Shown here piece after piece: positions 1 through 64,000 of a stretch of 64,000 nt of DNA. Positions within the stretch are counted from its first letter, which is position 1, and each line of letters opens with the position of its first letter. The notes beneath the pieces were generated by a model. It was given only the letters and a program-made list of their open reading frames with translations, was not told where the DNA came from and ran no database searches. This DNA is from Labilibacter marinus (lineage in GTDB: Bacteria; Bacteroidota; Bacteroidia; Bacteroidales; Marinilabiliaceae): positions 1 to 64,000 of the forward strand of contig NZ_LXYE02000055.1 in assembly GCF_001659685.2 (NCBI RefSeq). Direction: 5' to 3'. Both the position numbers and the translations under genes were made by a program.

Positions 1-93
1 AATAAAACAATTATTAATTCACCAACTTACTTAAAACAAAAGTGTCAATAAGCCATAATTATGGCATCTACCAATAGTTAAATTAGTAGAAAT

Positions 94-124
94 AAAAACG
101 GCCACTTTGCTAACAAAGTGGCCG
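94..124 (-). terminator. Terminator of the sdhCAB operon
   Basis: A perfect 11-bp stem (99-109 with 114-124, arm CGGCCACTTTG) closes a 4-nt loop. On the minus strand it is followed by a T run (94-98). It lies just after the sdhB stop and has the form of an intrinsic terminator. Confidence 0.9.
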
Positions 125-147
125 TAGAATATATTAAGCTTTAAAAC

Positions 148-903
148 TTAGTCTTGTAATTTTGCCGCTAAAAATTCGCGGTTTAAACGAGCGATATTTG
201 AAATAGAAACACCTTTAGGGCATTCTACTTCACAAGCTCCAGTGTTCGTACAAGCACCAAAACCTAAATCATCCATTTTACCTACCATAGCTTTAGCTCT
301 ACGAGCTGCTTCAACTTTACCTTGCGGTAACAATGCTAAGTGACTTACTTTTGCAGAAACGAATAACATAGCCGATCCGTTTTTACAAGTAGCAACACAA
401 GCACCACAACCAATACAAGAAGCAGCATCCATTGCTTCATCAGCATCTGGCTTTGGAATAGGTAATGCGTTAGCATCAGGTACACCTCCAGTACTCACTG
501 AAGTATAACCTCCAGCAGCAATAATTTGATCAAATGCAGTACGGTCTACAATTAAATCTTTGATTACAGGAAATCCTGCAGAACGCCAAGGCTCAATTGT
601 GATAGTCTCTCCATTTTTGAACTTACGCATGTGCAACTGACAAGTAGTTACATCATCATCTGGTCCGTGCGGACGACCATTGATATATAAAGAACACATA
701 CCGCAAATACCCTCACGACAATCGTGATCAAATGCAACAGGCTCTTTACCTTCACCTACTAATTGCTCATTTAAAATATCCATCATCTCAAGGAATGAGC
801 TATCGATAGACACTGTCTCTAATTTATATGTTTCAAAACGACCCTTATCTTTAGCATCGTTCTGACGCCATACTTTTAGAGTCAAACTTATATTATTATC
901 CAT
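148..903 (-). CDS. sdhB: Succinate dehydrogenase/fumarate reductase iron-sulfur subunit
   Basis: Electron-transfer subunit of complex II, on the cytoplasmic face of the membrane between flavoprotein SdhA and cytochrome b subunit SdhC. The 251-residue protein has an N-terminal ferredoxin fold with Cys62, Cys67, Cys70 and Cys88 for a [2Fe-2S] cluster. Its C-terminal part has [11 protein letters not shown] (Cys163, 166, 169, 173) and Cys218, 224 and 228. By family rules Cys163/166/169/228 hold [4Fe-4S] and Cys173/218/224 hold [3Fe-4S]. It is the last gene of sdhC-sdhA-sdhB, 41 bp after sdhA, and is followed by a strong terminator. Whether the complex works mainly as succinate dehydrogenase or fumarate reductase cannot be told from this subunit. 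Confidence 0.97.
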
Positions 904-944
904 TTTTCTCTGTTTTACTATTGAACATTAATAGACTTACAAGA

Positions 945-2882
945 TTATTTGTAGTTACGTTGAGCAACTTTAACAACATCAAATGTAAGTTCTTCTTTAT
1001 GCATCTCAGGTGCTTTATCTTCACCTTTATACTCCCAACAAGCAGCGTAAGCAAATTTGTCATCCTGACGTAATGCTTCACCTTCTTCTGTTTGATACTC
1101 TTCACGGAAATGACCTCCACATGATTCTTCACGATTCAGTGCATCACGCGCCATTAAGTCTCCAGTAGTAATAAAGTCAGCTAAACGAGATGCTTTTTCA
1201 AGTTCAACATTCATACCTTTATCAGATCCAGGAATTTTAACGTTTGACCAAAATTCCTTCTTGATTGCAGCAATTTTTTCGATAGCTTCTTCAAGACCCT
1301 TTTTGTTACGAGCCATACCAACGAAATCCCACATTACCAATCCAAGTTCTTTATGTAAGCTATCCACAGAACGCTCACCTTTAATTGACATTAACTTGTC
1401 GAATTTAGCTTTAGCTTCTTTTTCAGCTTCAACAAATTCTTTTTCGTCACCTGTCATACGTGGTGTACGAATATCATCAGCCAAGTAATTTTGAATAGTA
1501 TAAGGAAGTACAAAATACCCATCCGCAAGACCTTGCATCAAAGCAGAAGCTCCAAGACGGTTAGCACCGTGATCAGAGAAGTTAGCCTCACCAGCTGCAA
1601 ATAAACCAGGAACAGTAGTTTGTAATTCGTAATCTACCCAGATACCACCCATTGTGTAGTGAATAGCAGGATAAATCATCATTGGTTCTGCATAAGGATT
1701 GTCATCAACAATTTTCTCATACATTTGGAAAAGGTTTCCGTAACGAGAACGGATGGTATCTTCACCTAAACGCTCAATAGACGTTTTAAAATCAAGATAA
1801 ACCGCTAAACCTGTATTTCCAACACCAAAACCTGCATCACATCTTTCTTTAGCAGCACGAGATGCAACATCACGAGGTACTAAGTTACCGAATGCAGGAT
1901 ATCTTCTTTCTAAGTAATAATCTCTTTCGTCTTCCGAAAGGTCAGCACCTTTTTTCTTACCAGCTCTAATCGCTTCAGCATCTTCCTTCTTTTTAGGAAC
2001 CCAAATACGACCATCATTACGTAATGACTCTGACATTAACGTTAACTTAGACTGGAACTCACCGTGAACAGGAATACATGTTGGGTGAATCTGAGCATAA
2101 CAAGGGTTAGCAAAAGCAGCTCCTTTTTCGTATGCTTTAATAGCAGCAGAACCATTAGATCCCATTGCATTTGTAGATAGGAAGAATGTGTTTCCATATC
2201 CTCCAGTTGCCATTACTACAGCATGACCAAAATGACGAGAAAACTCTCCTGTTACTAAGTCACGAGCAATAACACCACGAGCTTTACCATCCACCATTAC
2301 ATAGTCAACAATCTCAGTACGCGTATACATATCAACAGTACCTGCATTTACCTGACGCATTAACGACTGGTAAGCACCAATTAATAACTGCTGACCTGTT
2401 TGTCCTTTAGCATAGAAAGTACGACTTACCTGCGCACCACCAAAAGAACGGTTATCTAATAAACCACCATACTCACGTGCAAAAGGTACACCTTGAGCAA
2501 CACACTGGTCGATGATATCATTACTTACAGAAGCCAAACGGTAAACGTTAGCCTCACGAGCACGATAGTCACCTCCTTTTACTGTATCATAAAACAAACG
2601 GTGCACAGAATCACCATCATTAGGATAGTTTTTTGCAGCATTGATACCTCCCTGCGCAGCAATAGAGTGAGCACGACGAGGAGAATCTTGAATAGTAAAG
2701 TTTTTTACTTTGAAACCCATCTCACCGAAAGAAGCAGCAGCAGAAGCTCCAGCCAATCCAGTTCCGATTACAATAATATCAAGGTTTCTTTTATTTGCAG
2801 GGTTAACCAACTTTTGGTTAGCCTTATAATTGTTCCACTTTTCGGACAGTTGCCCTTCAGGAATCTTTGAATCTAATTTCAT
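945..2882 (-). CDS. sdhA: Succinate dehydrogenase/fumarate reductase flavoprotein subunit
   Basis: Catalytic subunit of complex II, interconverting succinate and fumarate on a covalently bound FAD. The 645-residue chain shows the dinucleotide-binding motif [10 protein letters not shown] (residues 38-47) and [11 protein letters not shown], whose His72 is the expected FAD-linkage residue. It also has the substrate-site segments [11 protein letters not shown] and [10 protein letters not shown], and the C-terminal FAD motif [18 protein letters not shown]. The length suits the Bacteroidota/Wolinella-like branch, which is longer than the roughly 590 residues of E. coli SdhA. It starts 18 bp after sdhC and ends 41 bp before sdhB, so the three are almost certainly co-transcribed. 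Confidence 0.98.
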
Positions 2883-2900
2883 TTCTTAAGAATTAAATGA

Positions 2901-3578
2901 TTAAGAAAATAACATAAAATAAGCAGCGATTACGATAAAACCAAGGTTAATTACCCAAGCGAATACCGTTCCAATAACTGTCCATCGCTTACGCCAGATG
3001 TTGTTACTAGCACCTAAAGTTTGGAAAGCCGACCAAAAACCGTGTGTTAAGTGAAGAGCTAATCCTAATGAACCAATAATGTAAAGAATTGCCTTTACAG
3101 GATTTTGTAAATTAGCTTTTACCAATGCATATGTATCATGCATAGTAACACCATCAATAGTTACCTCAGCAGCTCCGTGAGTAATTTGAAGAGGCACCCA
3201 ATAATCAGCAATGTGTACGCCTAAAAACGCTAAAATAGTAAGACCTAAAATAAACATGTTTTTAGATGCCCACATCACTTCTTTGGTACCATTACCAGAA
3301 GCGTATTTGTTATTTCCGCGCGCTTTGTTGTTTTGCGCTGTTAACAAACCACCATAAATGATGTGTACTAAAAAACCTAGGCCTAAAACTGGTTGCAAAC
3401 CAAATTTAATAAGCGGTAATGCCATAAAGTTTGCCGCAATATTAAATGTCTCACCAGTTTTATCCACCAATAACGTCAAGTTAATGGCAAGATGGACTAT
3501 CAAAAAGATAATCAAGAAAAGCCCTGACAAACTCATCAAAAGCTTTTTTCCAATCGAGGAACAAAATAAATTACTCAT
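2901..3578 (-). CDS. sdhC: Succinate dehydrogenase cytochrome b subunit
   Basis: Membrane anchor of complex II that binds heme b and exchanges electrons with quinone. The 225-residue protein has five hydrophobic segments (about 12-35, 60-80, 105-125, 160-180 and 200-224). His29, His72, His122 and His176 or His179 lie in or near these helices and are candidate heme ligands, as expected for the single-subunit di-heme cytochrome b of Wolinella-type complexes. No separate sdhD is present. First gene of the operon, with a matching promoter upstream. Confidence 0.95.
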   Translation of the reverse strand: MSNLFCSSIGKKLLMSLSGLFLIIFLIVHLAINLTLLVDKTGETFNIAANFMALPLIKFGLQPVLGLGFLVHIIYGGLLTAQNNKARGNNKYASGNGTKEVMWASKNMFILGLTILAFLGVHIADYWVPLQITHGAAEVTIDGVTMHDTYALVKANLQNPVKAILYIIGSLGLALHLTHGFWSAFQTLGASNNIWRKRWTVIGTVFAWVINLGFIVIAAYFMLFS

Positions 3579-4092
3579 AAATTTAAAATATTAAAATCTC
3601 TAAAATTATATTCGATTTTTGTATTTGAGAGCACAAAGGTAGTTTGTTAACCGTTTTTTACAATGGGAATAAAGAAATAAATCTTTATTTAAAATCTGTC
3701 TAAGGATTTACCGTAAAATAACTATTAATTAATGAATTAACATATGCTTTTTAGTTTTAAAAATCATATTTTTTTAATCGGAAACAAATTTTAACATTTA
3801 AAAACACTAGGCATACAGACGGTTTAAAGCGTCATACAAGACTCGTTTCTCTGACAAAAAATCGCATTACAAGACGAATACAAAAATCAATTTCTAGCCT
3901 ATTTTAATCAATAACTAATAGTTGTACTTGGTACGCTTTATATTTAAAACAAAAATATAGGATAACCATCACTATTTATATTGCTCTTTTAAATTAAGGT
4001 AAAGTTTTATATTTTTGCGCTTATATCCCCAAAGGCAGCTTTGCGTTGGGCAACTATACTTAGAAAAATTCACAAGTTTAATAAGCTAGGTT
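3579..4092. other. Divergent intergenic region sdhC/frr
   Basis: An AT-rich gap of 514 bp between two divergent genes. Apart from the sdhC promoter it holds TATTTTTG at 4010-4017, a -7 element for frr without a clear -33 partner. I see no ORF or RNA gene in the rest. Confidence 0.5.
3634..3663 (-). promoter_or_regulatory. Bacteroidota-type promoter of sdhCAB
   Basis: Read on the minus strand this is TTG (3661-3663), 19 bp, then TACCTTTG (3634-3641). It matches the Bacteroidota consensus of a TTG-type -33 element and a TAnnTTTG -7 element, about 55 bp before the sdhC start. Confidence 0.75.
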
Positions 4093-4656
4093 ATGAACGA
4101 AGAAATTGAAATATTGCTGGATATGGCCAAGGAGAAGATGGACAGCTCCATCACACACCTTGAGCACGAATTAGTAAAAATTAGAGCTGGAAAAGCAAGC
4201 CCAGGCATGCTTGAAGGTGTTATGGTTGACTATTATGGCTCAATGACTGCATTGCAACAGGTTGCCAATGTAAACACTCCAGATCCACGTACTATTGCTA
4301 TCCAACCATGGGAAAAAGCCATGATTGAGCCTATTGAAAAAGCAATTATGTTGGCTAATTTAGGATTGAATCCTGAAAACAACGGTGATTTGATTCGAAT
4401 CAGTGTTCCTGCTTTAACAGAAGAGCGTCGTAAGGACCTAGTTAAGCAAGTGAAAAAAGAAGCGGAAGATGCTAAAATTAGTATTAGAAACGTAAGAAGA
4501 GATTGTAACGAAGAACTTAAGAAAATGCTTAAAGACGGTCTTGCTGAAGACTTGGAAAAAGATGCAGAAGCTTCAGTTCAGAAATTAACAGACCAATATT
4601 CTAAGAGTATTGATGAGCTTGTTACTAAGAAAGAAAAAGACATCTTAACTATCTAA
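4093..4656 (+). CDS. frr: Ribosome recycling factor
   Basis: Releases mRNA and tRNA from the post-termination ribosome together with EF-G. The 187-residue length is typical (185 in E. coli). The sequence shows the helical hallmarks of the family: LEHELVKIRAGKASPGML near the N-terminus, NLGLNPENNGDLIRISVPAL in the middle and TEERRKDLVKQVKKEAEDAK leading into the C-terminal coiled coil. It is an isolated plus-strand gene here; pyrH, its usual upstream partner, is not adjacent. A strong hairpin terminator follows. Confidence 0.97.
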   Translation: MNEEIEILLDMAKEKMDSSITHLEHELVKIRAGKASPGMLEGVMVDYYGSMTALQQVANVNTPDPRTIAIQPWEKAMIEPIEKAIMLANLGLNPENNGDLIRISVPALTEERRKDLVKQVKKEAEDAKISIRNVRRDCNEELKKMLKDGLAEDLEKDAEASVQKLTDQYSKSIDELVTKKEKDILTI

Positions 4657-4685
4657 TCAGCTAGATAGATTATTGATAAAATACG

Positions 4686-4714
4686 AAGGGCTAACTAGAT
4701 TCTAGTTAGCCCTT
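4686..4714. terminator. Bidirectional terminator frr / hybrid kinase
   Basis: A 12-14-bp perfect inverted repeat (arm AAGGGCTAACTAGA, 4686-4699, and its complement at 4701-4714). It serves convergent genes, and the TAA stop of the minus-strand kinase (4706-4708) lies inside the right arm. A T-rich stretch follows on the plus side. Confidence 0.8.
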
Positions 4715-6544
4715 ATTTATTACTTCAACTGGTGTACCAGGAACAAACTTATTAATGGTACACAATAAATCTTCATATCCAATTGGCTTGGCGATATAAT
4801 CATCGCATCCTGCCACTATTGATTTCTCTCTTTCTTCAGACATGGCATAGGCTGTTTGCGCAATAACAGGCACACTACTATTTATCTTTTTAATTTCTTT
4901 GGTAGCAGCATAACCATCCATTTCAGGCATCTTAATATCCATTAACACCAAGTCAATATTATTAATCCTATTAAAAATATCTACTGCCTCAGCTCCTGTT
5001 CGTGCCCAAATTAAGCTTGCATTAGATATAGACAAGGCTACTTCTAAATACCTGAAGTTATCCTCTTCGTCTTCGGCAATTAAAAAGGTTTTACCTTCCC
5101 AGTTATATATATTACTTTCTTGCCTCTTTTTATTCGGATTATCTACATTATTTACTTTATGGTATGGCACAGTAAAAAAGAAAGTAGTACCTACACTAGG
5201 CTCTGATTCAATCCAGATTTTACCACCCATCAAATCCAATAAATCTTTCACCAAGGAAAGTCCAATTCCTGTACCTCCGTATAAAGTTTGTCTACCTTCC
5301 GAGAATTTATAAAATCGTTCAAAAATACGATCTTCCTTTCCCACTGGTAATCCAATACCTGTATCTTTTACATAAAACTGTAACACATCCTCATCCGTCA
5401 ACTCATATCCAAATTCAACAAAACCTCTATCTGTGAATTTTATTCCGTTACCAACCAAATTAGCCAACACTTGCTTTAAACGATCTCCATCGGATAATAT
5501 CATCGTATTAGCATCTGCTACCCCTTCCTTTAGATATAACTTGATATTTAGTTGCCCGCGTCGTTTAATATCATTTGAAAAATTATCATAAACATCTTGC
5601 AAAATATCGTGTAAGCAAACTGGCGAATTTCTAATTTGCAGCTGCCCTGTATCAATTTTTGAAATGTCAATTAAATCCTCAACAATAGTCAATAGGTTTT
5701 TTACATTTAGATTAATCAGGGTAACAAACTCATCTTTTTCTGGCCCACTAATTTCTTTGTGCGAAAGCAGATTACTGAACCCCAATATTGCATTCATTGG
5801 AGTTCTGATTTCATGCGACATGTTAGATAAAAACGAATTCTTGAGCACATCCGCTTCTTCAGCCTTAACAATGGCACGCATTAACTTTTCTCTTTCCTGA
5901 CCTAAGATGTTTTGATACCTCAACTCTTTCTCAAAACTAAAGCTCATTCCATTAATAAAAGATACTAATGGAAAAAGGGTAACCACATTTACAAAAATAA
6001 ATAAAACACAAAGGTTGATAAAAACAGATAAACTAAATGCCGATAGGAAATCAACGGTGTAAACTTGCGCATAATGTAATAAGCCAACGATAACAAACAT
6101 GACTGCATTAAGTACTACCGAATACACGCCCGCCTTTTTCCCCAACAACATTCCTGCTAAAATAGAATAGGATATTAATATTACTAAGCCCAGCGCAGCT
6201 GGCGCATCCTTTATAAATAAGAAACCTCCAAGCACATAAACGGACATCAATATCCAAACAACCCGAAGTTTAAAAGGTAATGATTTAACTATTCCAGCAA
6301 ACAGAACACTAAAAAAAACTACAGTACTAAACATGGCTGAACCATAATTCTCATCCTGAAGGAATGAAACAGCATAATAAACATATGCTACAAGGCCCAT
6401 GACCAATAAGGCAAGTGTAAAATAATGGAAAACTCTTTCGCGCCAATAATAAAAGCCACCACCAGATGGAACCGTAGTTGGTCCCAGCTTCCTCTTCACC
6501 CAAACATTAAGCTTTCTTGCGGCTTTACTTTTTTCCTTTGTCAT
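4706..6544 (-). CDS. Membrane-bound hybrid sensor histidine kinase/response regulator
   Basis: A 612-residue two-component sensor with its own receiver. An N-terminal membrane region of about six helices (roughly 41-60, 70-87, 95-110, 117-135, 140-158 and 166-197) has little periplasmic loop, so the signal may be sensed within the membrane. The HisKA motif SHEIRTPMNAILGF carries phospho-acceptor His244. The ATPase domain shows NLVGNGIKF (362-370), DTGIGLP (394-400) and GGTGIGLS (423-430). The C-terminal receiver has acidic residues EDEED near 491, phospho-acceptor Asp536 and Lys586. No partner regulator is adjacent, and the ligand is unknown. Confidence 0.9.
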   Translation of the reverse strand: MTKEKSKAARKLNVWVKRKLGPTTVPSGGGFYYWRERVFHYFTLALLVMGLVAYVYYAVSFLQDENYGSAMFSTVVFFSVLFAGIVKSLPFKLRVVWILMSVYVLGGFLFIKDAPAALGLVILISYSILAGMLLGKKAGVYSVVLNAVMFVIVGLLHYAQVYTVDFLSAFSLSVFINLCVLFIFVNVVTLFPLVSFINGMSFSFEKELRYQNILGQEREKLMRAIVKAEEADVLKNSFLSNMSHEIRTPMNAILGFSNLLSHKEISGPEKDEFVTLINLNVKNLLTIVEDLIDISKIDTGQLQIRNSPVCLHDILQDVYDNFSNDIKRRGQLNIKLYLKEGVADANTMILSDGDRLKQVLANLVGNGIKFTDRGFVEFGYELTDEDVLQFYVKDTGIGLPVGKEDRIFERFYKFSEGRQTLYGGTGIGLSLVKDLLDLMGGKIWIESEPSVGTTFFFTVPYHKVNNVDNPNKKRQESNIYNWEGKTFLIAEDEEDNFRYLEVALSISNASLIWARTGAEAVDIFNRINNIDLVLMDIKMPEMDGYAATKEIKKINSSVPVIAQTAYAMSEEREKSIVAGCDDYIAKPIGYEDLLCTINKFVPGTPVEVINKG

Positions 6545-6692
6545 ACATTAGAGAAACAGGAGGTTTACTATTTCATTTAACAATAGTCAAAACTCCCCTA
6601 AATAGGGCTATAAAGATAAAAATTTCAATTTTATATCAAATCTTATTCCGTAAAATTATTGAGGTGCATTTGAATAAAAAAGAGTCCTTATT

Positions 6693-7724
6693 TTATCCTC
6701 TTCTACTCAACGGACAATTAGAACAAATATCAATACCTTCCTGCACGGTCAATACCCTCTTTCTAAAACTATTATACTGCAAAGAATTCCATATGCTAGA
6801 AAATGACTTTTTATGCAGATTACCCATATTATATTGAGCGTTTTTATCAAAACAACAGGGAACCAAGTCTCCTTTCCATGTAATTACAGCGGAATCCCAA
6901 TGTTTTTTACACTTATTTTTCACTTGCCCCTGCAAACTAACCGCTCCATCCTTTTGTAACCTATAACGTGATAAAGCTTCTTTTTGGGGTAATAAATCCT
7001 TCTTCTTCTCCACATCATACACCTGCGCCATTTTCACCTCTACCATATCCGCACCTAGCTCAATAGCCTTTTCTTTAAAACGGAGTATTTGATGCTCATT
7101 AAATGAAAATGCAAGAAACTGCGCTCTGATAATGGGCGTTCTGGATTTAGCCTTTTTCTTGGCCTCTGATAAATTACGAATGCCCTCTAGCACCAGCTGC
7201 ACTTGTCCACCAACTCTATATTTTTGATATATGTCTTGTGTTATTCCATCCAAGGAAACGACCAATACATCCAAACCACTCGTCACCGTCTTTTCTGCTT
7301 GTTGAGGATTAAGAAACTGTGCATTGGTAGAAGTTTCAACAACTAAACCTTGTTGCTTAGCAGATTTTACCAAGTTGAAAAATTGCGGATGCATATATGG
7401 CTCTCCCTGAAAGTAGAGGTTTATATGCCATAACGATTTGTGTGTTTTTGCCAACAATTCGCCAAAAGCTTCTTCGTTAATCATTCCTTTGGGGCGAGTT
7501 AAAATACCCATACCAGTGGGGCATTCGGGGCATTTCAAATTACAAACATTAATCGGCTCTATACTTAAAGCCAATGGATACCCCATCACCCTCGGAGTTC
7601 TAGTCATGACACTAACCCAAAAGGAAATGCCCAGCTTAATTACATTAACCAGTTTTGCCCAAGTTGCTGTACGAACATAAGTCCATGCAATAAGCAAATT
7701 TGCCCGATAGTCTCTAATTCGCAT
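6693..7724 (-). CDS. Radical SAM/SPASM domain protein
   Basis: A 343-residue radical-SAM enzyme. Cys61, Cys65 and Cys68 (CNLKCPEC) form the CxxxCxxC motif for the SAM-binding [4Fe-4S] cluster. A C-terminal SPASM-like region has Cys272, Cys290, Cys291, Cys334 and Cys337 (VPCCFD and CSNC) for an auxiliary cluster. Members of this family modify peptides or small molecules, and the substrate here is unknown. Its start lies 11 bp inside the end of the upstream OmpA-like lipoprotein gene, so translation is probably coupled. A basic, hydrophobic N-terminus (1-40) may bind the membrane. No short precursor-peptide gene was seen beside it. Confidence 0.85.
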   Translation of the reverse strand: MRIRDYRANLLIAWTYVRTATWAKLVNVIKLGISFWVSVMTRTPRVMGYPLALSIEPINVCNLKCPECPTGMGILTRPKGMINEEAFGELLAKTHKSLWHINLYFQGEPYMHPQFFNLVKSAKQQGLVVETSTNAQFLNPQQAEKTVTSGLDVLVVSLDGITQDIYQKYRVGGQVQLVLEGIRNLSEAKKKAKSRTPIIRAQFLAFSFNEHQILRFKEKAIELGADMVEVKMAQVYDVEKKKDLLPQKEALSRYRLQKDGAVSLQGQVKNKCKKHWDSAVITWKGDLVPCCFDKNAQYNMGNLHKKSFSSIWNSLQYNSFRKRVLTVQEGIDICSNCPLSRRG

Positions 7725-8727
7725 CTAACAAATCGAACACTTGATTTAAATTTGGAGATAGAATAATCTCCGTCCTTCTGTTTTTCTTTCTGGCCTCACT
7801 CGTCTTAGTCGAATCAACAGGCACAAACTCCCCTCTTCCTGCTGCTGTAATTCTCGATGCGCTTATATTGCCATTCTTTAATAAAATACGCGTAACAGAC
7901 GTGGCACGTTTCACACTCAAATCCCAATTATCCAGCAAAACTGCACTTTTATAAGGAACATCATCGGTATGCCCTTCCACAAGTACATTAATATCTTTTT
8001 TTTGCTCTAGTACGCCAGCGATTTTTGCTAATGCACCAACACCAATGGCACTCACCTCGTAACTACCTGATTTAAACAAAAGCTTTTCCTCCATGGAAAC
8101 ATATACTTTCCCATTTTTTATGTGCACCTCAAGCTCATCGCTACCAAAATCAGTTAATGCATTAGCTACCGTATTCTTTAAAGCATTCATTAACGAATCT
8201 TTTTCCGATAAGGCTCTCTCTAATTCGTATAATCGTTTATTACGATTTTCTAATTCTCCTTCCATGGAGGCTAAATTCGCGGATGCCGAAGCCAACTTCT
8301 CTCTTTTTACCGCTAACTCTCTTTCTGATCTAAACAACGCGTCCTCACGTTTTTGCAGTTGCTCGTGTAAAGATTGTAAATGCTCCAATAGTTCTTTTGA
8401 TTCACCTGAAATGTTACCCGAAGAATTTTTAACGAACTCTCCATACTGAGCAGCCAATTCCTTATTTCTGTTTTTCAAAGCCCAATTCTGCTTTGCCAAA
8501 CGTAAGGTATCTTGCTCCAACCCTATCACAAGCTCCTTCAATCGCTCCAACTCACCCTTTAATTCCTTATTATCTACCTCCATCGAGCGATAATCCGATT
8601 GTAAGCGATTCAGTTCTTCCTTATTATCTATCTCTCGTTGTTGCACATCTTGAAACTGCTTTAAAGGCACACAAGAAAAAATTCCTAATACAACTAATGC
8701 TACAACTATAATATTCGACTTCTTCAT
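7714..8727 (-). CDS. OmpA-family lipoprotein with coiled-coil stalk
   Basis: A 337-residue envelope protein. The N-terminus is a lipoprotein signal peptide ending in the lipobox IFSC, with Cys19 as the predicted lipidated residue. Residues from about 25 to 200 are rich in E, K, L and R with heptad-like spacing, indicating a long coiled coil. The C-terminal 120 residues form an OmpA/MotB peptidoglycan-binding domain (VEGHTDDVPY, NWDLSVKRATSV, AAGRGEFVPV, KNRRTEIIL). It probably links the outer membrane to peptidoglycan. The gene overlaps the downstream radical-SAM gene by 11 bp. Confidence 0.88.
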   Translation of the reverse strand: MKKSNIIVVALVVLGIFSCVPLKQFQDVQQREIDNKEELNRLQSDYRSMEVDNKELKGELERLKELVIGLEQDTLRLAKQNWALKNRNKELAAQYGEFVKNSSGNISGESKELLEHLQSLHEQLQKREDALFRSERELAVKREKLASASANLASMEGELENRNKRLYELERALSEKDSLMNALKNTVANALTDFGSDELEVHIKNGKVYVSMEEKLLFKSGSYEVSAIGVGALAKIAGVLEQKKDINVLVEGHTDDVPYKSAVLLDNWDLSVKRATSVTRILLKNGNISASRITAAGRGEFVPVDSTKTSEARKKNRRTEIILSPNLNQVFDLLDAN

Positions 8728-9185
8728 TTCACTCTATTTTTATCCATCTCAAATATGCTGAATATTTTATTACTTCAAAACAATCTTGCACTAAAGGTTT
8801 AATAAAAATTGGCGATTCGCTTAAAGAAAATCAAAGCACCATCCGTTTCACTCAAATAGCTACAATCATTTGACTGAACTGTATTGAATTCACCTTTATT
8901 CATTCCTCGCAAAGGCTCCATAAGAAATCAATTTTAAGCGTTAAAACAAACATGATTTTTTTGATTCATCGACTGAGACCAACCTCATACAAACCTAGTA
9001 AAGCATCTAAGCAAAATGTTCTAATCGCTATTTTCATCAAAACTACAATTCAAGTTTTTTTACTCACATTCAACCCTGCATTATTATTTAAACTGAATTC
9101 GTTTTAAATTAAAGAGGGCAGGTTATTTAATTGCATGTAATATATTATATTTGTGCCCAACAAATTTTCACCCCAATAACAGAGA
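8728..9185. other. Divergent intergenic region before dxs
   Basis: A 458-bp AT-rich gap. It contains TATATTTG at 9146-9153, a full match to the Bacteroidota -7 element, 32 bp before the dxs start. No convincing -33 element, ORF or structured RNA was seen. Confidence 0.5.
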
Positions 9186-11090
9186 ATGGAAGAAATAGGG
9201 CATCAATTACTTCAACAGATTAATAACCCTGATGATTTAAAGAAGTTTAGCGAAAAAGAACTCATTCAGATTTCTACTGAATTGAGGGACTATATCATTG
9301 ATGCTGTTTCATGTAATCCAGGTCATTTTGGGGCGAGCTTAGGGGTGGTTGAACTTACCGTTGCCTTACACTACGTTTTTAATACACCTACCGATAAAAT
9401 CATATGGGATGTTGGACATCAGGCCTATGGACACAAGATTTTAACCGAAAGAAAAGAAAACTTCCATACCAATAGAAAATACAAGGGTTTGAGTGGGTTC
9501 CCCAACATCTTCGAAAGTAAATATGATGCTTTTGGAGTAGGACACTCTTCAACCTCTATTTCGGCAGCTTTAGGAATGGCTATTGCCGCACAAAAAAAGG
9601 AAGAAAAAGACAAACAAGTGATTGCCGTTATTGGGGATGGTAGTATGACTGCGGGTTTGGCTTTTGAAGGATTAAACAATTTAAGTATTGCTAACTCTAA
9701 TGTGTTGATCATTTTAAATGATAACAATATGGCCATTGACCCTAGCGTTGGTGGATTAAGTGATTACTTGGTTGACATTTCTACTTCGCATACTTACAAT
9801 AAAATACGAAGTGAGATTATTAAGGGCCTAGAGAAGTTGAAAATAACAGGCCCTAATTCTGAGGATAAAATTGTTGCTTTAAATAATAGCATCAAATCCC
9901 TACTCACCAAACAATCCAATATTTTTGAAGGATTAAACATTAGATATTTCGGTCCTGTAGATGGGCACGATATTAATCATCTGGTAAAAGTACTAAAGGA
10001 TTTAAAAGATATTCCTGGCCCTAAAGTTTTGCATTGCATCACTAAAAAAGGAAAAGGATTTAAATTGGCCGAAGAAAACCAAACAGCCTGGCATGCAACT
10101 GGAGCTAAGTTTGATAAATATACAGGTCAGAAATTAGATACAACACCACAAAAGCCTCGTCCGCCAAAATATCAGGAGGTATTTGGGCATACCATTGTGG
10201 AGCTGGCCGAGAAAAACGAGAAGATAGTGGGTATTACACCTGCCATGCCTTCGGGGTGTTCTTTAAATATTATGATGGAGAAAATGCCCGACCGCGCTTA
10301 CGATGTAGGTATTGCCGAACAACATGCGGTTACTTTTTCTGCTGGTTTGGCCATCGAAGGAATGGTGCCGTTTTGTAACATCTACTCTTCGTTTATGCAA
10401 CGCGCATACGACCAGGTGATACACGATGTGGCTATTCAAAATTTAAATGTAGTTTTTTGTTTAGATAGAGGCGGATTGGTAGGCGCCGATGGAGCTACAC
10501 ATCATGGAGTTTATGATTTAGCCTTCTTCCGACCTATTCCTAACCTGATTCTATCTTCGCCACGTAACGAAGAAGAGTTAAGAAACCTAATGTATACGGC
10601 GCAGTTGCCTGACCAAGGACCTTTTGTTATTCGTTACCCTAGAGGAATTGGAACCAGTGTGGAATGGCAAACCCCTATGAAAGAAATTGAAATAGGGAAA
10701 GGCGAAAAACTAAAAGATGGTGACGACTTGGCCTTTATTAGCCTGGGTCCTGTTACCAATAAAGTACATCAAGCCTGTGTAAAACTCGACAATGAAAGCA
10801 TTTCTTCGGCCTGTTACGACCTGAGGTTTTTAAAACCGCTGGACGAAAACCTGTTACACGAAGTGTTTAAAAAGCATAAAAAGATAATTACCGTAGAAGA
10901 TGGAACGATTATTGGTGGTGTTGGTAGCGCTGTAATCGAATTTATGGTGGATCATGGTTATTCTGCTCAAATTAAAAGAATGGGTGTACCCGATAGATTT
11001 GTTGACCATGGAACACAAACCGAATTACATAGCGAATGTGGCTTCGATAAACGAGGAATGATGGAAACCGCAAAAAGTATGTTCCAATAA
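9186..11090 (+). CDS. dxs: 1-deoxy-D-xylulose-5-phosphate synthase
   Basis: First enzyme of the MEP isoprenoid pathway: condenses pyruvate and glyceraldehyde 3-phosphate using thiamine diphosphate. The 634-residue protein shows [12 protein letters not shown] (His47), [10 protein letters not shown] (His78) and the ThDP/Mg motif GDGSMTAG through NDNNMAID (150-184). The pyrimidine-domain motif [14 protein letters not shown] carries Glu378, the residue expected to activate the cofactor, and a transketolase C-terminal domain follows. A TonB-dependent receptor gene starts 11 bp after the stop, so the two are probably co-transcribed. Confidence 0.97.
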
Positions 11091-11101
11091 GGTTGTTAAA
11101 A

Positions 11102-13513
11102 ATGTATCCGTCGTATAAAAAATACTTTTCTCTCAGCATATCACTTTTTATACTCTCTTTTACTTTTGCTCAAAAAGTTAAAGTGTTTGATGCAGAAACG
11201 CGCTTGCCTGTTTCTAATGTTATTGTGTTTGATGAAGCAGAAAGTCAGATTGCAGGCACTGACCACGATGGTTTAGTAGATTTATCTGTGTTTAATGAGG
11301 AACAGGCTCTATGGTTTAAACATCCTGCTTACGAACTGTTCTATTTATCTCGCAACAATCCTTTACCCAAGGCCATTTACATTTATCCAAAGGTGTATAC
11401 TTTAGATGAATTTGTGGTTTCGGCCTCTCGTGTTGAAGAGAGTAAAAAGAACATTCCATACTTTTTAGAAACCATTAAACCGCGCTCCATTGAATTTAAA
11501 AATGCAGCTACAGGTGCAGATATACTAACCGGAACAGGTTATGTGGCCGTTCAAAAAAGCCAAGGTGGTGGCGGTAGTCCTATACTAAGAGGGTTTGAGG
11601 CCAACCGGGTGCTATTGGTGATGGACGGGGTTCGCATGAATAATGCCATCTACCGCAGTGGCCATCTACAAAATAGTATCACTATCGACCCTAACATTCT
11701 GGAGAAAACCGAGGTACTATTCGGCCCTTCATCTGCCATCTACGGAAGTGATGCTTTAGGAGGTGTAGTCAGTTATTTTAGTAAGGACCCTATATTATCC
11801 AACGATACTATGGTGGTGATTTCAGGCGAGGCATCGCTGCAAACTATGAGCGCATCTAACGCTACCCGAACCAATGTTAATGTAAATGCAGGCTTTAAAC
11901 ATTGGGCTTCGTTAACCAGCTTTACCTATAGTGACTTTGGCGATATTAAAATGGGAGAAAACCGACCTGATAACGCACCTCAGGATTGGGGAAAAATTTA
12001 TCATTATGTAGGCAGAAAAAATGGACAAGATGTAATGCTGGATAATCCGGATCCCAATGTGCAGTTGAACACCGGATACAAACAGTACGATGTATTACAA
12101 AAAATAAAGGCTACACTTAGCCCCAATCATGCATTTGTTTTAAATGCCCAATACTCTACCTCATCTAATATCAGCCGATTCGACCAGCTAAACGATTATT
12201 CTGATGACCAATTAAAATATGCCAATTACTATTATGGCCCGCAAGACAGACTCTTTGTATCTGCCAATAGTCGATATAAAAAGGAAACAAAATGGTTTTC
12301 TTCGCTAAACACCATTGTGGCCTATCAAAATATAAAAGAATCGCGCTTTAGCAGGAAGTTTGGTGACGACCTACAAAAATCGCAAGAAGAGTTCTTAGAT
12401 ATATTTAGCTTTAACTTTGATTTTGCCAAGCAATTTAACGCCAACTCTAAACTACAGTATGGTGCAGAGATATTATATAACGATATGGCTTCAAAAGCCA
12501 AGTATACCGATATAAATACTGGCGCCATTACCACGGCTACAACCAGATATCCCAATGGAGGAAGTTTTTTTCAATCTTACTCCTTATACCTGAATTATCA
12601 CCAGAAACTGCACGAGCAACTGAGCTTAAATGCAGGGGTTCGTTTTGGATATTTTAGGTACGACTCTAAGTTTATAGCCGATGATCTTTTTGAACCTATC
12701 GTGGAGGATTTAGTCATGAAAAACAAAGCTCCTTCAGCAAGCTTTGGTATGGTTTATCTACCCCAAGATACTTGGAAAATTTCGGGTGTTTTGGCTTCGG
12801 GGTATAGAGTGCCTAACGTAGATGACTATGGTAAGATTAGAGCCAAAGGCGATGAAATAAGTGTACCTAATCCTTTTTTGAAACCAGAATATGCGCTAAG
12901 CACTGAGTTATCCATCACTAAAAGCTTTTACGATGAAGGTTTGCTTATTAGTGCAACAGCATACAACACTTGGCTTTTTGATGCCATCTTAAGAGAATAT
13001 GTTAGTTACAACGGACAAGATTCTATTGAATACGACAACGATATGTATCGTATGTATCACAACAGTAATCAGCACAAAGCCATCATTCGAGGTGTTTCTG
13101 CAGGAGCCCATGCTCACCCTTTTGAATATCTTACCTTAAACGCCACCATTAACTATACCCACGGTAAGGTAAGCACTACAGCCGAACCCATGGGGCACAT
13201 TGTTCCTTTGTTTGGTAAAGCCAGCGCACAATACCGACGTAAAGATTTAAAGCTTGAGTTTTATATGAACTATCAGGCACAAAAAAGATTGGAAGATATG
13301 TCGCCATACGGAGAGGATAACCAAGACGAAGGCACTGAGGACGGATTTCCTGCTTGGCAAACCTATAATATTGCTGCGCAATACCAACTTTTTAATAGCC
13401 TTACGCTACAAGCCTCGGTAGAAAACATCCTGGATAGACACTACAAAACCTTTGCTTCAGGCATTAGCGCTCCTGGCAGAAACTTTATATTCTCCATTAC
13501 GGGGAGGTTTTAA
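11102..13513 (+). CDS. TonB-dependent outer membrane receptor
   Basis: An outer-membrane active-transport receptor of about 803 residues. I chose the ATG at 11102, because the upstream TTG at 11093 would only add three residues before a good signal peptide ending near FTFAQ. A short carboxypeptidase-regulatory-like domain follows (about 24-100). The plug domain carries SPILRGFEANRVLLVMDGVR and IYGSDALGGVV. The rest is a beta barrel ending in aromatic residues (NFIFSITGRF). The plug resembles the heme/hemoglobin and siderophore receptor group rather than SusC, and no SusD gene is adjacent. The substrate is not determined. Confidence 0.88.
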   Translation: MYPSYKKYFSLSISLFILSFTFAQKVKVFDAETRLPVSNVIVFDEAESQIAGTDHDGLVDLSVFNEEQALWFKHPAYELFYLSRNNPLPKAIYIYPKVYTLDEFVVSASRVEESKKNIPYFLETIKPRSIEFKNAATGADILTGTGYVAVQKSQGGGGSPILRGFEANRVLLVMDGVRMNNAIYRSGHLQNSITIDPNILEKTEVLFGPSSAIYGSDALGGVVSYFSKDPILSNDTMVVISGEASLQTMSASNATRTNVNVNAGFKHWASLTSFTYSDFGDIKMGENRPDNAPQDWGKIYHYVGRKNGQDVMLDNPDPNVQLNTGYKQYDVLQKIKATLSPNHAFVLNAQYSTSSNISRFDQLNDYSDDQLKYANYYYGPQDRLFVSANSRYKKETKWFSSLNTIVAYQNIKESRFSRKFGDDLQKSQEEFLDIFSFNFDFAKQFNANSKLQYGAEILYNDMASKAKYTDINTGAITTATTRYPNGGSFFQSYSLYLNYHQKLHEQLSLNAGVRFGYFRYDSKFIADDLFEPIVEDLVMKNKAPSASFGMVYLPQDTWKISGVLASGYRVPNVDDYGKIRAKGDEISVPNPFLKPEYALSTELSITKSFYDEGLLISATAYNTWLFDAILREYVSYNGQDSIEYDNDMYRMYHNSNQHKAIIRGVSAGAHAHPFEYLTLNATINYTHGKVSTTAEPMGHIVPLFGKASAQYRRKDLKLEFYMNYQAQKRLEDMSPYGEDNQDEGTEDGFPAWQTYNIAAQYQLFNSLTLQASVENILDRHYKTFASGISAPGRNFIFSITGRF

Positions 13514-13699
13514 GCTGTGCTTGAAATACAAAAACTCTAGATTCAGATAGCACTTATTCAACACCTCCAATTTTCATGTTGCAAGTATGCATTTCTTTAG
13601 TGAGAGCCGATATTTAGATGCAGACAGCAAACATTTCAGTGCTACGAGCGGCTTATTCATATGTGTTTTTTCTTTATAAAATACAATCGGCCAGCAGCA

Positions 13700-13726
13700 T
13701 TGTCTAGTAGGTAAAATATAAGTTTG
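13700..13726 (+). promoter_or_regulatory. Candidate promoter of the small exported-protein gene
   Basis: TTG at 13700-13702, a 16-bp spacer and TAAGTTTG at 13719-13726 (full TAnnTTTG match). The spacer is slightly short of the usual 17-23 bp. The element lies 64 bp before the start at 13791. Confidence 0.5.
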
Positions 13727-13790
13727 CATAATGTGCTTATGCAATAGCACTCCACAAAATTCGTTTTAATAGTTGAAAGACTAAACAACT

Positions 13791-14363
13791 ATGAATCTTA
13801 AAACTCTCAACTTTAAACAACTGGCATTAGTGTTCATTTTTACCTTGGGTACTCCCTCTTATAGTCAGTATAAAAAGTATTTGGCCCATACGGCAAGAGT
13901 TAAAACAATTGAAACAGGAATTTATGGATTAGATGATAAGGTAGGAATTTACTTGGCTTACGCCCAACTCAATAAAAGAAAAGCATTACTCTACTTTTTA
14001 ATGAGTTATGGAGACAGAACCAACAACCCCAATATGAAAGATGAAGTAATGTTGCAGTTTAATTATGGTAAAAATATTTATAATCTGAATAAGCACTTGT
14101 TTATAAATGGCTATCTGGGAGGATTTATTTCTGCTCAACGAACTATTGGCACATCCATTGGCCCGACAATAAACATGGAAATTGAATACTTTTTTACCAA
14201 AAAATGGGCCCTTAAAACTTCTGGAGCATTGTTATACTATAGTCCATTGCCACACAATAAAAACCTGCAATGGAGAGCGTACGGGGGTATTAAATACATT
14301 CTGGCTAAACAACTAAAAAATAAAAATAAGAAACGACACCAGTTTGATAGTTGGTGTAAATAA
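13791..14363 (+). CDS. Hypothetical exported beta-barrel-like protein
   Basis: A 190-residue protein I cannot assign with certainty. An N-terminal signal peptide (about 1-26, ending PSYSQ) is followed by alternating polar and hydrophobic segments rich in Tyr and Gly (YLGGFISAQRTIGTSIGP, WRAYGGIKYIL), as in small outer-membrane barrels. The C-terminus is basic (LKNKNKKRH). There is a faint resemblance in size and pattern to TraO-type proteins of Bacteroides conjugative elements, but no other transfer gene is present, so I do not use that name. It stands alone with its own promoter candidate. Confidence 0.6.
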   Translation: MNLKTLNFKQLALVFIFTLGTPSYSQYKKYLAHTARVKTIETGIYGLDDKVGIYLAYAQLNKRKALLYFLMSYGDRTNNPNMKDEVMLQFNYGKNIYNLNKHLFINGYLGGFISAQRTIGTSIGPTINMEIEYFFTKKWALKTSGALLYYSPLPHNKNLQWRAYGGIKYILAKQLKNKNKKRHQFDSWCK

Positions 14364-14560
14364 CTACTCGCCCCTCCTATCACACGATTTTCACCTAAAA
14401 TTCGCATGTCTTTTTTTCCTAGCTGACTCGAATCTGCTATTCATGAAATAGTAAAGCTGTTAGAAATTGTATTCCAGAATTTAATCTATTTGTAATAATT
14501 GCACATATTGCAAATACCGCTAGCAAATTGTTGTTTTAATAGTTAGTGTTTATACACTTG

Positions 14561-14638
14561 TTAATCATGTTCATCCTGTTCATCCTGTTGTTAAATTTGA
14601 GACAAGATTGACAAGACAAACAGGATTAAATCGAATTA
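14561..14638. repeat. Dispersed palindromic repeat, copy 1
   Basis: Shares the words GTTCATCCTGT, TTAAATTTGAGACA, ACAGGATTAAA and CGAATTAC with a second copy at 17911-17990. Here the left part holds CATCCTGTT twice and the right arm is degenerate. The last three bases supply the stop codon of the adjacent minus-strand beta-helix gene. Confidence 0.75.
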
Positions 14639-16603
14639 CAGCTTCACCACTTTATGCGTATAACACTCATTATTTATTTCGATAAGAATAATATACATTC
14701 CTTTGCTTAGTGCCGATAAATTAATTCGCGAATTGGTTTGTACATCTGTTAGTTTAAGAATGGTTTGGCCCGACTGATCAACAACCCTAAGTATATTGGC
14801 GGTATCAATAGTTTGACTGGTAATGTACATGTAGTCTTTTATAGGATTTGGAAATACAGCAAACGGACTCTGGCGCATTTCTTTTACAGACGAACTAGCT
14901 CCATATTCGTAAGCCCCAATACTAGGCAACTGATGACGAATATGTCCTAGTATATCGGCATTGATACCTAAATAATAAATGGCTGCCTTAATAGCCGGCG
15001 AACCTTCCTGAAGTGCTAGGTTATCAGGATTACTTACAAACAACGGGTTGGAAGGTTCTGGCGATTGCAGATCCCAACCAGTATCATCTTGGTATTGTTG
15101 CCAATCATCCATCTGGTAACTTTTTCCTGTACCATTTATGCTAACCATGCGTTGGTTATCGTTTTCATGATAAAACAAGTTATTATTTAATGTAGTCCCC
15201 AAGTGCGAGTTGTTGGAAAAAGTAATGCCCGACAATACATATTCGTCATCCACATTTCCGTAAAATATATTGTTACTCACCACTAAGTTCTCGGGCGATT
15301 TAGACACAGCAAGCATGGCTCTATAACCCGATCCTTCTGCCGTTACATTCATGCCATAAAAAGTATTGTTTATGATGGATGAATTTTTTAAACCTACTGC
15401 ACCAATGTGCTTTTGTTTGATGTATTTAAATACGTTGTTGTAAATTTTAAATCCCGTAAAGGTACTTGCCCCCGAGTTTAACCAAAACCCCATACTGGTA
15501 AAACCATTGGGATGATTACGGGTATCATCATCCGGATTATCCCACACTTGATTATTCCGAATCACAAAATTCTGAAACACATCGCCCGTATATCCACCCA
15601 GTATATCAATACCCGTAGTATGATAACCATGATAAAGTTGGTTGTTTTCAATGGTTACATTTTCAAAGGTAATGGGTGCAGTTCGGGTATCTGCATATAT
15701 GTTGTACGAAATATTGCGTCTTCCACAATCGTGTATCTCATTGTTTTGAATGAGCAAATCGGAATGCCACACTTGCAAACCCATGGCCGATGCAGCTCCT
15801 TTTGTTCCCATATACCCAATGTGGCAATTCTTTATTTGCAGACCTCGCTTGGCATAAGCCATAGGCCAGCCCGTATCAAAACCATATTTAAGGGCAAACA
15901 TTAGTTCCAGGTTTTCAATGATGATATATTCCTGCGCTTGGTGCGAATTCATTTTAATAGCACTGGCTCTTTGCGGCACCTCAATATAACTATACCTATC
16001 GGCAGGATTACTGCTACAATACACATAAATATGATCATCTCCCCAACACCAATCATATTCCTCATTCATCAACGAAAAAGCATTGTCGCGGTCGCGTTCG
16101 CAAATATCGGTTGGCGCTCCTTCATTATTTAAATGAATATGCTCCATATTGCCCCATGTAATACTGCCATCTTTTTCGCCAAAAAATATACTTGAAGGAT
16201 GATTAGTGACCGAATGACTGGTACGGGTACGAGGTGCGCTTATTGTTGTAGACGACAACCATATATGGGTTTTACCAGGAACCTTTGTCCACGCTTCTGC
16301 ACGCTTTGAGCCTAGTATCCTTGGTCTTTCTCCTGTTCCGTAAGCCGAATAAGTAATGTAGTTTTGTTCGGTTCCACTTTGACGAATGATGAGCTCTTCG
16401 CGCCATACACCTCCTCGTTCAAACAGAACCATATCGCCCGCTTGTAAAGTGGTAGAATTGACTTTTGCGATGCTTTGCCATGCACTTTGTTCGCTGGTTC
16501 CTGCGTTGGAGTCTTTACCCGAATTACTAATATAATAGGTAGTAGCAGAAATACTTATTGCACTCAATAATAAGCCACAAAGGGCAAAAATAAACTGTTT
16601 CAT
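14636..16603 (-). CDS. Secreted parallel beta-helix protein with T9SS sorting tail
   Basis: A 655-residue exported protein. A signal peptide (about 1-20) precedes YYISNSGKDSNAGTSEQSAW, the usual opening of bacterial right-handed beta-helix proteins. Many Asn-rich helix rungs follow (for example ENVTIENNQLYHGYHTTGID, FVIRNNQVWDN, LVVSNNIFYGN), as in polysaccharide lyases and related carbohydrate-binding or -cleaving proteins. The last 80 residues (FAVFPNPIKDYMYI to YTHKVVKL) form a Por_Secre_tail domain, marking export by the type IX system and surface attachment or release. The substrate is unknown. The stop codon lies in a dispersed repeat, which suggests the 3' end was shaped by a repeat insertion (inference). 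Confidence 0.85.
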   Translation of the reverse strand: MKQFIFALCGLLLSAISISATTYYISNSGKDSNAGTSEQSAWQSIAKVNSTTLQAGDMVLFERGGVWREELIIRQSGTEQNYITYSAYGTGERPRILGSKRAEAWTKVPGKTHIWLSSTTISAPRTRTSHSVTNHPSSIFFGEKDGSITWGNMEHIHLNNEGAPTDICERDRDNAFSLMNEEYDWCWGDDHIYVYCSSNPADRYSYIEVPQRASAIKMNSHQAQEYIIIENLELMFALKYGFDTGWPMAYAKRGLQIKNCHIGYMGTKGAASAMGLQVWHSDLLIQNNEIHDCGRRNISYNIYADTRTAPITFENVTIENNQLYHGYHTTGIDILGGYTGDVFQNFVIRNNQVWDNPDDDTRNHPNGFTSMGFWLNSGASTFTGFKIYNNVFKYIKQKHIGAVGLKNSSIINNTFYGMNVTAEGSGYRAMLAVSKSPENLVVSNNIFYGNVDDEYVLSGITFSNNSHLGTTLNNNLFYHENDNQRMVSINGTGKSYQMDDWQQYQDDTGWDLQSPEPSNPLFVSNPDNLALQEGSPAIKAAIYYLGINADILGHIRHQLPSIGAYEYGASSSVKEMRQSPFAVFPNPIKDYMYITSQTIDTANILRVVDQSGQTILKLTDVQTNSRINLSALSKGMYIILIEINNECYTHKVVKL

Positions 16604-17351
16604 TAGAATTACATTGATCGTGTTTTATCATGCTTCCTTCGAAGCTGTAACCCTAGGCATATTTAACTAACAGATATGAAGATAAATTATTGTTCGATTA
16701 TGAAAATTAGTTTTATGCCAGCATTTGATACTAAGTAATGTGCCACAAAACCCATTTACTAACACGCTTATAACTCAGCCCGAACCTTTTGATCGATAAG
16801 CTTCACATTCAGGAGAAGTTAGAACTGAACTTTTTTCTCTATTCTCATGCAAGAGTTGAATAAATAATGAATGGAGAGTTGGGAATATCTTTTAAAAAGA
16901 GAAATCCATAACTATGATTCACTAAAAAATTGTAATTTGACTTTTTATTACGTCAATAAAACTATTCCAAATACAAAATATACTTCTCAATAAGCACATT
17001 ATTTTCTATTATACATTTATATTCTTTCTTATTACACGGTTAATATATTTTATATTCAGATTGACATATCTTTATTACTCATTAATAATCTTTATAGATA
17101 GGTTATAATTATTTAGAAAAAGTCCATTTACATCTACAAATACATTCATAAACTTTTAAAAGTGTTTCTAGTTATTAATAAATAGTATTTATTCCATTAC
17201 AAAAGGTATACAATACACCCAAACTAGTTAATACTATATTCGAAAGATACTCTAGAATTACTAAACAAGCTAACAAAGTATTACGAGCATATTTTACTTG
17301 CTACAGTGCCTTGAATATATTATATTAGTGTGAATCATAATCTCACCTAGT
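16604..17351. other. Long AT-rich intergenic region
   Basis: 748 bp between divergently arranged genes. I see no ORF, RNA gene or repeat, apart from the promoter candidate at 17298-17328. Confidence 0.5.
17298..17328 (+). promoter_or_regulatory. Candidate promoter of the XRE regulator gene
   Basis: TTG at 17298-17300, a 20-bp spacer and TATATTAG at 17321-17328 (one mismatch to TAnnTTTG). It ends 23 bp before the ATG. Confidence 0.4.
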
Positions 17352-17711
17352 ATGCTGAAATATAATTTTAAAAGAGTGTTTCGTGCCCGAGGAATAGACA
17401 GGCCATTTACCTTCCTTAAAAAGGCTGGTTTTTCAGATAACTTTGCCTCCAAAATTAACAACAACCGTGTTTATCGTTTAGATTTAAAAGACCTGGAACG
17501 CTTATGCTTTTTACTACGATGCACACCCCACGATTTATTAGAATGGCATCCAGAACCATCCATGGAAACAGTAGATACACACCCTTTGGAGAAGCTTCGT
17601 AAAAGCACAAAAGATACTGACTTGATAAAAACCATAAGCGCTATACCACTAGAACAAGTACAACGTATCGAGAACCTTATTAAGGAAGAAATAAAAAGTT
17701 TGGAAGGCTAA
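17352..17711 (+). CDS. XRE-type helix-turn-helix regulator
   Basis: A 119-residue DNA-binding protein. Residues about 5-65 read as a Cro/CI-type helix-turn-helix of the short HTH_26 kind (YNFKRVFRARGI, AGFSDNFASKINNN, LDLKDLERLCFLLRCTPHDL, where CTPHDLLEW ends the domain). The C-terminal 50 residues are charged and probably helical (LEQVQRIENLIKEEIKSL), suited to dimerisation. It stands alone between a 748-bp and an 876-bp spacer, so its target is not obvious. It is not accompanied by a toxin or phage genes. Confidence 0.8.
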   Translation: MLKYNFKRVFRARGIDRPFTFLKKAGFSDNFASKINNNRVYRLDLKDLERLCFLLRCTPHDLLEWHPEPSMETVDTHPLEKLRKSTKDTDLIKTISAIPLEQVQRIENLIKEEIKSLEG

Positions 17712-17910
17712 TAGAAGCTACATCTAGTGATAATGCAACTTTGTTGTTTAAAAGCAACGCGATAAAATCGCGCAGCAGCGGAGTACGTATGAAGTTTGAC
17801 TGATGGTTACTTTATATGGCCAAGGGACTTTTAAATAGAAACGAAGCGAGACGCTTCGCTTAACGCGAATAAAAAAAGTACGTGTTACAAACTCGCGCTA
17901 GTTATAGCAT

Positions 17911-17990
17911 TAAAAATCTTGTAAATCTTGTTCATCCTGTCTTTAAATTTGAGACATGATTTACAGGATGAACAGGATTAAAACGAATTA
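17911..17990. repeat. Dispersed palindromic repeat, copy 2
   Basis: Second copy of the repeat at 14561-14638, better preserved as a hairpin. ATCTTGTTCATCCTGT (17925-17940) pairs with ACAGGATGAACAGGAT (17963-17978) with a single G-T wobble. The loop contains TTAAATTTGAGACA. The layout is that of REP/MITE-like repeats dispersed in bacterial genomes. Confidence 0.8.
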
Positions 17991-18002
17991 CTCCTTCATA
18001 AT

Positions 18003-18031
18003 ATCTAACAGGTTTCTAAAACCTGTTAGAT
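18003..18031. repeat. 13-bp perfect palindromic element
   Basis: ATCTAACAGGTTT (18003-18015), loop CTA, and its exact complement (18019-18031). It lies 12 bp after the dispersed repeat and far from any gene end, so a terminator role is unlikely. It is probably another small repeat family. Confidence 0.65.
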
Positions 18032-18587
18032 GTAAATGTAGCCTAGCTAGCGCAGATCCGCGAAATAGATCGGCTGAAAAAATGATACAAAAGAGTGGTC
18101 ATTAAAAAAGCTGTAACTCTTTTACTTGTGGATTAGGATTTTCCTGAGAGAAAAGCATCCCAAGTATATAACTTAGGCCTATTAAACGAATCAAGTATTA
18201 TAGCCTAAAGAATAATAAAATGATTAAAAGTCCAATATACACACTCTTGTTCCGAGTTTCATTCTCCTTTAAACTCTATTTCTAACATACCTTAACAGAA
18301 CTATTGAAACCCTCGTTGTTTTTAACATATCGTTGGAGCAAATACAACTTTTTGTTAAAACGCAGCGCATTTGTTAAACACTGTTCTCAATGTTAAGCCA
18401 ATGTTAAGTCACTGTTTTATGAATGTTACATACCCCACTTTTTCACCCTAAGCCTTAAATAAGATTAAAACCACGGCTCAGAACCCCCATATTTTGCAAT
18501 CACCTCAAACTAACTACATACTTTTACACTGTCAACAAGAAACAAGGTTGGCTAATTATTTAATCACAAAAACAAAAATTAAAAGTT

Positions 18588-19217
18588 ATGACAAACAAAA
18601 ACAAAGTAAAAGGATGGGTATTGGGAGTAATACTAGCCTTTGTAACAACAGGAGCTTATGCAGGTGAAGGTGGAAAAGCTGCAGGAAACGTATCTATTCA
18701 CCCTTATTTAAACACCGACTATTCAGTTATCTCTGTTTCAAACCTAGCCGATAAGGCAGCGAGCTTTAGCATTAAAGATGCAGAAGGTGTGAGAGTATAT
18801 AAAGAGTGGGTAAGTAAAGAAGGTTTTGCACAAAAAATTCTTGACTTTTCTAATTTAGAAGATGGTGAGTACAAAGCTATATTAAGCGTAAAAGGTGCTG
18901 ACGAGATTGTAGAGACTTTTAAAATAGCTGATCACAAATTAGTTTATGACAAAGTAGAGCAAGTAATGAGCAAAGAGGAATTAAAAGCTTTCTTCAATGT
19001 AGTTGAGAACACTTTATTTGTAAGCCACATTTCTTTTGGCAGCAGCTCTTTTGGTATTTCTATTTCGGATGAGATTGGTGATGAAATTTTTGAGAAAGGT
19101 TTTGAAGGCAATTCTACCTATTCTGGAAAATTTGATATTTCAACATTACCAAACGGAGAGTACAAAGTTAGTATTAACTCATCAAATAAGGAATATACAT
19201 ATGCTTTCAGAAAATAA
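18588..19217 (+). CDS. Secreted protein with two tandem beta-sandwich repeats
   Basis: A 209-residue exported protein I do not recognise as a named family. A signal peptide (about 1-25, ending GAYAG) is followed by two similar units of about 80 residues. Unit 1 has SFSIKDAEGVRVYKEWV then LDFSNLEDGEYKAIL. Unit 2 has SISDEIGDEIFEKGFEG then FDISTLPNGEYKVSI. The repeated pattern of D/S-L-x-x-G-E-Y-K after a 30-residue spacing recalls the DUF3244 and T9SS-tail type of beta sandwich, but the units make up the whole mature protein. It may be a small surface adhesin or filament subunit (inference). It is monocistronic with its own terminator. Confidence 0.75.
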   Translation: MTNKNKVKGWVLGVILAFVTTGAYAGEGGKAAGNVSIHPYLNTDYSVISVSNLADKAASFSIKDAEGVRVYKEWVSKEGFAQKILDFSNLEDGEYKAILSVKGADEIVETFKIADHKLVYDKVEQVMSKEELKAFFNVVENTLFVSHISFGSSSFGISISDEIGDEIFEKGFEGNSTYSGKFDISTLPNGEYKVSINSSNKEYTYAFRK

Positions 19218-19275
19218 CGATAACGACAAAGCCGATCAGGGCGACCAGGTACTATTAAAAAGTACTTCATTTTAT

Positions 19276-19317
19276 AAATGTGTATCTTCTATATTTTAGA
19301 GATACACATTTTTTTTG
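19276..19317 (+). terminator. Terminator of the secreted-repeat-protein gene
   Basis: An 11-bp perfect stem (AAATGTGTATC at 19276-19286 with 19301-19311) and a 14-nt loop run directly into a run of Ts on the plus strand. Confidence 0.85.
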
Positions 19318-19381
19318 TGCTTAATTTACCAGCGTTACTTCAGGAATTTCATCAATAAAACCTAATAAGCAACAGTTCCAC

Positions 19382-22300
19382 TTACGCCTCAACCAAGTAC
19401 TGATCCATTAGCATAAGCAGCTCCTCTTTATCGGCTGGCTTAGCAATACAGGCATCAAAACCTCCTTCAATCAGCCTTTCTCGCTCCCCATTTACCGCCC
19501 TTGCTGTATGTGCAATAACCGGCAAGCTTTTATTCACTTTTTTAATCCTACGAATCAACTCGTATCCATCCGAATCAGGAAAACTCATATCCATCAACAC
19601 CAAATCAATATCCGTTCTGTTCATCAATAGCTTACTTGCTCCTGCTGCAGTTCGTGCAGAAACCAATGTAATACCCGTTTTTTCGATGTATTTTCGCATT
19701 TGCAGATGAGCACTACTATTCTCATCTACTAATAACATCATTTTATTCACCCAGGAATATTTTCTTGGCACCAATGGATTATCCATTTTTACATGCGACT
19801 GCATCCTTGATTCAGTGATTTCGGCGCTTGCATTATCTAACGGATGTGTAAAATAAAACTCCGAACCTTTCGCTTTTTCTGAGTCTAGGCCAATTTCTCC
19901 ACCCAAGGCATGCACTAGCTTTTCAGAGATAGCCAGGCCTATGCCAGTACCTCCATATATTTTATCCGATTCCTCTTGTCCTTTACTAAACGGTTGAAAG
20001 ATGACATTTTGCTTGCCCTCTTTAATACCAATACCTGTATCCTTTACAAAGAATTTTAATCCATTACCCTCTACACTAAAACCAAACTCAACAAAACCCT
20101 TGATGGTAAACTTGATGGCATTACCTATTAAATTCACCAATACCTGACGTAATCGGATAGGGTCCGTTTTTACCATCAAACCATCGAAATTATCTGGCTT
20201 GGTATAATACAGTTTCACTCTTCCTTTGTGTTCAATTTCTACTTTTGGTAAGAAGTTTTCATACAAACTCTGCATCAACTCATCCAAATCCACCTTCTCC
20301 TTCACCACAGAAATTTTACCACTCTCAATTTTAGCCACATCAATAATATTATTGATCAGGCTCATTAAGCTATCCGAGTTTTTATGGATCACATCCACAT
20401 ATTCATCCAGCTCACTCTGCGGCGTTTCTGCTCCTCTCAGTAATCCCGAGAATCCAACAATCGCATTCAATGGCGTGCGTAACTCATGACTGATATTAGC
20501 CAAGAATTCCGACTTTAATTTATCTGATTGCTCCGCCTTTTCTTTGGCCAGTAACAATTGTTTTTCTGTTGTTTTGCGAATGGTCAAATTACGACCTAGC
20601 GCCACTAAAGTAACTACTTTTCCATCTTCGTTTTTCTCTGGCGAAAGTGTCCAATCAAAATACAACTCCTTCACCTCATCGCTAAACCCTTGCTCTACCG
20701 ACATGGTTTCTCCTGTCATGAATGCATCATTAACTTTGGTTTGCCATGTTGGTTCCACAACCTCATCCAATACTTCAAGCTGAAGTAGGTTTTTACCAAT
20801 TATTTCATCTGGATTTAAAAACTTGAATCTTTTCGTGAATGCTCTATTGAAGAAAAGAATTTCACCAGCAGGATTCAAACGAAGAATGATATCGGGTGAG
20901 TTTTGGGTGAGCGTTCTGAATTCGCGTTCACTATCCGCCAAAGCTCTCTCATTTCGCTTACGCTTAGAGATATCATGAATCGTAAAATAACAAAGCGATT
21001 GATTATCCATATAAATTCGCGTTCCCGCCAATTCTATTTCCACCTTTTCACCATCCTTTTTACAAAGAATTAAATCGCCCAGGTACTCCTCTCCCTTTTC
21101 TACCTGCTCTATGGCATTAGCAAACTCATACAAATATCCTTTATCAATCAGCTCCATGGCTTTTGTTTCGGATAACTCTTCGTATGTTCTTCCTAAAATA
21201 GTACAAGCCGACTTATTCACATATTTAATGCCATGCTCCTCATCAATAATCATAGCACCATCAATGGCCGATTCTACAATTTTTTGATAGCGTTCACGAC
21301 TTTCTCGTATATTTTCCTGGGCCAGATATGTTTCAGTATTGTCTTGGGCAAAAATCAAGTAACTATCCTCATCTGCTTCTAACCCACGCGAACCATACAA
21401 GCTAAATTGCTTTAATTCACCATCCTTGCTTCCGAGCTCAATATCTTCTTTAGCTGCACCATGATCATTTATAGCTTGATAAAAAGCAGCCATTCTATTT
21501 TTAAAATCGTCGCTCGGCTGATCATAAAACTCCGAAGGTTCTTTTCCTATTAATTCGTCCCTCGTATAACCAACTGCGTTTATAATATGCTCATTTACAT
21601 ATTTAATTCTTCCCTTAGAAATGATAATTGTACCCAATGGAGATTCATCCAACACCTTATCGAAGAATATCTCCTTGGTGATTAAATCTCTATTTTGCTC
21701 CAGCAGCTCCGAATAACGAGCATTGTGCTCCAACTCTCGCTCCGTTCCTCCTAATATTTCCGAAATAGCTAAGGCTATCGACTCCCAAAACTGAATTAGC
21801 TCATTGGGATTATAATTTTTAAAACCTGTAAATTCTCCAATCAACCAGCCACCAAACTCTTTTGAGATCATGACACGGTTCACCAGTATAAACGAGGTTC
21901 CTAATTGAATATCTACACTACTCTTTCTTAGGTATTCCTCCCCTATATATTTCCCATTGATTTCCTCGGGGTTTAACTTCAGTTTTTCAACATCCTTATT
22001 GGAGAGTAATTCCTCTTCGTGTTCATCATCTTGTGTCCACGAAAGCTCATGCCCGTTGGAGAAGCTAGATTTATCAATCACATAAACACTTCTTAATCCC
22101 AACTCAGAACCCACTAAACGAAGTAATTCATTAATGGACTTCTTTGTGCGCTTACTTCCTTTAATTTTACGAAGAATCTGATTTCGCAAAGAACTTAAAT
22201 ACCAAACTCTGGCCGCATTACTCTTGTGCCACAAACCATCTAAACGTGCCGACATTAAACCAACTACACGCTCTATCTCCTTCACCTCAAAATTGTACCA

Positions 22301-22831
22301 CTCTCGTTTAAACGCACACGACTCAACCACCAATATGGCTTTTTTGTAATGCGAAAAAACTATAGGAATAACTAATAAGGACTGCGTATTAAAAATCTCG
22401 AATTTATCCGCCAAAGAAGCCGCTAATTCACTTTTTAAATCAGAGCTCGCAAAGCATCTTTCGAAATTCGCTGTCTCCAGTGGATTTTCAATATCCGTTA
22501 TGGTTAAATCTGCCGGATGATATTCTTGTACGTGATTATCTACCCATTGCTTTTGGGCAACAAAAGAAGTTTGCTTTTCGTGGTAAGAGAAAACTGAAAC
22601 ACGGTCTACTTTATATTCCTCGCCTATGAGTTTTAAACAAGAGAACAAAGCCATATCAAAATCACTGGCATCCTGTAGTACTCTAGTTATCTGCTCCATT
22701 AAAGCTGAAGCGGCATCCACCTCTCCCTCCTTTTTTGAGCTCACAAATCTATTAAGCATACTTTTCAGATGCTTGTTCTCCGCCTCTAACGACTGAAGCC
22801 CGGAAGTGTATTCCAAACTATCGTTTCCCAT
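19382..22831 (-). CDS. Soluble multi-PAS/GAF hybrid histidine kinase
   Basis: A 1149-residue hybrid kinase without membrane segments. The order is a coiled-coil start, two GAF-like regions (about 45-200 and 225-360), three PAS domains (about 385-505, 512-622 and 635-755), HisKA with His782 (SHELRTPLNAIVGF), the ATPase domain (NLIGNAIKF 900-908, DTGIGI 931-936, GGTGIGLA 960-967) and a C-terminal receiver. The receiver has Asp1036-Glu1037, phospho-acceptor Asp1081 and Lys1131. Multiple GAF/PAS modules suggest cytoplasmic sensing of redox state, a small ligand or light. No DNA-binding partner is adjacent. TATTTTTG read on the minus strand at 22921-22928 is a possible -7 element. Confidence 0.9.
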   Translation of the reverse strand: MGNDSLEYTSGLQSLEAENKHLKSMLNRFVSSKKEGEVDAASALMEQITRVLQDASDFDMALFSCLKLIGEEYKVDRVSVFSYHEKQTSFVAQKQWVDNHVQEYHPADLTITDIENPLETANFERCFASSDLKSELAASLADKFEIFNTQSLLVIPIVFSHYKKAILVVESCAFKREWYNFEVKEIERVVGLMSARLDGLWHKSNAARVWYLSSLRNQILRKIKGSKRTKKSINELLRLVGSELGLRSVYVIDKSSFSNGHELSWTQDDEHEEELLSNKDVEKLKLNPEEINGKYIGEEYLRKSSVDIQLGTSFILVNRVMISKEFGGWLIGEFTGFKNYNPNELIQFWESIALAISEILGGTERELEHNARYSELLEQNRDLITKEIFFDKVLDESPLGTIIISKGRIKYVNEHIINAVGYTRDELIGKEPSEFYDQPSDDFKNRMAAFYQAINDHGAAKEDIELGSKDGELKQFSLYGSRGLEADEDSYLIFAQDNTETYLAQENIRESRERYQKIVESAIDGAMIIDEEHGIKYVNKSACTILGRTYEELSETKAMELIDKGYLYEFANAIEQVEKGEEYLGDLILCKKDGEKVEIELAGTRIYMDNQSLCYFTIHDISKRKRNERALADSEREFRTLTQNSPDIILRLNPAGEILFFNRAFTKRFKFLNPDEIIGKNLLQLEVLDEVVEPTWQTKVNDAFMTGETMSVEQGFSDEVKELYFDWTLSPEKNEDGKVVTLVALGRNLTIRKTTEKQLLLAKEKAEQSDKLKSEFLANISHELRTPLNAIVGFSGLLRGAETPQSELDEYVDVIHKNSDSLMSLINNIIDVAKIESGKISVVKEKVDLDELMQSLYENFLPKVEIEHKGRVKLYYTKPDNFDGLMVKTDPIRLRQVLVNLIGNAIKFTIKGFVEFGFSVEGNGLKFFVKDTGIGIKEGKQNVIFQPFSKGQEESDKIYGGTGIGLAISEKLVHALGGEIGLDSEKAKGSEFYFTHPLDNASAEITESRMQSHVKMDNPLVPRKYSWVNKMMLLVDENSSAHLQMRKYIEKTGITLVSARTAAGASKLLMNRTDIDLVLMDMSFPDSDGYELIRRIKKVNKSLPVIAHTARAVNGERERLIEGGFDACIAKPADKEELLMLMDQYLVEA

Positions 22832-23008
22832 TCTATAAATCCAAACTGTTTATAATGATAACTATATCAACCACCGACAGCACTTAAAATCAGCACCAAT
22901 CGGACACATTTTCCCCAGTTCAAAAATACAGATATATAACTTTACTATCGTTGAATTAAACTTTTAATTATCAACATATAATAAACATTGCGTTTTATTA
23001 TTTGGAAA

Positions 23009-26000
23009 CTACCTTTCCGAGATCTTTAATCGTATGGCATTATAACCAGCATAAGCTGCAACAACCAAAACAGTTACCACCACATAATACACAAAAATAG
23101 GTACTGGTACTGGGTCTCCTTTAGCATAAGAATGCATACCTGCCAAGTAGTAATTAACACCTAAATAGGTCATCACTACCGAAAAGAATCCAACAACTGA
23201 AACTATATTAAACGACAATTGCCCCTTTAAACCAGGTATAAATCGCATATGAAGAATAAATGCATAGATCATGACAGTAACTAGCGACCATGTTTCCTTT
23301 GGATCCCACCCCCAATATCTTCCCCATGATTCATTGGCCCAAACACCACCTAAAAATGCCCCAATGGTAAGCAAATATAAACCTACAGTTAACATCATTT
23401 CCATAATGCTACTCAGCTCTGTAATTGTTAAATCAATCTTCTCTTCATTAGCCTCCTTCTTTAATCCAATAATGATTAAATTAAAGAAGCCCATAAATGC
23501 ACCTAAACCAAGGAAACCATAACTGATTACAATAACAGCTACATGAATATTGAGCCAATATGACTTTAAAACAGGAACCAAGTTTGTGATTTCAGGATTC
23601 ATCCACCCTAAGTGAGCTACCATTAGTACAATGCCTGTAAAAATACCTGCTATGGATAATACAATAGGTGTTCTTTTACTAAATATTAAACCTGCCAAAA
23701 CAAGCGCCCAACCAATTAATAGCATCGATTCGTAACCATCCGTCCAAGGCGCATGACCTGAAATATACCAACGCGTAATCATACCAGCAGTATACACCAA
23801 GAATAGTAAAATCATTAACGCAGCTCCACCAACATTAAAAAACTTGGGTGTTTTTCTAGGTAGGAACAAATACACAAACTGTACAATAAGTAATATTAAG
23901 CCCAATATAAAGAACACTGGCGCTATCAATAAAAATACATTGGTTTTATTATAGAAAATTTCAAAATTGCGATCCTTCTCAGTCGGCAAAACATTTTCGC
24001 CAAACTTGTTTTGATATTTAGCGATGGCATCCACATAAGTGGCGGCATCTTCTTTTTTGCCTTCCTTTAATGCTTGTAGGTACACAGGAAAAATATTGCG
24101 CACAAACATGCTATCATCTGGACTTAATGCTGGAGACGGATTGCCTGGCGTTAACCAGGTAGCATATTCGTCTCCTGGTATTGGAAACAGCTTTAATAAC
24201 TGCCCCGTGTGAACCAAATAAAACACATTCACTTGCTCATCAATCTTCACTACCTCATTCTGGAATTTAGATCTATACGCAGGTTTGGTTCTATAAGCTT
24301 CTTCAACCTGCTTTTTAAGTTTGTAATTTCCCGTAGAACCAAAGAAATCTGAGAATGATGCTTTCTTATCTGTATTACCAACGATAGCTTGAATAGGCTC
24401 TTCATCAACCGTAATTAACGGAACGCTTTTCCATGCTTCGGTATTACTTAAAATACTTAAAACCACTCTATCCGCAGAGTATCCTTTAAAACTATTGTGC
24501 TTAACTAACTTACGCAAAATCTCTCCATTTACGGAATTCATCGGCTTAAACCTACCTCCATTATCCTGCGCCCATAACTCTCCAAAAACTTTAGCTTGCT
24601 GCTCCGTAACATTAATATATGCATCAATATCCTGCGCTTGAGAAACTCCTGCAACAGATAATATTCCTGCCAATACCAGTGCTTTCTTTCTATTTCCAAT
24701 CTCGCTTACAACCGTTCCTAAATGACGGAATCGACTTTTGGACGCTACCAATGATAAAATCATAGATAGTGTCATTAGAAAATAACCAATGTAAGTGATA
24801 ATAGTACCCCATAAATCGTTATTCACCGACAATACCGTACCTCTTTCATCCGTATCGTAAGATGATTGATAAAAACGATAACCTTGGTAATACAATATGT
24901 TATTCATGAAAATTCTAAAATCTTTATTTACCCCATTTCGCGAATCTTTTAAAGTAACCTCACTGGCAAATGACGATGGGCTATCTGAACCTGGATACCT
25001 TTCCAACTGGAAATCGTTTAGTTTAATATCAAATGGTGTTGTTAATACAATAGAACCATAATTAAGCTTTAACTTAACACCTCCTACTTGTACACTTTTA
25101 TACTCGCCAATTCTATCACCTCTTCCTTGTAGGGTTATTGTTTTTTCTTCTTCTCCTGCCTTAGCATTCACCACAATCGCTTCCATACCTGTTCCTTGCT
25201 CTCCCTCTTTTGCTGGTACCGCCTTTAAAATTGCCTTTTCCATATAATTGGTCTGAACCATAAAAAAGGAACCCGTTCCGTAAAGTACATTTGAATAAAA
25301 TGGCTGAGCCTCACTTAAATCCACATCTGTTCTTTCTTGCGTTCCCATATCGGTAATAAACACATTAAACTTAGATGTAAAATATAATTGGTCGTCTTTT
25401 GGAAAGATATTAAAATCACAATCTTTTTCGGATGAAAACCCAATGGTGATATCTCCAATTTTAAAATCTTCACCAGGAAACATACTTAGGTTATTTCTTC
25501 CTCCACCAGCAGAAACTACTAGAGAAAGCATTGGTTCTCCATTTTCATCCTCAACAGGAATTAAGTTGGTGTTTTTAATGAACGAAACACTTTTCAATTC
25601 CACTGTTTCGTCACCAACATGTATCTTCTTTTTAAAGTAATCTCTACTTCTCTCCGACATCAACACATCAGATTTAAACTCCACTACTTCTCCATTCTTT
25701 TCACCCGAACCTGTAATATATGTTTTTGACGATAGAAACTGATCAGTGGTAGCGCCTTCGCGAATATGCATCATTCCTTCATATCCTACATATCGAGTTA
25801 AAGCAGCTCCAACAATGATAACAAAGAAGGACATGTGGAATAATAAAACCGGCAACTTGCCTTTCTTCCACATATATGCTTTGTTCATATTTAAAAACAT
25901 ATTAATCCCTAACAGCACAAAAACGCCTTCGAACCACCACGAGTTATAGTACAGAGCTTTTGCCGCATTAGTACCAAAGTCATTCTCTACAAAAGTTGCA

Positions 26001-26080
26001 ATTCCCATGGCAGCTGCCAATATTAAAAATAACGTTCCCATTAAATAAGGAGCAGCCAGAAAGGATAGTATCTTTTTCAT
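23009..26080 (-). CDS. ccsBA: Fused cytochrome c biogenesis protein CcsBA (ResB-CcsA)
   Basis: System II cytochrome c maturation factor: exports heme and attaches it to apocytochrome c. I chose the ATG at 26080 (1023 residues) over an upstream TTG at 26101. The N-terminal ResB/CcsB half has membrane segments near the start and around 420-445, with His82 in LLFHMSF. A Sec-signal-like stretch follows at about 464-483 (ALVLAGILSVAGVSQAQ), then an extracytoplasmic region of about 230 residues. The C-terminal CcsA half has about eight helices with the heme-handling WWD motif (WGRYWGWDPKETW, within 914-931) and flanking His846 and His983. The fusion is common in Bacteroidota and epsilonproteobacteria. 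Confidence 0.93.
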   Translation of the reverse strand: MKKILSFLAAPYLMGTLFLILAAAMGIATFVENDFGTNAAKALYYNSWWFEGVFVLLGINMFLNMNKAYMWKKGKLPVLLFHMSFFVIIVGAALTRYVGYEGMMHIREGATTDQFLSSKTYITGSGEKNGEVVEFKSDVLMSERSRDYFKKKIHVGDETVELKSVSFIKNTNLIPVEDENGEPMLSLVVSAGGGRNNLSMFPGEDFKIGDITIGFSSEKDCDFNIFPKDDQLYFTSKFNVFITDMGTQERTDVDLSEAQPFYSNVLYGTGSFFMVQTNYMEKAILKAVPAKEGEQGTGMEAIVVNAKAGEEEKTITLQGRGDRIGEYKSVQVGGVKLKLNYGSIVLTTPFDIKLNDFQLERYPGSDSPSSFASEVTLKDSRNGVNKDFRIFMNNILYYQGYRFYQSSYDTDERGTVLSVNNDLWGTIITYIGYFLMTLSMILSLVASKSRFRHLGTVVSEIGNRKKALVLAGILSVAGVSQAQDIDAYINVTEQQAKVFGELWAQDNGGRFKPMNSVNGEILRKLVKHNSFKGYSADRVVLSILSNTEAWKSVPLITVDEEPIQAIVGNTDKKASFSDFFGSTGNYKLKKQVEEAYRTKPAYRSKFQNEVVKIDEQVNVFYLVHTGQLLKLFPIPGDEYATWLTPGNPSPALSPDDSMFVRNIFPVYLQALKEGKKEDAATYVDAIAKYQNKFGENVLPTEKDRNFEIFYNKTNVFLLIAPVFFILGLILLIVQFVYLFLPRKTPKFFNVGGAALMILLFLVYTAGMITRWYISGHAPWTDGYESMLLIGWALVLAGLIFSKRTPIVLSIAGIFTGIVLMVAHLGWMNPEITNLVPVLKSYWLNIHVAVIVISYGFLGLGAFMGFFNLIIIGLKKEANEEKIDLTITELSSIMEMMLTVGLYLLTIGAFLGGVWANESWGRYWGWDPKETWSLVTVMIYAFILHMRFIPGLKGQLSFNIVSVVGFFSVVMTYLGVNYYLAGMHSYAKGDPVPVPIFVYYVVVTVLVVAAYAGYNAIRLKISER

Positions 26081-26456
26081 AAGATTATTAATTAATATCA
26101 AGATTCAAGCATTAAGTTTAACCAATAGCTTACCAAAGCTAATTCTCGGCATATACATACTAATACTATATCATGATTATTTTATGTGTTTAGATTTTTT
26201 CATTTGTTGATTTACGATAAGCTTTAACTTATCTGCCTCGCTAATCTATAAAATATTTCCGCAATAACATGCTTTAATTCAAAAAGGAAAAAACATAGAG
26301 CTATTGATATAAACCCGTATATTTGTCGCCTTATAAATATTATTTTGACTAACTTAGTAGTACATGCGTATATAACACAGCTACTTAATTAAAGTTTTAT
26401 CAAAATAAACACATAAGTATATTTAAAATTGAAATAAACATTTACCTACTATAAAG
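26081..26456. other. Divergent intergenic region ccsBA/porin
   Basis: 376 bp, AT-rich. It contains TATATTTG at 26318-26325 on the plus strand (full -7 match), which would give the porin gene a leader of about 125 nt. No -33 element at usual spacing and no structured RNA were recognised. Confidence 0.45.
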
Positions 26457-27686
26457 ATGAAAAGATTATTCTTTGGACTACTGACACTTCTGTCTGTTTG
26501 CTCCTACGCTCAAGACTCCGAGAAAAAAATCACAGTAAAAACTTATGGTTTTGTTGGCTTTGATGCCATCCATGACACCAGACAAAGCGTTTCGGTTAGA
26601 CACAATCATGTGTATCTATATCCGCTTAACGAAAATCTTGATGCTAATGGCAAAGACATCAACGACCGTTCTAAAACAGACATGGGTATTGGAATATCTC
26701 GATTAGGTTTTGCCATAACTGGCCCTGATGCATTTGGCGCCACTACTTCGGCAAAAATTGAAGGTGACTTTCTGGGTGCTCCCGGAAACAGTAAAGACTA
26801 CATGTTAAGAATACGCCATGCATTTTTTAACTTAAAATGGAATAAGTCGTCCTTACTAATTGGACAAACCTGGCATCCTTTATTTGTGCCAGAAAACTAT
26901 CCCGCTATGGTAAACTTTGTAGTTGGAGCACCTATCCACCCAATTTCCAGAGCACCACAAATTAGATATACTTATCAAGCTTCTTCTGATTTTTCAGTAG
27001 CATTATATGCTATGTCGCAAGGTGATTTTAAAAATTCCGGAGCTTTAGAACAAACAGAATATGCTAACATTCCAGAAATGAATGTTCAGTTTAAGTATGG
27101 CTCTCCAAAGAAATTCTTTGCGGCTTCAACTTTTGGATTCAAGCAAGTTTTACCTAAAACTCTGGACGACGCAGAAAATTACTTAAACGAAAACGTAACC
27201 AGTTTTCACGCCAATCTTTCATTACGCTACACTACACCTGCAGTAACCTTTAAAGCTGAAGGAGCATATGGTGGCAACATGACTAACCTAGTAATGATTG
27301 GTGGTTTAGCCAGAAAAACAGAAAATGGAAATGCTGTAAATGGAGAATATGAAGCCATTAGAACATCCGCTGTTTGGACTGACATACATACGAATGGTAA
27401 AAAAGTGAAGTTTGGACTTTTTGCTGGTATCACAAACAATTTAGGAACTGCCAACGAGTCTTCTGTAATTGAAGACGAGATTGGATACACCAGAGGGTAT
27501 AACATTGCTTCTGTTACAGCCGTTTCTCCAAGAGTAGTTTGGACATCTGGGAAAGTAAATATTGGGCTAGAGCTATTACATACCATCGCTGCTTATGGCG
27601 ATGATTTAGATGAAAAATCGAAACCTATAAACACCAGAAACTTTTCAAATAACCGTTTAACACTTGGATGTCGATATAATTTTTAA
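26457..27686 (+). CDS. Outer membrane porin-like protein
   Basis: A 409-residue outer-membrane protein. A signal peptide (about 1-19, VCSYAQ) precedes YGFVGFDAIHDTRQSV, which resembles the first strands of DcaP-like trimeric porins. The text continues with amphipathic strands such as SAKIEGDFLGA, LRIRHAFFNLKW and SLLIGQTWHPLF, and ends in the C-terminal aromatic strand LTLGCRYNF typical of barrels. It probably forms a diffusion channel; substrate choice cannot be judged. It is transcribed alone, with a hairpin terminator after it. Confidence 0.82.
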   Translation: MKRLFFGLLTLLSVCSYAQDSEKKITVKTYGFVGFDAIHDTRQSVSVRHNHVYLYPLNENLDANGKDINDRSKTDMGIGISRLGFAITGPDAFGATTSAKIEGDFLGAPGNSKDYMLRIRHAFFNLKWNKSSLLIGQTWHPLFVPENYPAMVNFVVGAPIHPISRAPQIRYTYQASSDFSVALYAMSQGDFKNSGALEQTEYANIPEMNVQFKYGSPKKFFAASTFGFKQVLPKTLDDAENYLNENVTSFHANLSLRYTTPAVTFKAEGAYGGNMTNLVMIGGLARKTENGNAVNGEYEAIRTSAVWTDIHTNGKKVKFGLFAGITNNLGTANESSVIEDEIGYTRGYNIASVTAVSPRVVWTSGKVNIGLELLHTIAAYGDDLDEKSKPINTRNFSNNRLTLGCRYNF

Positions 27687-27711
27687 ATCGATATTAAAAG
27701 ATATAAATTTG

Positions 27712-27743
27712 AAGCCCGTAAGTAAATCTTGCGGGCTTTTATT
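27712..27743 (+). terminator. Terminator after the porin gene
   Basis: An 11-bp stem with one G-T wobble (AAGCCCGTAAG at 27712-27722 with 27728-27738), a 5-nt loop and a run of Ts. It ends 15 bp before the next start codon. Confidence 0.85.
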
Positions 27744-27757
27744 TTACATCATATTGA

Positions 27758-27931
27758 ATGAAGAAAAACATAGGAATAGTAGCTGCCATATTGATTATTG
27801 TAGGCTTTGGAATGATTCATGGCTCTTATAACAATGCTGAAATATACGGAGGAAGTACCATTGGGGTAGGAAGCATCGCATTATTATACCTACTATACAC
27901 ATCTGGAAAGAAAAACGAAGAGGAACAATAA
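27758..27931 (+). CDS. Small two-helix membrane protein (57 aa)
   Basis: A 57-residue ORF beginning MKKNIGIVAAILIIVGFGMI. Residues 5-21 and about 34-48 (IGVGSIALLYLLY) are hydrophobic, separated by a short polar loop, and the tail is charged (GKKNEEEQ). Its TAA shares one base with the ATG of the next gene (TAATG at 27929-27933), so translation is probably coupled. The family is not known to me. The length, hydrophobic pattern and overlap make a real gene likely. Confidence 0.7.
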   Translation: MKKNIGIVAAILIIVGFGMIHGSYNNAEIYGGSTIGVGSIALLYLLYTSGKKNEEEQ

Positions 27932-28398
27932 TGTATTCGAAAAACGAAGAAAAAGAACTGAAGTTAGAGTTTTGGAGAAAGCTAGGTAATCGCACTAGAA
28001 AACTACCCGGACAGCGCGGGAAAGCGAAGGTATGGATTGGAGATAGAACAGACGTTAAGGGCGTTGACCTTAGATTTGATGTGGGCCGAAAAAAAATTAT
28101 TGTTGCGCTTGAAATAAACATTAAAAACGAAACACGCCGTTTACATATATATGAGAAGTTAGAAGCCACCAAAAGGCTTTTTGAAAATGAATTTGGTGAA
28201 GAACTTATCTGGGATTTTGCCTACGAGAAAAAACACGGCGAAGAGGTGTGCCGAGTATACCAAGAAATTGAAGGAGACTTTCTTGTTCCAACTCAGTGGC
28301 CAGTTATTTTTAACTTTATGATTGATAAAATGCTTCGAATGGAAAAAGCATTCTTAGAAGTGCAGGACTACTTAAAGTATGACGAATTGAATCAGTAA
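27931..28398 (+). CDS. DUF4268 domain protein
   Basis: A 155-residue protein of the DUF4268 family by its pattern (FWRKLGNRTRKLPGQRGKA, KKIIVALEINIKNETRRLHI, YEKLEATKRLFENEFGEEL, IWDFAYEKKHGEEVCRVYQE). In larger proteins this domain is found near nuclease-like or DNA-modification modules, and its function as a stand-alone protein is not established. The core of alternating strands and helices with conserved Glu and Lys (ALEINIKNET) recalls restriction-endonuclease-like folds; that is inference only. It overlaps the small membrane protein gene by one base, which suggests the two act together. Confidence 0.8.
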   Translation: MYSKNEEKELKLEFWRKLGNRTRKLPGQRGKAKVWIGDRTDVKGVDLRFDVGRKKIIVALEINIKNETRRLHIYEKLEATKRLFENEFGEELIWDFAYEKKHGEEVCRVYQEIEGDFLVPTQWPVIFNFMIDKMLRMEKAFLEVQDYLKYDELNQ

Positions 28399-28399
28399 G

Positions 28400-28451
28400 A
28401 AAAAAAAGTCATTGATCAACAGTATTAATACCAATGACCAATGACTATTTT
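28400..28451. terminator. Bidirectional terminator DUF4268 / ppc
   Basis: A 12-bp stem with one mismatch (28407-28418 with 28435-28446), an A run on its left and a T run on its right. It can end transcripts from both converging genes. Confidence 0.75.
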
Positions 28452-28464
28452 TATAATGACAAAT

Positions 28465-31035
28465 TTACGCCGAATTTCTACTAGCGTTAATATTTCCGAA
28501 CATCGCTCTAATCACCATTTTTTCGAATACCTCTAAAGGTATTTCTTTATTGCCATTTTGCGATTCTTGAATTTTCATTAATGCATACTGCTGAATCATT
28601 AACAATGGCAGTACAATTCGCTCTCTTAAACGAATACTCATTTGACTTCTTGGATTGTCTGTAAGTAATCCTGATAAGCCAGATACTTTTAACAACATTT
28701 CATTCGTCAATTCATACTCTTCGTAAAGCATCTTCCAAAAGTCACCATACTTTTCATTCTTTTCCAGGTACCTGGTCAATTCAAAGTTGGTTTTACTCAT
28801 ACTTTGCATACTATTAGAAAGCAAAGTTTTAAAGAAAATAGAATCATTGTATAAATCTTTACAAGCTTGCAAGTTTCCTTTTTCCTCTTGTTCCTTTAAT
28901 GCAGAACCAAGACCATAATATCCTGGTACATTTTGTTTCAATTGACTCCAAGCACCCACAAACGGAATCGCTCGTAAATCTTCAAAATTAATTTTACCGC
29001 CACCTCCGCGTTTAGTTGGGCGACTACCAATATTGGCTTTACCGTAATATTTTAAAGTACTTATCTCCTCTAAATAAGGAACAAATAGTTCGTGCTGCTT
29101 TAGCGATAAATATTTTTGATAACTACTTTCAGCCATCTCTTCAATAAAATCATGCTGCTTATCCTGCAACTGATTTTGTGGTTTGCTATATAACTTATTC
29201 GACAATCCAGCCGTTAACAAATAGCCCATATTATGCACTGCAGCTTCTTTAATACCGTAGTGTGAACTAATGGTTTGACCTTGTACAGTCATTTGGATTT
29301 GTCGGCTTTCGATATTTTTACCCATACCTGCATAAAAACGATGCGCATTACCACCTCCACGCGCTGGAGGTCCACCACGACCGTCAAAGAACACTACCTC
29401 AACATCACTTTCTCTAGACTTGATTGTAACGTTTTCTTTAGCTGAGAAAATAGCCCAGTTAGCCATTAAGTATCCTCCATCCTTGGTTCCGTCAGAGAAT
29501 CCTAACATCACCGTTTGACTATCTGCCCTACTTTTAAGGTGCTTACGATAAGTTGGATTAGTATATAAAGTTTGCATGGCTTCTCCAGCTAACTTTAAGT
29601 CATCAATCGTTTCAAAAAGCGGAACAATATCTACGGTAAGCTCATCGTAACCCCAACCACAAATTCGAAACATGGCTAAAACTCTTGCCACATCAATTGG
29701 TCCGCGGCAGTTACTGATGATATAACGATGCGCTCCACGCTCTCCGTTTACACGCTGAATATCCTTAATAACACCAAACGAAGCTACGGTATCTTTTACA
29801 ATATCATCCTCAAAGATATTAGGATCGGCAACACCACGCACATTCATTAACAACTGAATTTGCTCAGCCTCATCCATATCAAACAAGTTAGCTGGCAATA
29901 GTTCAGGGTAAGCTTCCATTACCGCCTTAAGCGCTTTGGCAATTATTCTACTATCCTGACGAATATCAATACTCGCCATATAAAATCCAAACAATTGGAC
30001 TTTACGCTTCAGCGACTGTATCTTTTCAAGATATAAACCTTGATGTTGCTCAACAATTAAAGTCTCTATTTCTGTAATGCGATTTAATAAATCGTCTAAT
30101 TTCACATTTGAACTTCCTGAAGCATTACTTAATTCTGCCTTAAAAAGATCTTCTATTTCAACCACTCTATCATGAACCCCTGCAAAAGTTACTCTCCGCT
30201 TAAGCTCTCTAACGTCATTATAGTAACAATTAGTAACCGTATTACGCAGTCTGGCCGCCACTTCTTTGGTGGTATCTACTGTTACAAATGGGTTACCATC
30301 TCTATCGCCACCAGGCCAAAATCCTAATGAGATAAATTGGTTATTCTGCTCTAAAGCTTCCTTGTAATCTTCCGCCGTTTTATCTAACAGCTGACCAATA
30401 GCAGGATAAAAAGTATCCTTTAAATAAAAGGTCAAACGATTAGCCTCATCCAACGGAGTTGGTTTAATTTTTTGAAAGAAAGGCGTTTTACCTAACTGCT
30501 GTAATAAATCTCTAACCTCAGCCACTTCACCTGTTTTAATGGCTTGCATCAAATCAGTAATAATGGCTAATACCTGAGAAGGGTAAAACTGCGTAGGGTG
30601 AGCAGTCAACACCACTCGCACACCAAACTCTTTAACTACCTCAGCCATCTTATCCTTCAGGTTATCCTTTTTTACCCTGTCACTAATTGAAGCATAGGAA
30701 TTTTCACCTTTAATGCGATGAATTTTATTATAAGCAGCATCCTCTAATGCATCAATCAAAACAATTTGACGCTCGATATATTGAATGACCTTAAAAAGAA
30801 AATCATTTTGATCTTCTTCAGAAAGCTCTGATTTATGATTAGAGAAGAAGTTTTGTAAAATTGAAACTGGGTCTTCCCCATTATCAAGTCCATTGGTACA
30901 TGCCTTGTACAGTAAAGGAATTAAATTCCCTGCTTTTTCAACCGCTTCTAATTGTAGCGATAAAAAGAGACTATTATAAAGCTGATACTTCAGCTCTATT
31001 TCTTCTTCGTAAGATTTTACAATTTGACTATTCAT
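28465..31035 (-). CDS. ppc: Phosphoenolpyruvate carboxylase
   Basis: Adds bicarbonate to phosphoenolpyruvate to give oxaloacetate, refilling the TCA cycle. The 856-residue protein is at the short end of the family (about 850-950). It carries VVLTAHPTQF with catalytic His146, the glycine-rich motifs GFWPGGDRDGNPFV and FFDGRGGPPARGGGNAHR, MLGFSDGTKDGGYL, and RPTKRGGGG. The C-terminus reads NASRNSA in place of the usual QNTG/RNTG end; this may be normal for the Bacteroidota branch. It is a single gene, separated from glnS by a weak hairpin. Confidence 0.95.
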   Translation of the reverse strand: MNSQIVKSYEEEIELKYQLYNSLFLSLQLEAVEKAGNLIPLLYKACTNGLDNGEDPVSILQNFFSNHKSELSEEDQNDFLFKVIQYIERQIVLIDALEDAAYNKIHRIKGENSYASISDRVKKDNLKDKMAEVVKEFGVRVVLTAHPTQFYPSQVLAIITDLMQAIKTGEVAEVRDLLQQLGKTPFFQKIKPTPLDEANRLTFYLKDTFYPAIGQLLDKTAEDYKEALEQNNQFISLGFWPGGDRDGNPFVTVDTTKEVAARLRNTVTNCYYNDVRELKRRVTFAGVHDRVVEIEDLFKAELSNASGSSNVKLDDLLNRITEIETLIVEQHQGLYLEKIQSLKRKVQLFGFYMASIDIRQDSRIIAKALKAVMEAYPELLPANLFDMDEAEQIQLLMNVRGVADPNIFEDDIVKDTVASFGVIKDIQRVNGERGAHRYIISNCRGPIDVARVLAMFRICGWGYDELTVDIVPLFETIDDLKLAGEAMQTLYTNPTYRKHLKSRADSQTVMLGFSDGTKDGGYLMANWAIFSAKENVTIKSRESDVEVVFFDGRGGPPARGGGNAHRFYAGMGKNIESRQIQMTVQGQTISSHYGIKEAAVHNMGYLLTAGLSNKLYSKPQNQLQDKQHDFIEEMAESSYQKYLSLKQHELFVPYLEEISTLKYYGKANIGSRPTKRGGGGKINFEDLRAIPFVGAWSQLKQNVPGYYGLGSALKEQEEKGNLQACKDLYNDSIFFKTLLSNSMQSMSKTNFELTRYLEKNEKYGDFWKMLYEEYELTNEMLLKVSGLSGLLTDNPRSQMSIRLRERIVLPLLMIQQYALMKIQESQNGNKEIPLEVFEKMVIRAMFGNINASRNSA

Positions 31036-31091
31036 AATTTTTTGAACATTATAATAAATGGTAGTTTATGGTTTTAACAATGTTATAAAAC

Positions 31092-31119
31092 AAAAGGGTA
31101 CCGATTAAAGCACCCTTTT
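31092..31119 (-). terminator. Likely terminator of glnS
   Basis: An 8-bp perfect stem (AAAAGGGT at 31092-31099 with 31112-31119), a 12-nt loop, and a T-rich stretch after it on the minus strand. Confidence 0.55.
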
Positions 31120-31141
31120 AAAATATACACTTAAGGTACTA

Positions 31142-32851
31142 TTATTTCTTCTTTGACCAACTGTCTTTTAATGCAACAGTCCTGTTAAAAATAAGTTTAT
31201 CACTGCTTGAATCTTTATCTACACAAAAATATCCGATTCTTTGAAACTGAAACTTATCTAATGCCTTGGCATCCTTTAATGAAGGTTCCACCTTCGCACG
31301 AACCACCTGCAATGAATCTGGGTTAATAAAGTCTAAATGATCAGCATCCTTTTGAGCTGCTGGTGCTTCGTGATTATATAATCTATCATACAATTTTACC
31401 TCAGCATCTACAGCATGTTTAGCCGAAACCCAGTGAATTACCCCTTTAATTTTGCGCGTAACAGTCGTGGCTCCACTCTTTGTTTCAGGATCGTAGGTGG
31501 CATATATTTCCTCAATAACACCTTCTTCATTCTTTTTTATACCAGTACAAGTAATAGCGTATGCACCTTTCAAGCGCAATTCCTTACCTACGGTTAAACG
31601 AAAGAATTTTTTAGGTGCATCTTCCATAAAATCATCTCTTTCAATATACACTTCACGAGAAAATGGAAGTTTTCTAGAACCCATAGATTCATCTTCTGGG
31701 TTATTGATTAATTCAACCCACTCTTCCTGATCTTCAGGATAATTGGTAATGATTAACTTTAATGGATCAATCACCGCATTTACGCGCGCTACTTTTTTAT
31801 TCAAGTCCTCACGAATACAACTCTCTAATAAAGCTACATCAGTAATACTATCGCGATTAGTTACCCCTACTTTATCCGCAAAATTACGAATTGACTCGGG
31901 TGTATATCCTCTTCGACGCAAGCCTGAAACAGTTGGCATACGCGGATCGTCCCATCCTTCTACAATATCTTTTTGAACCAGCTCCAGTAACTTTCGCTTA
32001 CTCATTACTGTGTAATTTAAATTCAATCGTGCAAACTCAATCTGGCGAGGCCTTACCTTCGCTTTCCAATTTTCATCAGCTTCCCTAATTTGATCCAGAA
32101 ACCAATCATATAATGGTCGGTGCACTTTAAACTCAAGCGTACAGATAGAGTGGGTAATTCCTTCGATAAAATCCTCTTGCCCGTGAGCAAAATCATAAAT
32201 AGGATAAATACACCATTTATCACCCGTACGATGATGCGCTTGATGAATTATTCGGTACATATACGGATCGCGCAAATGCATATTTGGCGACGACATATCA
32301 ATTTTTGCACGCAACACCTTGGCTCCAGTTGGAAATTCACCAGCCTTCATTCTTTCAAACAAATCCAGATTTTCCTCTACGGAACGATTTCTGAAAGGAC
32401 TTTCGGTTCCAGGCTCTGTCGGTGTTCCTTTTTGCTTGGCTATTTCATCCGCATTTTGATCATCAACATAGGCTTTTCCTGCCTTTATAAGCAATAAAGC
32501 CCATGCATAAAATTGATCGAAATAATCCGAAGCAAACTTCACTTCTTTCTCCCAATTAAAGCCCAACCACTTCACATCTTCCTGAATACTATCTACATAT
32601 TCCACATCCTCTTTAACAGGATTGGTATCATCAAATCTTAAATTACATCCACCACCATACTTCTGTGCAAGACTAAAGTTTAAACAAATAGACTTTGCAT
32701 GCCCAATATGTAAATATCCATTAGGTTCTGGTGGAAAGCGTGTTAATACAGCTCCGCCATTCTTATTCTCTTCTAAATCCTTATCTATTTCCAGATGAAT
32801 AAAATTCGATTTTACTTCTTCTGAATGATTATCATTACTGTCTTTGTTCAT
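31142..32851 (-). CDS. glnS: Glutaminyl-tRNA synthetase
   Basis: Charges tRNA-Gln with glutamine directly. The 569-residue class I enzyme shows the HIGH motif in [20 protein letters not shown] and the KMSKS variant VMSKRKL. It also has GlnRS-specific segments such as [20 protein letters not shown] and [15 protein letters not shown]. The C-terminal half forms the two anticodon-binding beta barrels. With GlnRS present, the GluRS encoded at 57310-58833 is expected to be of the discriminating kind (inference). Confidence 0.97.
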
Positions 32852-33015
32852 TGGTATGTGCTATATATCGATGATTCCTTTATAATTTTTCCTGCAAACA
32901 TTAAAAATGTTCGATTAATAACCCACAAAAATAAAGCTTTTAATATAATAGGCGATTATTTATTATTAATAGTTGTAAAAAAGATGAATATAATACCAAA
33001 CAAAAACTTTTGTCT

Positions 33016-33050
33016 TTTGTCTTTTATAAAATGTGCATTTTATAAATTTG
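33016..33050 (+). promoter_or_regulatory. Promoter of folB
   Basis: TTTG at 33016-33019, a 23-bp spacer and TAAATTTG at 33043-33050. Both elements match the Bacteroidota consensus and lie 36 bp before the folB start. Confidence 0.7.
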
Positions 33051-33086
33051 CCACAACAATATCACATTAGGAAAGTTAAATAACTT

Positions 33087-33443
33087 ATGCAAAAAGGTAT
33101 AATAGAATTAGAGGAGATGGAGTTTTACGCTTACCACGGATGTTTTAAAGAAGAACAAGTGGTTGGTAATCGTTTTATCGTAAACATTTCTATACAGGTA
33201 GATGTTAATGTACCGAGCAAATCAGACAATATTCAAGATGCTTTAAATTATGTTAGTGTCTATGAAATAACCAAACAAGAAATTCAGCAGAAATCGCATT
33301 TGGTAGAACATCTTACCGAGCGAATTTTAAATGCAATTCATGCAAAATTTGATTATGTAGATTGGGTTAAAGTGAAAGTTTCTAAAATGAATCCACCTAT
33401 GGGCGGACAAATGAAAGCGGTGAGCGTAACCATGCAACGTTAA
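33087..33443 (+). CDS. folB: Dihydroneopterin aldolase
   Basis: Folate pathway enzyme that cleaves 7,8-dihydroneopterin to 6-hydroxymethyl-dihydropterin and glycolaldehyde. The 118-residue protein starts with the family opening ELEEMEFYAYHGCFKEEQ. Glu22 and Lys100 fall at the positions of the catalytic Glu22 and Lys100 of the Staphylococcus aureus enzyme. VEHLTERILNAI and VKVSKMNPPMGG are further family segments. It is transcribed alone from a clear promoter; folK and folP are not adjacent. Confidence 0.93.
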   Translation: MQKGIIELEEMEFYAYHGCFKEEQVVGNRFIVNISIQVDVNVPSKSDNIQDALNYVSVYEITKQEIQQKSHLVEHLTERILNAIHAKFDYVDWVKVKVSKMNPPMGGQMKAVSVTMQR

Positions 33444-33518
33444 TTAACATTTAAGTAACGCCCTGATAAAACAACAGTTACAATAGGTAAAGTTAAAAAT
33501 TAAGCCAAAATTCAATTT

Positions 33519-33526
33519 TATATTTG
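33519..33526 (+). promoter_or_regulatory. -7 element upstream of tRNA-Cys
   Basis: TATATTTG, a full TAnnTTTG match, 45 bp before the tRNA. No good -33 element was found. Confidence 0.4.
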
Positions 33527-33571
33527 CAGGGAATTAATTTAATCACTTATTTTGCAAGCCGAATAGGAAAC

Positions 33572-33643
33572 GGTTCCTTGGCCGAGTGGCTTAGGCACTG
33601 GTCTGCAAAACCAGTTACGGCGGTTCGAATCCGCCAGGAACCT
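33572..33643 (+). tRNA. tRNA-Cys (anticodon GCA)
   Basis: A 72-nt cloverleaf. The acceptor stem GGTTCCT pairs with AGGAACC. The anticodon arm CTGGT-CTGCAAA-ACCAG carries anticodon GCA, and the T arm is GGCGG-TTCGAAT-CCGCC. The discriminator base is T, as required for cysteine tRNA. CCA is not encoded. Confidence 0.97.
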
Positions 33644-33648
33644 CTCAA

Positions 33649-33681
33649 AAACGCTCGCTTTTGGTTATAAAGTGAGCGTTT
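33649..33681 (+). terminator. Terminator after tRNA-Cys
   Basis: A 13-bp stem with one G-T wobble (AAACGCTCGCTTT at 33649-33661 with 33669-33681) and a 7-nt loop, starting 6 bp after the tRNA. The T run after it is short. Confidence 0.65.
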
Positions 33682-33799
33682 CTGGTATTATACAGGGACA
33701 TAGTTAATTAAAAGCTTTCCCTGACCAACCACCTCATCCTATATAAAGCCAAGAAAGACAATATTTTACATACGTATCAAATTAATTAAGTGACAAGAG

Positions 33800-33994
33800 A
33801 TGGACGCTAGAGAAAGAAAAAACATCAAGAAGGGAACTAAAGTGGCGATTCTTCAAAAGCAGGATGAACGTTCTGGACATTTAACACATGGTGTTGTTCA
33901 GGATATTATTGATGAAGTGGGTTTCCACATGAAAGGAATTGAGTGTAAACTAAAGACTGGACAAACAGGCAGAGTAAAGCTAATTAAGCTTTAA
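33800..33994 (+). CDS. YwbE family protein
   Basis: A 64-residue protein matching the small YwbE/DUF2196 family along its length (RKNIKKGTKVAILQKQDE, RSGHLTHGVVQDII, GIECKLKTGQTGRVKLI). The predicted fold is a small basic beta barrel. The molecular role of the family is not established; the basic surface would allow nucleic-acid binding (inference). It is transcribed alone and ends 12 bp before a 54-bp palindrome. Confidence 0.88.
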   Translation: MDARERKNIKKGTKVAILQKQDERSGHLTHGVVQDIIDEVGFHMKGIECKLKTGQTGRVKLIKL

Positions 33995-34006
33995 CAGACA
34001 CTTTAG

Positions 34007-34060
34007 TTACAAACAAAAACTCCCGATTTTCAATTGAAAATCGGGAGTTTTTGTTTGTAA
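34007..34060. terminator. 54-bp perfect palindrome acting as bidirectional terminator
   Basis: The two 27-bp halves are exact complements. The centre is CAATTG at 34031-34036, the core CTCCCGATTTTC is at 34020-34031, and outer A and T runs give an intrinsic terminator in both directions. It lies between convergent ywbE and the GH16 gene. Confidence 0.85.
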
Positions 34061-34106
34061 TCTGTTATCTAAATCAAGAAGCAATAATGATCCTTTTAGA
34101 GAATTA

Positions 34107-35963
34107 TTATTTAACAACTAGTTTCAACGGTTTATTATTCCCTACTTTTACTAAATACACACCAGCATTCAGGCTAGAAATATCCATAACGTAATCTGAA
34201 TTTGTGGGTACTTGCTCCATCAGTATACGCTTACCACATATGCTTAAAATATCAACTAATATATAACTATGTTGAACATCTGTAATTTTAATATTTACAA
34301 CATCACTAGCAGGGTTAGGGTGAATAATACAATTTCTGACATAACTTTCAGAATCAAGATTTGTTGCCACAGATGCTGACTTCATTTCAGAAACTCGCTC
34401 TAAGGTAAACTTATCCATGTTCCAAGTCCAATTAGTAGAACCTGCGGTTAATTTAATCAAATGATTTCCTGCAGAAAAGTTGGCTGTTTTACTAGCTTTA
34501 AGTGCCTGGTAATTATCCCAACTACCATTATTAGGAACGGTAGTTGTGTTAAAATAAGTACCGCTAACACTAAAGTCAATTGTTGATCCTGTTATAGGCG
34601 ATGATGTGTAGTAAGTAATTTCATATGCACCATCTTCAGGTATGGAAACAAGATATTCCACCCAATCACCTTTATTCACATAGTTAATTTTTGTTCCTGC
34701 ATTATTTACTCCATAGTTTACATATCCATCATTAAAAGTTCCATCTGTATCAGAAAAACTCTCTGCTTCAATGGTAATAGTTGAGCCTACCCCTGTATTG
34801 CTCGAATCAACAGGTTTATATACTCGCACCCAGTCTACTAACATTTTATTTTTAGACGCATCTGCCAAATCAGCAGCCGATGGTGTTGAACCAGTTAACC
34901 AACTCTGCGACTCCATATTAATGATAATATCAAGATCCTTAGTAAATCCCCGTGCTTCATTTGTTATTCCATTATTGTCTAAATCGTTATCATCACTTCC
35001 CTGAAACCAACCTGTATCAATTACATTATATCCTTTAGAAGCATTACTTGCATTTTGAAGCGTACTTAAACTATAGGAGCTTGATGTGGTAAAAGTTGCA
35101 ACATCAGAATAGCCATCGTTCCCATTTGTTGGCATACTATAGCCATTACCATCTTTAGTTACAGAATTATAATAAGTATACTCCCAAGTACCATTAATTT
35201 TAGTTGCCATGGCATTATAATACATTACACGAACCAAGTCTCCATCTATATAATACTCAAAATGCTTTGGAGAAATCCAGTACACACCCATACGCATATA
35301 ACGTCGATTACCACCATTCCAGCAATATGGCCCCCAACCGCCAGCATCTGTAATTTTTGAAATTGGATACCAGCTATTTTTATCTCTAGGCTGATAATCG
35401 GTAAATGGGTTACGAACAAAGGAATGATGACTAATATGAGTAAAATTCTTGAACCAACTTACACCACCATAGTTTTCAATAATATCTATTTCTTCCGTAT
35501 CATCAGGACTTAATAGCCAGAAACAAGAAGCTAATGAAATATTAGCAACACTCACTGAAGCCTCTACATAAGCAGGATAAGAAACCTTACTATTTGAAGT
35601 AACACAACCCGAAGCAACTCCATAGCTACCTCCTTTACTATTTTTGGACGTATAAGCTACGGTTATAGCAAGGTTATCTCCATCTACAGAAACCTGAGAA
35701 TTATTCCAATAGGAATAACCTGGACCATCCCATGAATTGTGATAAAAATTATACCATTGATTATTAGGCCCAAAGTTAGATTTATCAGCAAAGCCTCCTG
35801 AATTAAAGGAATTTGTATAACTAAAGTCATCCGACAGATTAGTTTGAAGCTGCCACTCTTTACCGTTTCCGGCATTGGCAGGAATAGAGATATTACTCCA
35901 TTCTTGTGCATTAGAAATTACTGCGATGAAAAGCATCGCTACAGAAAATAAAGTTGTTTTCAT
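34107..35963 (-). CDS. Secreted GH16 beta-agarase-like glycosidase with CBM6 and T9SS tail
   Basis: A 618-residue polysaccharide-degrading enzyme. A signal peptide (1-19) precedes the GH16 domain (about 35-385). The catalytic motif EIDIIE has Glu158 as nucleophile, Asp160 and Glu163 as acid/base. FWLLSPDD before it, MRMGVYWISPKHFEYYIDG and KMLVDWVRVYKP fit the agarase/porphyranase branch better than laminarinases. A CBM6 domain (about 395-530, ITIEAESFSD, KGDWVEYLVSIPEDGAYEIT) binds the glycan. The last 75 residues (IIHPNPASDVVNI to LKLVVK) form a T9SS sorting tail. The likely substrate is agar or porphyran (inference). No SusCD pair is adjacent. Confidence 0.9.
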   Translation of the reverse strand: MKTTLFSVAMLFIAVISNAQEWSNISIPANAGNGKEWQLQTNLSDDFSYTNSFNSGGFADKSNFGPNNQWYNFYHNSWDGPGYSYWNNSQVSVDGDNLAITVAYTSKNSKGGSYGVASGCVTSNSKVSYPAYVEASVSVANISLASCFWLLSPDDTEEIDIIENYGGVSWFKNFTHISHHSFVRNPFTDYQPRDKNSWYPISKITDAGGWGPYCWNGGNRRYMRMGVYWISPKHFEYYIDGDLVRVMYYNAMATKINGTWEYTYYNSVTKDGNGYSMPTNGNDGYSDVATFTTSSSYSLSTLQNASNASKGYNVIDTGWFQGSDDNDLDNNGITNEARGFTKDLDIIINMESQSWLTGSTPSAADLADASKNKMLVDWVRVYKPVDSSNTGVGSTITIEAESFSDTDGTFNDGYVNYGVNNAGTKINYVNKGDWVEYLVSIPEDGAYEITYYTSSPITGSTIDFSVSGTYFNTTTVPNNGSWDNYQALKASKTANFSAGNHLIKLTAGSTNWTWNMDKFTLERVSEMKSASVATNLDSESYVRNCIIHPNPASDVVNIKITDVQHSYILVDILSICGKRILMEQVPTNSDYVMDISSLNAGVYLVKVGNNKPLKLVVK

Positions 35964-36467
35964 AAGATTTAATTTTCACAAGTTTTCCTCAACACTAAGG
36001 GTAACTGTGTTGAGGAAAAATGTTAATTTTTACACTTGTATTATATTCTCGAAACTATTATTAAGATAAATACAGTACAGCTTGTAAAAAACAACTAATG
36101 CAGGGGGAGTATGATAACTATCATTCTGTACGCTAGATTTAATAAGGGGTAGCGTAAGAGATTAGATCGGCGAAATAACATGATAATATTTAATAAAAAC
36201 TCGCCTTATAATCAGATCTGATCAATTTAAAAAGTATACAATTATTTAATAGGGTTTTCAATGTGCGACCTTAATATTTTGCGACAACAATATTAAGATA
36301 TAGAATCAGCACATTGTATTAGGTACAATTTAGATGAAAGGGCTGACCTTTATCCTGATAGAACTATTTTTCTTCTTGATTTTCCCACCAAGAAGAAAAA
36401 ATATCTTAATGCTTAACAATACACCCAGTAATGATGATAAGATTTTAATACATTAACTTTATAATTT
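35964..36467. other. Intergenic region upstream of the GH16 gene
   Basis: 504 bp without an ORF. It holds a 13-bp inverted repeat close to the GH16 start (35983-36019) and a 12-bp perfect inverted repeat TTTTTCTTCTTG (36367-36378 with 36389-36400) of unknown role, possibly a weak terminator for the minus-strand gene ending at 36468. Confidence 0.5.
35983..36019 (-). promoter_or_regulatory. Inverted repeat in the GH16 leader
   Basis: TTTTCCTCAACAC at 35983-35995 and its exact complement at 36007-36019, 11-nt loop, only 19 bp before the start codon. It may be a regulator site or an mRNA leader hairpin. Confidence 0.5.
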
Positions 36468-36905
36468 TTAATCACATTGTGCATTATTTACTTTTTGCGG
36501 ACAATCATTTAAATTTTCTTTTAGCAAAGTCACTATTTTAGGATTCAAAGTTGGGTTTAATCCAACTTTCTCATTCAAATAATCCTTGTCAAAACCTACG
36601 ATTCTTTCATTATCAATAATTAATAAGGGACGACGAATTAAAAGGTGGTCTTTCATCAAAAGCTCAATAGCATCTTGAGCATTATACTTTTGGGGGTTAA
36701 CCTCACCTGACTGAACGGATGGAGCATTTTTATTGAACCAATCCTTTACTGGTAAACCCTCAAAAAAATTAAGTAATTCAATTTGCTTCCAATCATACTG
36801 TACAATATGAATAGAGTTGACCGTATGCCCAGCCATTTCTAGGATTTGTTTTTGCTTAGTATTATTTATACAACCCGTTTTTTCGAAGAATGTAATTGTA
36901 GCCAT
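36468..36905 (-). CDS. ArsC/Spx-family protein, nitrogenase-associated (NifO-like) type
   Basis: A 145-residue thioredoxin-fold protein. ATITFFEKTGCINNTKQKQI at the start, with Cys12 as the only N-terminal cysteine, and RRPLLIIDNERIVGFD, with a cis-proline-type RRPLL, match the ArsC/Spx superfamily. The GCINN-x-KQK form is that of nitrogenase-associated proteins (NifO type) rather than arsenate reductases. Cys139 and Cys144 lie near the C-terminus. The function in a non-diazotroph is unclear; no nif gene is in this window. Confidence 0.78.
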   Translation of the reverse strand: MATITFFEKTGCINNTKQKQILEMAGHTVNSIHIVQYDWKQIELLNFFEGLPVKDWFNKNAPSVQSGEVNPQKYNAQDAIELLMKDHLLIRRPLLIIDNERIVGFDKDYLNEKVGLNPTLNPKIVTLLKENLNDCPQKVNNAQCD

Positions 36906-37082
36906 TTAATATGAATTTTAGTTTTTAAAAGCATATCAAATTTAGTTCCTGAAATACAATTACACTCTATATCTGCCAATTACAAACACAAACACCTGAC
37001 AGTTCCTTACATTTTTGTAGACATTAATATAAAATGAAACCGAAAAGTCTAAATTATTTCAATAACAATTACCACATCTTCT

Positions 37083-37113
37083 TTAGCAAAAAGAATCGTG
37101 TACTTTTTGCTAA
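37083..37113. promoter_or_regulatory. Inverted repeat upstream of the HTH regulator
   Basis: TTAGCAAAAAG (37083-37093) and its exact complement (37103-37113) flank a 9-nt centre, in the divergent region between the NifO-like and HTH genes. It is a candidate operator for autoregulation. TAACTTTA at 37175-37182 is a near -7 match. Confidence 0.4.
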
Positions 37114-37186
37114 CTTCTTATTGTTTTATTTCATATGATAACACGATTACATTGAAATTGCCTATAAATAGCCGTAACTTTAATGT

Positions 37187-38191
37187 ATGGTAGACATGTA
37201 TGAAATACAGAATCAACTTTTTGAAAACATCAAAAATAAGATTGATGCTAAGTATTCTCTTGTACATGAAGTATCTGAAGCACTAGAAATAAGTTATGAC
37301 AGCACCTATAGGCGCCTTCGTGGAGAGAAGCAAATTACTCTACAGGAAGCCTTTGTTTTAAGTCGTAGATTCAACGTATCTCTAGATGCTATTTGCCAGG
37401 TAGACTCCAACTACCTTCCATTTATTTGTAATCCTGTTGAACCTGAGAATTTCTCTGGGATAAAATGGCTCGACAATGCACTAAATAATGTAACTCAATT
37501 TTATAATGCGAACATTACTGAACTCACCTATGCTGCCAAGGATCCTCCAATATTTAGCTACTTTCAATTTCCTGAAATAGCTGCATTTAAATTTTTATTT
37601 TGGGAGAAAACATTATTTAAATCGAAGGGCTTGGCTAAGCAAAAATTTAGCATTCAGCATACAAATCCATCTATTATAGATCGTTGTAAACAAATTGCTA
37701 TCATTGCACTTAAAATTCCAACAACAGAAATTTGGAATGAAGATACATTTAGGATATTACTTCGACAAGTGGAGTATTATTGGGTTTCTAATTATTTCAA
37801 CACAAAGGAAGACCTTATTTCACTATTAGAATGTCTTGAAAAATGGCTAAACCACACCAAAAAAGAGGCTGAAATAGGCATGCGTTTTTTATATGGAAAA
37901 GAACCCAAGGGTATACCAAACAGCTACAAACTATATGAAAATGAAATTGTTTTGAACGACAACACTATCTTTATTCGCCTTCCTAATAATAACGTCACTT
38001 TTATAACTTATAATGTTCTTGGACTTTTATCATCTAACAATGATGCCTTTTGCAAAAACATAGAACGGTTTCAGCGTGCTATAATCTCTAAATCTAACTT
38101 AATTAGTCAATGTGGAGAGAAAGAAAGGAATCGCTTTTTTAATAAACTTCATTTTGCCATTGATCATTTTAAAGAGAAATATCATATATAA
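37187..38191 (+). CDS. Helix-turn-helix transcriptional regulator
   Basis: A 334-residue protein with a DNA-binding N-terminus: EVSEALEISYDSTYRRLRGEK followed by TLQEAFVLSRRFNVSLDAI (about 27-71) reads as a Cro/BetR-like helix-turn-helix. The remaining 260 residues are helical and aromatic-rich, resemble no domain I can name, and probably sense a ligand or partner. Another ATG three codons in (37196) could be the true start, because the near -7 element lies at 37175-37182. The stop codon directly abuts that of the convergent SDR gene. Confidence 0.78.
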   Translation: MVDMYEIQNQLFENIKNKIDAKYSLVHEVSEALEISYDSTYRRLRGEKQITLQEAFVLSRRFNVSLDAICQVDSNYLPFICNPVEPENFSGIKWLDNALNNVTQFYNANITELTYAAKDPPIFSYFQFPEIAAFKFLFWEKTLFKSKGLAKQKFSIQHTNPSIIDRCKQIAIIALKIPTTEIWNEDTFRILLRQVEYYWVSNYFNTKEDLISLLECLEKWLNHTKKEAEIGMRFLYGKEPKGIPNSYKLYENEIVLNDNTIFIRLPNNNVTFITYNVLGLLSSNNDAFCKNIERFQRAIISKSNLISQCGEKERNRFFNKLHFAIDHFKEKYHI

Positions 38192-39010
38192 TCAAATAAC
38201 AGCCACTAAACCATCTTCTTTCATTATCGATCTTCTATTTATTGATGTTGCCCAATAGTAGAAACGCTTGGGCAACATAGCTACAATAGCATAAATAATC
38301 CGATTTATAAATCCAGGTATACATATTACCTTATGTATACTTATATTTTTAAGACTATAAGCGACCACCTCATCTGCCTCCATCCATAAAAACTTACTTT
38401 TAAGTATTTTTTGTTCTTTAGCCTTCCCTTTTCGCCTTAAATGAAAATCCGTTTTTACGAAACCCGGACAAAGCGCCTGTACATTTATATTATACCTTTC
38501 TAAATCCAAATAAAGACATTCGGAGAATGAAACCATAAACCTTTTTGAAGCACAATAGAAATAATTAAAAGAAGCTGGCATAAAGGCAGACAAAGAGGAT
38601 ACATTTATTATTGTGCCTTTTTGGTGCATTATCATATTAGGAACTACCGAATGAATCAAATGGGTAGCAGCTGTAATATGTACATTTAACATACGATTTT
38701 CCTCTTCGTAACTATGATCAAAAAAACCTTCTGCACTACCATAACCAGCATTATTAATGAGCAATTCAACAGAACGCATTGTTTTAATATGCATTAAAAG
38801 CTTTTTAAACTGATTGGAATCATTAAACTCTACCCGCATTATTTCAACCCGAGCATTAAAAGAATTTTCAAGTTGACACTTCAGTGATTTTAAAGCATCT
38901 ACTCGTCTACCTGTTAGTAACAAATGCCAACCTTGACTAGCTAATAAGTGAGCATAGGCCTTTCCAATACCACTTGTTGCTCCTGTTATAATAGCTTGTT
39001 GATTTTTCAT
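38192..39010 (-). CDS. Short-chain dehydrogenase/reductase
   Basis: A 272-residue classical SDR oxidoreductase. TGATSGIG (9-16) binds NAD(P). NNAG is at 86-89, and the catalytic triad is Ser139 (INVSS), Tyr152 and Lys156 (YCASK). The basic residues after the second strand (TGRR) suggest NADP(H) preference (inference). The C-terminal segment INRIIYAIVAMLPKRFYYW is hydrophobic and may attach to membranes, as in SDRs acting on lipids. It lies downstream of the START-domain gene on the same strand, 90 bp apart, so a shared lipid-like substrate is possible. The stop codon abuts the convergent HTH gene with no terminator between. Confidence 0.88.
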   Translation of the reverse strand: MKNQQAIITGATSGIGKAYAHLLASQGWHLLLTGRRVDALKSLKCQLENSFNARVEIMRVEFNDSNQFKKLLMHIKTMRSVELLINNAGYGSAEGFFDHSYEEENRMLNVHITAATHLIHSVVPNMIMHQKGTIINVSSLSAFMPASFNYFYCASKRFMVSFSECLYLDLERYNINVQALCPGFVKTDFHLRRKGKAKEQKILKSKFLWMEADEVVAYSLKNISIHKVICIPGFINRIIYAIVAMLPKRFYYWATSINRRSIMKEDGLVAVI

Positions 39011-39100
39011 TTTACTATTCTTAATTTATTCGTATTTCTATACACTCCGAATTAACTACCCATACGGTGAAAAAGCATCATCAAAATACATTAGATTCTA

Positions 39101-39736
39101 TTATGATAATCTATTCTTCAATCGCCTAAGATTAGCATAAAATACATTTTTAAGCACAGGCTCTTGCACCCATTGTGGAAACATAGGAGGCTCACTTGAA
39201 AAAGTTGTAAAAGTAATTTTGGTTTTTTGATGACCCACTCTCTTTAATTTCCATACAGCCTTATAATCTTTAATTCGCACCAATTCCGTATCTAAATGAG
39301 GACTGCCTTTTCCACTCTGCACGGTTAAATAATAACTATCTTTATTTTCTCTAGCAACCGAGTATTTAGCTATTAAATCCCTATTAGACATAGGCCATGG
39401 CAGCTGAATTTCCATATACACCCAGTGCGCCTCTGGATCACCTACTTTTTGGGCAACCTTTATTCCTTTCATCCACTCTTTAATCGTTTCATGACTATTC
39501 AGATAACGCACTACATCCTCCATACAACTTTCCACTTCAAATTCACCTTTACGTTCTCTAACATTAAGTGAATCGTTAACCTTTACCCATCGTTCGTAAA
39601 GGGCAATACCTTTAGCGTCTTTCACACACACCCATTCCGAATAATACATTGATGCGTTAACAAATGCCTTTTCTTTCAACACAGCAGGGTTTAAATTTAA
39701 AAGCATCCTAATCAAGAAATAAACAAGAATTACCAT
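39101..39736 (-). CDS. START-domain (lipid-transfer-like) protein
   Basis: A 211-residue protein with a short hydrophobic N-terminus (about 1-16) and a START/Bet v1-like body. ERWVKVNDSLNVRERKGEFEV, WVYMEIQLPWPMSNRDLI (the WPMSNRD segment is typical of START proteins) and TKITFTTFSSEPPMFPQWV are the recognisable pieces. START domains bind sterols, phospholipids or other hydrophobic ligands. The adjacent SDR on the same strand could modify the ligand (inference). An alternative start at Met11 would remove most of the hydrophobic leader. Confidence 0.8.
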   Translation of the reverse strand: MVILVYFLIRMLLNLNPAVLKEKAFVNASMYYSEWVCVKDAKGIALYERWVKVNDSLNVRERKGEFEVESCMEDVVRYLNSHETIKEWMKGIKVAQKVGDPEAHWVYMEIQLPWPMSNRDLIAKYSVARENKDSYYLTVQSGKGSPHLDTELVRIKDYKAVWKLKRVGHQKTKITFTTFSSEPPMFPQWVQEPVLKNVFYANLRRLKNRLS

Positions 39737-40251
39737 TTTTCTTTATATTAGTTAAACATCTTCTGAAGTAAAATTAAGGATGAAGTCTTCTAAATTGTAA
39801 TTACTAGTTAATACAGCACCCCACCTATTTGGCAAAATTTGCATCTGGAAACTTATTTAATTGATTTAAGTAGCAATAAGCACAACAAATGAAAAATACT
39901 TGAAATAATTATCGAACAACAATTCAATATAAACATCTACTTATTGCACATTTGTATACACTGCAACATTTTATCAATAGCACCACTACAGGTTCTACTT
40001 TAACACAAATAAATCCTATTATTAATAAGTAATACCGAGTGATAATATATATGAAAACCAGCACTAAAAACCATTAAAACACTGTTATATTGCCACTTAA
40101 GACACACTCCATTTACATAAGCTTTTCATTCGTTCACCGTACAAATCCAAACACTAATCAAAGCAAACGAAACATTTTCAGCAACTTGCGTAATATTTCA
40201 ACACAACTTGAAGCGATGACTCTGATTATATGCTTCATAAAACAAAGACAA
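39737..40251. other. Intergenic region before the secreted protein gene
   Basis: 515 bp, AT-rich. An open frame runs back from the gene at 40252 to a TTG at 40090, but the 54 extra residues look non-coding and would bury the signal peptide. Nothing else was recognised. Confidence 0.45.
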
Positions 40252-40710
40252 ATGAAAAAGTTGATTATTATTTTATTCGCACTTATAGCTACAAGTAATT
40301 GGGCAAATGCTCAGTTTTCGCACCTAAACGATGTTGAATTAAAAACAAGTGAGGATTATAAAGAATACACCGAACAGGTACTGGATTGTAGTTATTATTT
40401 GTTGATGACTCCGTTTGACAAAAAAGATTCGGAACGAACAGCAGCCACAGAATTTATTATTCGATGGATGAAAGGAAGTCCTTCTTGCGATTTTTCAGTA
40501 AGTGACGACATAAAAACCCTCACAGAAGAAAAAGAGGAGTTAATAGGACTGTATGCCTCGTGTTATGCTAAAGTATATCTGGAAAATGAAGAAAGCACTC
40601 AAGATATTACCGAAATTACTGAAGGCGCGGTTAGTGCATTAATACAGTACTGTAACAACCCTAGCAATAAAATTAAGCCTACTAAAGAAATGAAAAAACG
40701 TTTAGGCTAG
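40252..40710 (+). CDS. Small secreted protein of unknown function
   Basis: A 152-residue exported protein. I chose the ATG at 40252 because it begins a textbook signal peptide (KKLIIILFALIATSNWANAQ, cleavage expected before Gln21 or Phe22). The mature part is helical and acidic. Notable segments are LDCSYYLLMTPFDKKDSERT, AATEFIIRWMKGSPSCDFSV and YASCYAKVYLENEES. Four cysteines (in LDCS, SCDF, SCYA and YCNN) could form disulfides. I recognise no named family. It is convergent with the exporter operon and followed by a strong terminator. Confidence 0.75.
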   Translation: MKKLIIILFALIATSNWANAQFSHLNDVELKTSEDYKEYTEQVLDCSYYLLMTPFDKKDSERTAATEFIIRWMKGSPSCDFSVSDDIKTLTEEKEELIGLYASCYAKVYLENEESTQDITEITEGAVSALIQYCNNPSNKIKPTKEMKKRLG

Positions 40711-40774
40711 AAATAGGTTATAGGCATTAGCCTATTTTACACATTGCAATTTCATATTAAGAAAAATACTCACA

Positions 40775-40809
40775 AAAAAACGGATAAGCTATGAGCTTAT
40801 CCGTTTTTT
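40775..40809. terminator. Bidirectional terminator
   Basis: A 16-bp perfect stem (arm core CGGATAAGCT with outer A/T runs, 40775-40790 and 40794-40809) and a 3-nt loop. It ends both the secreted-protein gene and the exporter operon. Confidence 0.9.
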
Positions 40810-40839
40810 ATACCTTATAATTTAACAGAAAGGCAACTC

Positions 40840-42114
40840 CTACTTTTTATCTTTGGCATCAAATAGCTTATCCACTACTTCAACTAAATCGCCATTATTT
40901 AGTTTTTTAGCAATGGCACTATACGGAGCACTAACTACTTCCTCGCCCTTTTCAACACCTTCAATAATTTGAATATACTTTGTATCTTGAATACCAACTG
41001 CTACTTTCCGTTGTTCAATTTTTCCATCTACCACAACAAAAACAACCTCTGTTTTCTCTTCTTCTTTTTCTAAGTCCAAATTATCATCCTCAACTTTCGT
41101 TGTATCTTTTCGTGTAGTAACCGATTGAATTGGCACGGTAAGTACATCCACTTTTGTATTGGTTTGAATATCCACAGTGGCCGACATTCCTGGTCTAAAA
41201 GGATAAAAATTAGTTCCTTTCTCCTCAAGTAACTCTTGGTACGATTCTGGAAGTATTAATATTTTCACTTCAAAATTGGTAATCTGATCTGCACTTGTCC
41301 CTTGGGACTTGGCTGAATTAGCAATCTCTGTCACTAAACCTTTAAATTTCTGCTTAAGATAAGCGTCTACTTCAATTAATGCAGTATCCATTGAACTAAC
41401 TCGAATGATATCGTTTTCGTTTACATCCACCACAACCTCCATATTATTCAGGTTAGCGATAGTCATCATTTCAGTTCCTTCAAATTGAGCAGTTCCCACT
41501 ACGCGCTCCCCTTTCTCTACGTTTAAACGAGATATAGTTCCATCCATTGCAGCATAAATGGTGGTTTTGGCTAAGTTATCCTTGGCCTCATTCAAAGACG
41601 CCTTGGCATTGCGTAAAGAAGCCCTGGATGCATCCACACTAGCCTTTGCGACATTATAATCGGCCAAAGCCTGCTCATATTCCGACTCTGAAATTGTTTG
41701 TTCTTTCCAAAGTTTTTCATTTCTATTATACGATAACTCTTTTTGTTTAAACTGAGCTTCGGCTTGGGCAAGACTAGCTTCTGAAGACTTTAAAGAAGCT
41801 TGCCTTTTTTCGAGATTACGCTCATAGATATCTGGTTGAATGCGTGCCAGCATCTGACCTTTCTTCACCTCATCACCTTCCTTAACAGTCAGTAATAAAA
41901 TCTCTCCAGAAACATCGGAAGAAACCTTCACTTCTACCTCTGGTTTAATTTTACCATTAGCCGTAATGGTTTCAGTTAAAGTTCTTACCTCAACTTTCTC
42001 AATTTTTACTTTATGCTTAAATTCTCCTCCTATCCACCCTTGCTTTTTGGCAACAATTAAAAGAAGAATAATTACAACTAAACCTATTAAAGGGTATAAT
42101 ACTGATTTTTTCAT
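40840..42114 (-). CDS. MacA-like periplasmic adaptor (HlyD family), second copy
   Basis: A 424-residue membrane-fusion protein that would bridge an inner-membrane exporter to a TolC channel. One N-terminal membrane anchor (about 5-22) is followed by a split lipoyl domain (VSSDVSGEILLLTVKEGDEV and GTISRLNVEKGERVV). Between the halves lies a long helical hairpin with Ala/Lys/Glu heptads (about 100-190), followed by beta-barrel and membrane-proximal domains. Residues about 335-350 contain a very acidic insert (DNLDLEKEEEKTE). It is the last gene of the exporter locus and lies after a hairpin that may reduce its expression. It differs clearly in sequence from the other adaptor (43647-44729). Confidence 0.88.
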   Translation of the reverse strand: MKKSVLYPLIGLVVIILLLIVAKKQGWIGGEFKHKVKIEKVEVRTLTETITANGKIKPEVEVKVSSDVSGEILLLTVKEGDEVKKGQMLARIQPDIYERNLEKRQASLKSSEASLAQAEAQFKQKELSYNRNEKLWKEQTISESEYEQALADYNVAKASVDASRASLRNAKASLNEAKDNLAKTTIYAAMDGTISRLNVEKGERVVGTAQFEGTEMMTIANLNNMEVVVDVNENDIIRVSSMDTALIEVDAYLKQKFKGLVTEIANSAKSQGTSADQITNFEVKILILPESYQELLEEKGTNFYPFRPGMSATVDIQTNTKVDVLTVPIQSVTTRKDTTKVEDDNLDLEKEEEKTEVVFVVVDGKIEQRKVAVGIQDTKYIQIIEGVEKGEEVVSAPYSAIAKKLNNGDLVEVVDKLFDAKDKK

Positions 42115-42197
42115 TTTTAAAATTAGTTGAGGTAATGTATTTAACGCAAGATAATAAGATTAAACAAATGCATTTTATATTTATCTAAAAATAACAA

Positions 42198-42229
42198 AAG
42201 CACCCACTCAAATAAATGAATGGATGCTT
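42198..42229 (-). terminator. Possible terminator/attenuator between TolC and second adaptor
   Basis: A 13-bp imperfect stem (42198-42210 with 42217-42229, two mismatches) and a T-rich stretch after it on the minus strand, within the 148-bp gap of the exporter locus. Confidence 0.55.
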
Positions 42230-42262
42230 CGCAATTATTAAACCCACACTATCTTGAAGTTT

Positions 42263-43600
42263 TTACAACTGTATTGGGACACCTTTATAAAAATCAAGAA
42301 TTTTATTTCTCAAAATATACTCATATTTCGATTGTATAAGATTTGATTGAGCTCTTGTAAAATCCGTTTTAGCCACATTGTAATCCACTGAATTTACCAA
42401 ACCAACATTAAACTTTTCCTCCGTATATCGAAATGATTCTTTAAATGATTCCACAGCCTCATTACTAGAAATATACTTATTATGCGCAGCCAAAGCATCA
42501 GCATATGCTTGCTGTATCTCTTTGCGTAAGGTTAATTTTGCCTGACTTAAAGCATAATTTGCATCGATCACTCGTACTCTTGCATTTTTTACACTATTTC
42601 TGGTCTGTAACTTATTAAAAATAGGCACGTTTAATGTAGCTCCTATATATAAGTTTTTCGTCGAATTAATTTGGTCGCCTAAAGGTCTGTTAATTTTATC
42701 TGGATCATCTTCAAGCCATATAGCATTTGCTCCCCAACTTCCATCAATACTTAAGCGTGGATAATATCCGCTCTTGGCAATATCTACCTCAACTTCAGAA
42801 CTTTGCAGATTATAGTTTGCACCCTTAATCTCTGGCATAATATCAATCGCCATTTTATAAACATCAACAGGTTTAGCCAAGTTGATTTCATTCACTTCTG
42901 GAATTACTGGCGAAATTACATCAAACTCAGCAACATATTCTAAATCTAACAACTGCGCCAAATTTAATAATGATAAACCTAGATTATTTTTTTGCGTAGT
43001 CACATTAAGAGCTTCTTTTGCTGCTTGAGATTTAATTTCAAGATAACTACCCTTAGCTTGACTACCAGCGTCAACCAACTTTTTACTTCTTTCAACCTGC
43101 TGGTTGGTTACCTCATATTGTTCTTCAGCAATAGCTAATAACTCCTTATCAAATAAAATTTGAAGATATTGACTCGTTATGCGTAGTGAAATATCATTTT
43201 TTATTTCCTCCGCCAAAGCCATGGTAGCCATTAAATCTATTTGATTTTGCTTGATTTTATTACTTAAATTGAATCCATTAAACACATCGACAGAAGAGCC
43301 AACTCCTAAACTAAACGAACTATTGTTTACCTCAATATTTTGGGCAGCTTGCTGAACCCAAGTATATCCATAGCTTAGGCCATAACTTGTGCGCCCGTTT
43401 AAATCAGGTAAACGATTTAATTTACTTTGATCTAATTTTGTTTGCTGCAATTGATTATTCACTTCCTGCCTCTTAATAGTAATATTATTATCCAAGGCAT
43501 AGGTAATACATTTCTCTAATGTCCATGCTTCTTGCGCCTTTACATTGGCTGCTTGCACAAAAAGAATGATAACAAGTAATGACAATATCTTATTCATCAT
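42263..43600 (-). CDS. TolC-family outer membrane efflux channel
   Basis: A 445-residue outer-membrane factor. A signal peptide (about 1-22, ending NVKAQ) precedes two related OEP repeats with the typical openings LEKCITYALDNNITIKRQ and VYKMAIDIMPEIKGANYNLQ. Long amphipathic helices (EQYEVTNQQVERSKKLVDAG, AYADALAAHNKYISSNEAVE) form the tunnel. It lies 46 bp after one adaptor gene and before the other, so it is the outer exit of this exporter. Confidence 0.93.
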   Translation of the reverse strand: MMNKILSLLVIILFVQAANVKAQEAWTLEKCITYALDNNITIKRQEVNNQLQQTKLDQSKLNRLPDLNGRTSYGLSYGYTWVQQAAQNIEVNNSSFSLGVGSSVDVFNGFNLSNKIKQNQIDLMATMALAEEIKNDISLRITSQYLQILFDKELLAIAEEQYEVTNQQVERSKKLVDAGSQAKGSYLEIKSQAAKEALNVTTQKNNLGLSLLNLAQLLDLEYVAEFDVISPVIPEVNEINLAKPVDVYKMAIDIMPEIKGANYNLQSSEVEVDIAKSGYYPRLSIDGSWGANAIWLEDDPDKINRPLGDQINSTKNLYIGATLNVPIFNKLQTRNSVKNARVRVIDANYALSQAKLTLRKEIQQAYADALAAHNKYISSNEAVESFKESFRYTEEKFNVGLVNSVDYNVAKTDFTRAQSNLIQSKYEYILRNKILDFYKGVPIQL

Positions 43601-43646
43601 GTTAGTCTGCTTAAATTAATTTTTAAATGTTTAAGGTTAATGATAA

Positions 43647-44729
43647 TTATGATTTTGGCACTTTAATCTTATCATCTTTTTGAACTCCCGACTTAACCTC
43701 AATCTGGATACCGTCCGAAAGACCTGTTTCAATTTCTTTCTTTTCAAACTGTTGCTCAGCCACCTCTACTTCAACAAATGCGGTATCGTTACTAAATTGC
43801 AAAAGTTTTTCGTTTATAGATAAAACACTATCTCTTCTGTCTAAAACAATATCTGCATTAGCGCTATATCCAGCTCTAATAAACTGACCTTCTTTTAAAT
43901 TAACGTCAGCTTTAATTTCAAACTGAATTGCACCATTTTCTTCTACGCCTTTAGGCGAAATATACTCAAGCTTCGCATCAAATTTTTCTCCTTCAATGGC
44001 TCCGATAGAAAGTAACAAATCCATACCTTCTTTAATTTTACCAACTTCGGTCTCATCAACTTTTCCTTCAAAAATCATTTCACCCATATCAGCCAAAATA
44101 GCTACAGTTGTTCCATCATTAAATGTGTTACTTTTAATCACTGAATTTCCAACTTCAACAGGAACATCTAAAACCATACCCTCGATAGTTGCCTTAATTA
44201 TGGTATTTGTTTGAGCTCCCATATTTTTGGTTACACCTTCTTTAATTAACTGAAGGTTATTATCTGCAGCATTCACATCTTCTTTAGCATTTTCATAGCC
44301 CATTAATTGATCTAAATATTCTGATTCAGCAATAACACCATTATCATACAAATCCTTCTTTCTCTTGTACTCAATTTCGGCATTTTTAAATCTAATCTTA
44401 GCTTTATTCAATTGACTCTCGGCATTATTAACTTGAACCATTTCAGGTATAATCTGAATTTTAGCAATCAGATCACCTTTCTTCAATAAATCACCAGGCT
44501 CCGTATAAATTTCGGTAATAATTCCAGACTCCTGAGGTTTGATCTCAATTTCTTGTCTTGGCACAACAGAACCTGTTGCTACTGTTTTTTTTACGATATC
44601 CTTAAACTCGGCAGATTCGGTTTTGAATACTACCTCTTTTTCTCTGGACTGATCGTATAAATAATAGAAGCCGCCTACAAAAACAAATGCGAACACTACT
44701 ATAAGGATGATGTTTCTAACTCTTTTCAT
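43647..44729 (-). CDS. MacA-like periplasmic adaptor (HlyD family), first copy
   Basis: A 360-residue membrane-fusion protein with an N-terminal anchor (about 5-24). Lipoyl half-motifs are IKPQESGIITEIYTEPGDLL and EGMVLDVPVEVGNSVI. A coiled-coil hairpin (about 100-160) and a barrel domain (VDETEVGKIKEGMDLLLSIG) follow. The gene comes 94 bp after the second permease and 46 bp before TolC. Having a second, diverged adaptor in the same locus suggests that the two work with different permeases or form a mixed ring (inference). Confidence 0.9.
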   Translation of the reverse strand: MKRVRNIILIVVFAFVFVGGFYYLYDQSREKEVVFKTESAEFKDIVKKTVATGSVVPRQEIEIKPQESGIITEIYTEPGDLLKKGDLIAKIQIIPEMVQVNNAESQLNKAKIRFKNAEIEYKRKKDLYDNGVIAESEYLDQLMGYENAKEDVNAADNNLQLIKEGVTKNMGAQTNTIIKATIEGMVLDVPVEVGNSVIKSNTFNDGTTVAILADMGEMIFEGKVDETEVGKIKEGMDLLLSIGAIEGEKFDAKLEYISPKGVEENGAIQFEIKADVNLKEGQFIRAGYSANADIVLDRRDSVLSINEKLLQFSNDTAFVEVEVAEQQFEKKEIETGLSDGIQIEVKSGVQKDDKIKVPKS

Positions 44730-44823
44730 GTGTATAAGTTTAATTTTATTAAGGTCATATTGAAGTCGCTACTTTATTCTTTTTTGCCAAAAATTAGAGC
44801 AACTCAGTTATAGTATTTTATTA

Positions 44824-46089
44824 TTAATTCTCCTGACGGATAGCCTCAATTGGTTTAATAGCTACAGCTCTTCTGGAAGGTATAACTCCTGCCAAAACCC
44901 CTGAAAATATTAATATTAACAATGACGTTACGGCAACCGTAAAATTCACCTCTGGATTTAAAAAACCAGAATCCGCAGATGGATTACTCCCTATCGCTTG
45001 GCTTATTCCTTCAACAATAAGAACGCCGAAGAACATTCCTAAAAATCCTGCTAAGCCTGTTAAAAAAACCGACTCGGTAATAATTGTTGATATAATATTG
45101 AGAGGTGAAGCACCAATAGCTCGTTTAATACCAATCTCTTGTGTTCTTTCTTTAATGATGATAAGCATGATATTACTAATTCCAATAACACCAGCCAGTA
45201 AAGTACCAATTCCTACTATCCAAACTAGAATGTTGATGCCTAAAAATAATCCGCTCATTTTCTTAAACTCTTCACCAACATTATTAGAACCCATGGCACC
45301 TTCGTCCTCAGGGTGAATATCATGTCGTTTGGCTAATAAGGCCTTCACTTCCTTCTCAACCTTCATGATATCATATTCCGGCTTTGCGGTAATAGCAAAA
45401 TAACCTACAATATTATTATAGTTGTAAACTACCTGACAAGTTGAAAATGGAATAAAAACCGTTTGGTTTTGTTGCTCTCCCCAACGTTGAGAATGTTTGG
45501 ATTCATAAGTTCCGATTACCTGAAAATATATTTCACCAATACGGATATATTTATTTAACGGGTCCTCATCCTTCTCAAACAAATCATTATACACCGTTTT
45601 ACCAATAATGGCTACTTTACGATTACCTTTCAAGTCCATCTCATTGATAAACCTTCCGTGCTTTATGCTTACTGGGTCAATTTTATAATCTTCAGGTATG
45701 ATACCCGTTACCTCGTATGAACCTTCTTGCAATCCACGACTAACAAGCGATGCATTCTGATATCCTCCTCCTTGCATTCTTGGTGCAATAATATCTATAC
45801 CTGCAATGTTATCTTTCATAGCCTGTTTATCCTCATACTTAAAATAGTATCTCCTATTTCGAGGAAAACCTTTATAGGGTTTCGATGTTGGTTGCGTCCA
45901 AACGAACATACTATTCGTGGCAAAGTCGCCCATATTAGCATAAACACCATTCTCAAGACCTTTACCCGCACCCATCATCAGCATGAGCATAAAGATGCCC
46001 CAAAAAACACCAAAGCCTGTTAAGAAAGTACGCAGCTTATTTTTTTTCAGCGTATAAAATATTTCTTGCCATTTATCTAAATCAAACAT
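44824..46089 (-). CDS. MacB-type ABC transporter permease, second copy
   Basis: A 421-residue FtsX/MacB-family permease lacking its own ATPase domain. One helix near the N-terminus (NKLRTFLTGFGVFWGIFMLM, about 15-40) leads into a periplasmic MacB core domain (about 45-280). Three C-terminal helices follow (about 285-310, 335-365 and 380-410), with the cytoplasmic coupling motif KERTQEIGIKRAIGA between the first two. It starts 11 bp after the sister permease, and both open with nearly the same block, so they arose by tandem duplication. The pair probably forms a heterodimer on the shared ATPase. Confidence 0.92.
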   Translation of the reverse strand: MFDLDKWQEIFYTLKKNKLRTFLTGFGVFWGIFMLMLMMGAGKGLENGVYANMGDFATNSMFVWTQPTSKPYKGFPRNRRYYFKYEDKQAMKDNIAGIDIIAPRMQGGGYQNASLVSRGLQEGSYEVTGIIPEDYKIDPVSIKHGRFINEMDLKGNRKVAIIGKTVYNDLFEKDEDPLNKYIRIGEIYFQVIGTYESKHSQRWGEQQNQTVFIPFSTCQVVYNYNNIVGYFAITAKPEYDIMKVEKEVKALLAKRHDIHPEDEGAMGSNNVGEEFKKMSGLFLGINILVWIVGIGTLLAGVIGISNIMLIIIKERTQEIGIKRAIGASPLNIISTIITESVFLTGLAGFLGMFFGVLIVEGISQAIGSNPSADSGFLNPEVNFTVAVTSLLILIFSGVLAGVIPSRRAVAIKPIEAIRQEN

Positions 46090-46100
46090 ACTATTTCGTT

Positions 46101-47321
46101 TTATTCGTCGCGTAATGCAACAATGGGCTTAATTCTAGATGCTCTTCGAGCGGGTACATAACCTGCTAAAGCGCCAGCTAACACAATGAGTAAAGCGGCT
46201 CCAATAGCTATATTAAAATCAACACCTGGATTTCTGAAAAAATCTGAAGCTGGTAATCCTGAGGCTAGCTCCAGTAACCCTACCCCCACCAACAAACCAA
46301 AGAATCCAGCTATTGAGGTAACTATAATCGACTCTTGAAGAATTAAACTAACTACCGATCCAGGAGAGGCTCCAATGGCCTTTCTAATTCCTATTTCTTT
46401 GGTTCGTTCTTTGACTACAATAATCATTATATTACTTACTCCAACAATACCTGCAATGATGGTAAAAATACCTATGACCATAACAAACATGCTAATTCCA
46501 GTAAAAATGGCTTGGGTTTGCTGATAATTTTCTAGTACATTATATCCTCCTAACGCTCTAGTATCTTCAGGATTAAAGCGGTATTTGTCCGCTATAATAC
46601 TCCTAACTTCCTGATACATTGCCTGACTTTCTTCCAAAGTACTTTCTCCAGTTGTAAAAGCTATACTTCCAACATCTTGTTGTCTTCCAAAAACCTTTTG
46701 AGCCACCGTCATAGGTATATAAAAACGTTCCGTCTCGCCAGGATGAACATCATCAAAAATTCCAATTACCTTATGCGGTATTCCTCTTATCTTAATATAT
46801 TCACCTATCGGATTTTCATCCTTGCATAGTCTTTCTTTAGCTTTTCGTCCAATAACTGTGACTTTTCGAGCTTCTTTTATATCAATTAAATTAAGCAATC
46901 TTCCCTCAGCCAATTGAACCGATTCTATGTGCTGATACCCTTCTAAGATTCCCATCACCTGAAAGGTTCCATACTCATTTTTATAATTGATTAATGAGCC
47001 CCACATTCCAATTCTACCTGTTAAATGTCCTAGCTCTGGTATCTTTTTCTGAATCAGTTCAAGGTCCTCATCTTTTAAAGAAATTCTTCTTCCAACATTT
47101 AATCCGTCATGTGCCATAGAAGTTTGTCCGCCCCATAAAAATGCACTATTCTTAGCATCACTAAAGTTGTGCATTACCCCTCGCTCAAGCCCTTTACCTG
47201 CACCTAAAAGAATAACCAGGATGAAAATCCCCCAAAAAACACTAAAGCCTGTTAAGAAAGACCTTAGCTTATTCTTTTTCATGGTACTTATTATTTCCTG
47301 CCAATTACTTAAATCAAGCAT
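46101..47321 (-). CDS. MacB-type ABC transporter permease, first copy
   Basis: A 406-residue permease of the same FtsX/MacB type: N-terminal helix (NKLRSFLTGFSVFWGIFILV), periplasmic core, and three C-terminal helices with KERTKEIGIRKAIGASPGSV. It starts 8 bp inside the end of the ATPase gene, so the two are translationally coupled. Its periplasmic domain is diverged from that of its neighbour (for example IGMWGSLINYKNEYGTFQVM against APRMQGGGYQNASLVSRGLQ), which may give two substrate-contacting surfaces. Confidence 0.92.
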   Translation of the reverse strand: MLDLSNWQEIISTMKKNKLRSFLTGFSVFWGIFILVILLGAGKGLERGVMHNFSDAKNSAFLWGGQTSMAHDGLNVGRRISLKDEDLELIQKKIPELGHLTGRIGMWGSLINYKNEYGTFQVMGILEGYQHIESVQLAEGRLLNLIDIKEARKVTVIGRKAKERLCKDENPIGEYIKIRGIPHKVIGIFDDVHPGETERFYIPMTVAQKVFGRQQDVGSIAFTTGESTLEESQAMYQEVRSIIADKYRFNPEDTRALGGYNVLENYQQTQAIFTGISMFVMVIGIFTIIAGIVGVSNIMIIVVKERTKEIGIRKAIGASPGSVVSLILQESIIVTSIAGFFGLLVGVGLLELASGLPASDFFRNPGVDFNIAIGAALLIVLAGALAGYVPARRASRIKPIVALRDE

Positions 47322-48018
47322 AGGTCATAATTTTATGTGTTTTTTCGCTTTCAATTAATCCATCTTTAAGTTTAATTAAACGATGGGTTTTTTCGGCGAT
47401 ATCGTGCTCATGAGTAACAATCACGACTGTAATACCAGAGTTATTTACTTCTTGTAAAATATCCATCACTTCGTAAGATGTTTGCGTATCCAAAGCTCCT
47501 GTTGGCTCATCGGCAAGTATTACTTTTGGTTTAGATATCAAAGCTCGTGCAATAGCTATCCTTTGTTTTTGACCTCCTGACAATTCGCTTGGCATATGAT
47601 CTGCCCAATCCTTTAGCCCCAGTCTTTCTAGATATTCCAAAGCAATTTCATTCCTTTTTTTACGAGGCACACCTTGGTAGTATAACGGTAGGGCTACATT
47701 CTCAACTGCATTTTTAAACGAAATCAGATTAAACGATTGAAAAATAAAGCCGATATACTGATTTCGAAATGCAGCAGCTTTCTTCTCATTCATCTTCTGA
47801 ATTAGAATGTCGTTGAGATAATATTCCCCTTTATCGTAGTTATCAAGGATCCCTAAAATATTAAGTAGAGTGGACTTTCCTGAACCAGACGATCCCATAA
47901 TGGAAACCATCTCGCCTTCTTTAATATCCACATCTATGCCTTTTAAAACATGTAGTGAATTTGCCCCAGTTATATAGGACTTGTGTAAAGAATTTACTTT
48001 TATGACGCTTTTACTCAC
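47314..48018 (-). CDS. MacB/LolD-type ABC transporter ATPase
   Basis: The energy-coupling subunit of the exporter, 234 residues from a GTG at 48018. A longer frame opens with TTG at 48057, but homologous proteins begin near KSVIKVNSLHKSY, so I prefer the GTG. Walker A is GSSGSGKST (42-50), the Q-loop Gln94, the signature LSGGQ (146-150) and Walker B VILADEPTG (166-174), followed by the D-loop ALDTQT and a switch His in THEHD. This is the MacB/LolD/FtsE class, which drives mechanotransmission rather than passage through the membrane helices. It overlaps the first permease gene by 8 bp. Confidence 0.93.
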   Translation of the reverse strand: MSKSVIKVNSLHKSYITGANSLHVLKGIDVDIKEGEMVSIMGSSGSGKSTLLNILGILDNYDKGEYYLNDILIQKMNEKKAAAFRNQYIGFIFQSFNLISFKNAVENVALPLYYQGVPRKKRNEIALEYLERLGLKDWADHMPSELSGGQKQRIAIARALISKPKVILADEPTGALDTQTSYEVMDILQEVNNSGITVVIVTHEHDIAEKTHRLIKLKDGLIESEKTHKIMTYA

Positions 48019-48101
48019 CTGTAGATGTTTTATGGTTGATATTCTAAAATATGACAATTCTCATATCAACCAGCGTTCCAAAAACAACAATTCGCTGTAT
48101 T

Positions 48102-48117
48102 TGTGCAAATTAGCACA
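48102..48117. promoter_or_regulatory. CRP/FNR-like dyad upstream of the exporter ATPase
   Basis: TGTGC-N6-GCACA, a symmetric 16-bp site with the spacing of Crp/Fnr-family operators, 84 bp upstream of the GTG start. It is a single match and could be chance. Confidence 0.3.
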
Positions 48118-48274
48118 TAATCATAAGTGAGTACTCAAGGTGGTAAGTGTTCATAAATGAACCAGCGATGTACGATTACGAACACTAATCCGAAATCACT
48201 ACACCTTTTAATCTGTAGAAATGTAAAACTTCTTTGTTTCCTCTTAAGTTCAGTTGTTGGTTTTAAGCTCTCCT

Positions 48275-48502
48275 CTATGCTTTAGACACTTTCCAATAAC
48301 CTGTACTAAAAGATAAGACTAATGTAAACACTAAACTTATAACGAATGCTAGAACAGTAATATTAGAATCCGACTCTGGTAAAGAATGATACTCTAATAA
48401 TAAAGAATACATCTTAGTTATAAAAAGTTTAAGTAATACAGTTGTTAATGTTAATAGTGCCGAAAAAGCTAAAAAGCGTAATCCAAATTTAACGTAATTC
48501 AT
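48275..48502 (-). CDS. Small membrane protein (75 aa)
   Basis: A 75-residue ORF with two hydrophobic stretches (about 7-28 and 48-66) separated by a short acidic loop (EYHSLPESDSN), ending in a short basic tail. I recognise no family. It lies on the same strand as the exporter, 256 bp upstream of the ATPase start and 75 bp downstream of an 11-bp phased repeat array. It could therefore be the first gene under that control. Coding reality is likely but unproven. Confidence 0.55.
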   Translation of the reverse strand: MNYVKFGLRFLAFSALLTLTTVLLKLFITKMYSLLLEYHSLPESDSNITVLAFVISLVFTLVLSFSTGYWKVSKA

Positions 48503-48537
48503 ACCAAGTATTTATCGTGTTGTTTATCTATCAAGAG

Positions 48538-48545
48538 CTAAAGTA
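48538..48545 (-). promoter_or_regulatory. Near-consensus -7 element after the repeat array
   Basis: Read on the minus strand, TACTTTAG, one mismatch to TAnnTTTG. It lies 32 bp after the nearest repeat and 35 bp before the small membrane protein start. Confidence 0.35.
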
Positions 48546-48575
48546 CTACAACTATAAAAAGAAGTGCTATTATTA

Positions 48576-48651
48576 GCGTGACAAATGCGTGACAGGACTG
48601 TGACAAATGTGTGACATCAAAAAGGCAAAGCGTGACCAAAGCGTGACAAGC
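48576..48651 (-). promoter_or_regulatory. 11-bp phased GTGACA (TGTCAC) operator array
   Basis: Six half-sites start at 48578, 48589, 48600, 48611, 48632 and 48643; five read GTGACA and the one at 48632 reads GTGACC. Spacings are 11, 11, 11, 21 and 11 bp. The full units are GCGTGACAAAT, GCGTGACAGGA, CTGTGACAAAT, GTGTGACATCA, GCGTGACCAAA and GCGTGACAAGC. On the minus strand the core is TGTCAC, the half-site of PhoB boxes, which are also repeated every 11 bp. It is probably the binding site of an OmpR/PhoB-family regulator controlling the genes from 48502 downward. Confidence 0.7.
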
Positions 48652-48734
48652 CACAAACACGTACCTACAAGACAATTACACGTGTCATATCTTTATCATT
48701 TAAAGATGATAAGATTTTGAATGATAAAAAATCG

Positions 48735-49886
48735 TTAAAAATATTTCTTTAATCGGATAGAGAATCGCCCCTTTGATTCCTGATTTAGCATCCAATCTTG
48801 ATTATAATATTGGATGATTGAAGATAATTGAAGATTACTTTTTATAGAATAATTTGTTATTGATGATAAATATCCACCTTGTAATAATGGATATCCAAAA
48901 CCAATTAAATCTAATTCAGAATTAAAGTTTTCTGTAAAATCGTATTTAAAAGATAAGTTATAGGAATGCTCGCTAACACTAAGATTTTTTATTGAAGTGC
49001 GCCCGTAAAACAAATCCTCTATGTTTCCTTGCTCTCCCTGTTGAAATTCGGAATATAAATACTCTAACCCTATTCGAACTTTTTCTTTCTGATAATAAGC
49101 TCCCAATGATACCAATGCATTAGTAGATGAAAAATCATCTTTAGTAGCAAAAATAGAAGTCTCATTAAAGAGCTTAAGATGATTCATACTATATGACCAT
49201 CCAAAACCAAAAACATAATCACTTTGGTTTAACAAGCCACTCAGCAATTGAAAGTCTAATGCTTTTATTTGCGATTGAAACCTAAGGGCGGCTGTCATAT
49301 CGTAATTACCATCCACTTTAATTACCGCATCAACTCTTGCTTCATCAGAATTCCCAAAGCTAACACTTACCCCATCCATACCAGGTTTAGCTCTATAATC
49401 AAAATCATAGAAAGAATATACATTAAATATATCATTAGGATTCCAAACTCTTCCTCTGCCCCATTCCACTCTTTGCCGACCAACTACGGTATTAACTTTG
49501 CCTATATCATAACTTAGCGTTAATCTATCAATATGGCTATTTAACACATAACCTTTACCTGAAAATATATTCACGCTCAAATCCACCACACCAGGATCAC
49601 TTGCTAAAATATACTTATATGTCGCATCGTTCTTTATTGTTCCACCCAATAAAAACCTATTTCTGAGCCCTATATCTAATGATAAACCATTATTAAAGTT
49701 TCTATTGATATTAAATCGGTTATGAATTAGGTTATCTAAAACCATATCATCATTATTACTCCATGTAAGAGATGGCATTTCAGTTACAAACCCATCTACA
49801 TCCCAAGATTGCCCAGATGCATTTCCACACAAAAATGTGGCAACAACAAAATAAATACAAAACTGAATCTTTGTTTGTAATTTCAT
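48735..49886 (-). CDS. Outer membrane beta-barrel protein
   Basis: A 383-residue exported protein. The signal peptide (about 1-25, GNASGQ) is followed by barrel-type strands throughout. The segment VGRQRVEWGRGRVWNPNDIF is typical of a group of porin-like proteins related to DUF1302/alginate-export barrels. The C-terminus ends in FSIRLKKYF with a final Phe, the usual outer-membrane insertion signal. The substrate is unknown. It lies upstream of the phased operator array and is transcribed toward it, so the array sits at its 3' side. Confidence 0.8.
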   Translation of the reverse strand: MKLQTKIQFCIYFVVATFLCGNASGQSWDVDGFVTEMPSLTWSNNDDMVLDNLIHNRFNINRNFNNGLSLDIGLRNRFLLGGTIKNDATYKYILASDPGVVDLSVNIFSGKGYVLNSHIDRLTLSYDIGKVNTVVGRQRVEWGRGRVWNPNDIFNVYSFYDFDYRAKPGMDGVSVSFGNSDEARVDAVIKVDGNYDMTAALRFQSQIKALDFQLLSGLLNQSDYVFGFGWSYSMNHLKLFNETSIFATKDDFSSTNALVSLGAYYQKEKVRIGLEYLYSEFQQGEQGNIEDLFYGRTSIKNLSVSEHSYNLSFKYDFTENFNSELDLIGFGYPLLQGGYLSSITNYSIKSNLQLSSIIQYYNQDWMLNQESKGRFSIRLKKYF

Positions 49887-50112
49887 TTAAACTAAGTAAA
49901 TAATCAAGGGGGATTTTGTAGTTGTTTTAAACCAAGGCTAAAATTATAAGTTTTTACTAGATCTACCTTCCTATTTTCTCATTTTTTGCATAAAAAAACA
50001 TGTGAATCAAAATTTAGTCTATCCTTAATTTTTAGTGTCATCTTTTTTTTCCATTTTTACAGCTAAGTTGCCACATAACATAGATAACACAACACATTTA
50101 TTATCAAATATT

Positions 50113-51039
50113 TTGAAAAAAGGTATAGTTTTTAAATCAACAGGAAATCGCTATTTAGTAAAGTCTTCTGATGGAGAATTAATTAATTGCTCTATTAAAG
50201 GAAAGTTTAGGATGGACGGCATTAAGAGCACCAACCCAATAGCTGTTGGCGATCATGTGGACTTTTTATTGGAGGACGATGCCAATATGGGTGTAATTAC
50301 CACCATTCAAGAAAGAAAGAACTACATTATCCGTAAAGCAACCAATTTATCAAAGCAATCACATATTATTGCCTCCAATATAGATCAAGCCTTATTATTA
50401 GTTACTGTAAATTATCCAATTACAACAACCGTTTTCATCGATCGTTTTTTAGTTTCTGCAGAAGCCTATCGTATTCCCGTTAAAATAATTTTTAATAAAA
50501 TGGATAGATACGACACGGACCACTTGACTGCAGTTGAAAACTTAATTAGCATATACGAAAGAATTGGTTATGAAACCTATAAGATTTCTGCTAAAATGCA
50601 GGATGACCTTAGCGTTATGGTTGAATTACTAAAAGATAAGGTTAGTGTAATATCGGGTCATTCTGGTGTTGGCAAGTCTACACTTATCAATAGAATTCAA
50701 CCTGGACTAAATTTAAAAGTTGCTGAGATTTCCGATATTCATCAGAGCGGTAAACATACTACAACATATGCAGAAATGCATCCGCTTAATTTTGGAGGTG
50801 GCATTATTGACACGCCTGGAATTAGAGGTTTTGGTTTAATTGATATTGAAGACGAAGAGTTACATCATTTTTTCAAAGAAATATTTGAAGTTTCTCACCA
50901 ATGTCAATTCGGCAATTGCACTCATATTCATGAACCAGGATGTGCGGTGAAAAAAGCAGTAGAAAACGATGAAATAGCTTTAACCAGATACCAAAGCTAC
51001 TTAAGTATTCACGACTCAAAACAGGAAAAATATAGATAG
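50113..51039 (+). CDS. rsgA: Ribosome small-subunit GTPase RsgA
   Basis: Circularly permuted GTPase that checks late maturation of the 30S subunit. The frame is open from a GTG at 50035. I favour the TTG at 50113 (308 residues) because the family opening KKGIVFKSTGNRYLV follows at once and the length then fits. An OB-fold (about 1-70) precedes the permuted G motifs: NKMD (128-131, G4), GHSGVGKST (182-190, G1) and DTPG (233-236, G3). A C-terminal zinc site follows with Cys264, Cys269, His271 and Cys277. Two histidine kinase genes follow on the same strand. Confidence 0.93.
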   Translation: MKKGIVFKSTGNRYLVKSSDGELINCSIKGKFRMDGIKSTNPIAVGDHVDFLLEDDANMGVITTIQERKNYIIRKATNLSKQSHIIASNIDQALLLVTVNYPITTTVFIDRFLVSAEAYRIPVKIIFNKMDRYDTDHLTAVENLISIYERIGYETYKISAKMQDDLSVMVELLKDKVSVISGHSGVGKSTLINRIQPGLNLKVAEISDIHQSGKHTTTYAEMHPLNFGGGIIDTPGIRGFGLIDIEDEELHHFFKEIFEVSHQCQFGNCTHIHEPGCAVKKAVENDEIALTRYQSYLSIHDSKQEKYR

Positions 51040-51110
51040 TGACCCGATGTAAATATCTCAACACATAGCAAGAACAACACACTCAACACAACACTAACTG
51101 ACATCTTTCG

Positions 51111-53894
51111 ATGAAGCGTACTCTCTTTATAGTTATATCTAGCATCATTTTTTTAGTGATGTCGAACATTTACTATTATTACGATACATACAATTGGCAA
51201 CTTAATACACACCACAGCATTTTAGAAAAGGAGCTAATTACTTGTACCGAAATATTAGAAGACTATTTTATTGAGGCGGAGACCAATACCATGCTTCTTT
51301 TAAATGAGGATGAGCTTGGTGGCCTATTTAATCTGCAACTCCAAAACATTGAGGTTTTAAAACGCATTGAACTATTACACAATCGATACCGAAATGTGCT
51401 CAAGCAACTAGACGTTTACGATACAAAAGGCAATTTCTATTCCTTAACCCAAGATGCCAACCAAAACTTAATAACAGCCTTTGGCAAGAAAAATAGAAAA
51501 GAAGCTTTTAAAGTTACCATCGAACTCAATGCGAGTGAAAACGAAATAAAATACACACAACCTCTTTATAACGACACCCATATATTTGGCTATATGGAAT
51601 CTACATATGACTTAAAGAGATTTTATGATGATATATTCAAAAACTTTTTTGTAGAAGACCACCTATTTCAATGGATAGCCAGTTCCGACAATAATGTGGT
51701 TTATTCACCATTGAGAAATCTAGTACTAAACGATCATGATTTCTTAAAAAAAGAAGACGATGGTAAACCGAACATACATTTCTTAAGTCATAATACGCAA
51801 AAACTAAAAGTGATGTCGGTGGCTAAAAAACTGAAAACCATTGACAATTATCTTATTTTTTCGATGCCAATTAAGCCAATCACACATTCTATTCTTAAAA
51901 ATTCATTTTTGGTTGCCTTTATTTCTTGTATCGTTATTTTATTAATTGCATTATCTTTTTACCAATACATAATAAAAACAAAAAAGACGATCAAACGCCT
52001 TTCGCAATCGGACGATGCACTGCATAAAATACTACATTACCTACCTATAGGTGTTGTTTTAACTGATGGTGAAGAGAAAATAAAACTAGTAAATAGAATT
52101 GCTTTAAACTTATTTGATTACGAAGACGAAGACATCTTAATTGATCAAATTGTTTCGGACGAAACCATGTTTGAAAAGCGTAAGTTGATGCAGGTGGAGA
52201 AGGTTTCTTCTTCTTCCAACAGATTCATCATTAATGCAGGCGGCAACAATCAACAAGTTATTCTGAGCGAAAAAATCACTTTCTTCAATCAAGATGTAAA
52301 ATATTATATTCATGTATTTATTGAAGTAGACAATACAGCTACCCAGAAACAAAACATTAAAACGCATACTGCTCAATCAGCCTTTATCGCCAATATAAGT
52401 CATGAATTAAGAACGCCTTTAAATGGTATCATTGGTATGACTGATTTAGTATTAACGACTAACAAGCTACATGGCTCGGAACACGATATGTTGAAGGTCG
52501 TGAAACGCTCAGCAGACACTTTACTTGCTTTAATTAATGACATCTTGGATTTCTCAAAAATTGAGGCAGGCAAGCTAGAAGTTGAGTCCATCCCTATGGA
52601 TATTACACAAGAAATTAATGAAACCATTCTATCGTTCGAAACCATAGCAAAAGATCGAAATGTTTCATTGAGTTCAAAAATCAATACCAAACTACCAACG
52701 GAGTTCATGTGCGATCCACTTAGGTTTAGACAAGTACTCAATAATTTAATTGGAAACGCCATCAAATTCACCCCTATAGGAAAAGTTGAGTTATCCGTTG
52801 AAAAGACCAGTACGCTAAATGGACGACCTGCTTTAAAGTTTATCGTTAGCGATACTGGTGTAGGCATCCGAAAAGAAAAATTGAAGACCATTTTTAATTC
52901 TTTTGCGCAGGAAGACGAAAGTACCACACGTAAGTTTGGCGGAACAGGTTTAGGTACATCTATCTCTAAAAATTTAGTGCGATTAATGGGTGGTGAAATA
53001 TGGGCCAATAGTCCTTCTGAGATTTCTGAAAACCCTCAGTACCCTGGTGCCGAATTCTGTTTTACCATACCATTTGTAACCAAGCGAAATCAGAAAGAAC
53101 TAGATTTTTCTTACATATTATCCTGGACACAAATTAATTCTCTAATTATTACCGACGAAGCGCTTCAAGTTCAGAATATGATTAAGAACCTTATGGCACT
53201 TGGCATTAATTACAAATTAATGGCTCCTTCGCAAGAAACTATCTTACTACTAAACGACAAACCCAACATCCAATTATTAATCATCGACCAACGTCCCGAT
53301 TTTAATGGACTAGATTTCCTACAACAACTTCATAGTCATAACTTACACAATAATTTTATCATCTTATTTCAGAGTTCTGATTATGAAAGTATGAATACGA
53401 ATTTCAGCAAGAAACTTGGAGCCGACACTTTCTTAAGAAAACCTGTAAAATTAAATACCTTACGTCAGTTTGCGGTGCGTTATTTCCCTAGCATCAAATC
53501 ACAGAATAGTCTTGTGGGTAAAATAGTTCCAGATAATATCAAAATACTCATTGCAGAGGATAATCTGTTTAACCAGCGAGTAGCTCAAAGCCTATTTCGA
53601 AAAGTAGGATATGAAATTGACCTTGCCAACAATGGAAGAGAAGCCGTTGATAAATTCAAGAAAAATAAATACGATATTATTTTTATGGATTTAATGATGC
53701 CTGAATTGGATGGATTTGATGCCACTAAGGAACTGAAATGTTATGACGAAAGTTGTCCGATTGTAGCAATGACAGCCAATAATGATGATAAACAAAGAGA
53801 ATTAGCATTTATGGCTGGCATGGATGACTTTATAGTAAAACCAGCTCAAAAAGAAGAAATAACGCGAATGATTATTAAGTGGTGCTCGCGTTAA
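51111..53894 (+). CDS. Hybrid histidine kinase with two receiver domains
   Basis: A 927-residue membrane sensor. Helices at about 3-22 and 264-288 flank an extracytoplasmic sensing domain of some 240 residues. A PAS-like region follows (about 302-405), then HisKA with His431 (SHELRTPLNGIIGM) and the ATPase domain (NLIGNAIKF 545-553, DTGVGI 581-586, GGTGLGTS 610-617). The first receiver (about 675-790) keeps Asp726 (LLIIDQRP) and Lys778 but is otherwise divergent. The second (810-925) is canonical, with EDN at 816-818, Asp860 and Lys910. It lies 71 bp after rsgA and 74 bp before another kinase gene. Confidence 0.9.
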   Translation: MKRTLFIVISSIIFLVMSNIYYYYDTYNWQLNTHHSILEKELITCTEILEDYFIEAETNTMLLLNEDELGGLFNLQLQNIEVLKRIELLHNRYRNVLKQLDVYDTKGNFYSLTQDANQNLITAFGKKNRKEAFKVTIELNASENEIKYTQPLYNDTHIFGYMESTYDLKRFYDDIFKNFFVEDHLFQWIASSDNNVVYSPLRNLVLNDHDFLKKEDDGKPNIHFLSHNTQKLKVMSVAKKLKTIDNYLIFSMPIKPITHSILKNSFLVAFISCIVILLIALSFYQYIIKTKKTIKRLSQSDDALHKILHYLPIGVVLTDGEEKIKLVNRIALNLFDYEDEDILIDQIVSDETMFEKRKLMQVEKVSSSSNRFIINAGGNNQQVILSEKITFFNQDVKYYIHVFIEVDNTATQKQNIKTHTAQSAFIANISHELRTPLNGIIGMTDLVLTTNKLHGSEHDMLKVVKRSADTLLALINDILDFSKIEAGKLEVESIPMDITQEINETILSFETIAKDRNVSLSSKINTKLPTEFMCDPLRFRQVLNNLIGNAIKFTPIGKVELSVEKTSTLNGRPALKFIVSDTGVGIRKEKLKTIFNSFAQEDESTTRKFGGTGLGTSISKNLVRLMGGEIWANSPSEISENPQYPGAEFCFTIPFVTKRNQKELDFSYILSWTQINSLIITDEALQVQNMIKNLMALGINYKLMAPSQETILLLNDKPNIQLLIIDQRPDFNGLDFLQQLHSHNLHNNFIILFQSSDYESMNTNFSKKLGADTFLRKPVKLNTLRQFAVRYFPSIKSQNSLVGKIVPDNIKILIAEDNLFNQRVAQSLFRKVGYEIDLANNGREAVDKFKKNKYDIIFMDLMMPELDGFDATKELKCYDESCPIVAMTANNDDKQRELAFMAGMDDFIVKPAQKEEITRMIIKWCSR

Positions 53895-53968
53895 AACCTT
53901 AGACCAGCAATATTACTCTAGCCTGTTCGTTATTTCATTGAGCATTACATTTATCTATATTATATAGC

Positions 53969-55126
53969 ATGCAATATTATACACGTAAAAAGCGCTTTAA
54001 ACTTTGGATTTTAATTGGTACTATTATAATTGGCTCAATTTCGTTTATATATACTGCCCACCTCGTTAACGAACTTAAACAAGAAGAGAAAAAGAAAATT
54101 GAATTATGGGCGCAAGCAACTAGGCAACTTGTTCAACCAGGCACCGATGAAAGTTCAATCAACCTTACTTTGGAAGTTCTAAAAAACAATACAACGGTTC
54201 CTGTTATTATTGTAGATAGTAACGACTCTATTTTGCAATATCGAAACTTACAAGCCCCCAAAGCATCTCCTTCGATTTATCTTAAACGTCAATTAAAGAG
54301 AATGCAAGATGCAGGCCAAAGTATTGAAATTGACCTAGGCGATGGAGAAAAACAGCGCTTATACTTTAGCACCTCTACACTACTTACTCGCTTAAAATGG
54401 TTCCCTGTTGTACAATTGCTGGTTGTTTCTATTTTTGTATTAATCGCGTATATCGCTTTTAGTAATTCGCGAAAAGCAGAACAAAATCAGGTTTGGGTAG
54501 GCATGTCAAAAGAAACTGCTCACCAGCTCGGAACTCCTATTTCTTCCTTATATGGTTGGATTGAACTTTGGGCTCTAAAATTTCCTGAAGCGGATGGCAT
54601 TGATGAGATGAAGAAAGACATTAACCGACTTCAGAATATTGCTGACCGATTCTCAAAAATTGGTTCTAAGCCCATTTTAAAAACAATGAGCATTAACTCA
54701 ACCATTGTACAAAGCGTTAAATACCTAAAAAGTCGTTCATCCAGTAAAGTAAAATTCGATACTAAGCTTGGAGATGAAGCTCAAGTACAAGGCAATACTA
54801 TTTTAATAGAATGGGTATTTGAAAATTTAATTAAAAATGCCATTGATGCAACCAAAGGAGAAGGTTCCATATCTGTTGTTTCAAAATTAATGGAGCGCAA
54901 AGTTTATATCGATATTATTGATAACGGAAAGGGCATTTCTAAATCGAACTTTAAAACCGTATTTGAACCTGGTTACACCACAAAAGAAAGAGGCTGGGGT
55001 TTAGGACTTTCCTTAACTAAAAGAATAATTGAGGAATATCATCAAGGAAAAATATTTGTAAAGGAATCGGAAGCCCATAAACGGACCGTTTTTAGAATAA
55101 TTCTACAAGCCTCAACCCAATCATAA
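53969..55126 (+). CDS. Membrane histidine kinase (AHQLGTP type)
   Basis: A 385-residue sensor kinase without a receiver. Two membrane helices (about 11-30 and 145-165) flank an extracytoplasmic domain of about 115 residues. The phospho-acceptor motif is KETAHQLGTPISSLYGW with His185, a Bacteroidota variant of the HisKA box. The ATPase domain has NLIKNAIDAT, DNGKGI and RGWGLGLSLTKRI. It follows the double-receiver kinase by 74 bp on the same strand. The two may act in one pathway, but no DNA-binding regulator is encoded nearby. Confidence 0.9.
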   Translation: MQYYTRKKRFKLWILIGTIIIGSISFIYTAHLVNELKQEEKKKIELWAQATRQLVQPGTDESSINLTLEVLKNNTTVPVIIVDSNDSILQYRNLQAPKASPSIYLKRQLKRMQDAGQSIEIDLGDGEKQRLYFSTSTLLTRLKWFPVVQLLVVSIFVLIAYIAFSNSRKAEQNQVWVGMSKETAHQLGTPISSLYGWIELWALKFPEADGIDEMKKDINRLQNIADRFSKIGSKPILKTMSINSTIVQSVKYLKSRSSSKVKFDTKLGDEAQVQGNTILIEWVFENLIKNAIDATKGEGSISVVSKLMERKVYIDIIDNGKGISKSNFKTVFEPGYTTKERGWGLGLSLTKRIIEEYHQGKIFVKESEAHKRTVFRIILQASTQS

Positions 55127-55212
55127 GTCGCTCTTTTTCTTTAAAATACAATGCAAGAATAAAAAATAACAATAAAAATGAATTTATATTTCTGTAGTCG
55201 TATTTATTTTTA

Positions 55213-55220
55213 TACTTTTG
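55213..55220 (+). promoter_or_regulatory. -7 element of the DUF177-rpmF operon
   Basis: TACTTTTG, a full TAnnTTTG match, 22 bp before the start. TCTG at 55191-55194, 18 bp upstream, may serve as a weak -33 element. Confidence 0.5.
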
Positions 55221-55242
55221 CAAAGTTTTTATTTAAGGTGAG

Positions 55243-55782
55243 ATGGATAAGCTAAGAGATTACAGCATAGCCTTCAAGGGTTTAAAAGATGGCAAACACC
55301 AATTTCACTATACAATTGGTCAAGCATTTTTTGAGGCAATTGAAGAGTCTACCATTAAAAATGGAGATTTTGAAGTAGATGTGTTGATGAATAAAAAAAC
55401 ACAAATGCTTCAGTTAGATTTTAACATTGCTGGAAACGTTCAGACAATGTGTGACAACTGCTTGGGTGAATTAAGCATTCCCGTTGAATATACAGGAACA
55501 ATGTATATTAAGTTTGGAATTATGTATGATGAGCCAAGTGAAGAAATTATTGTTCTTCCGCATGAAGAAGGAGAATATAATGTTGCACAATTAATATATG
55601 AATTTATTGTGGTAAGCATGCCATTGCGATCTGTCCATGAAGATTACGAGAGCTGCGATCCTGAAATGACTTCTAAATTAGAAGAGTTTTCAGCCGAATA
55701 TCACGAAGAAGACGATAATACAGACGAAGCAATAGACCCAAGGTGGGCAGCTTTAAAAAAATTAAAAGATAATAATAATTAG
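55243..55782 (+). CDS. DUF177 (YceD-family) protein
   Basis: A 179-residue protein of the DUF177/YceD family, which is found next to rpmF in most bacteria and is implicated in 23S rRNA metabolism or ribosome assembly (established for plant and E. coli members). The family core is visible as GNVQTMCDNCLGELSIPVEY, with a CxxC pair, and DEPSEEIIVLPHEEGEYNVA. The C-terminal end IDPRWAALKKLKDN is the usual signature ending. It is 15 bp upstream of rpmF. Confidence 0.92.
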   Translation: MDKLRDYSIAFKGLKDGKHQFHYTIGQAFFEAIEESTIKNGDFEVDVLMNKKTQMLQLDFNIAGNVQTMCDNCLGELSIPVEYTGTMYIKFGIMYDEPSEEIIVLPHEEGEYNVAQLIYEFIVVSMPLRSVHEDYESCDPEMTSKLEEFSAEYHEEDDNTDEAIDPRWAALKKLKDNNN

Positions 55783-55797
55783 TAAAGAGGTTATAAA

Positions 55798-55983
55798 ATG
55801 GCACATCCTAAAAGAAAGATTTCGAAAACGAGAAGAGACAAGAGAAGGACGCATTATAAAGCTGTAGCTCCTACATTGGGAGTATGCTCAAACTGTGGTT
55901 CTACTGTAAAACTACACACGGTATGTGGAGATTGTGGTTTCTACAGAGGAAAACTAGCTGTTGAGAAAGAAATTACAGCATAA
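55798..55983 (+). CDS. rpmF: 50S ribosomal protein L32
   Basis: A 61-residue ribosomal protein. The basic opening MAHPKRKISKTRRDKRRTHY and a zinc ribbon with Cys30, Cys33, Cys43 and Cys46 (CSNCG and CGDCG) identify it. All four cysteines are kept, so this is the zinc-binding form of L32. It is co-transcribed with DUF177, and a hairpin follows before fabH. Confidence 0.97.
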   Translation: MAHPKRKISKTRRDKRRTHYKAVAPTLGVCSNCGSTVKLHTVCGDCGFYRGKLAVEKEITA

Positions 55984-56008
55984 CTTTTTATTTTTAAAAG
56001 TACTTTTT

Positions 56009-56039
56009 AAATTTGCTTCGCTTTGCGAGGCAAATTTTG
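56009..56039 (+). terminator. Hairpin after rpmF
   Basis: A 12-bp stem with one wobble (AAATTTGCTTCG at 56009-56020 with 56026-56037) and a 5-nt loop. The T run after it is weak, so it may only partly stop transcription into fabH. Confidence 0.5.
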
Positions 56040-56211
56040 CTTTAGGGCACTTTATCTTCGAAAAGGGTAAAGTCTGACACTTCAGATATATAGTAGTTTA
56101 GCTTCTTCATAAGCACGAGAAATAAAAAGATGCATAAGTTTTTAACTTAGGCTAATTTCTAACTTTTGCCGGTGGTTCGTTTTGCACTACCGACAAGAAC
56201 AAAAAAATTAC

Positions 56212-57210
56212 ATGAAAAAGATCAATGCAGTAATCACCGGTATCGGTGCACACTTACCTGACTATGTCCTTACTAATGAAGAACTATCTACTATGGTAGA
56301 CACTTCTGACGAATGGATAATGACTCGCGTTGGTATTAAAGAAAGACGCATTTTAAAGGGTGAAGGGAAAGGTGCTTCCGAAATGGGTGCCGAAGCTGTT
56401 AAACAACTATTAGAAAAAACAGGTACAAAGCCCGAAGAAATTGACTTGGTAATTTGTACTACAGTAACACCAGACCACGTATTCCCTGGTACATCTGCAA
56501 TTATTTGTGATAAAGTTGGAATTAGAAATATTCAAAGTTTCGACTTAAATGCGGCATGTTCAGGCTTTCTTTATGGATTAGATACTGCAGTAAAATATGT
56601 AGAATCAGGAAGCCATAAAAAAGTAATTTTAGTGAGTGCAGAAAAAATGTCTTCAATTACGGATTACACAGATAGAACTACTTGTGTACTTTTTGGAGAT
56701 GCAGCTACTGCAGTATTACTTGAACCTACTGAAGAAGAAGTAGGAATACAAGATACTATTTTAAGAAGCAACGGTATTGGCAGAAACCACTTATTGATGA
56801 AAGCAGGAGGATCTGTATATCCACCATCTCACGAAACTGTTGACAACAACGAACACACCGTATATCAAGAAGGTCAAGCCGTATTTAAGCATGCCGTTTC
56901 TAACATGGCCGATGTCTCCGTTGAAATCATGGAGAAAAACAACCTATCATCGGAAGATGTAGCTTGGTTAGTTCCTCATCAGGCAAACTTAAGAATTATT
57001 GATGCTACCGCACGCAGAATGGGCGTTTCTAAGGATCAGGTAATGATTAATATTGAAAAATACGGTAACACCACTTCCGCTACAATTCCTTTATGTTTAT
57101 GGGAATGGGAAAAGCAACTTAAGAAAGGCGACAACATTGTACTTGCAGCATTTGGTGCTGGATTTACTTGGGGTTCTATCTATCTTAAGTGGGGTTATGA
57201 CACGAAATAA
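56212..57210 (+). CDS. fabH: 3-oxoacyl-ACP synthase III
   Basis: Starts fatty acid synthesis by condensing acetyl-CoA or a branched acyl-CoA with malonyl-ACP. I chose the ATG at 56212 (332 residues) over a TTG at 56182, since [20 protein letters not shown] is the usual opening. The catalytic triad is Cys116 ([11 protein letters not shown]), His256 (VPHQANLRI) and Asn286 ([11 protein letters not shown]). The gene follows DUF177-rpmF in an arrangement common in bacteria, but plsX, often found between rpmF and fabH, is absent here. Confidence 0.95.
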
Positions 57211-57247
57211 AAACAATCAGTTGAGTTAACTCAACTAGCGTTTACAA

Positions 57248-57289
57248 AATAACAAAGGGTGATTTCTTTCGAAATCACCCTTTGTTATT
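57248..57289. terminator. Bidirectional terminator fabH / gltX
   Basis: A 19-bp perfect stem (57248-57266 with 57271-57289; core CAAAGGGTGATTTC) and a 4-nt loop, followed by a T-rich stretch on the plus side. It sits between convergent genes. Confidence 0.9.
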
Positions 57290-57309
57290 TTTAGTATTTT
57301 AATATCAAA

Positions 57310-58833
57310 CTATGCCAAAGCCTCAACAGCAGCTTTTATTCGGGCAATCGTTTCTTCTTTACCAATTAACTCCGCAATAGTCATTAAGTCTGGCCCAAAA
57401 CCACCACCAACTAAAGCCAATCTAAAGGCATTCATTACCAATCCAAAACCCAAACCTTTCGCCTCAATCTTGGCCGCAATAGCCTCTTTTATATCACCTG
57501 ATTTCCAATCCGACACATCTCCTAGCTCAATAGCTAATTCAGCCATAAAAGCTGGCACATCACCTTTCCAGCGTTTTTTAACCACCTTAGGGTCATATTC
57601 TGTAGGGGCTACAAAAAAGAAAGAAACCTGCTCCCATAAATCAGAAATGAAATTAATACGCTCCTTCACTAAGGAAACAACCTGAGTTACCAATGCAGAA
57701 TCAGCGTCTATTCCCTTTTCTTTTAACTCAGGCATAAATCTCTTCGCCAAATCTTCATCAGTCATATTAATTAAGTACTGATGATTAAACCACTTTGCTT
57801 TTTCTGGATCAAAACGAGCTCCCGACTTATTCACTCTTTCAATGGAGAAGGTCTCAATTAACTGCTCCATACTAAACATCTCCTGCTCTGTCCCTGGATT
57901 CCAGCCCAATAAAGCCAACAAATTAACCACAGCTTCAGGCAAATAACCTGACTCTTTATAACCCGAAGCTACTTCACCATCAGGAGATGTATATTCTAAT
58001 GGAAACACAGGAAATCCTGCTTTATCACCATCTCGCTTACTTAGCTTACCTTTACCTGTTGGTTTTAAAATTAATGGTAAATGAGCAAATTCAGGTCTAT
58101 CTTTTTCCCAACCTAAAGCTTTATATAGCATCACATGTAATGGCATAGATGGCAACCACTCCTCGCCTCTAATAACATGCGATATTTTCATTAAATAATC
58201 ATCCACTACGTTAGCCAAATGATAAGTAGGTAATCCATCCGATTTAAAAATCACTTTATCATCCAGAATAGCGGTATTAAACTTCACCTCACCACGTATC
58301 ATATCAACAGCAGACACTTCCTCGTTCTCTGGCATCTTAAAACGCACTACATAAGGTACCCCTTCGGATTTACGCTTCTCAACTTCTTCTTCAGATAAAG
58401 ACAACGAATTATTTAAGTCCTTACGTGTATTCATATCGTAGGAAAACTTTGTCTTCTCAGCCTCTGCAGCCTCTCGCTTTGCCTCCAACTCCTCTGGTGT
58501 ATCAAAAGCATAATATGCCCAACCATCACTAATTAACTGATCGGCATATTGTACATAAACCTCTTTTCGCTCCGATTGCTTGTAAGGCCCAAATTCGCCA
58601 CCCTGCTTTACACCTTCATCAATATTCATCCCTAACCAAGTTAGCGATTCATTGATATAATCCTCAGCTCCTTCTACAAATCGAGTTTGATCAGTATCTT
58701 CTATTCTTAAGATAAAATCGCCACCATGCTTTTTAGCAAATAAATAATTAAAAAGAGCAGTTCTAACACCACCAATATGTAATGGTCCCGTAGGACTTGG
58801 GGCAAATCTTACCCTTACTTTTTTATCTGACAT
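57310..58833 (-). CDS. gltX: Glutamyl-tRNA synthetase
   Basis: Charges tRNA-Glu with glutamate. The 507-residue class I enzyme has [20 protein letters not shown] (HIGH motif), [14 protein letters not shown] and the KMSKS variant KLSKRDG. The C-terminal third is the helical anticodon-binding domain. Because glnS is also present in this window, it is expected to avoid tRNA-Gln (inference). TATCTTTG read on the minus strand at 58848-58855 is a full -7 match 14 bp before the start. Confidence 0.96.
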
Positions 58834-58847
58834 GTTTATTTTTTTTG

Positions 58848-58855
58848 CAAAGATA
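58848..58855 (-). promoter_or_regulatory. -7 element of gltX
   Basis: Reads TATCTTTG on the minus strand, 14 bp before the start codon. No -33 element was found at normal spacing. Confidence 0.5.
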
Positions 58856-58930
58856 GGTAATAAGTTAAAAGTTAAAAGAGGAAAGCCGAAAGTTGAAAGG
58901 CTAAATCAACGGAACGTATACTTTCTGACA

Positions 58931-58965
58931 AAAAAAAGCGAGATGATCAATGACCATCTCGCTTT
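58931..58965 (-). terminator. Terminator of nrdJ
   Basis: An 11-bp perfect stem (AAAGCGAGATG at 58935-58945 with 58955-58965), a 9-nt loop, and a run of seven Ts on the minus strand (58931-58937). Confidence 0.88.
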
Positions 58966-58995
58966 CGAATTAAAAAAGTTATATAGGCAAAACTT

Positions 58996-61554
58996 TTATC
59001 CGCATTTTGAAGTACCACAATCAGGACAAATCAAACATCCCTCTTGGTAAGTCAAGTTTTCTGATCCACATGACTCACATGATCCTTTTTTCGCTATTGT
59101 TCCGTTTGGAATATATTTCTTCAATGCTCTTTCAACACCATTCTTCCAAGTGTTGATAGATTCATTATCCAACTGTAAACCAGACACTAAATCAATTGCA
59201 TCAGCAATATCCATTCCATGGCGCAATACACCCGAAATTAACTTCGCGTAATTCCAGTATTCTTTATCAAACTTATGACTTAAGCCTTCAATGGTTGTTT
59301 TATAACCACGCTTGTTCTCAAACTGGAAATCATAACGAGATGTCCCATCCTTTTCACGACTCTTGATGATTAAACCTTTACTTACCGATTTTGGTAATAA
59401 AATACCATCCTCATCATCAGCTAAACCTGTAAAGATTTCGTATGGACGATCCTCCATTAAACCCACAAAGGCAATCCATTTTTCTTTGTTATTTTGAAAA
59501 CGAACCACATCACCCTCTAAAACATCAGGACGTTTTTTAGAAAAATGCGCTTTCTCTTCCTCTTCTTCTTTTTTAGTATCTGCAATAAGTACACCTGCAC
59601 GTGATCCATCACGATAAACAGTCACACCTTTACATCCACTTTTCCAAGCTTCAATATACAATTCACCTACTAGCTCTTCAGAAACATCGGCTGGTAAGTT
59701 AATAGTTACACTAATTGAGTGATCCACCCACTTTTGAACACCACCTTGCATACGTACTTTATTCAACCAATCTACATCATTAGAAGTAGCTTTATAATAA
59801 GGCGAAGTCTCAATTAATTTATCTAACTCCTCTTGCTCATAGCGCTTTGTGGTAGAATGGCCATTCGCCTCCATCCAAGTCACAAACTTATGATGAAATA
59901 CTGTATACTCTTCCCAGCTATCACCTACTTCATCCACAAAATCAACTCTAATTTCAGGATCATTAGGATTCACTTTTCTTCTTCTTCGATAAACAGGCAT
60001 AAATACCGGCTCAATACCTGAAGAAGTTTGCGTCATTAAACTAGTCGTTCCTGTTGGAGCAATAGTTAATAGTGCAATATTTCTTCTACCATGCTTCTTC
60101 ATGTCTTCCGCTAATTTTGGATCAGCTTTAAACAATCTTTGAATGAATGGATTTCTTTCTTCTTTTTTAAAGTCATAAATTGGGAAAGCTCCTCTATCCA
60201 TAGCCATATCAACTGACGAACGATAAGCTGCTAATGCTAACGACTTATGAACCTCAATAGAAAAATCGGTTGCATTCGCAGTACCGTAACGGATATTCAG
60301 AGCAGCTAACATATCACCTTCTGCGGTAATACCAACTCCCGTTCTACGTCCTTCTTCAGCTTTATCTCTAATGTTTTGCCAAAGATTTCTCTCTACTAAC
60401 TTAACCTCTGCACCTTCAGGATCTTGATCAATCTTTTCTATAATACCATCAATCTTTTCTAATTCAAGATCGATAATATCATCCATAATACGCTGCGCAT
60501 ATCCCGCATGCTTTTTAAATAAATCGAAATTAAATTTAGCTTGAGGCGTAAATGGGTTCTCTACATAAGAATATAAGTTTACCGCAATTAATCGACAGCT
60601 ATCATACGGACACAATGGAATCTCTCCACATGGATTTGTAGATACTGTTTTATAACCTTGGTCAGCATATGAATCTGGTACTGACTCACGAATAATCGTA
60701 TCCCAAAATAAAATACCTGGCTCAGCAGATTTCCATGCGTTATGAACTACTTTTTTCCATAAACCTGAAGCATCAATTTCATTGCTATGAGATGGCGTTT
60801 TTGATTCGATAGGATACTGCTGACGATAAGGCTTACCATCAACTACTGATCGCATAAAATCATCATCAATTTTTACAGAAACATTAGCGCCTGTAATTTT
60901 CCCTTGCTCTAATTTAGCATCAATAAATGACTCTGAATCTGGATGCTTTACCGAAACACTAAGCATCAATGCTCCTCTACGACCATCCTGAGCAACCTCT
61001 CTAGTAGAGTTTGAGTAACGCTCCATAAAAGGTACAATACCCGTAGAAGTAAGTGCTGAATTCTTCACAGGAGATCCTTTAGGGCGGATATGAGATAAAT
61101 CGTGACCAACACCACCTCTTCTTTTCATCAACTGAACCTGCTCCTGGTCAATCTTCATGATACCTCCATAAGAGTCAGAATTTCCATCATTTCCAATTAC
61201 AAAGCAATTAGATAAAGATGCAATCTGAAATCTATTACCAATACCTGCCATTGGCCCTCCTTGAGGTACTATGTATTTGAAATCTTTAAACAGATCATAT
61301 AATTCTTCCTCACTTAGTGGATTCGGATATTTTTTCTCAATCCTTGCCACTTCTTTCGCTAAACGACGATGCATCTGATTAGGATTCTCTTCATAAATTA
61401 CCCCATCTGAATCCTTAAGCGCATATTTGTTTACCCAAACACGTGCCGCTAATTCATCACCATTAAAATATTTTAATGCTGACTCAAAAGCCTCATCATT
61501 TGTATACGTTTTTACCACTTTCTCCGTTTTTTGGTCGATTTCTGTTACTGCCAT
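58996..61554 (-). CDS. nrdJ: Adenosylcobalamin-dependent ribonucleotide reductase (class II)
   Basis: Makes deoxyribonucleotides with a thiyl radical generated from coenzyme B12, with or without oxygen. The 852-residue protein has Cys117 (LSNCFVIG), the active-site loop NPCGEIPL with Cys309 and Glu311, and the second radical-barrel motif APTGTTSLMTQTSSGIEP. A C-terminal region of about 150 residues ends in a four-cysteine zinc-finger-like tail (CESCGSEN, CLICPDCG) followed by a last Cys, as in NrdJ proteins of this class. It is transcribed alone. No class I partner (nrdB-like) gene is in the window. Confidence 0.95.
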   Translation of the reverse strand: MAVTEIDQKTEKVVKTYTNDEAFESALKYFNGDELAARVWVNKYALKDSDGVIYEENPNQMHRRLAKEVARIEKKYPNPLSEEELYDLFKDFKYIVPQGGPMAGIGNRFQIASLSNCFVIGNDGNSDSYGGIMKIDQEQVQLMKRRGGVGHDLSHIRPKGSPVKNSALTSTGIVPFMERYSNSTREVAQDGRRGALMLSVSVKHPDSESFIDAKLEQGKITGANVSVKIDDDFMRSVVDGKPYRQQYPIESKTPSHSNEIDASGLWKKVVHNAWKSAEPGILFWDTIIRESVPDSYADQGYKTVSTNPCGEIPLCPYDSCRLIAVNLYSYVENPFTPQAKFNFDLFKKHAGYAQRIMDDIIDLELEKIDGIIEKIDQDPEGAEVKLVERNLWQNIRDKAEEGRRTGVGITAEGDMLAALNIRYGTANATDFSIEVHKSLALAAYRSSVDMAMDRGAFPIYDFKKEERNPFIQRLFKADPKLAEDMKKHGRRNIALLTIAPTGTTSLMTQTSSGIEPVFMPVYRRRRKVNPNDPEIRVDFVDEVGDSWEEYTVFHHKFVTWMEANGHSTTKRYEQEELDKLIETSPYYKATSNDVDWLNKVRMQGGVQKWVDHSISVTINLPADVSEELVGELYIEAWKSGCKGVTVYRDGSRAGVLIADTKKEEEEEKAHFSKKRPDVLEGDVVRFQNNKEKWIAFVGLMEDRPYEIFTGLADDEDGILLPKSVSKGLIIKSREKDGTSRYDFQFENKRGYKTTIEGLSHKFDKEYWNYAKLISGVLRHGMDIADAIDLVSGLQLDNESINTWKNGVERALKKYIPNGTIAKKGSCESCGSENLTYQEGCLICPDCGTSKCG

Positions 61555-62021
61555 GATTCCCTCAGAATTTTAAATGCCTTTATATGTTTCAGTTATAGTT
61601 TTGTTGCTTTGTTTATTTGCTGAAGGTAAAATTAGGAAAGAGAAACTTTTAAGACAAGGAATACTTTTGAACAATGCAGAAAGTTGTCCAAAACAAAACC
61701 ATTATTAACTAGCATTCAGCTTTTTATAATTTTCAAAAAAGTGAAAAGTTGTCCAAAAAGATTTTTTTATTAACAATTTGATGAAAAACTAGTCCATTGA
61801 TTGGAAAGCTCAAAACGAAGATGTATAGTGCAAATTTACAAAATCAGAAAACAATTATTGGATAAATTCCACATAAAAGAAATCTTTATCCAATATTAGG
61901 AAGAGATGCGTCTCTAATTCAAACAATTATCATTAAAAAGTATACAGAATTACTCAAACACCAATAAACACGGTGCACACCAATCATTACCAAAGAATAC
62001 TCATCTTTAAAGCTAACACTA
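61555..62021 (-). promoter_or_regulatory. nrdJ upstream region with paired direct repeats
   Basis: A 467-bp gap between waaA and nrdJ (both minus). It contains two exact 14-bp copies of AAAGTTGTCCAAAA (61680-61693 and 61745-61758), 65 bp apart start to start. CAAATTTA at 61831-61838 reads TAAATTTG, a -7 match, on the minus strand. With this promoter the repeats would lie in a leader of about 270 nt. No cobalamin riboswitch box was found. Confidence 0.5.
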
Positions 62022-63245
62022 CTAAAAGAGTTCTTTTACGATAATTTCCGTTGCTCCACGCATTTTATTCACATAATTAACAGAAGCTTTAGAGGCATTT
62101 GATAACTTTTCTCCATCATTAAGTAACCCATCCATAACAGATTTGAATTCTGCATCATTATTCACGCTATACCCAGCTCCTATTAATATCAAATCGCAAG
62201 CCTCTTGGTATTTTTTATAATTAGGGCCAATAACGACAGGCAAACCAAAAGTGGATGCTTCAATCGTATTATGAATTCCACTTCCAAATCCACCTCCTAT
62301 ATAGGCTATATCTCCGTAACGATACATGGACGAAAGCATTCCCATCGTATCTACAATTAAAACCTGAATATCGTTAAAGTGAGCCTTATCTAGTTGAGTA
62401 TACCGAGCGCACGTAAACTCCGAAAATAATTCCTCAATTTGAGCAATATGTTCTTCATGTATTTCGTGAGGTGCTAGTAGCAACTTAAAATCTGAGTTAA
62501 TTTTAAAATAATTAGCTATTAATTTTTCGCCAGCAGGCCATGTACTGCCACCAACCAACACTTTGCATCCTTGACAGAATTCAGCAAGTTCTGGATATTT
62601 TTTCGAATTTTGAGAAATTTCATAAACTCGGTCAAAACGAGTATCACCAGCAACCTGAAAGTTTTTTACACCTATACTCTGTAACAAGTCACCTGACTCT
62701 TCATCTTGCACATACAATTGTGTAAAGAACCCCAACATCTTTTTATACCATCCTCCGTACCATTTAAAAAATGCATGTTGCGGTCGGAATATAGCAGAAA
62801 CGATATAAGTATTAATCCCTAATTTATTCAACTGTTTTAGGAAGTGATACCAGAATTCGTATTTGACAAAGATGACCTCCTTAGGATTGATTGCTTTGAT
62901 AAACTTTTTTACATTACCAGGTCTATCAGAAGGCAAATACAACACTTCATCAGCCAATTCATAATCATGTTGTACTTCATAACCCGAAGGTGAGAAGAAA
63001 GTTAACACTACTGGTTGTTTTGGATTCTTCTTTTTGATCGCTTCAATAACTGGCCTCCCCTGCTCAAATTCACCTAACGAAGCACAATGAACCCAAATTG
63101 GTCTCCCTTTAAAACTTAGTGACTTTAACCTAGTCATAGTTTTCTTCCTACCTTCAACCAGCTTTTTTACTTTATCATTAAACAAGGCTACGATACGAAT
63201 TAGTGCACTAAAAAGTAGCATCCCAATAGAATATAAAATAGTCAT
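62022..63245 (-). CDS. waaA: 3-deoxy-D-manno-octulosonic acid transferase
   Basis: Adds Kdo from CMP-Kdo to lipid A precursors at the cytoplasmic face of the inner membrane. The 407-residue GT30-type protein has an N-terminal membrane anchor (about 1-22). WVHCASLGEFEQGRPVIEAI carries Glu59, the expected catalytic base. It also shows TFFSPSGYE, VKYEFWYHFL, VGGSTWPAGE, and the C-terminal donor-binding GGGFGSGIHNTIEASTFG. TATCTTTG read on the minus strand at 63269-63276 is a -7 element 23 bp before the start. Confidence 0.94.
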   Translation of the reverse strand: MTILYSIGMLLFSALIRIVALFNDKVKKLVEGRKKTMTRLKSLSFKGRPIWVHCASLGEFEQGRPVIEAIKKKNPKQPVVLTFFSPSGYEVQHDYELADEVLYLPSDRPGNVKKFIKAINPKEVIFVKYEFWYHFLKQLNKLGINTYIVSAIFRPQHAFFKWYGGWYKKMLGFFTQLYVQDEESGDLLQSIGVKNFQVAGDTRFDRVYEISQNSKKYPELAEFCQGCKVLVGGSTWPAGEKLIANYFKINSDFKLLLAPHEIHEEHIAQIEELFSEFTCARYTQLDKAHFNDIQVLIVDTMGMLSSMYRYGDIAYIGGGFGSGIHNTIEASTFGLPVVIGPNYKKYQEACDLILIGAGYSVNNDAEFKSVMDGLLNDGEKLSNASKASVNYVNKMRGATEIIVKELF

Positions 63246-63268
63246 CTTATTCTTCCTTTATTTTTTTG

Positions 63269-63276
63269 CAAAGATA
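63269..63276 (-). promoter_or_regulatory. -7 element of waaA
   Basis: Reads TATCTTTG on the minus strand. The -33 element is not clear. Confidence 0.45.
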
Positions 63277-63330
63277 TATTATAGCGCTTATCTCTTCGAC
63301 GATCGTCTTAATTTATTTTTATCTGAGCAT

Positions 63331-63362
63331 AAAAAAGCCCGTAAGATAAAATCTTACGGGCT
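63331..63362 (-). terminator. Terminator of pgk
   Basis: A 12-bp perfect stem (AGCCCGTAAGAT at 63336-63347 with 63351-63362) and a 3-nt loop. Ts follow on the minus strand (63331-63336). Confidence 0.88.
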
Positions 63363-63383
63363 AAATATATTAGTTTAAACTAA

Positions 63384-64000
63384 TTACTCAGTTACAGCTT
63401 GTACTCCAGGTAATACTTTACCTTCTAAGTACTCTAAAGAAGCACCACCTCCAGTTGAGATGTGGCTCATTTTATCAGCTAATCCACTTTTGTTAACCGC
63501 AGAAACTGAATCTCCTCCTCCAATAATAGAGATAGAGTCAGAAGCAGCTACCGCTTCACAAACACCAAATGTTCCTTTTGAGAAGTTAGGCATTTCGAAA
63601 CATCCCATTGGTCCGTTCCAAACGATAGTTTTAGCACTGGCAATTTCAGCAGAATATGCCTTCACTGTGTCAGGACCTACATCAAGTGCCATTCTTCCTT
63701 CTGGAATTTCAACTCCTACAACTTGAATATCTGCATCATCAGCAAATTTGTCAGCTGCTAAGTTATCTGTTGGCAACATGAATTTAACTCCTTTAGCTTC
63801 AGCTTGAACTAAAATTTCTTTTGCAGTATCAATTAAATCATCCTCTACTAAAGAACCACCAATTCCGTGACCTTGAGCCTTAAGGAAAGTATAAGCCATA
63901 CCACCACCAATAAGGATAGTATCTACTTTTTCGATTAACGATTTAAGCACCTCTAATTTACCAGAAACTTTTGCACCACCAACAATAGCTACAAATGGTC
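63384..64000 (-). CDS. pgk: Phosphoglycerate kinase, C-terminal part (runs off the window)
   Basis: Glycolytic/gluconeogenic enzyme that transfers phosphate between 1,3-bisphosphoglycerate and ADP. About 205 C-terminal residues are present, and the frame stays open to the window edge, reading [20 protein letters not shown] there. [28 protein letters not shown] and the nucleotide-binding [11 protein letters not shown] followed by [14 protein letters not shown] are standard for the family. The N-terminal half lies beyond base 64000. Confidence 0.96.

Follow-up and report, generated by a model that had tools for sequence, protein, structure and literature searches.

A TGTCAC repeat array before a small membrane protein gene of Labilibacter marinus and its candidate membrane-bound TPR regulator

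The window analysed here, a stretch of 64,000 nucleotides from Labilibacter marinus, contains a phased array of TGTCAC half-sites which we interpret, with a probability of roughly two in three, as activator sites of a membrane-bound regulator combining TPR repeats, a transmembrane segment and a helix-turn-helix domain (TPR-TM-HTH) and probably sensing a repeat peptide. According to this proposal, the array would be a strengthened activator site for a one-component regulator whose candidate gene in this genome (G000) is G000:C4:232317-233960, with the TPR region placed outside the inner membrane and connected by a single transmembrane helix to an HTH of the NarL/LuxR type in the cytoplasm. Two HTH units would occupy one TGTCAC-N5-TGTCAC repeat about 45-62 bp before the transcription start and, once bound, would recruit RNA polymerase to a TAnnTTTG-type promoter. 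Three such pairs, which steps of 22 and 32 bp put on roughly one side of the double helix, would thereby drive a small membrane protein of the regulon. The TPR domain would probably respond to a secreted-type precursor peptide as an autoinducing signal, given that the neighbour of the regulator is such a precursor, encoded behind a site of the same kind.

Organization and conservation of the array

Six half-sites are recovered by the sequence and a pattern scan at the positions reported in the first-pass annotation of this DNA, namely GTGACA at 48578, 48589, 48600, 48611 and 48643 and GTGACC at 48632, with successive steps of 11, 11, 11, 21 and 11 bp. Its description of three potential dimer sites in a row also stands: on the minus strand these are three TGTCAC-N5-TGTCAC pairs facing the gene for a 75-aa protein. 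The elements of this region are:

48632-48648, minus strand: distal pair P1, TGTCACGCTTTGGTCAC, read from the sequence, one half being GGTCAC
48617-48631, minus strand: linker between P1 and P2, free of half-sites
48600-48616, minus strand: middle pair P2, TGTCACACATTTGTCAC, an exact match to the pair
48578-48594, minus strand: proximal pair P3, TGTCACGCATTTGTCAC, an exact match to the pair
48538-48545, minus strand: candidate -7 promoter box TACTTTAG of the TAnnTTTG type, 32 nt after P3
48275-48502, minus strand: gene for a 75-aa membrane protein, the likely target of the array

The first bases of P1, P2 and P3 are 32 and 22 bp apart, or approximately three and two helical turns. The sequence AAGGCA at 48622-48627, within the long step, had been regarded as a decayed in-register half-site. 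This view does not hold, because five genomes keep a step of 20-21 bp that contains no half-site (21 bp in G000, G002, G005 and G006, and 20 bp in G007), which thus represents a conserved linker. The longest chain of exact half-sites in the window is 5, as against 1 in each of 200 copies generated from it by a first-order Markov model.

The earlier reading had been made dependent on the array being kept at the same locus in related genomes, and within the genus this is what we observe. With half-sites taken as NGTCAC, a comparison of the regions upstream of the neighbouring exporter ATPase in 16 genomes recovered the array in eight of the nine members of the genus; it is absent from the seven others that have a close relative of this ATPase. 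Its size varies from six half-sites (G000, G002, G005, G006 and G007) through four (G003 and G004) to two (G008), the proximal pair being the only one common to all eight array-bearing genomes. The proximal half-site starts 71-86 bp 5' of the ATG of the 75-aa gene in every one of these eight. A search with the 75-aa protein across 71 genomes of the family returned eight positives, which are precisely the eight array genomes, while G001, the ninth member of the genus, is devoid of both the array and the gene. As the two occur in the same eight genomes, the array is likely to belong to the 75-aa gene and not to the exporter ATPase. Hence, the original placement of the array ahead of the exporter locus is correct by position, but it is the 75-aa gene (8/8) that the array tracks. 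The 75-aa protein has no Pfam or NCBIfam match above cut-off.

The neighbouring exporter locus

Downstream of the 75-aa gene lies an exporter locus which is preceded by elements of its own:

48169-48184, minus strand: palindrome TGTTCGTAATCGTACA, perhaps the site of another (sigma54-type) regulator
48066-48080, minus strand: sigma54-like element TGGAACGCTGGTTGA, 5' of the exporter ATPase
47314-48057, minus strand: ABC transporter ATPase, neighbour of the MacB-type permeases and probably a separate transcription unit
44824-46089 and 46101-47321, minus strand: two MacB_PCD/FtsX permease genes
43647-44729, minus strand: HlyD-type adaptor
42263-43600, minus strand: outer membrane efflux protein

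The ATPase has an upstream region of 220 bp, in which the sigma54-like element is situated 23 nt before the ATPase ORF and the palindrome a further 104 nt upstream. The sigma54-like pattern is found in six of 16 ATPase upstream regions (five of the nine from the genus and that of G011), compared with 1% in shuffled sequences, and lies 23-129 nt before the ATPase in those six genomes. The distance from the palindrome to this element is 103-104 nt in G000, G007, G004 and G011, 93 nt in G003 and 172 nt in G008, with G002 showing the palindrome only; the shuffle control pertains to the sigma54-like pattern, the palindrome figures being plain counts. As both elements precede the ATPase, the exporter is probably a transcription unit separate from that of the array and the 75-aa gene. 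ABC ATPases are common, and a search with this one gave matches in 21 of 21 genomes, with at least 67% identity in 16 of them (the nine of the genus together with G009 to G012, G014, G015 and G017) and best values of 40-48% in the other five.

The TGTCAC pair as the marker of a regulon

The exact TGTCAC-N5-TGTCAC pair occurs eight times in the L. marinus genome, as against zero matches for the reversed control pattern, and marks six promoters, five of them besides that of the array. Across the nine genomes of the genus it yields 50 matches, 20 of these within arrays, versus a single control match, and at the level of the family it is present in 13 of 71 genomes (57 matches versus 12 for the control). 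A stricter pattern, TGTCACRNWTTTGTCAC, is restricted to four of 393 genomes sampled from the order, namely G000, G006, G210 and G360, with no control match; this sample includes two members of the genus (G000 and G006), the 391 others thus contributing two positives. Relaxing the simple pair to two or fewer mismatches gives background (123 matches versus 145 for the control), and a longer pattern relaxed to the same extent returns just the known places (8 versus 7). On the whole, it is well supported from sequence comparison that the TGTCAC pair is the operator of an undescribed regulon. The first-pass annotation had suggested such a regulon and ascribed it to the OmpR/PhoB family; the former part is retained, but the latter is disfavoured for reasons considered below.

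The gene neighbourhoods were collected as 35 stretches holding 36 pairs outside arrays, i.e. all except the pair of G035. Genes downstream of these pairs encode DUF6261 proteins, a 67-aa protein, an HGD-D/BcrAD protein, an MCP-like protein, a C39-peptidase ABC exporter with HlyD, a TonB-plug protein and a nuclease, the remainder being peptides or unnamed proteins; some of the products we take to be STAS-like. At two loci (L086 and L096) the pair is followed by a small protein, HlyD and a C39-peptidase ABC exporter, an arrangement reminiscent of a bacteriocin locus (Pfam results refer to L086 only). The pair is also found apart from the TPR-TM-HTH regulator: G031, G032 and G035 possess the pair (within a 412-codon open frame in G031 and G032), with the regulator absent in a profile search, and the pair of G210 has no regulator of this type adjoining it.

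Promoter geometry

The position of the candidate -7 box relative to the pair was compared across 39 sites, comprising the eight array sites and 31 of the 36 pairs outside arrays. The five pairs left out of the count (L089, L099, L108, L109 and L110) looked coding or unrelated to a promoter; L108 and L109 are the two that were checked, and both fall within a 412-codon open frame. With the 39 sites taken together, the four bases that score best are those 32-35 nt after the pair. We take TAnnTTTG to be the -7 element of Bacteroidota, and scored boxes resembling it in the interval 30-35 nt past the pair. The 18 peptide and array sites (set A) score 93, compared with a mean of 60.7 and a maximum of 75 in shuffles, although the p value for this set is not a fair test because the interval was picked after viewing the peptide promoters. 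The 21 other sites (set B) score 86 against a shuffle mean of 72.1 and maximum of 86 (p 0.001), which is a fairer comparison, yet one that includes orthologous promoters. If the transcription start is placed from the box, the pair would lie at about -45 to -62, where activators sit.

An independent case of similar geometry is encountered outside the family in G360, where a single pair is followed exactly 32 nt later by TACTTTTG and then, at 69 and 72 nt, by ATG codons. Behind this pair lies an operon for a 169-aa protein and a 280-aa protein with a C-terminal HTH, which matches Sigma70_r4 at 26.8 bits (cut-off 24.1) and GerE at 15.1 bits (cut-off 23.5). By eye this HTH is of the same kind as that of the TPR proteins; the 280-aa protein has no TPR match in Pfam.

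The candidate regulator

A gene coding for a TPR-TM-HTH protein is located beside the pair in all ten genomes looked at, namely the nine of the genus and G048, although the nine do not amount to nine independent cases because members of a genus share ancestry. The support for this protein as the regulator comes from neighbourhood, co-occurrence and shared geometry, and is as such correlational and partly shared by descent. The locus is also present in the named relatives Labilibacter sediminis, Saccharicrinis and Plebeiobacterium (six loci, from genomes already counted and adding no cases). In the genus the protein is 543-551 aa long; its N-terminus is signal-like, TPR repeats and then a hydrophobic stretch follow, and an HTH forms the C-terminal end, with no receiver domain reported by Pfam. 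As read from the sequence, this layout would place the TPR region outside the inner membrane and the HTH in the cytoplasm.

A profile built from the nine regulators identified 13 positives among the 71 family genomes at E 1e-20 (the nine of the genus, G048 and three of the 14 members of genus g17), ten of which are also among the 13 pair-positive genomes. At E 1e-40 the same profile detected three of the 393 genomes of the order sample, namely G000, G006 and G165; the G165 match is strong (E 5e-61), with neither site nor peptide seen at its locus. In G048, which belongs to another genus, roughly 1.1 kb separates the regulator gene from the pair behind it, and a gene for an 83-aa secreted-type peptide follows the pair. 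In genus g17, G038 (TGTCAC, TGTCAC) and G034 (TGCCAC, TGCCAT) have pairs with a step of 12 bp, not 11, preceding a 71-aa acidic secreted-type peptide that adjoins the regulator, and G030 has the regulator with no clear peptide or pair seen. Second copies of the regulator in G000 (C40) and G001 (C13) are both found beside secreted-type acidic peptides; the former is accompanied by TGTCCC and TGTCTT 11 bp apart, and the latter by no such pair.

Modelled with a mean pLDDT of 78.7 and a pTM of 0.60, the regulator of Labilibacter sediminis shows a TPR superhelix and a long helix (326-431), which a linker of low confidence connects to a helical domain at the C-terminus. TPR folds resemble one another, and among the 50 Foldseek matches listed for this model the highest TMq (0.44) belongs to the phage Rap-pheromone structure 8rsv at rank 43 (TMt 0.63, rmsd 4.8), with eukaryotic TPR proteins ranking above Rap by E-value. 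An AF2 model of the HTH alone (pLDDT 91.1) has the DNA-binding domains of VraR, NarL and LiaR as its nearest solved structures (TMt 0.77-0.82, rmsd 1.5-1.6), at weak Foldseek E-values of 0.12-0.61, none being below 0.001. Sequence-based matches are below cut-off (Pfam GerE 15.0 bits versus 23.5 for the L133 HTH, and Sigma70_r4_2 18.2 versus 25.7), the L128 HTH has no Pfam GerE match, and a sequence search of solved structures with the HTH gave two matches at E 1 or more. The HTH is accordingly described here as NarL/LuxR-like, and not OmpR-like, by structure prediction.

The repeat peptide beside the regulator

In all nine genomes of the genus the pair adjoining the regulator stands directly before a short gene, whose ATG is 65-75 nt after the pair. 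In seven of them the product looks like a protein with a signal peptide and contains 2 to 6 (K/R/E)EDPI(I/V)(I/V)xx units in tandem, the L. marinus version having two KEDPIIIMM units. The unit is nearly uniform within one protein and differs between species. Of the two remaining genomes, G004 has one unit, out of frame with the ATG, and no clean peptide frame, and G001 has a peptide without the repeat together with a divergent regulator gene. The repeat peptides tested have no Pfam or NCBIfam match above cut-off.

Several further small proteins were observed at these and comparable loci. The second TPR-TM-HTH gene of L. marinus (G000:C40:664-2157, L148) is followed by a 67-aa secreted-type acidic peptide with the sequence EEDPVDP and the C-terminus SWLMTLIGF, and similar peptides ending in WILTILGL and WILELLGL occur in G034 and G038. 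At L111 (G048), a peptide with a below-cut-off Pfam NVEALA match (21.4 versus 27 bits) is encoded behind the peptide gene that the pair would drive, and proteins of the NVEALA type may be part of comparable signalling loci. A protein of 120-130 aa (L031:6441-6806 and relatives) comes after the peptide gene in six of the nine genomes of the genus, its L. marinus copy having a DUF7793 match below cut-off.

Alternative explanations

An origin of the array by chance or as a selfish tandem repeat might be entertained, as slippage can expand short tandem units and the number of half-sites ranges from 2 to 6 among genomes. However, the spacers between the half-sites are not alike, the lone pair recurs at unrelated promoters with the box at a fixed distance, and the reversed-pattern and Markov controls are empty; conservation and geometry together make such an origin very unlikely. 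Alternatively, the array could control the MacAB-type exporter as part of one operon that begins with the 75-aa gene. All these genes share one strand, and the 75-aa gene is separated from the ATPase match by 188-375 bp in eight genomes, but eight of the 16 genomes with an ATPase of at least 67% identity have neither the array nor the 75-aa gene (the search for the latter covering G001, G009, G010, G011 and G012 among these eight). The sigma54-like element before the ATPase in five genomes of the genus and in G011, and the palindrome 103-104 nt above it in four of these six, likewise speak for separate control, rendering this alternative improbable.

The regulator itself might be of another kind. 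In a PhoB box, TGTCA(C/T) is directly repeated with an 11-bp period ahead of the promoter, and the resemblance to this build pointed out in the first-pass annotation is borne out by the 11-bp direct repeats of TGTCA-type half-sites. Its remark that the downstream genes are not phosphate genes extends to the other pairs, none of the downstream genes named by Pfam being a phosphate-starvation gene, and a phosphate regulon was dropped on account of these target genes. There is nonetheless a small chance that a response regulator of the PhoB/OmpR family binds the 11-bp repeats, the TPR-HTH locus being merely another target. The genome encodes six OmpR-type DNA-binding domains, and this alternative is kept alive because one of the OmpR-type regulators, on contig C14, has TGTCAT-N5-TGTCAT pairs right behind its own gene. 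Against it, these pairs differ in the last base and face the opposite way relative to the next gene, no OmpR-type domain is found on the contigs of the six promoters (in a draft assembly, with the C13 site near a contig end), and the stricter motif is confined to four of the 393 genomes of the order. The C14 locus (G000:C14:9106-9433, L151) contains genes for an OmpR-family regulator and a kinase, two of the TGTCAT pairs and a gene for a 123-aa secreted-type protein, and the pairs are perhaps the operator of that regulator itself. Unlike the case of the PhoB box, the motif considered here is limited to the genus and a few other genomes, and the regulator next to the pair has a predicted NarL/LuxR-type HTH. 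PhoB/OmpR control of the array is thus disfavoured, and the regulator probably belongs to a different family. Finally, the TPR-TM-HTH protein may be the regulator while the peptide serves as bacteriocin, surface peptide or inhibitor, the TPR domain sensing something else. Bacteriocin regulons hold C39-peptidase ABC exporters with HlyD, as does the present regulon in two genomes; but the peptide gene adjoins the receptor gene in the genus and carries the pair itself, and its unit is species-specific yet nearly uniform within one species. We consider this last alternative rather unlikely, while noting that the peptide as signal, which probably holds, is the boldest step of the preferred reading and is drawn from gene order, repeat structure and the similarity of the predicted TPR fold to Rap.

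Relation to known systems and implications

The TPR-TM-HTH system is reminiscent of the RRNPPA receptors of Bacillota (Rap, NprR and PlcR) in that a TPR receptor gene adjoins a gene for a short secreted propeptide, an arrangement seen in all nine genomes of the genus (the frame in G004 not being clean) and, at 1.1 kb, in G048; the predicted TPR fold is also similar to that of Rap. Propeptides with tandem copies are described among RRNPPA systems in PMC11343458. RRNPPA receptors are, however, soluble cytoplasmic proteins with the TPR region behind an N-terminal HTH or with no HTH, whereas the proteins described here have a signal-like N-terminus, a transmembrane stretch and a C-terminal NarL-like HTH, and their host belongs to Bacteroidota. 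The predicted HTH fold is shared with NarL/FixJ/LuxR regulators such as VraR, LiaR, NarL and ComA, but in the present case it follows a TPR sensor and a membrane-spanning segment, and its putative sites are direct repeats spaced by one helical turn. Most sites of NarL-type domains are inverted repeats, which speaks against the proposed binding. The regulator also shows a weak match to the NCBIfam family NF053779 (BT3442 family, TPR proteins of Bacteroides; 49.6 bits versus a cut-off of 940), whose namesake BT_3442 appears in PMC2954219 as a multi-domain TPR protein without a tested function.

Taken at its widest, and at somewhat less than even odds, this organization may represent a form of peptide quorum sensing in Bacteroidota. 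In such a system a secreted tandem-repeat pre-pro-peptide would provide a species-specific unit, which a TPR receptor, itself the transcription factor, would recognise on the outer side of the inner membrane. The regulon would comprise the peptide's own gene and small membrane proteins, joined in some species by a peptide exporter, and would be switched on through TGTCAC pairs, with the array in the window as the strongest of these sites. Peptide quorum sensing is well described in Bacillota. Among the matches listed from a library of open-access papers, none appeared to report a peptide-receptor pair of this build in Bacteroidota. If the reading is true, the use of one-turn direct repeats by a NarL-type HTH would also be, to our knowledge, unusual. 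The array thus hints at peptide-based cell-to-cell signalling in Bacteroidota, and the idea would be directly testable, since the array would offer a ready reporter promoter, the repeat unit a peptide to synthesise and the receptor gene a mutant.
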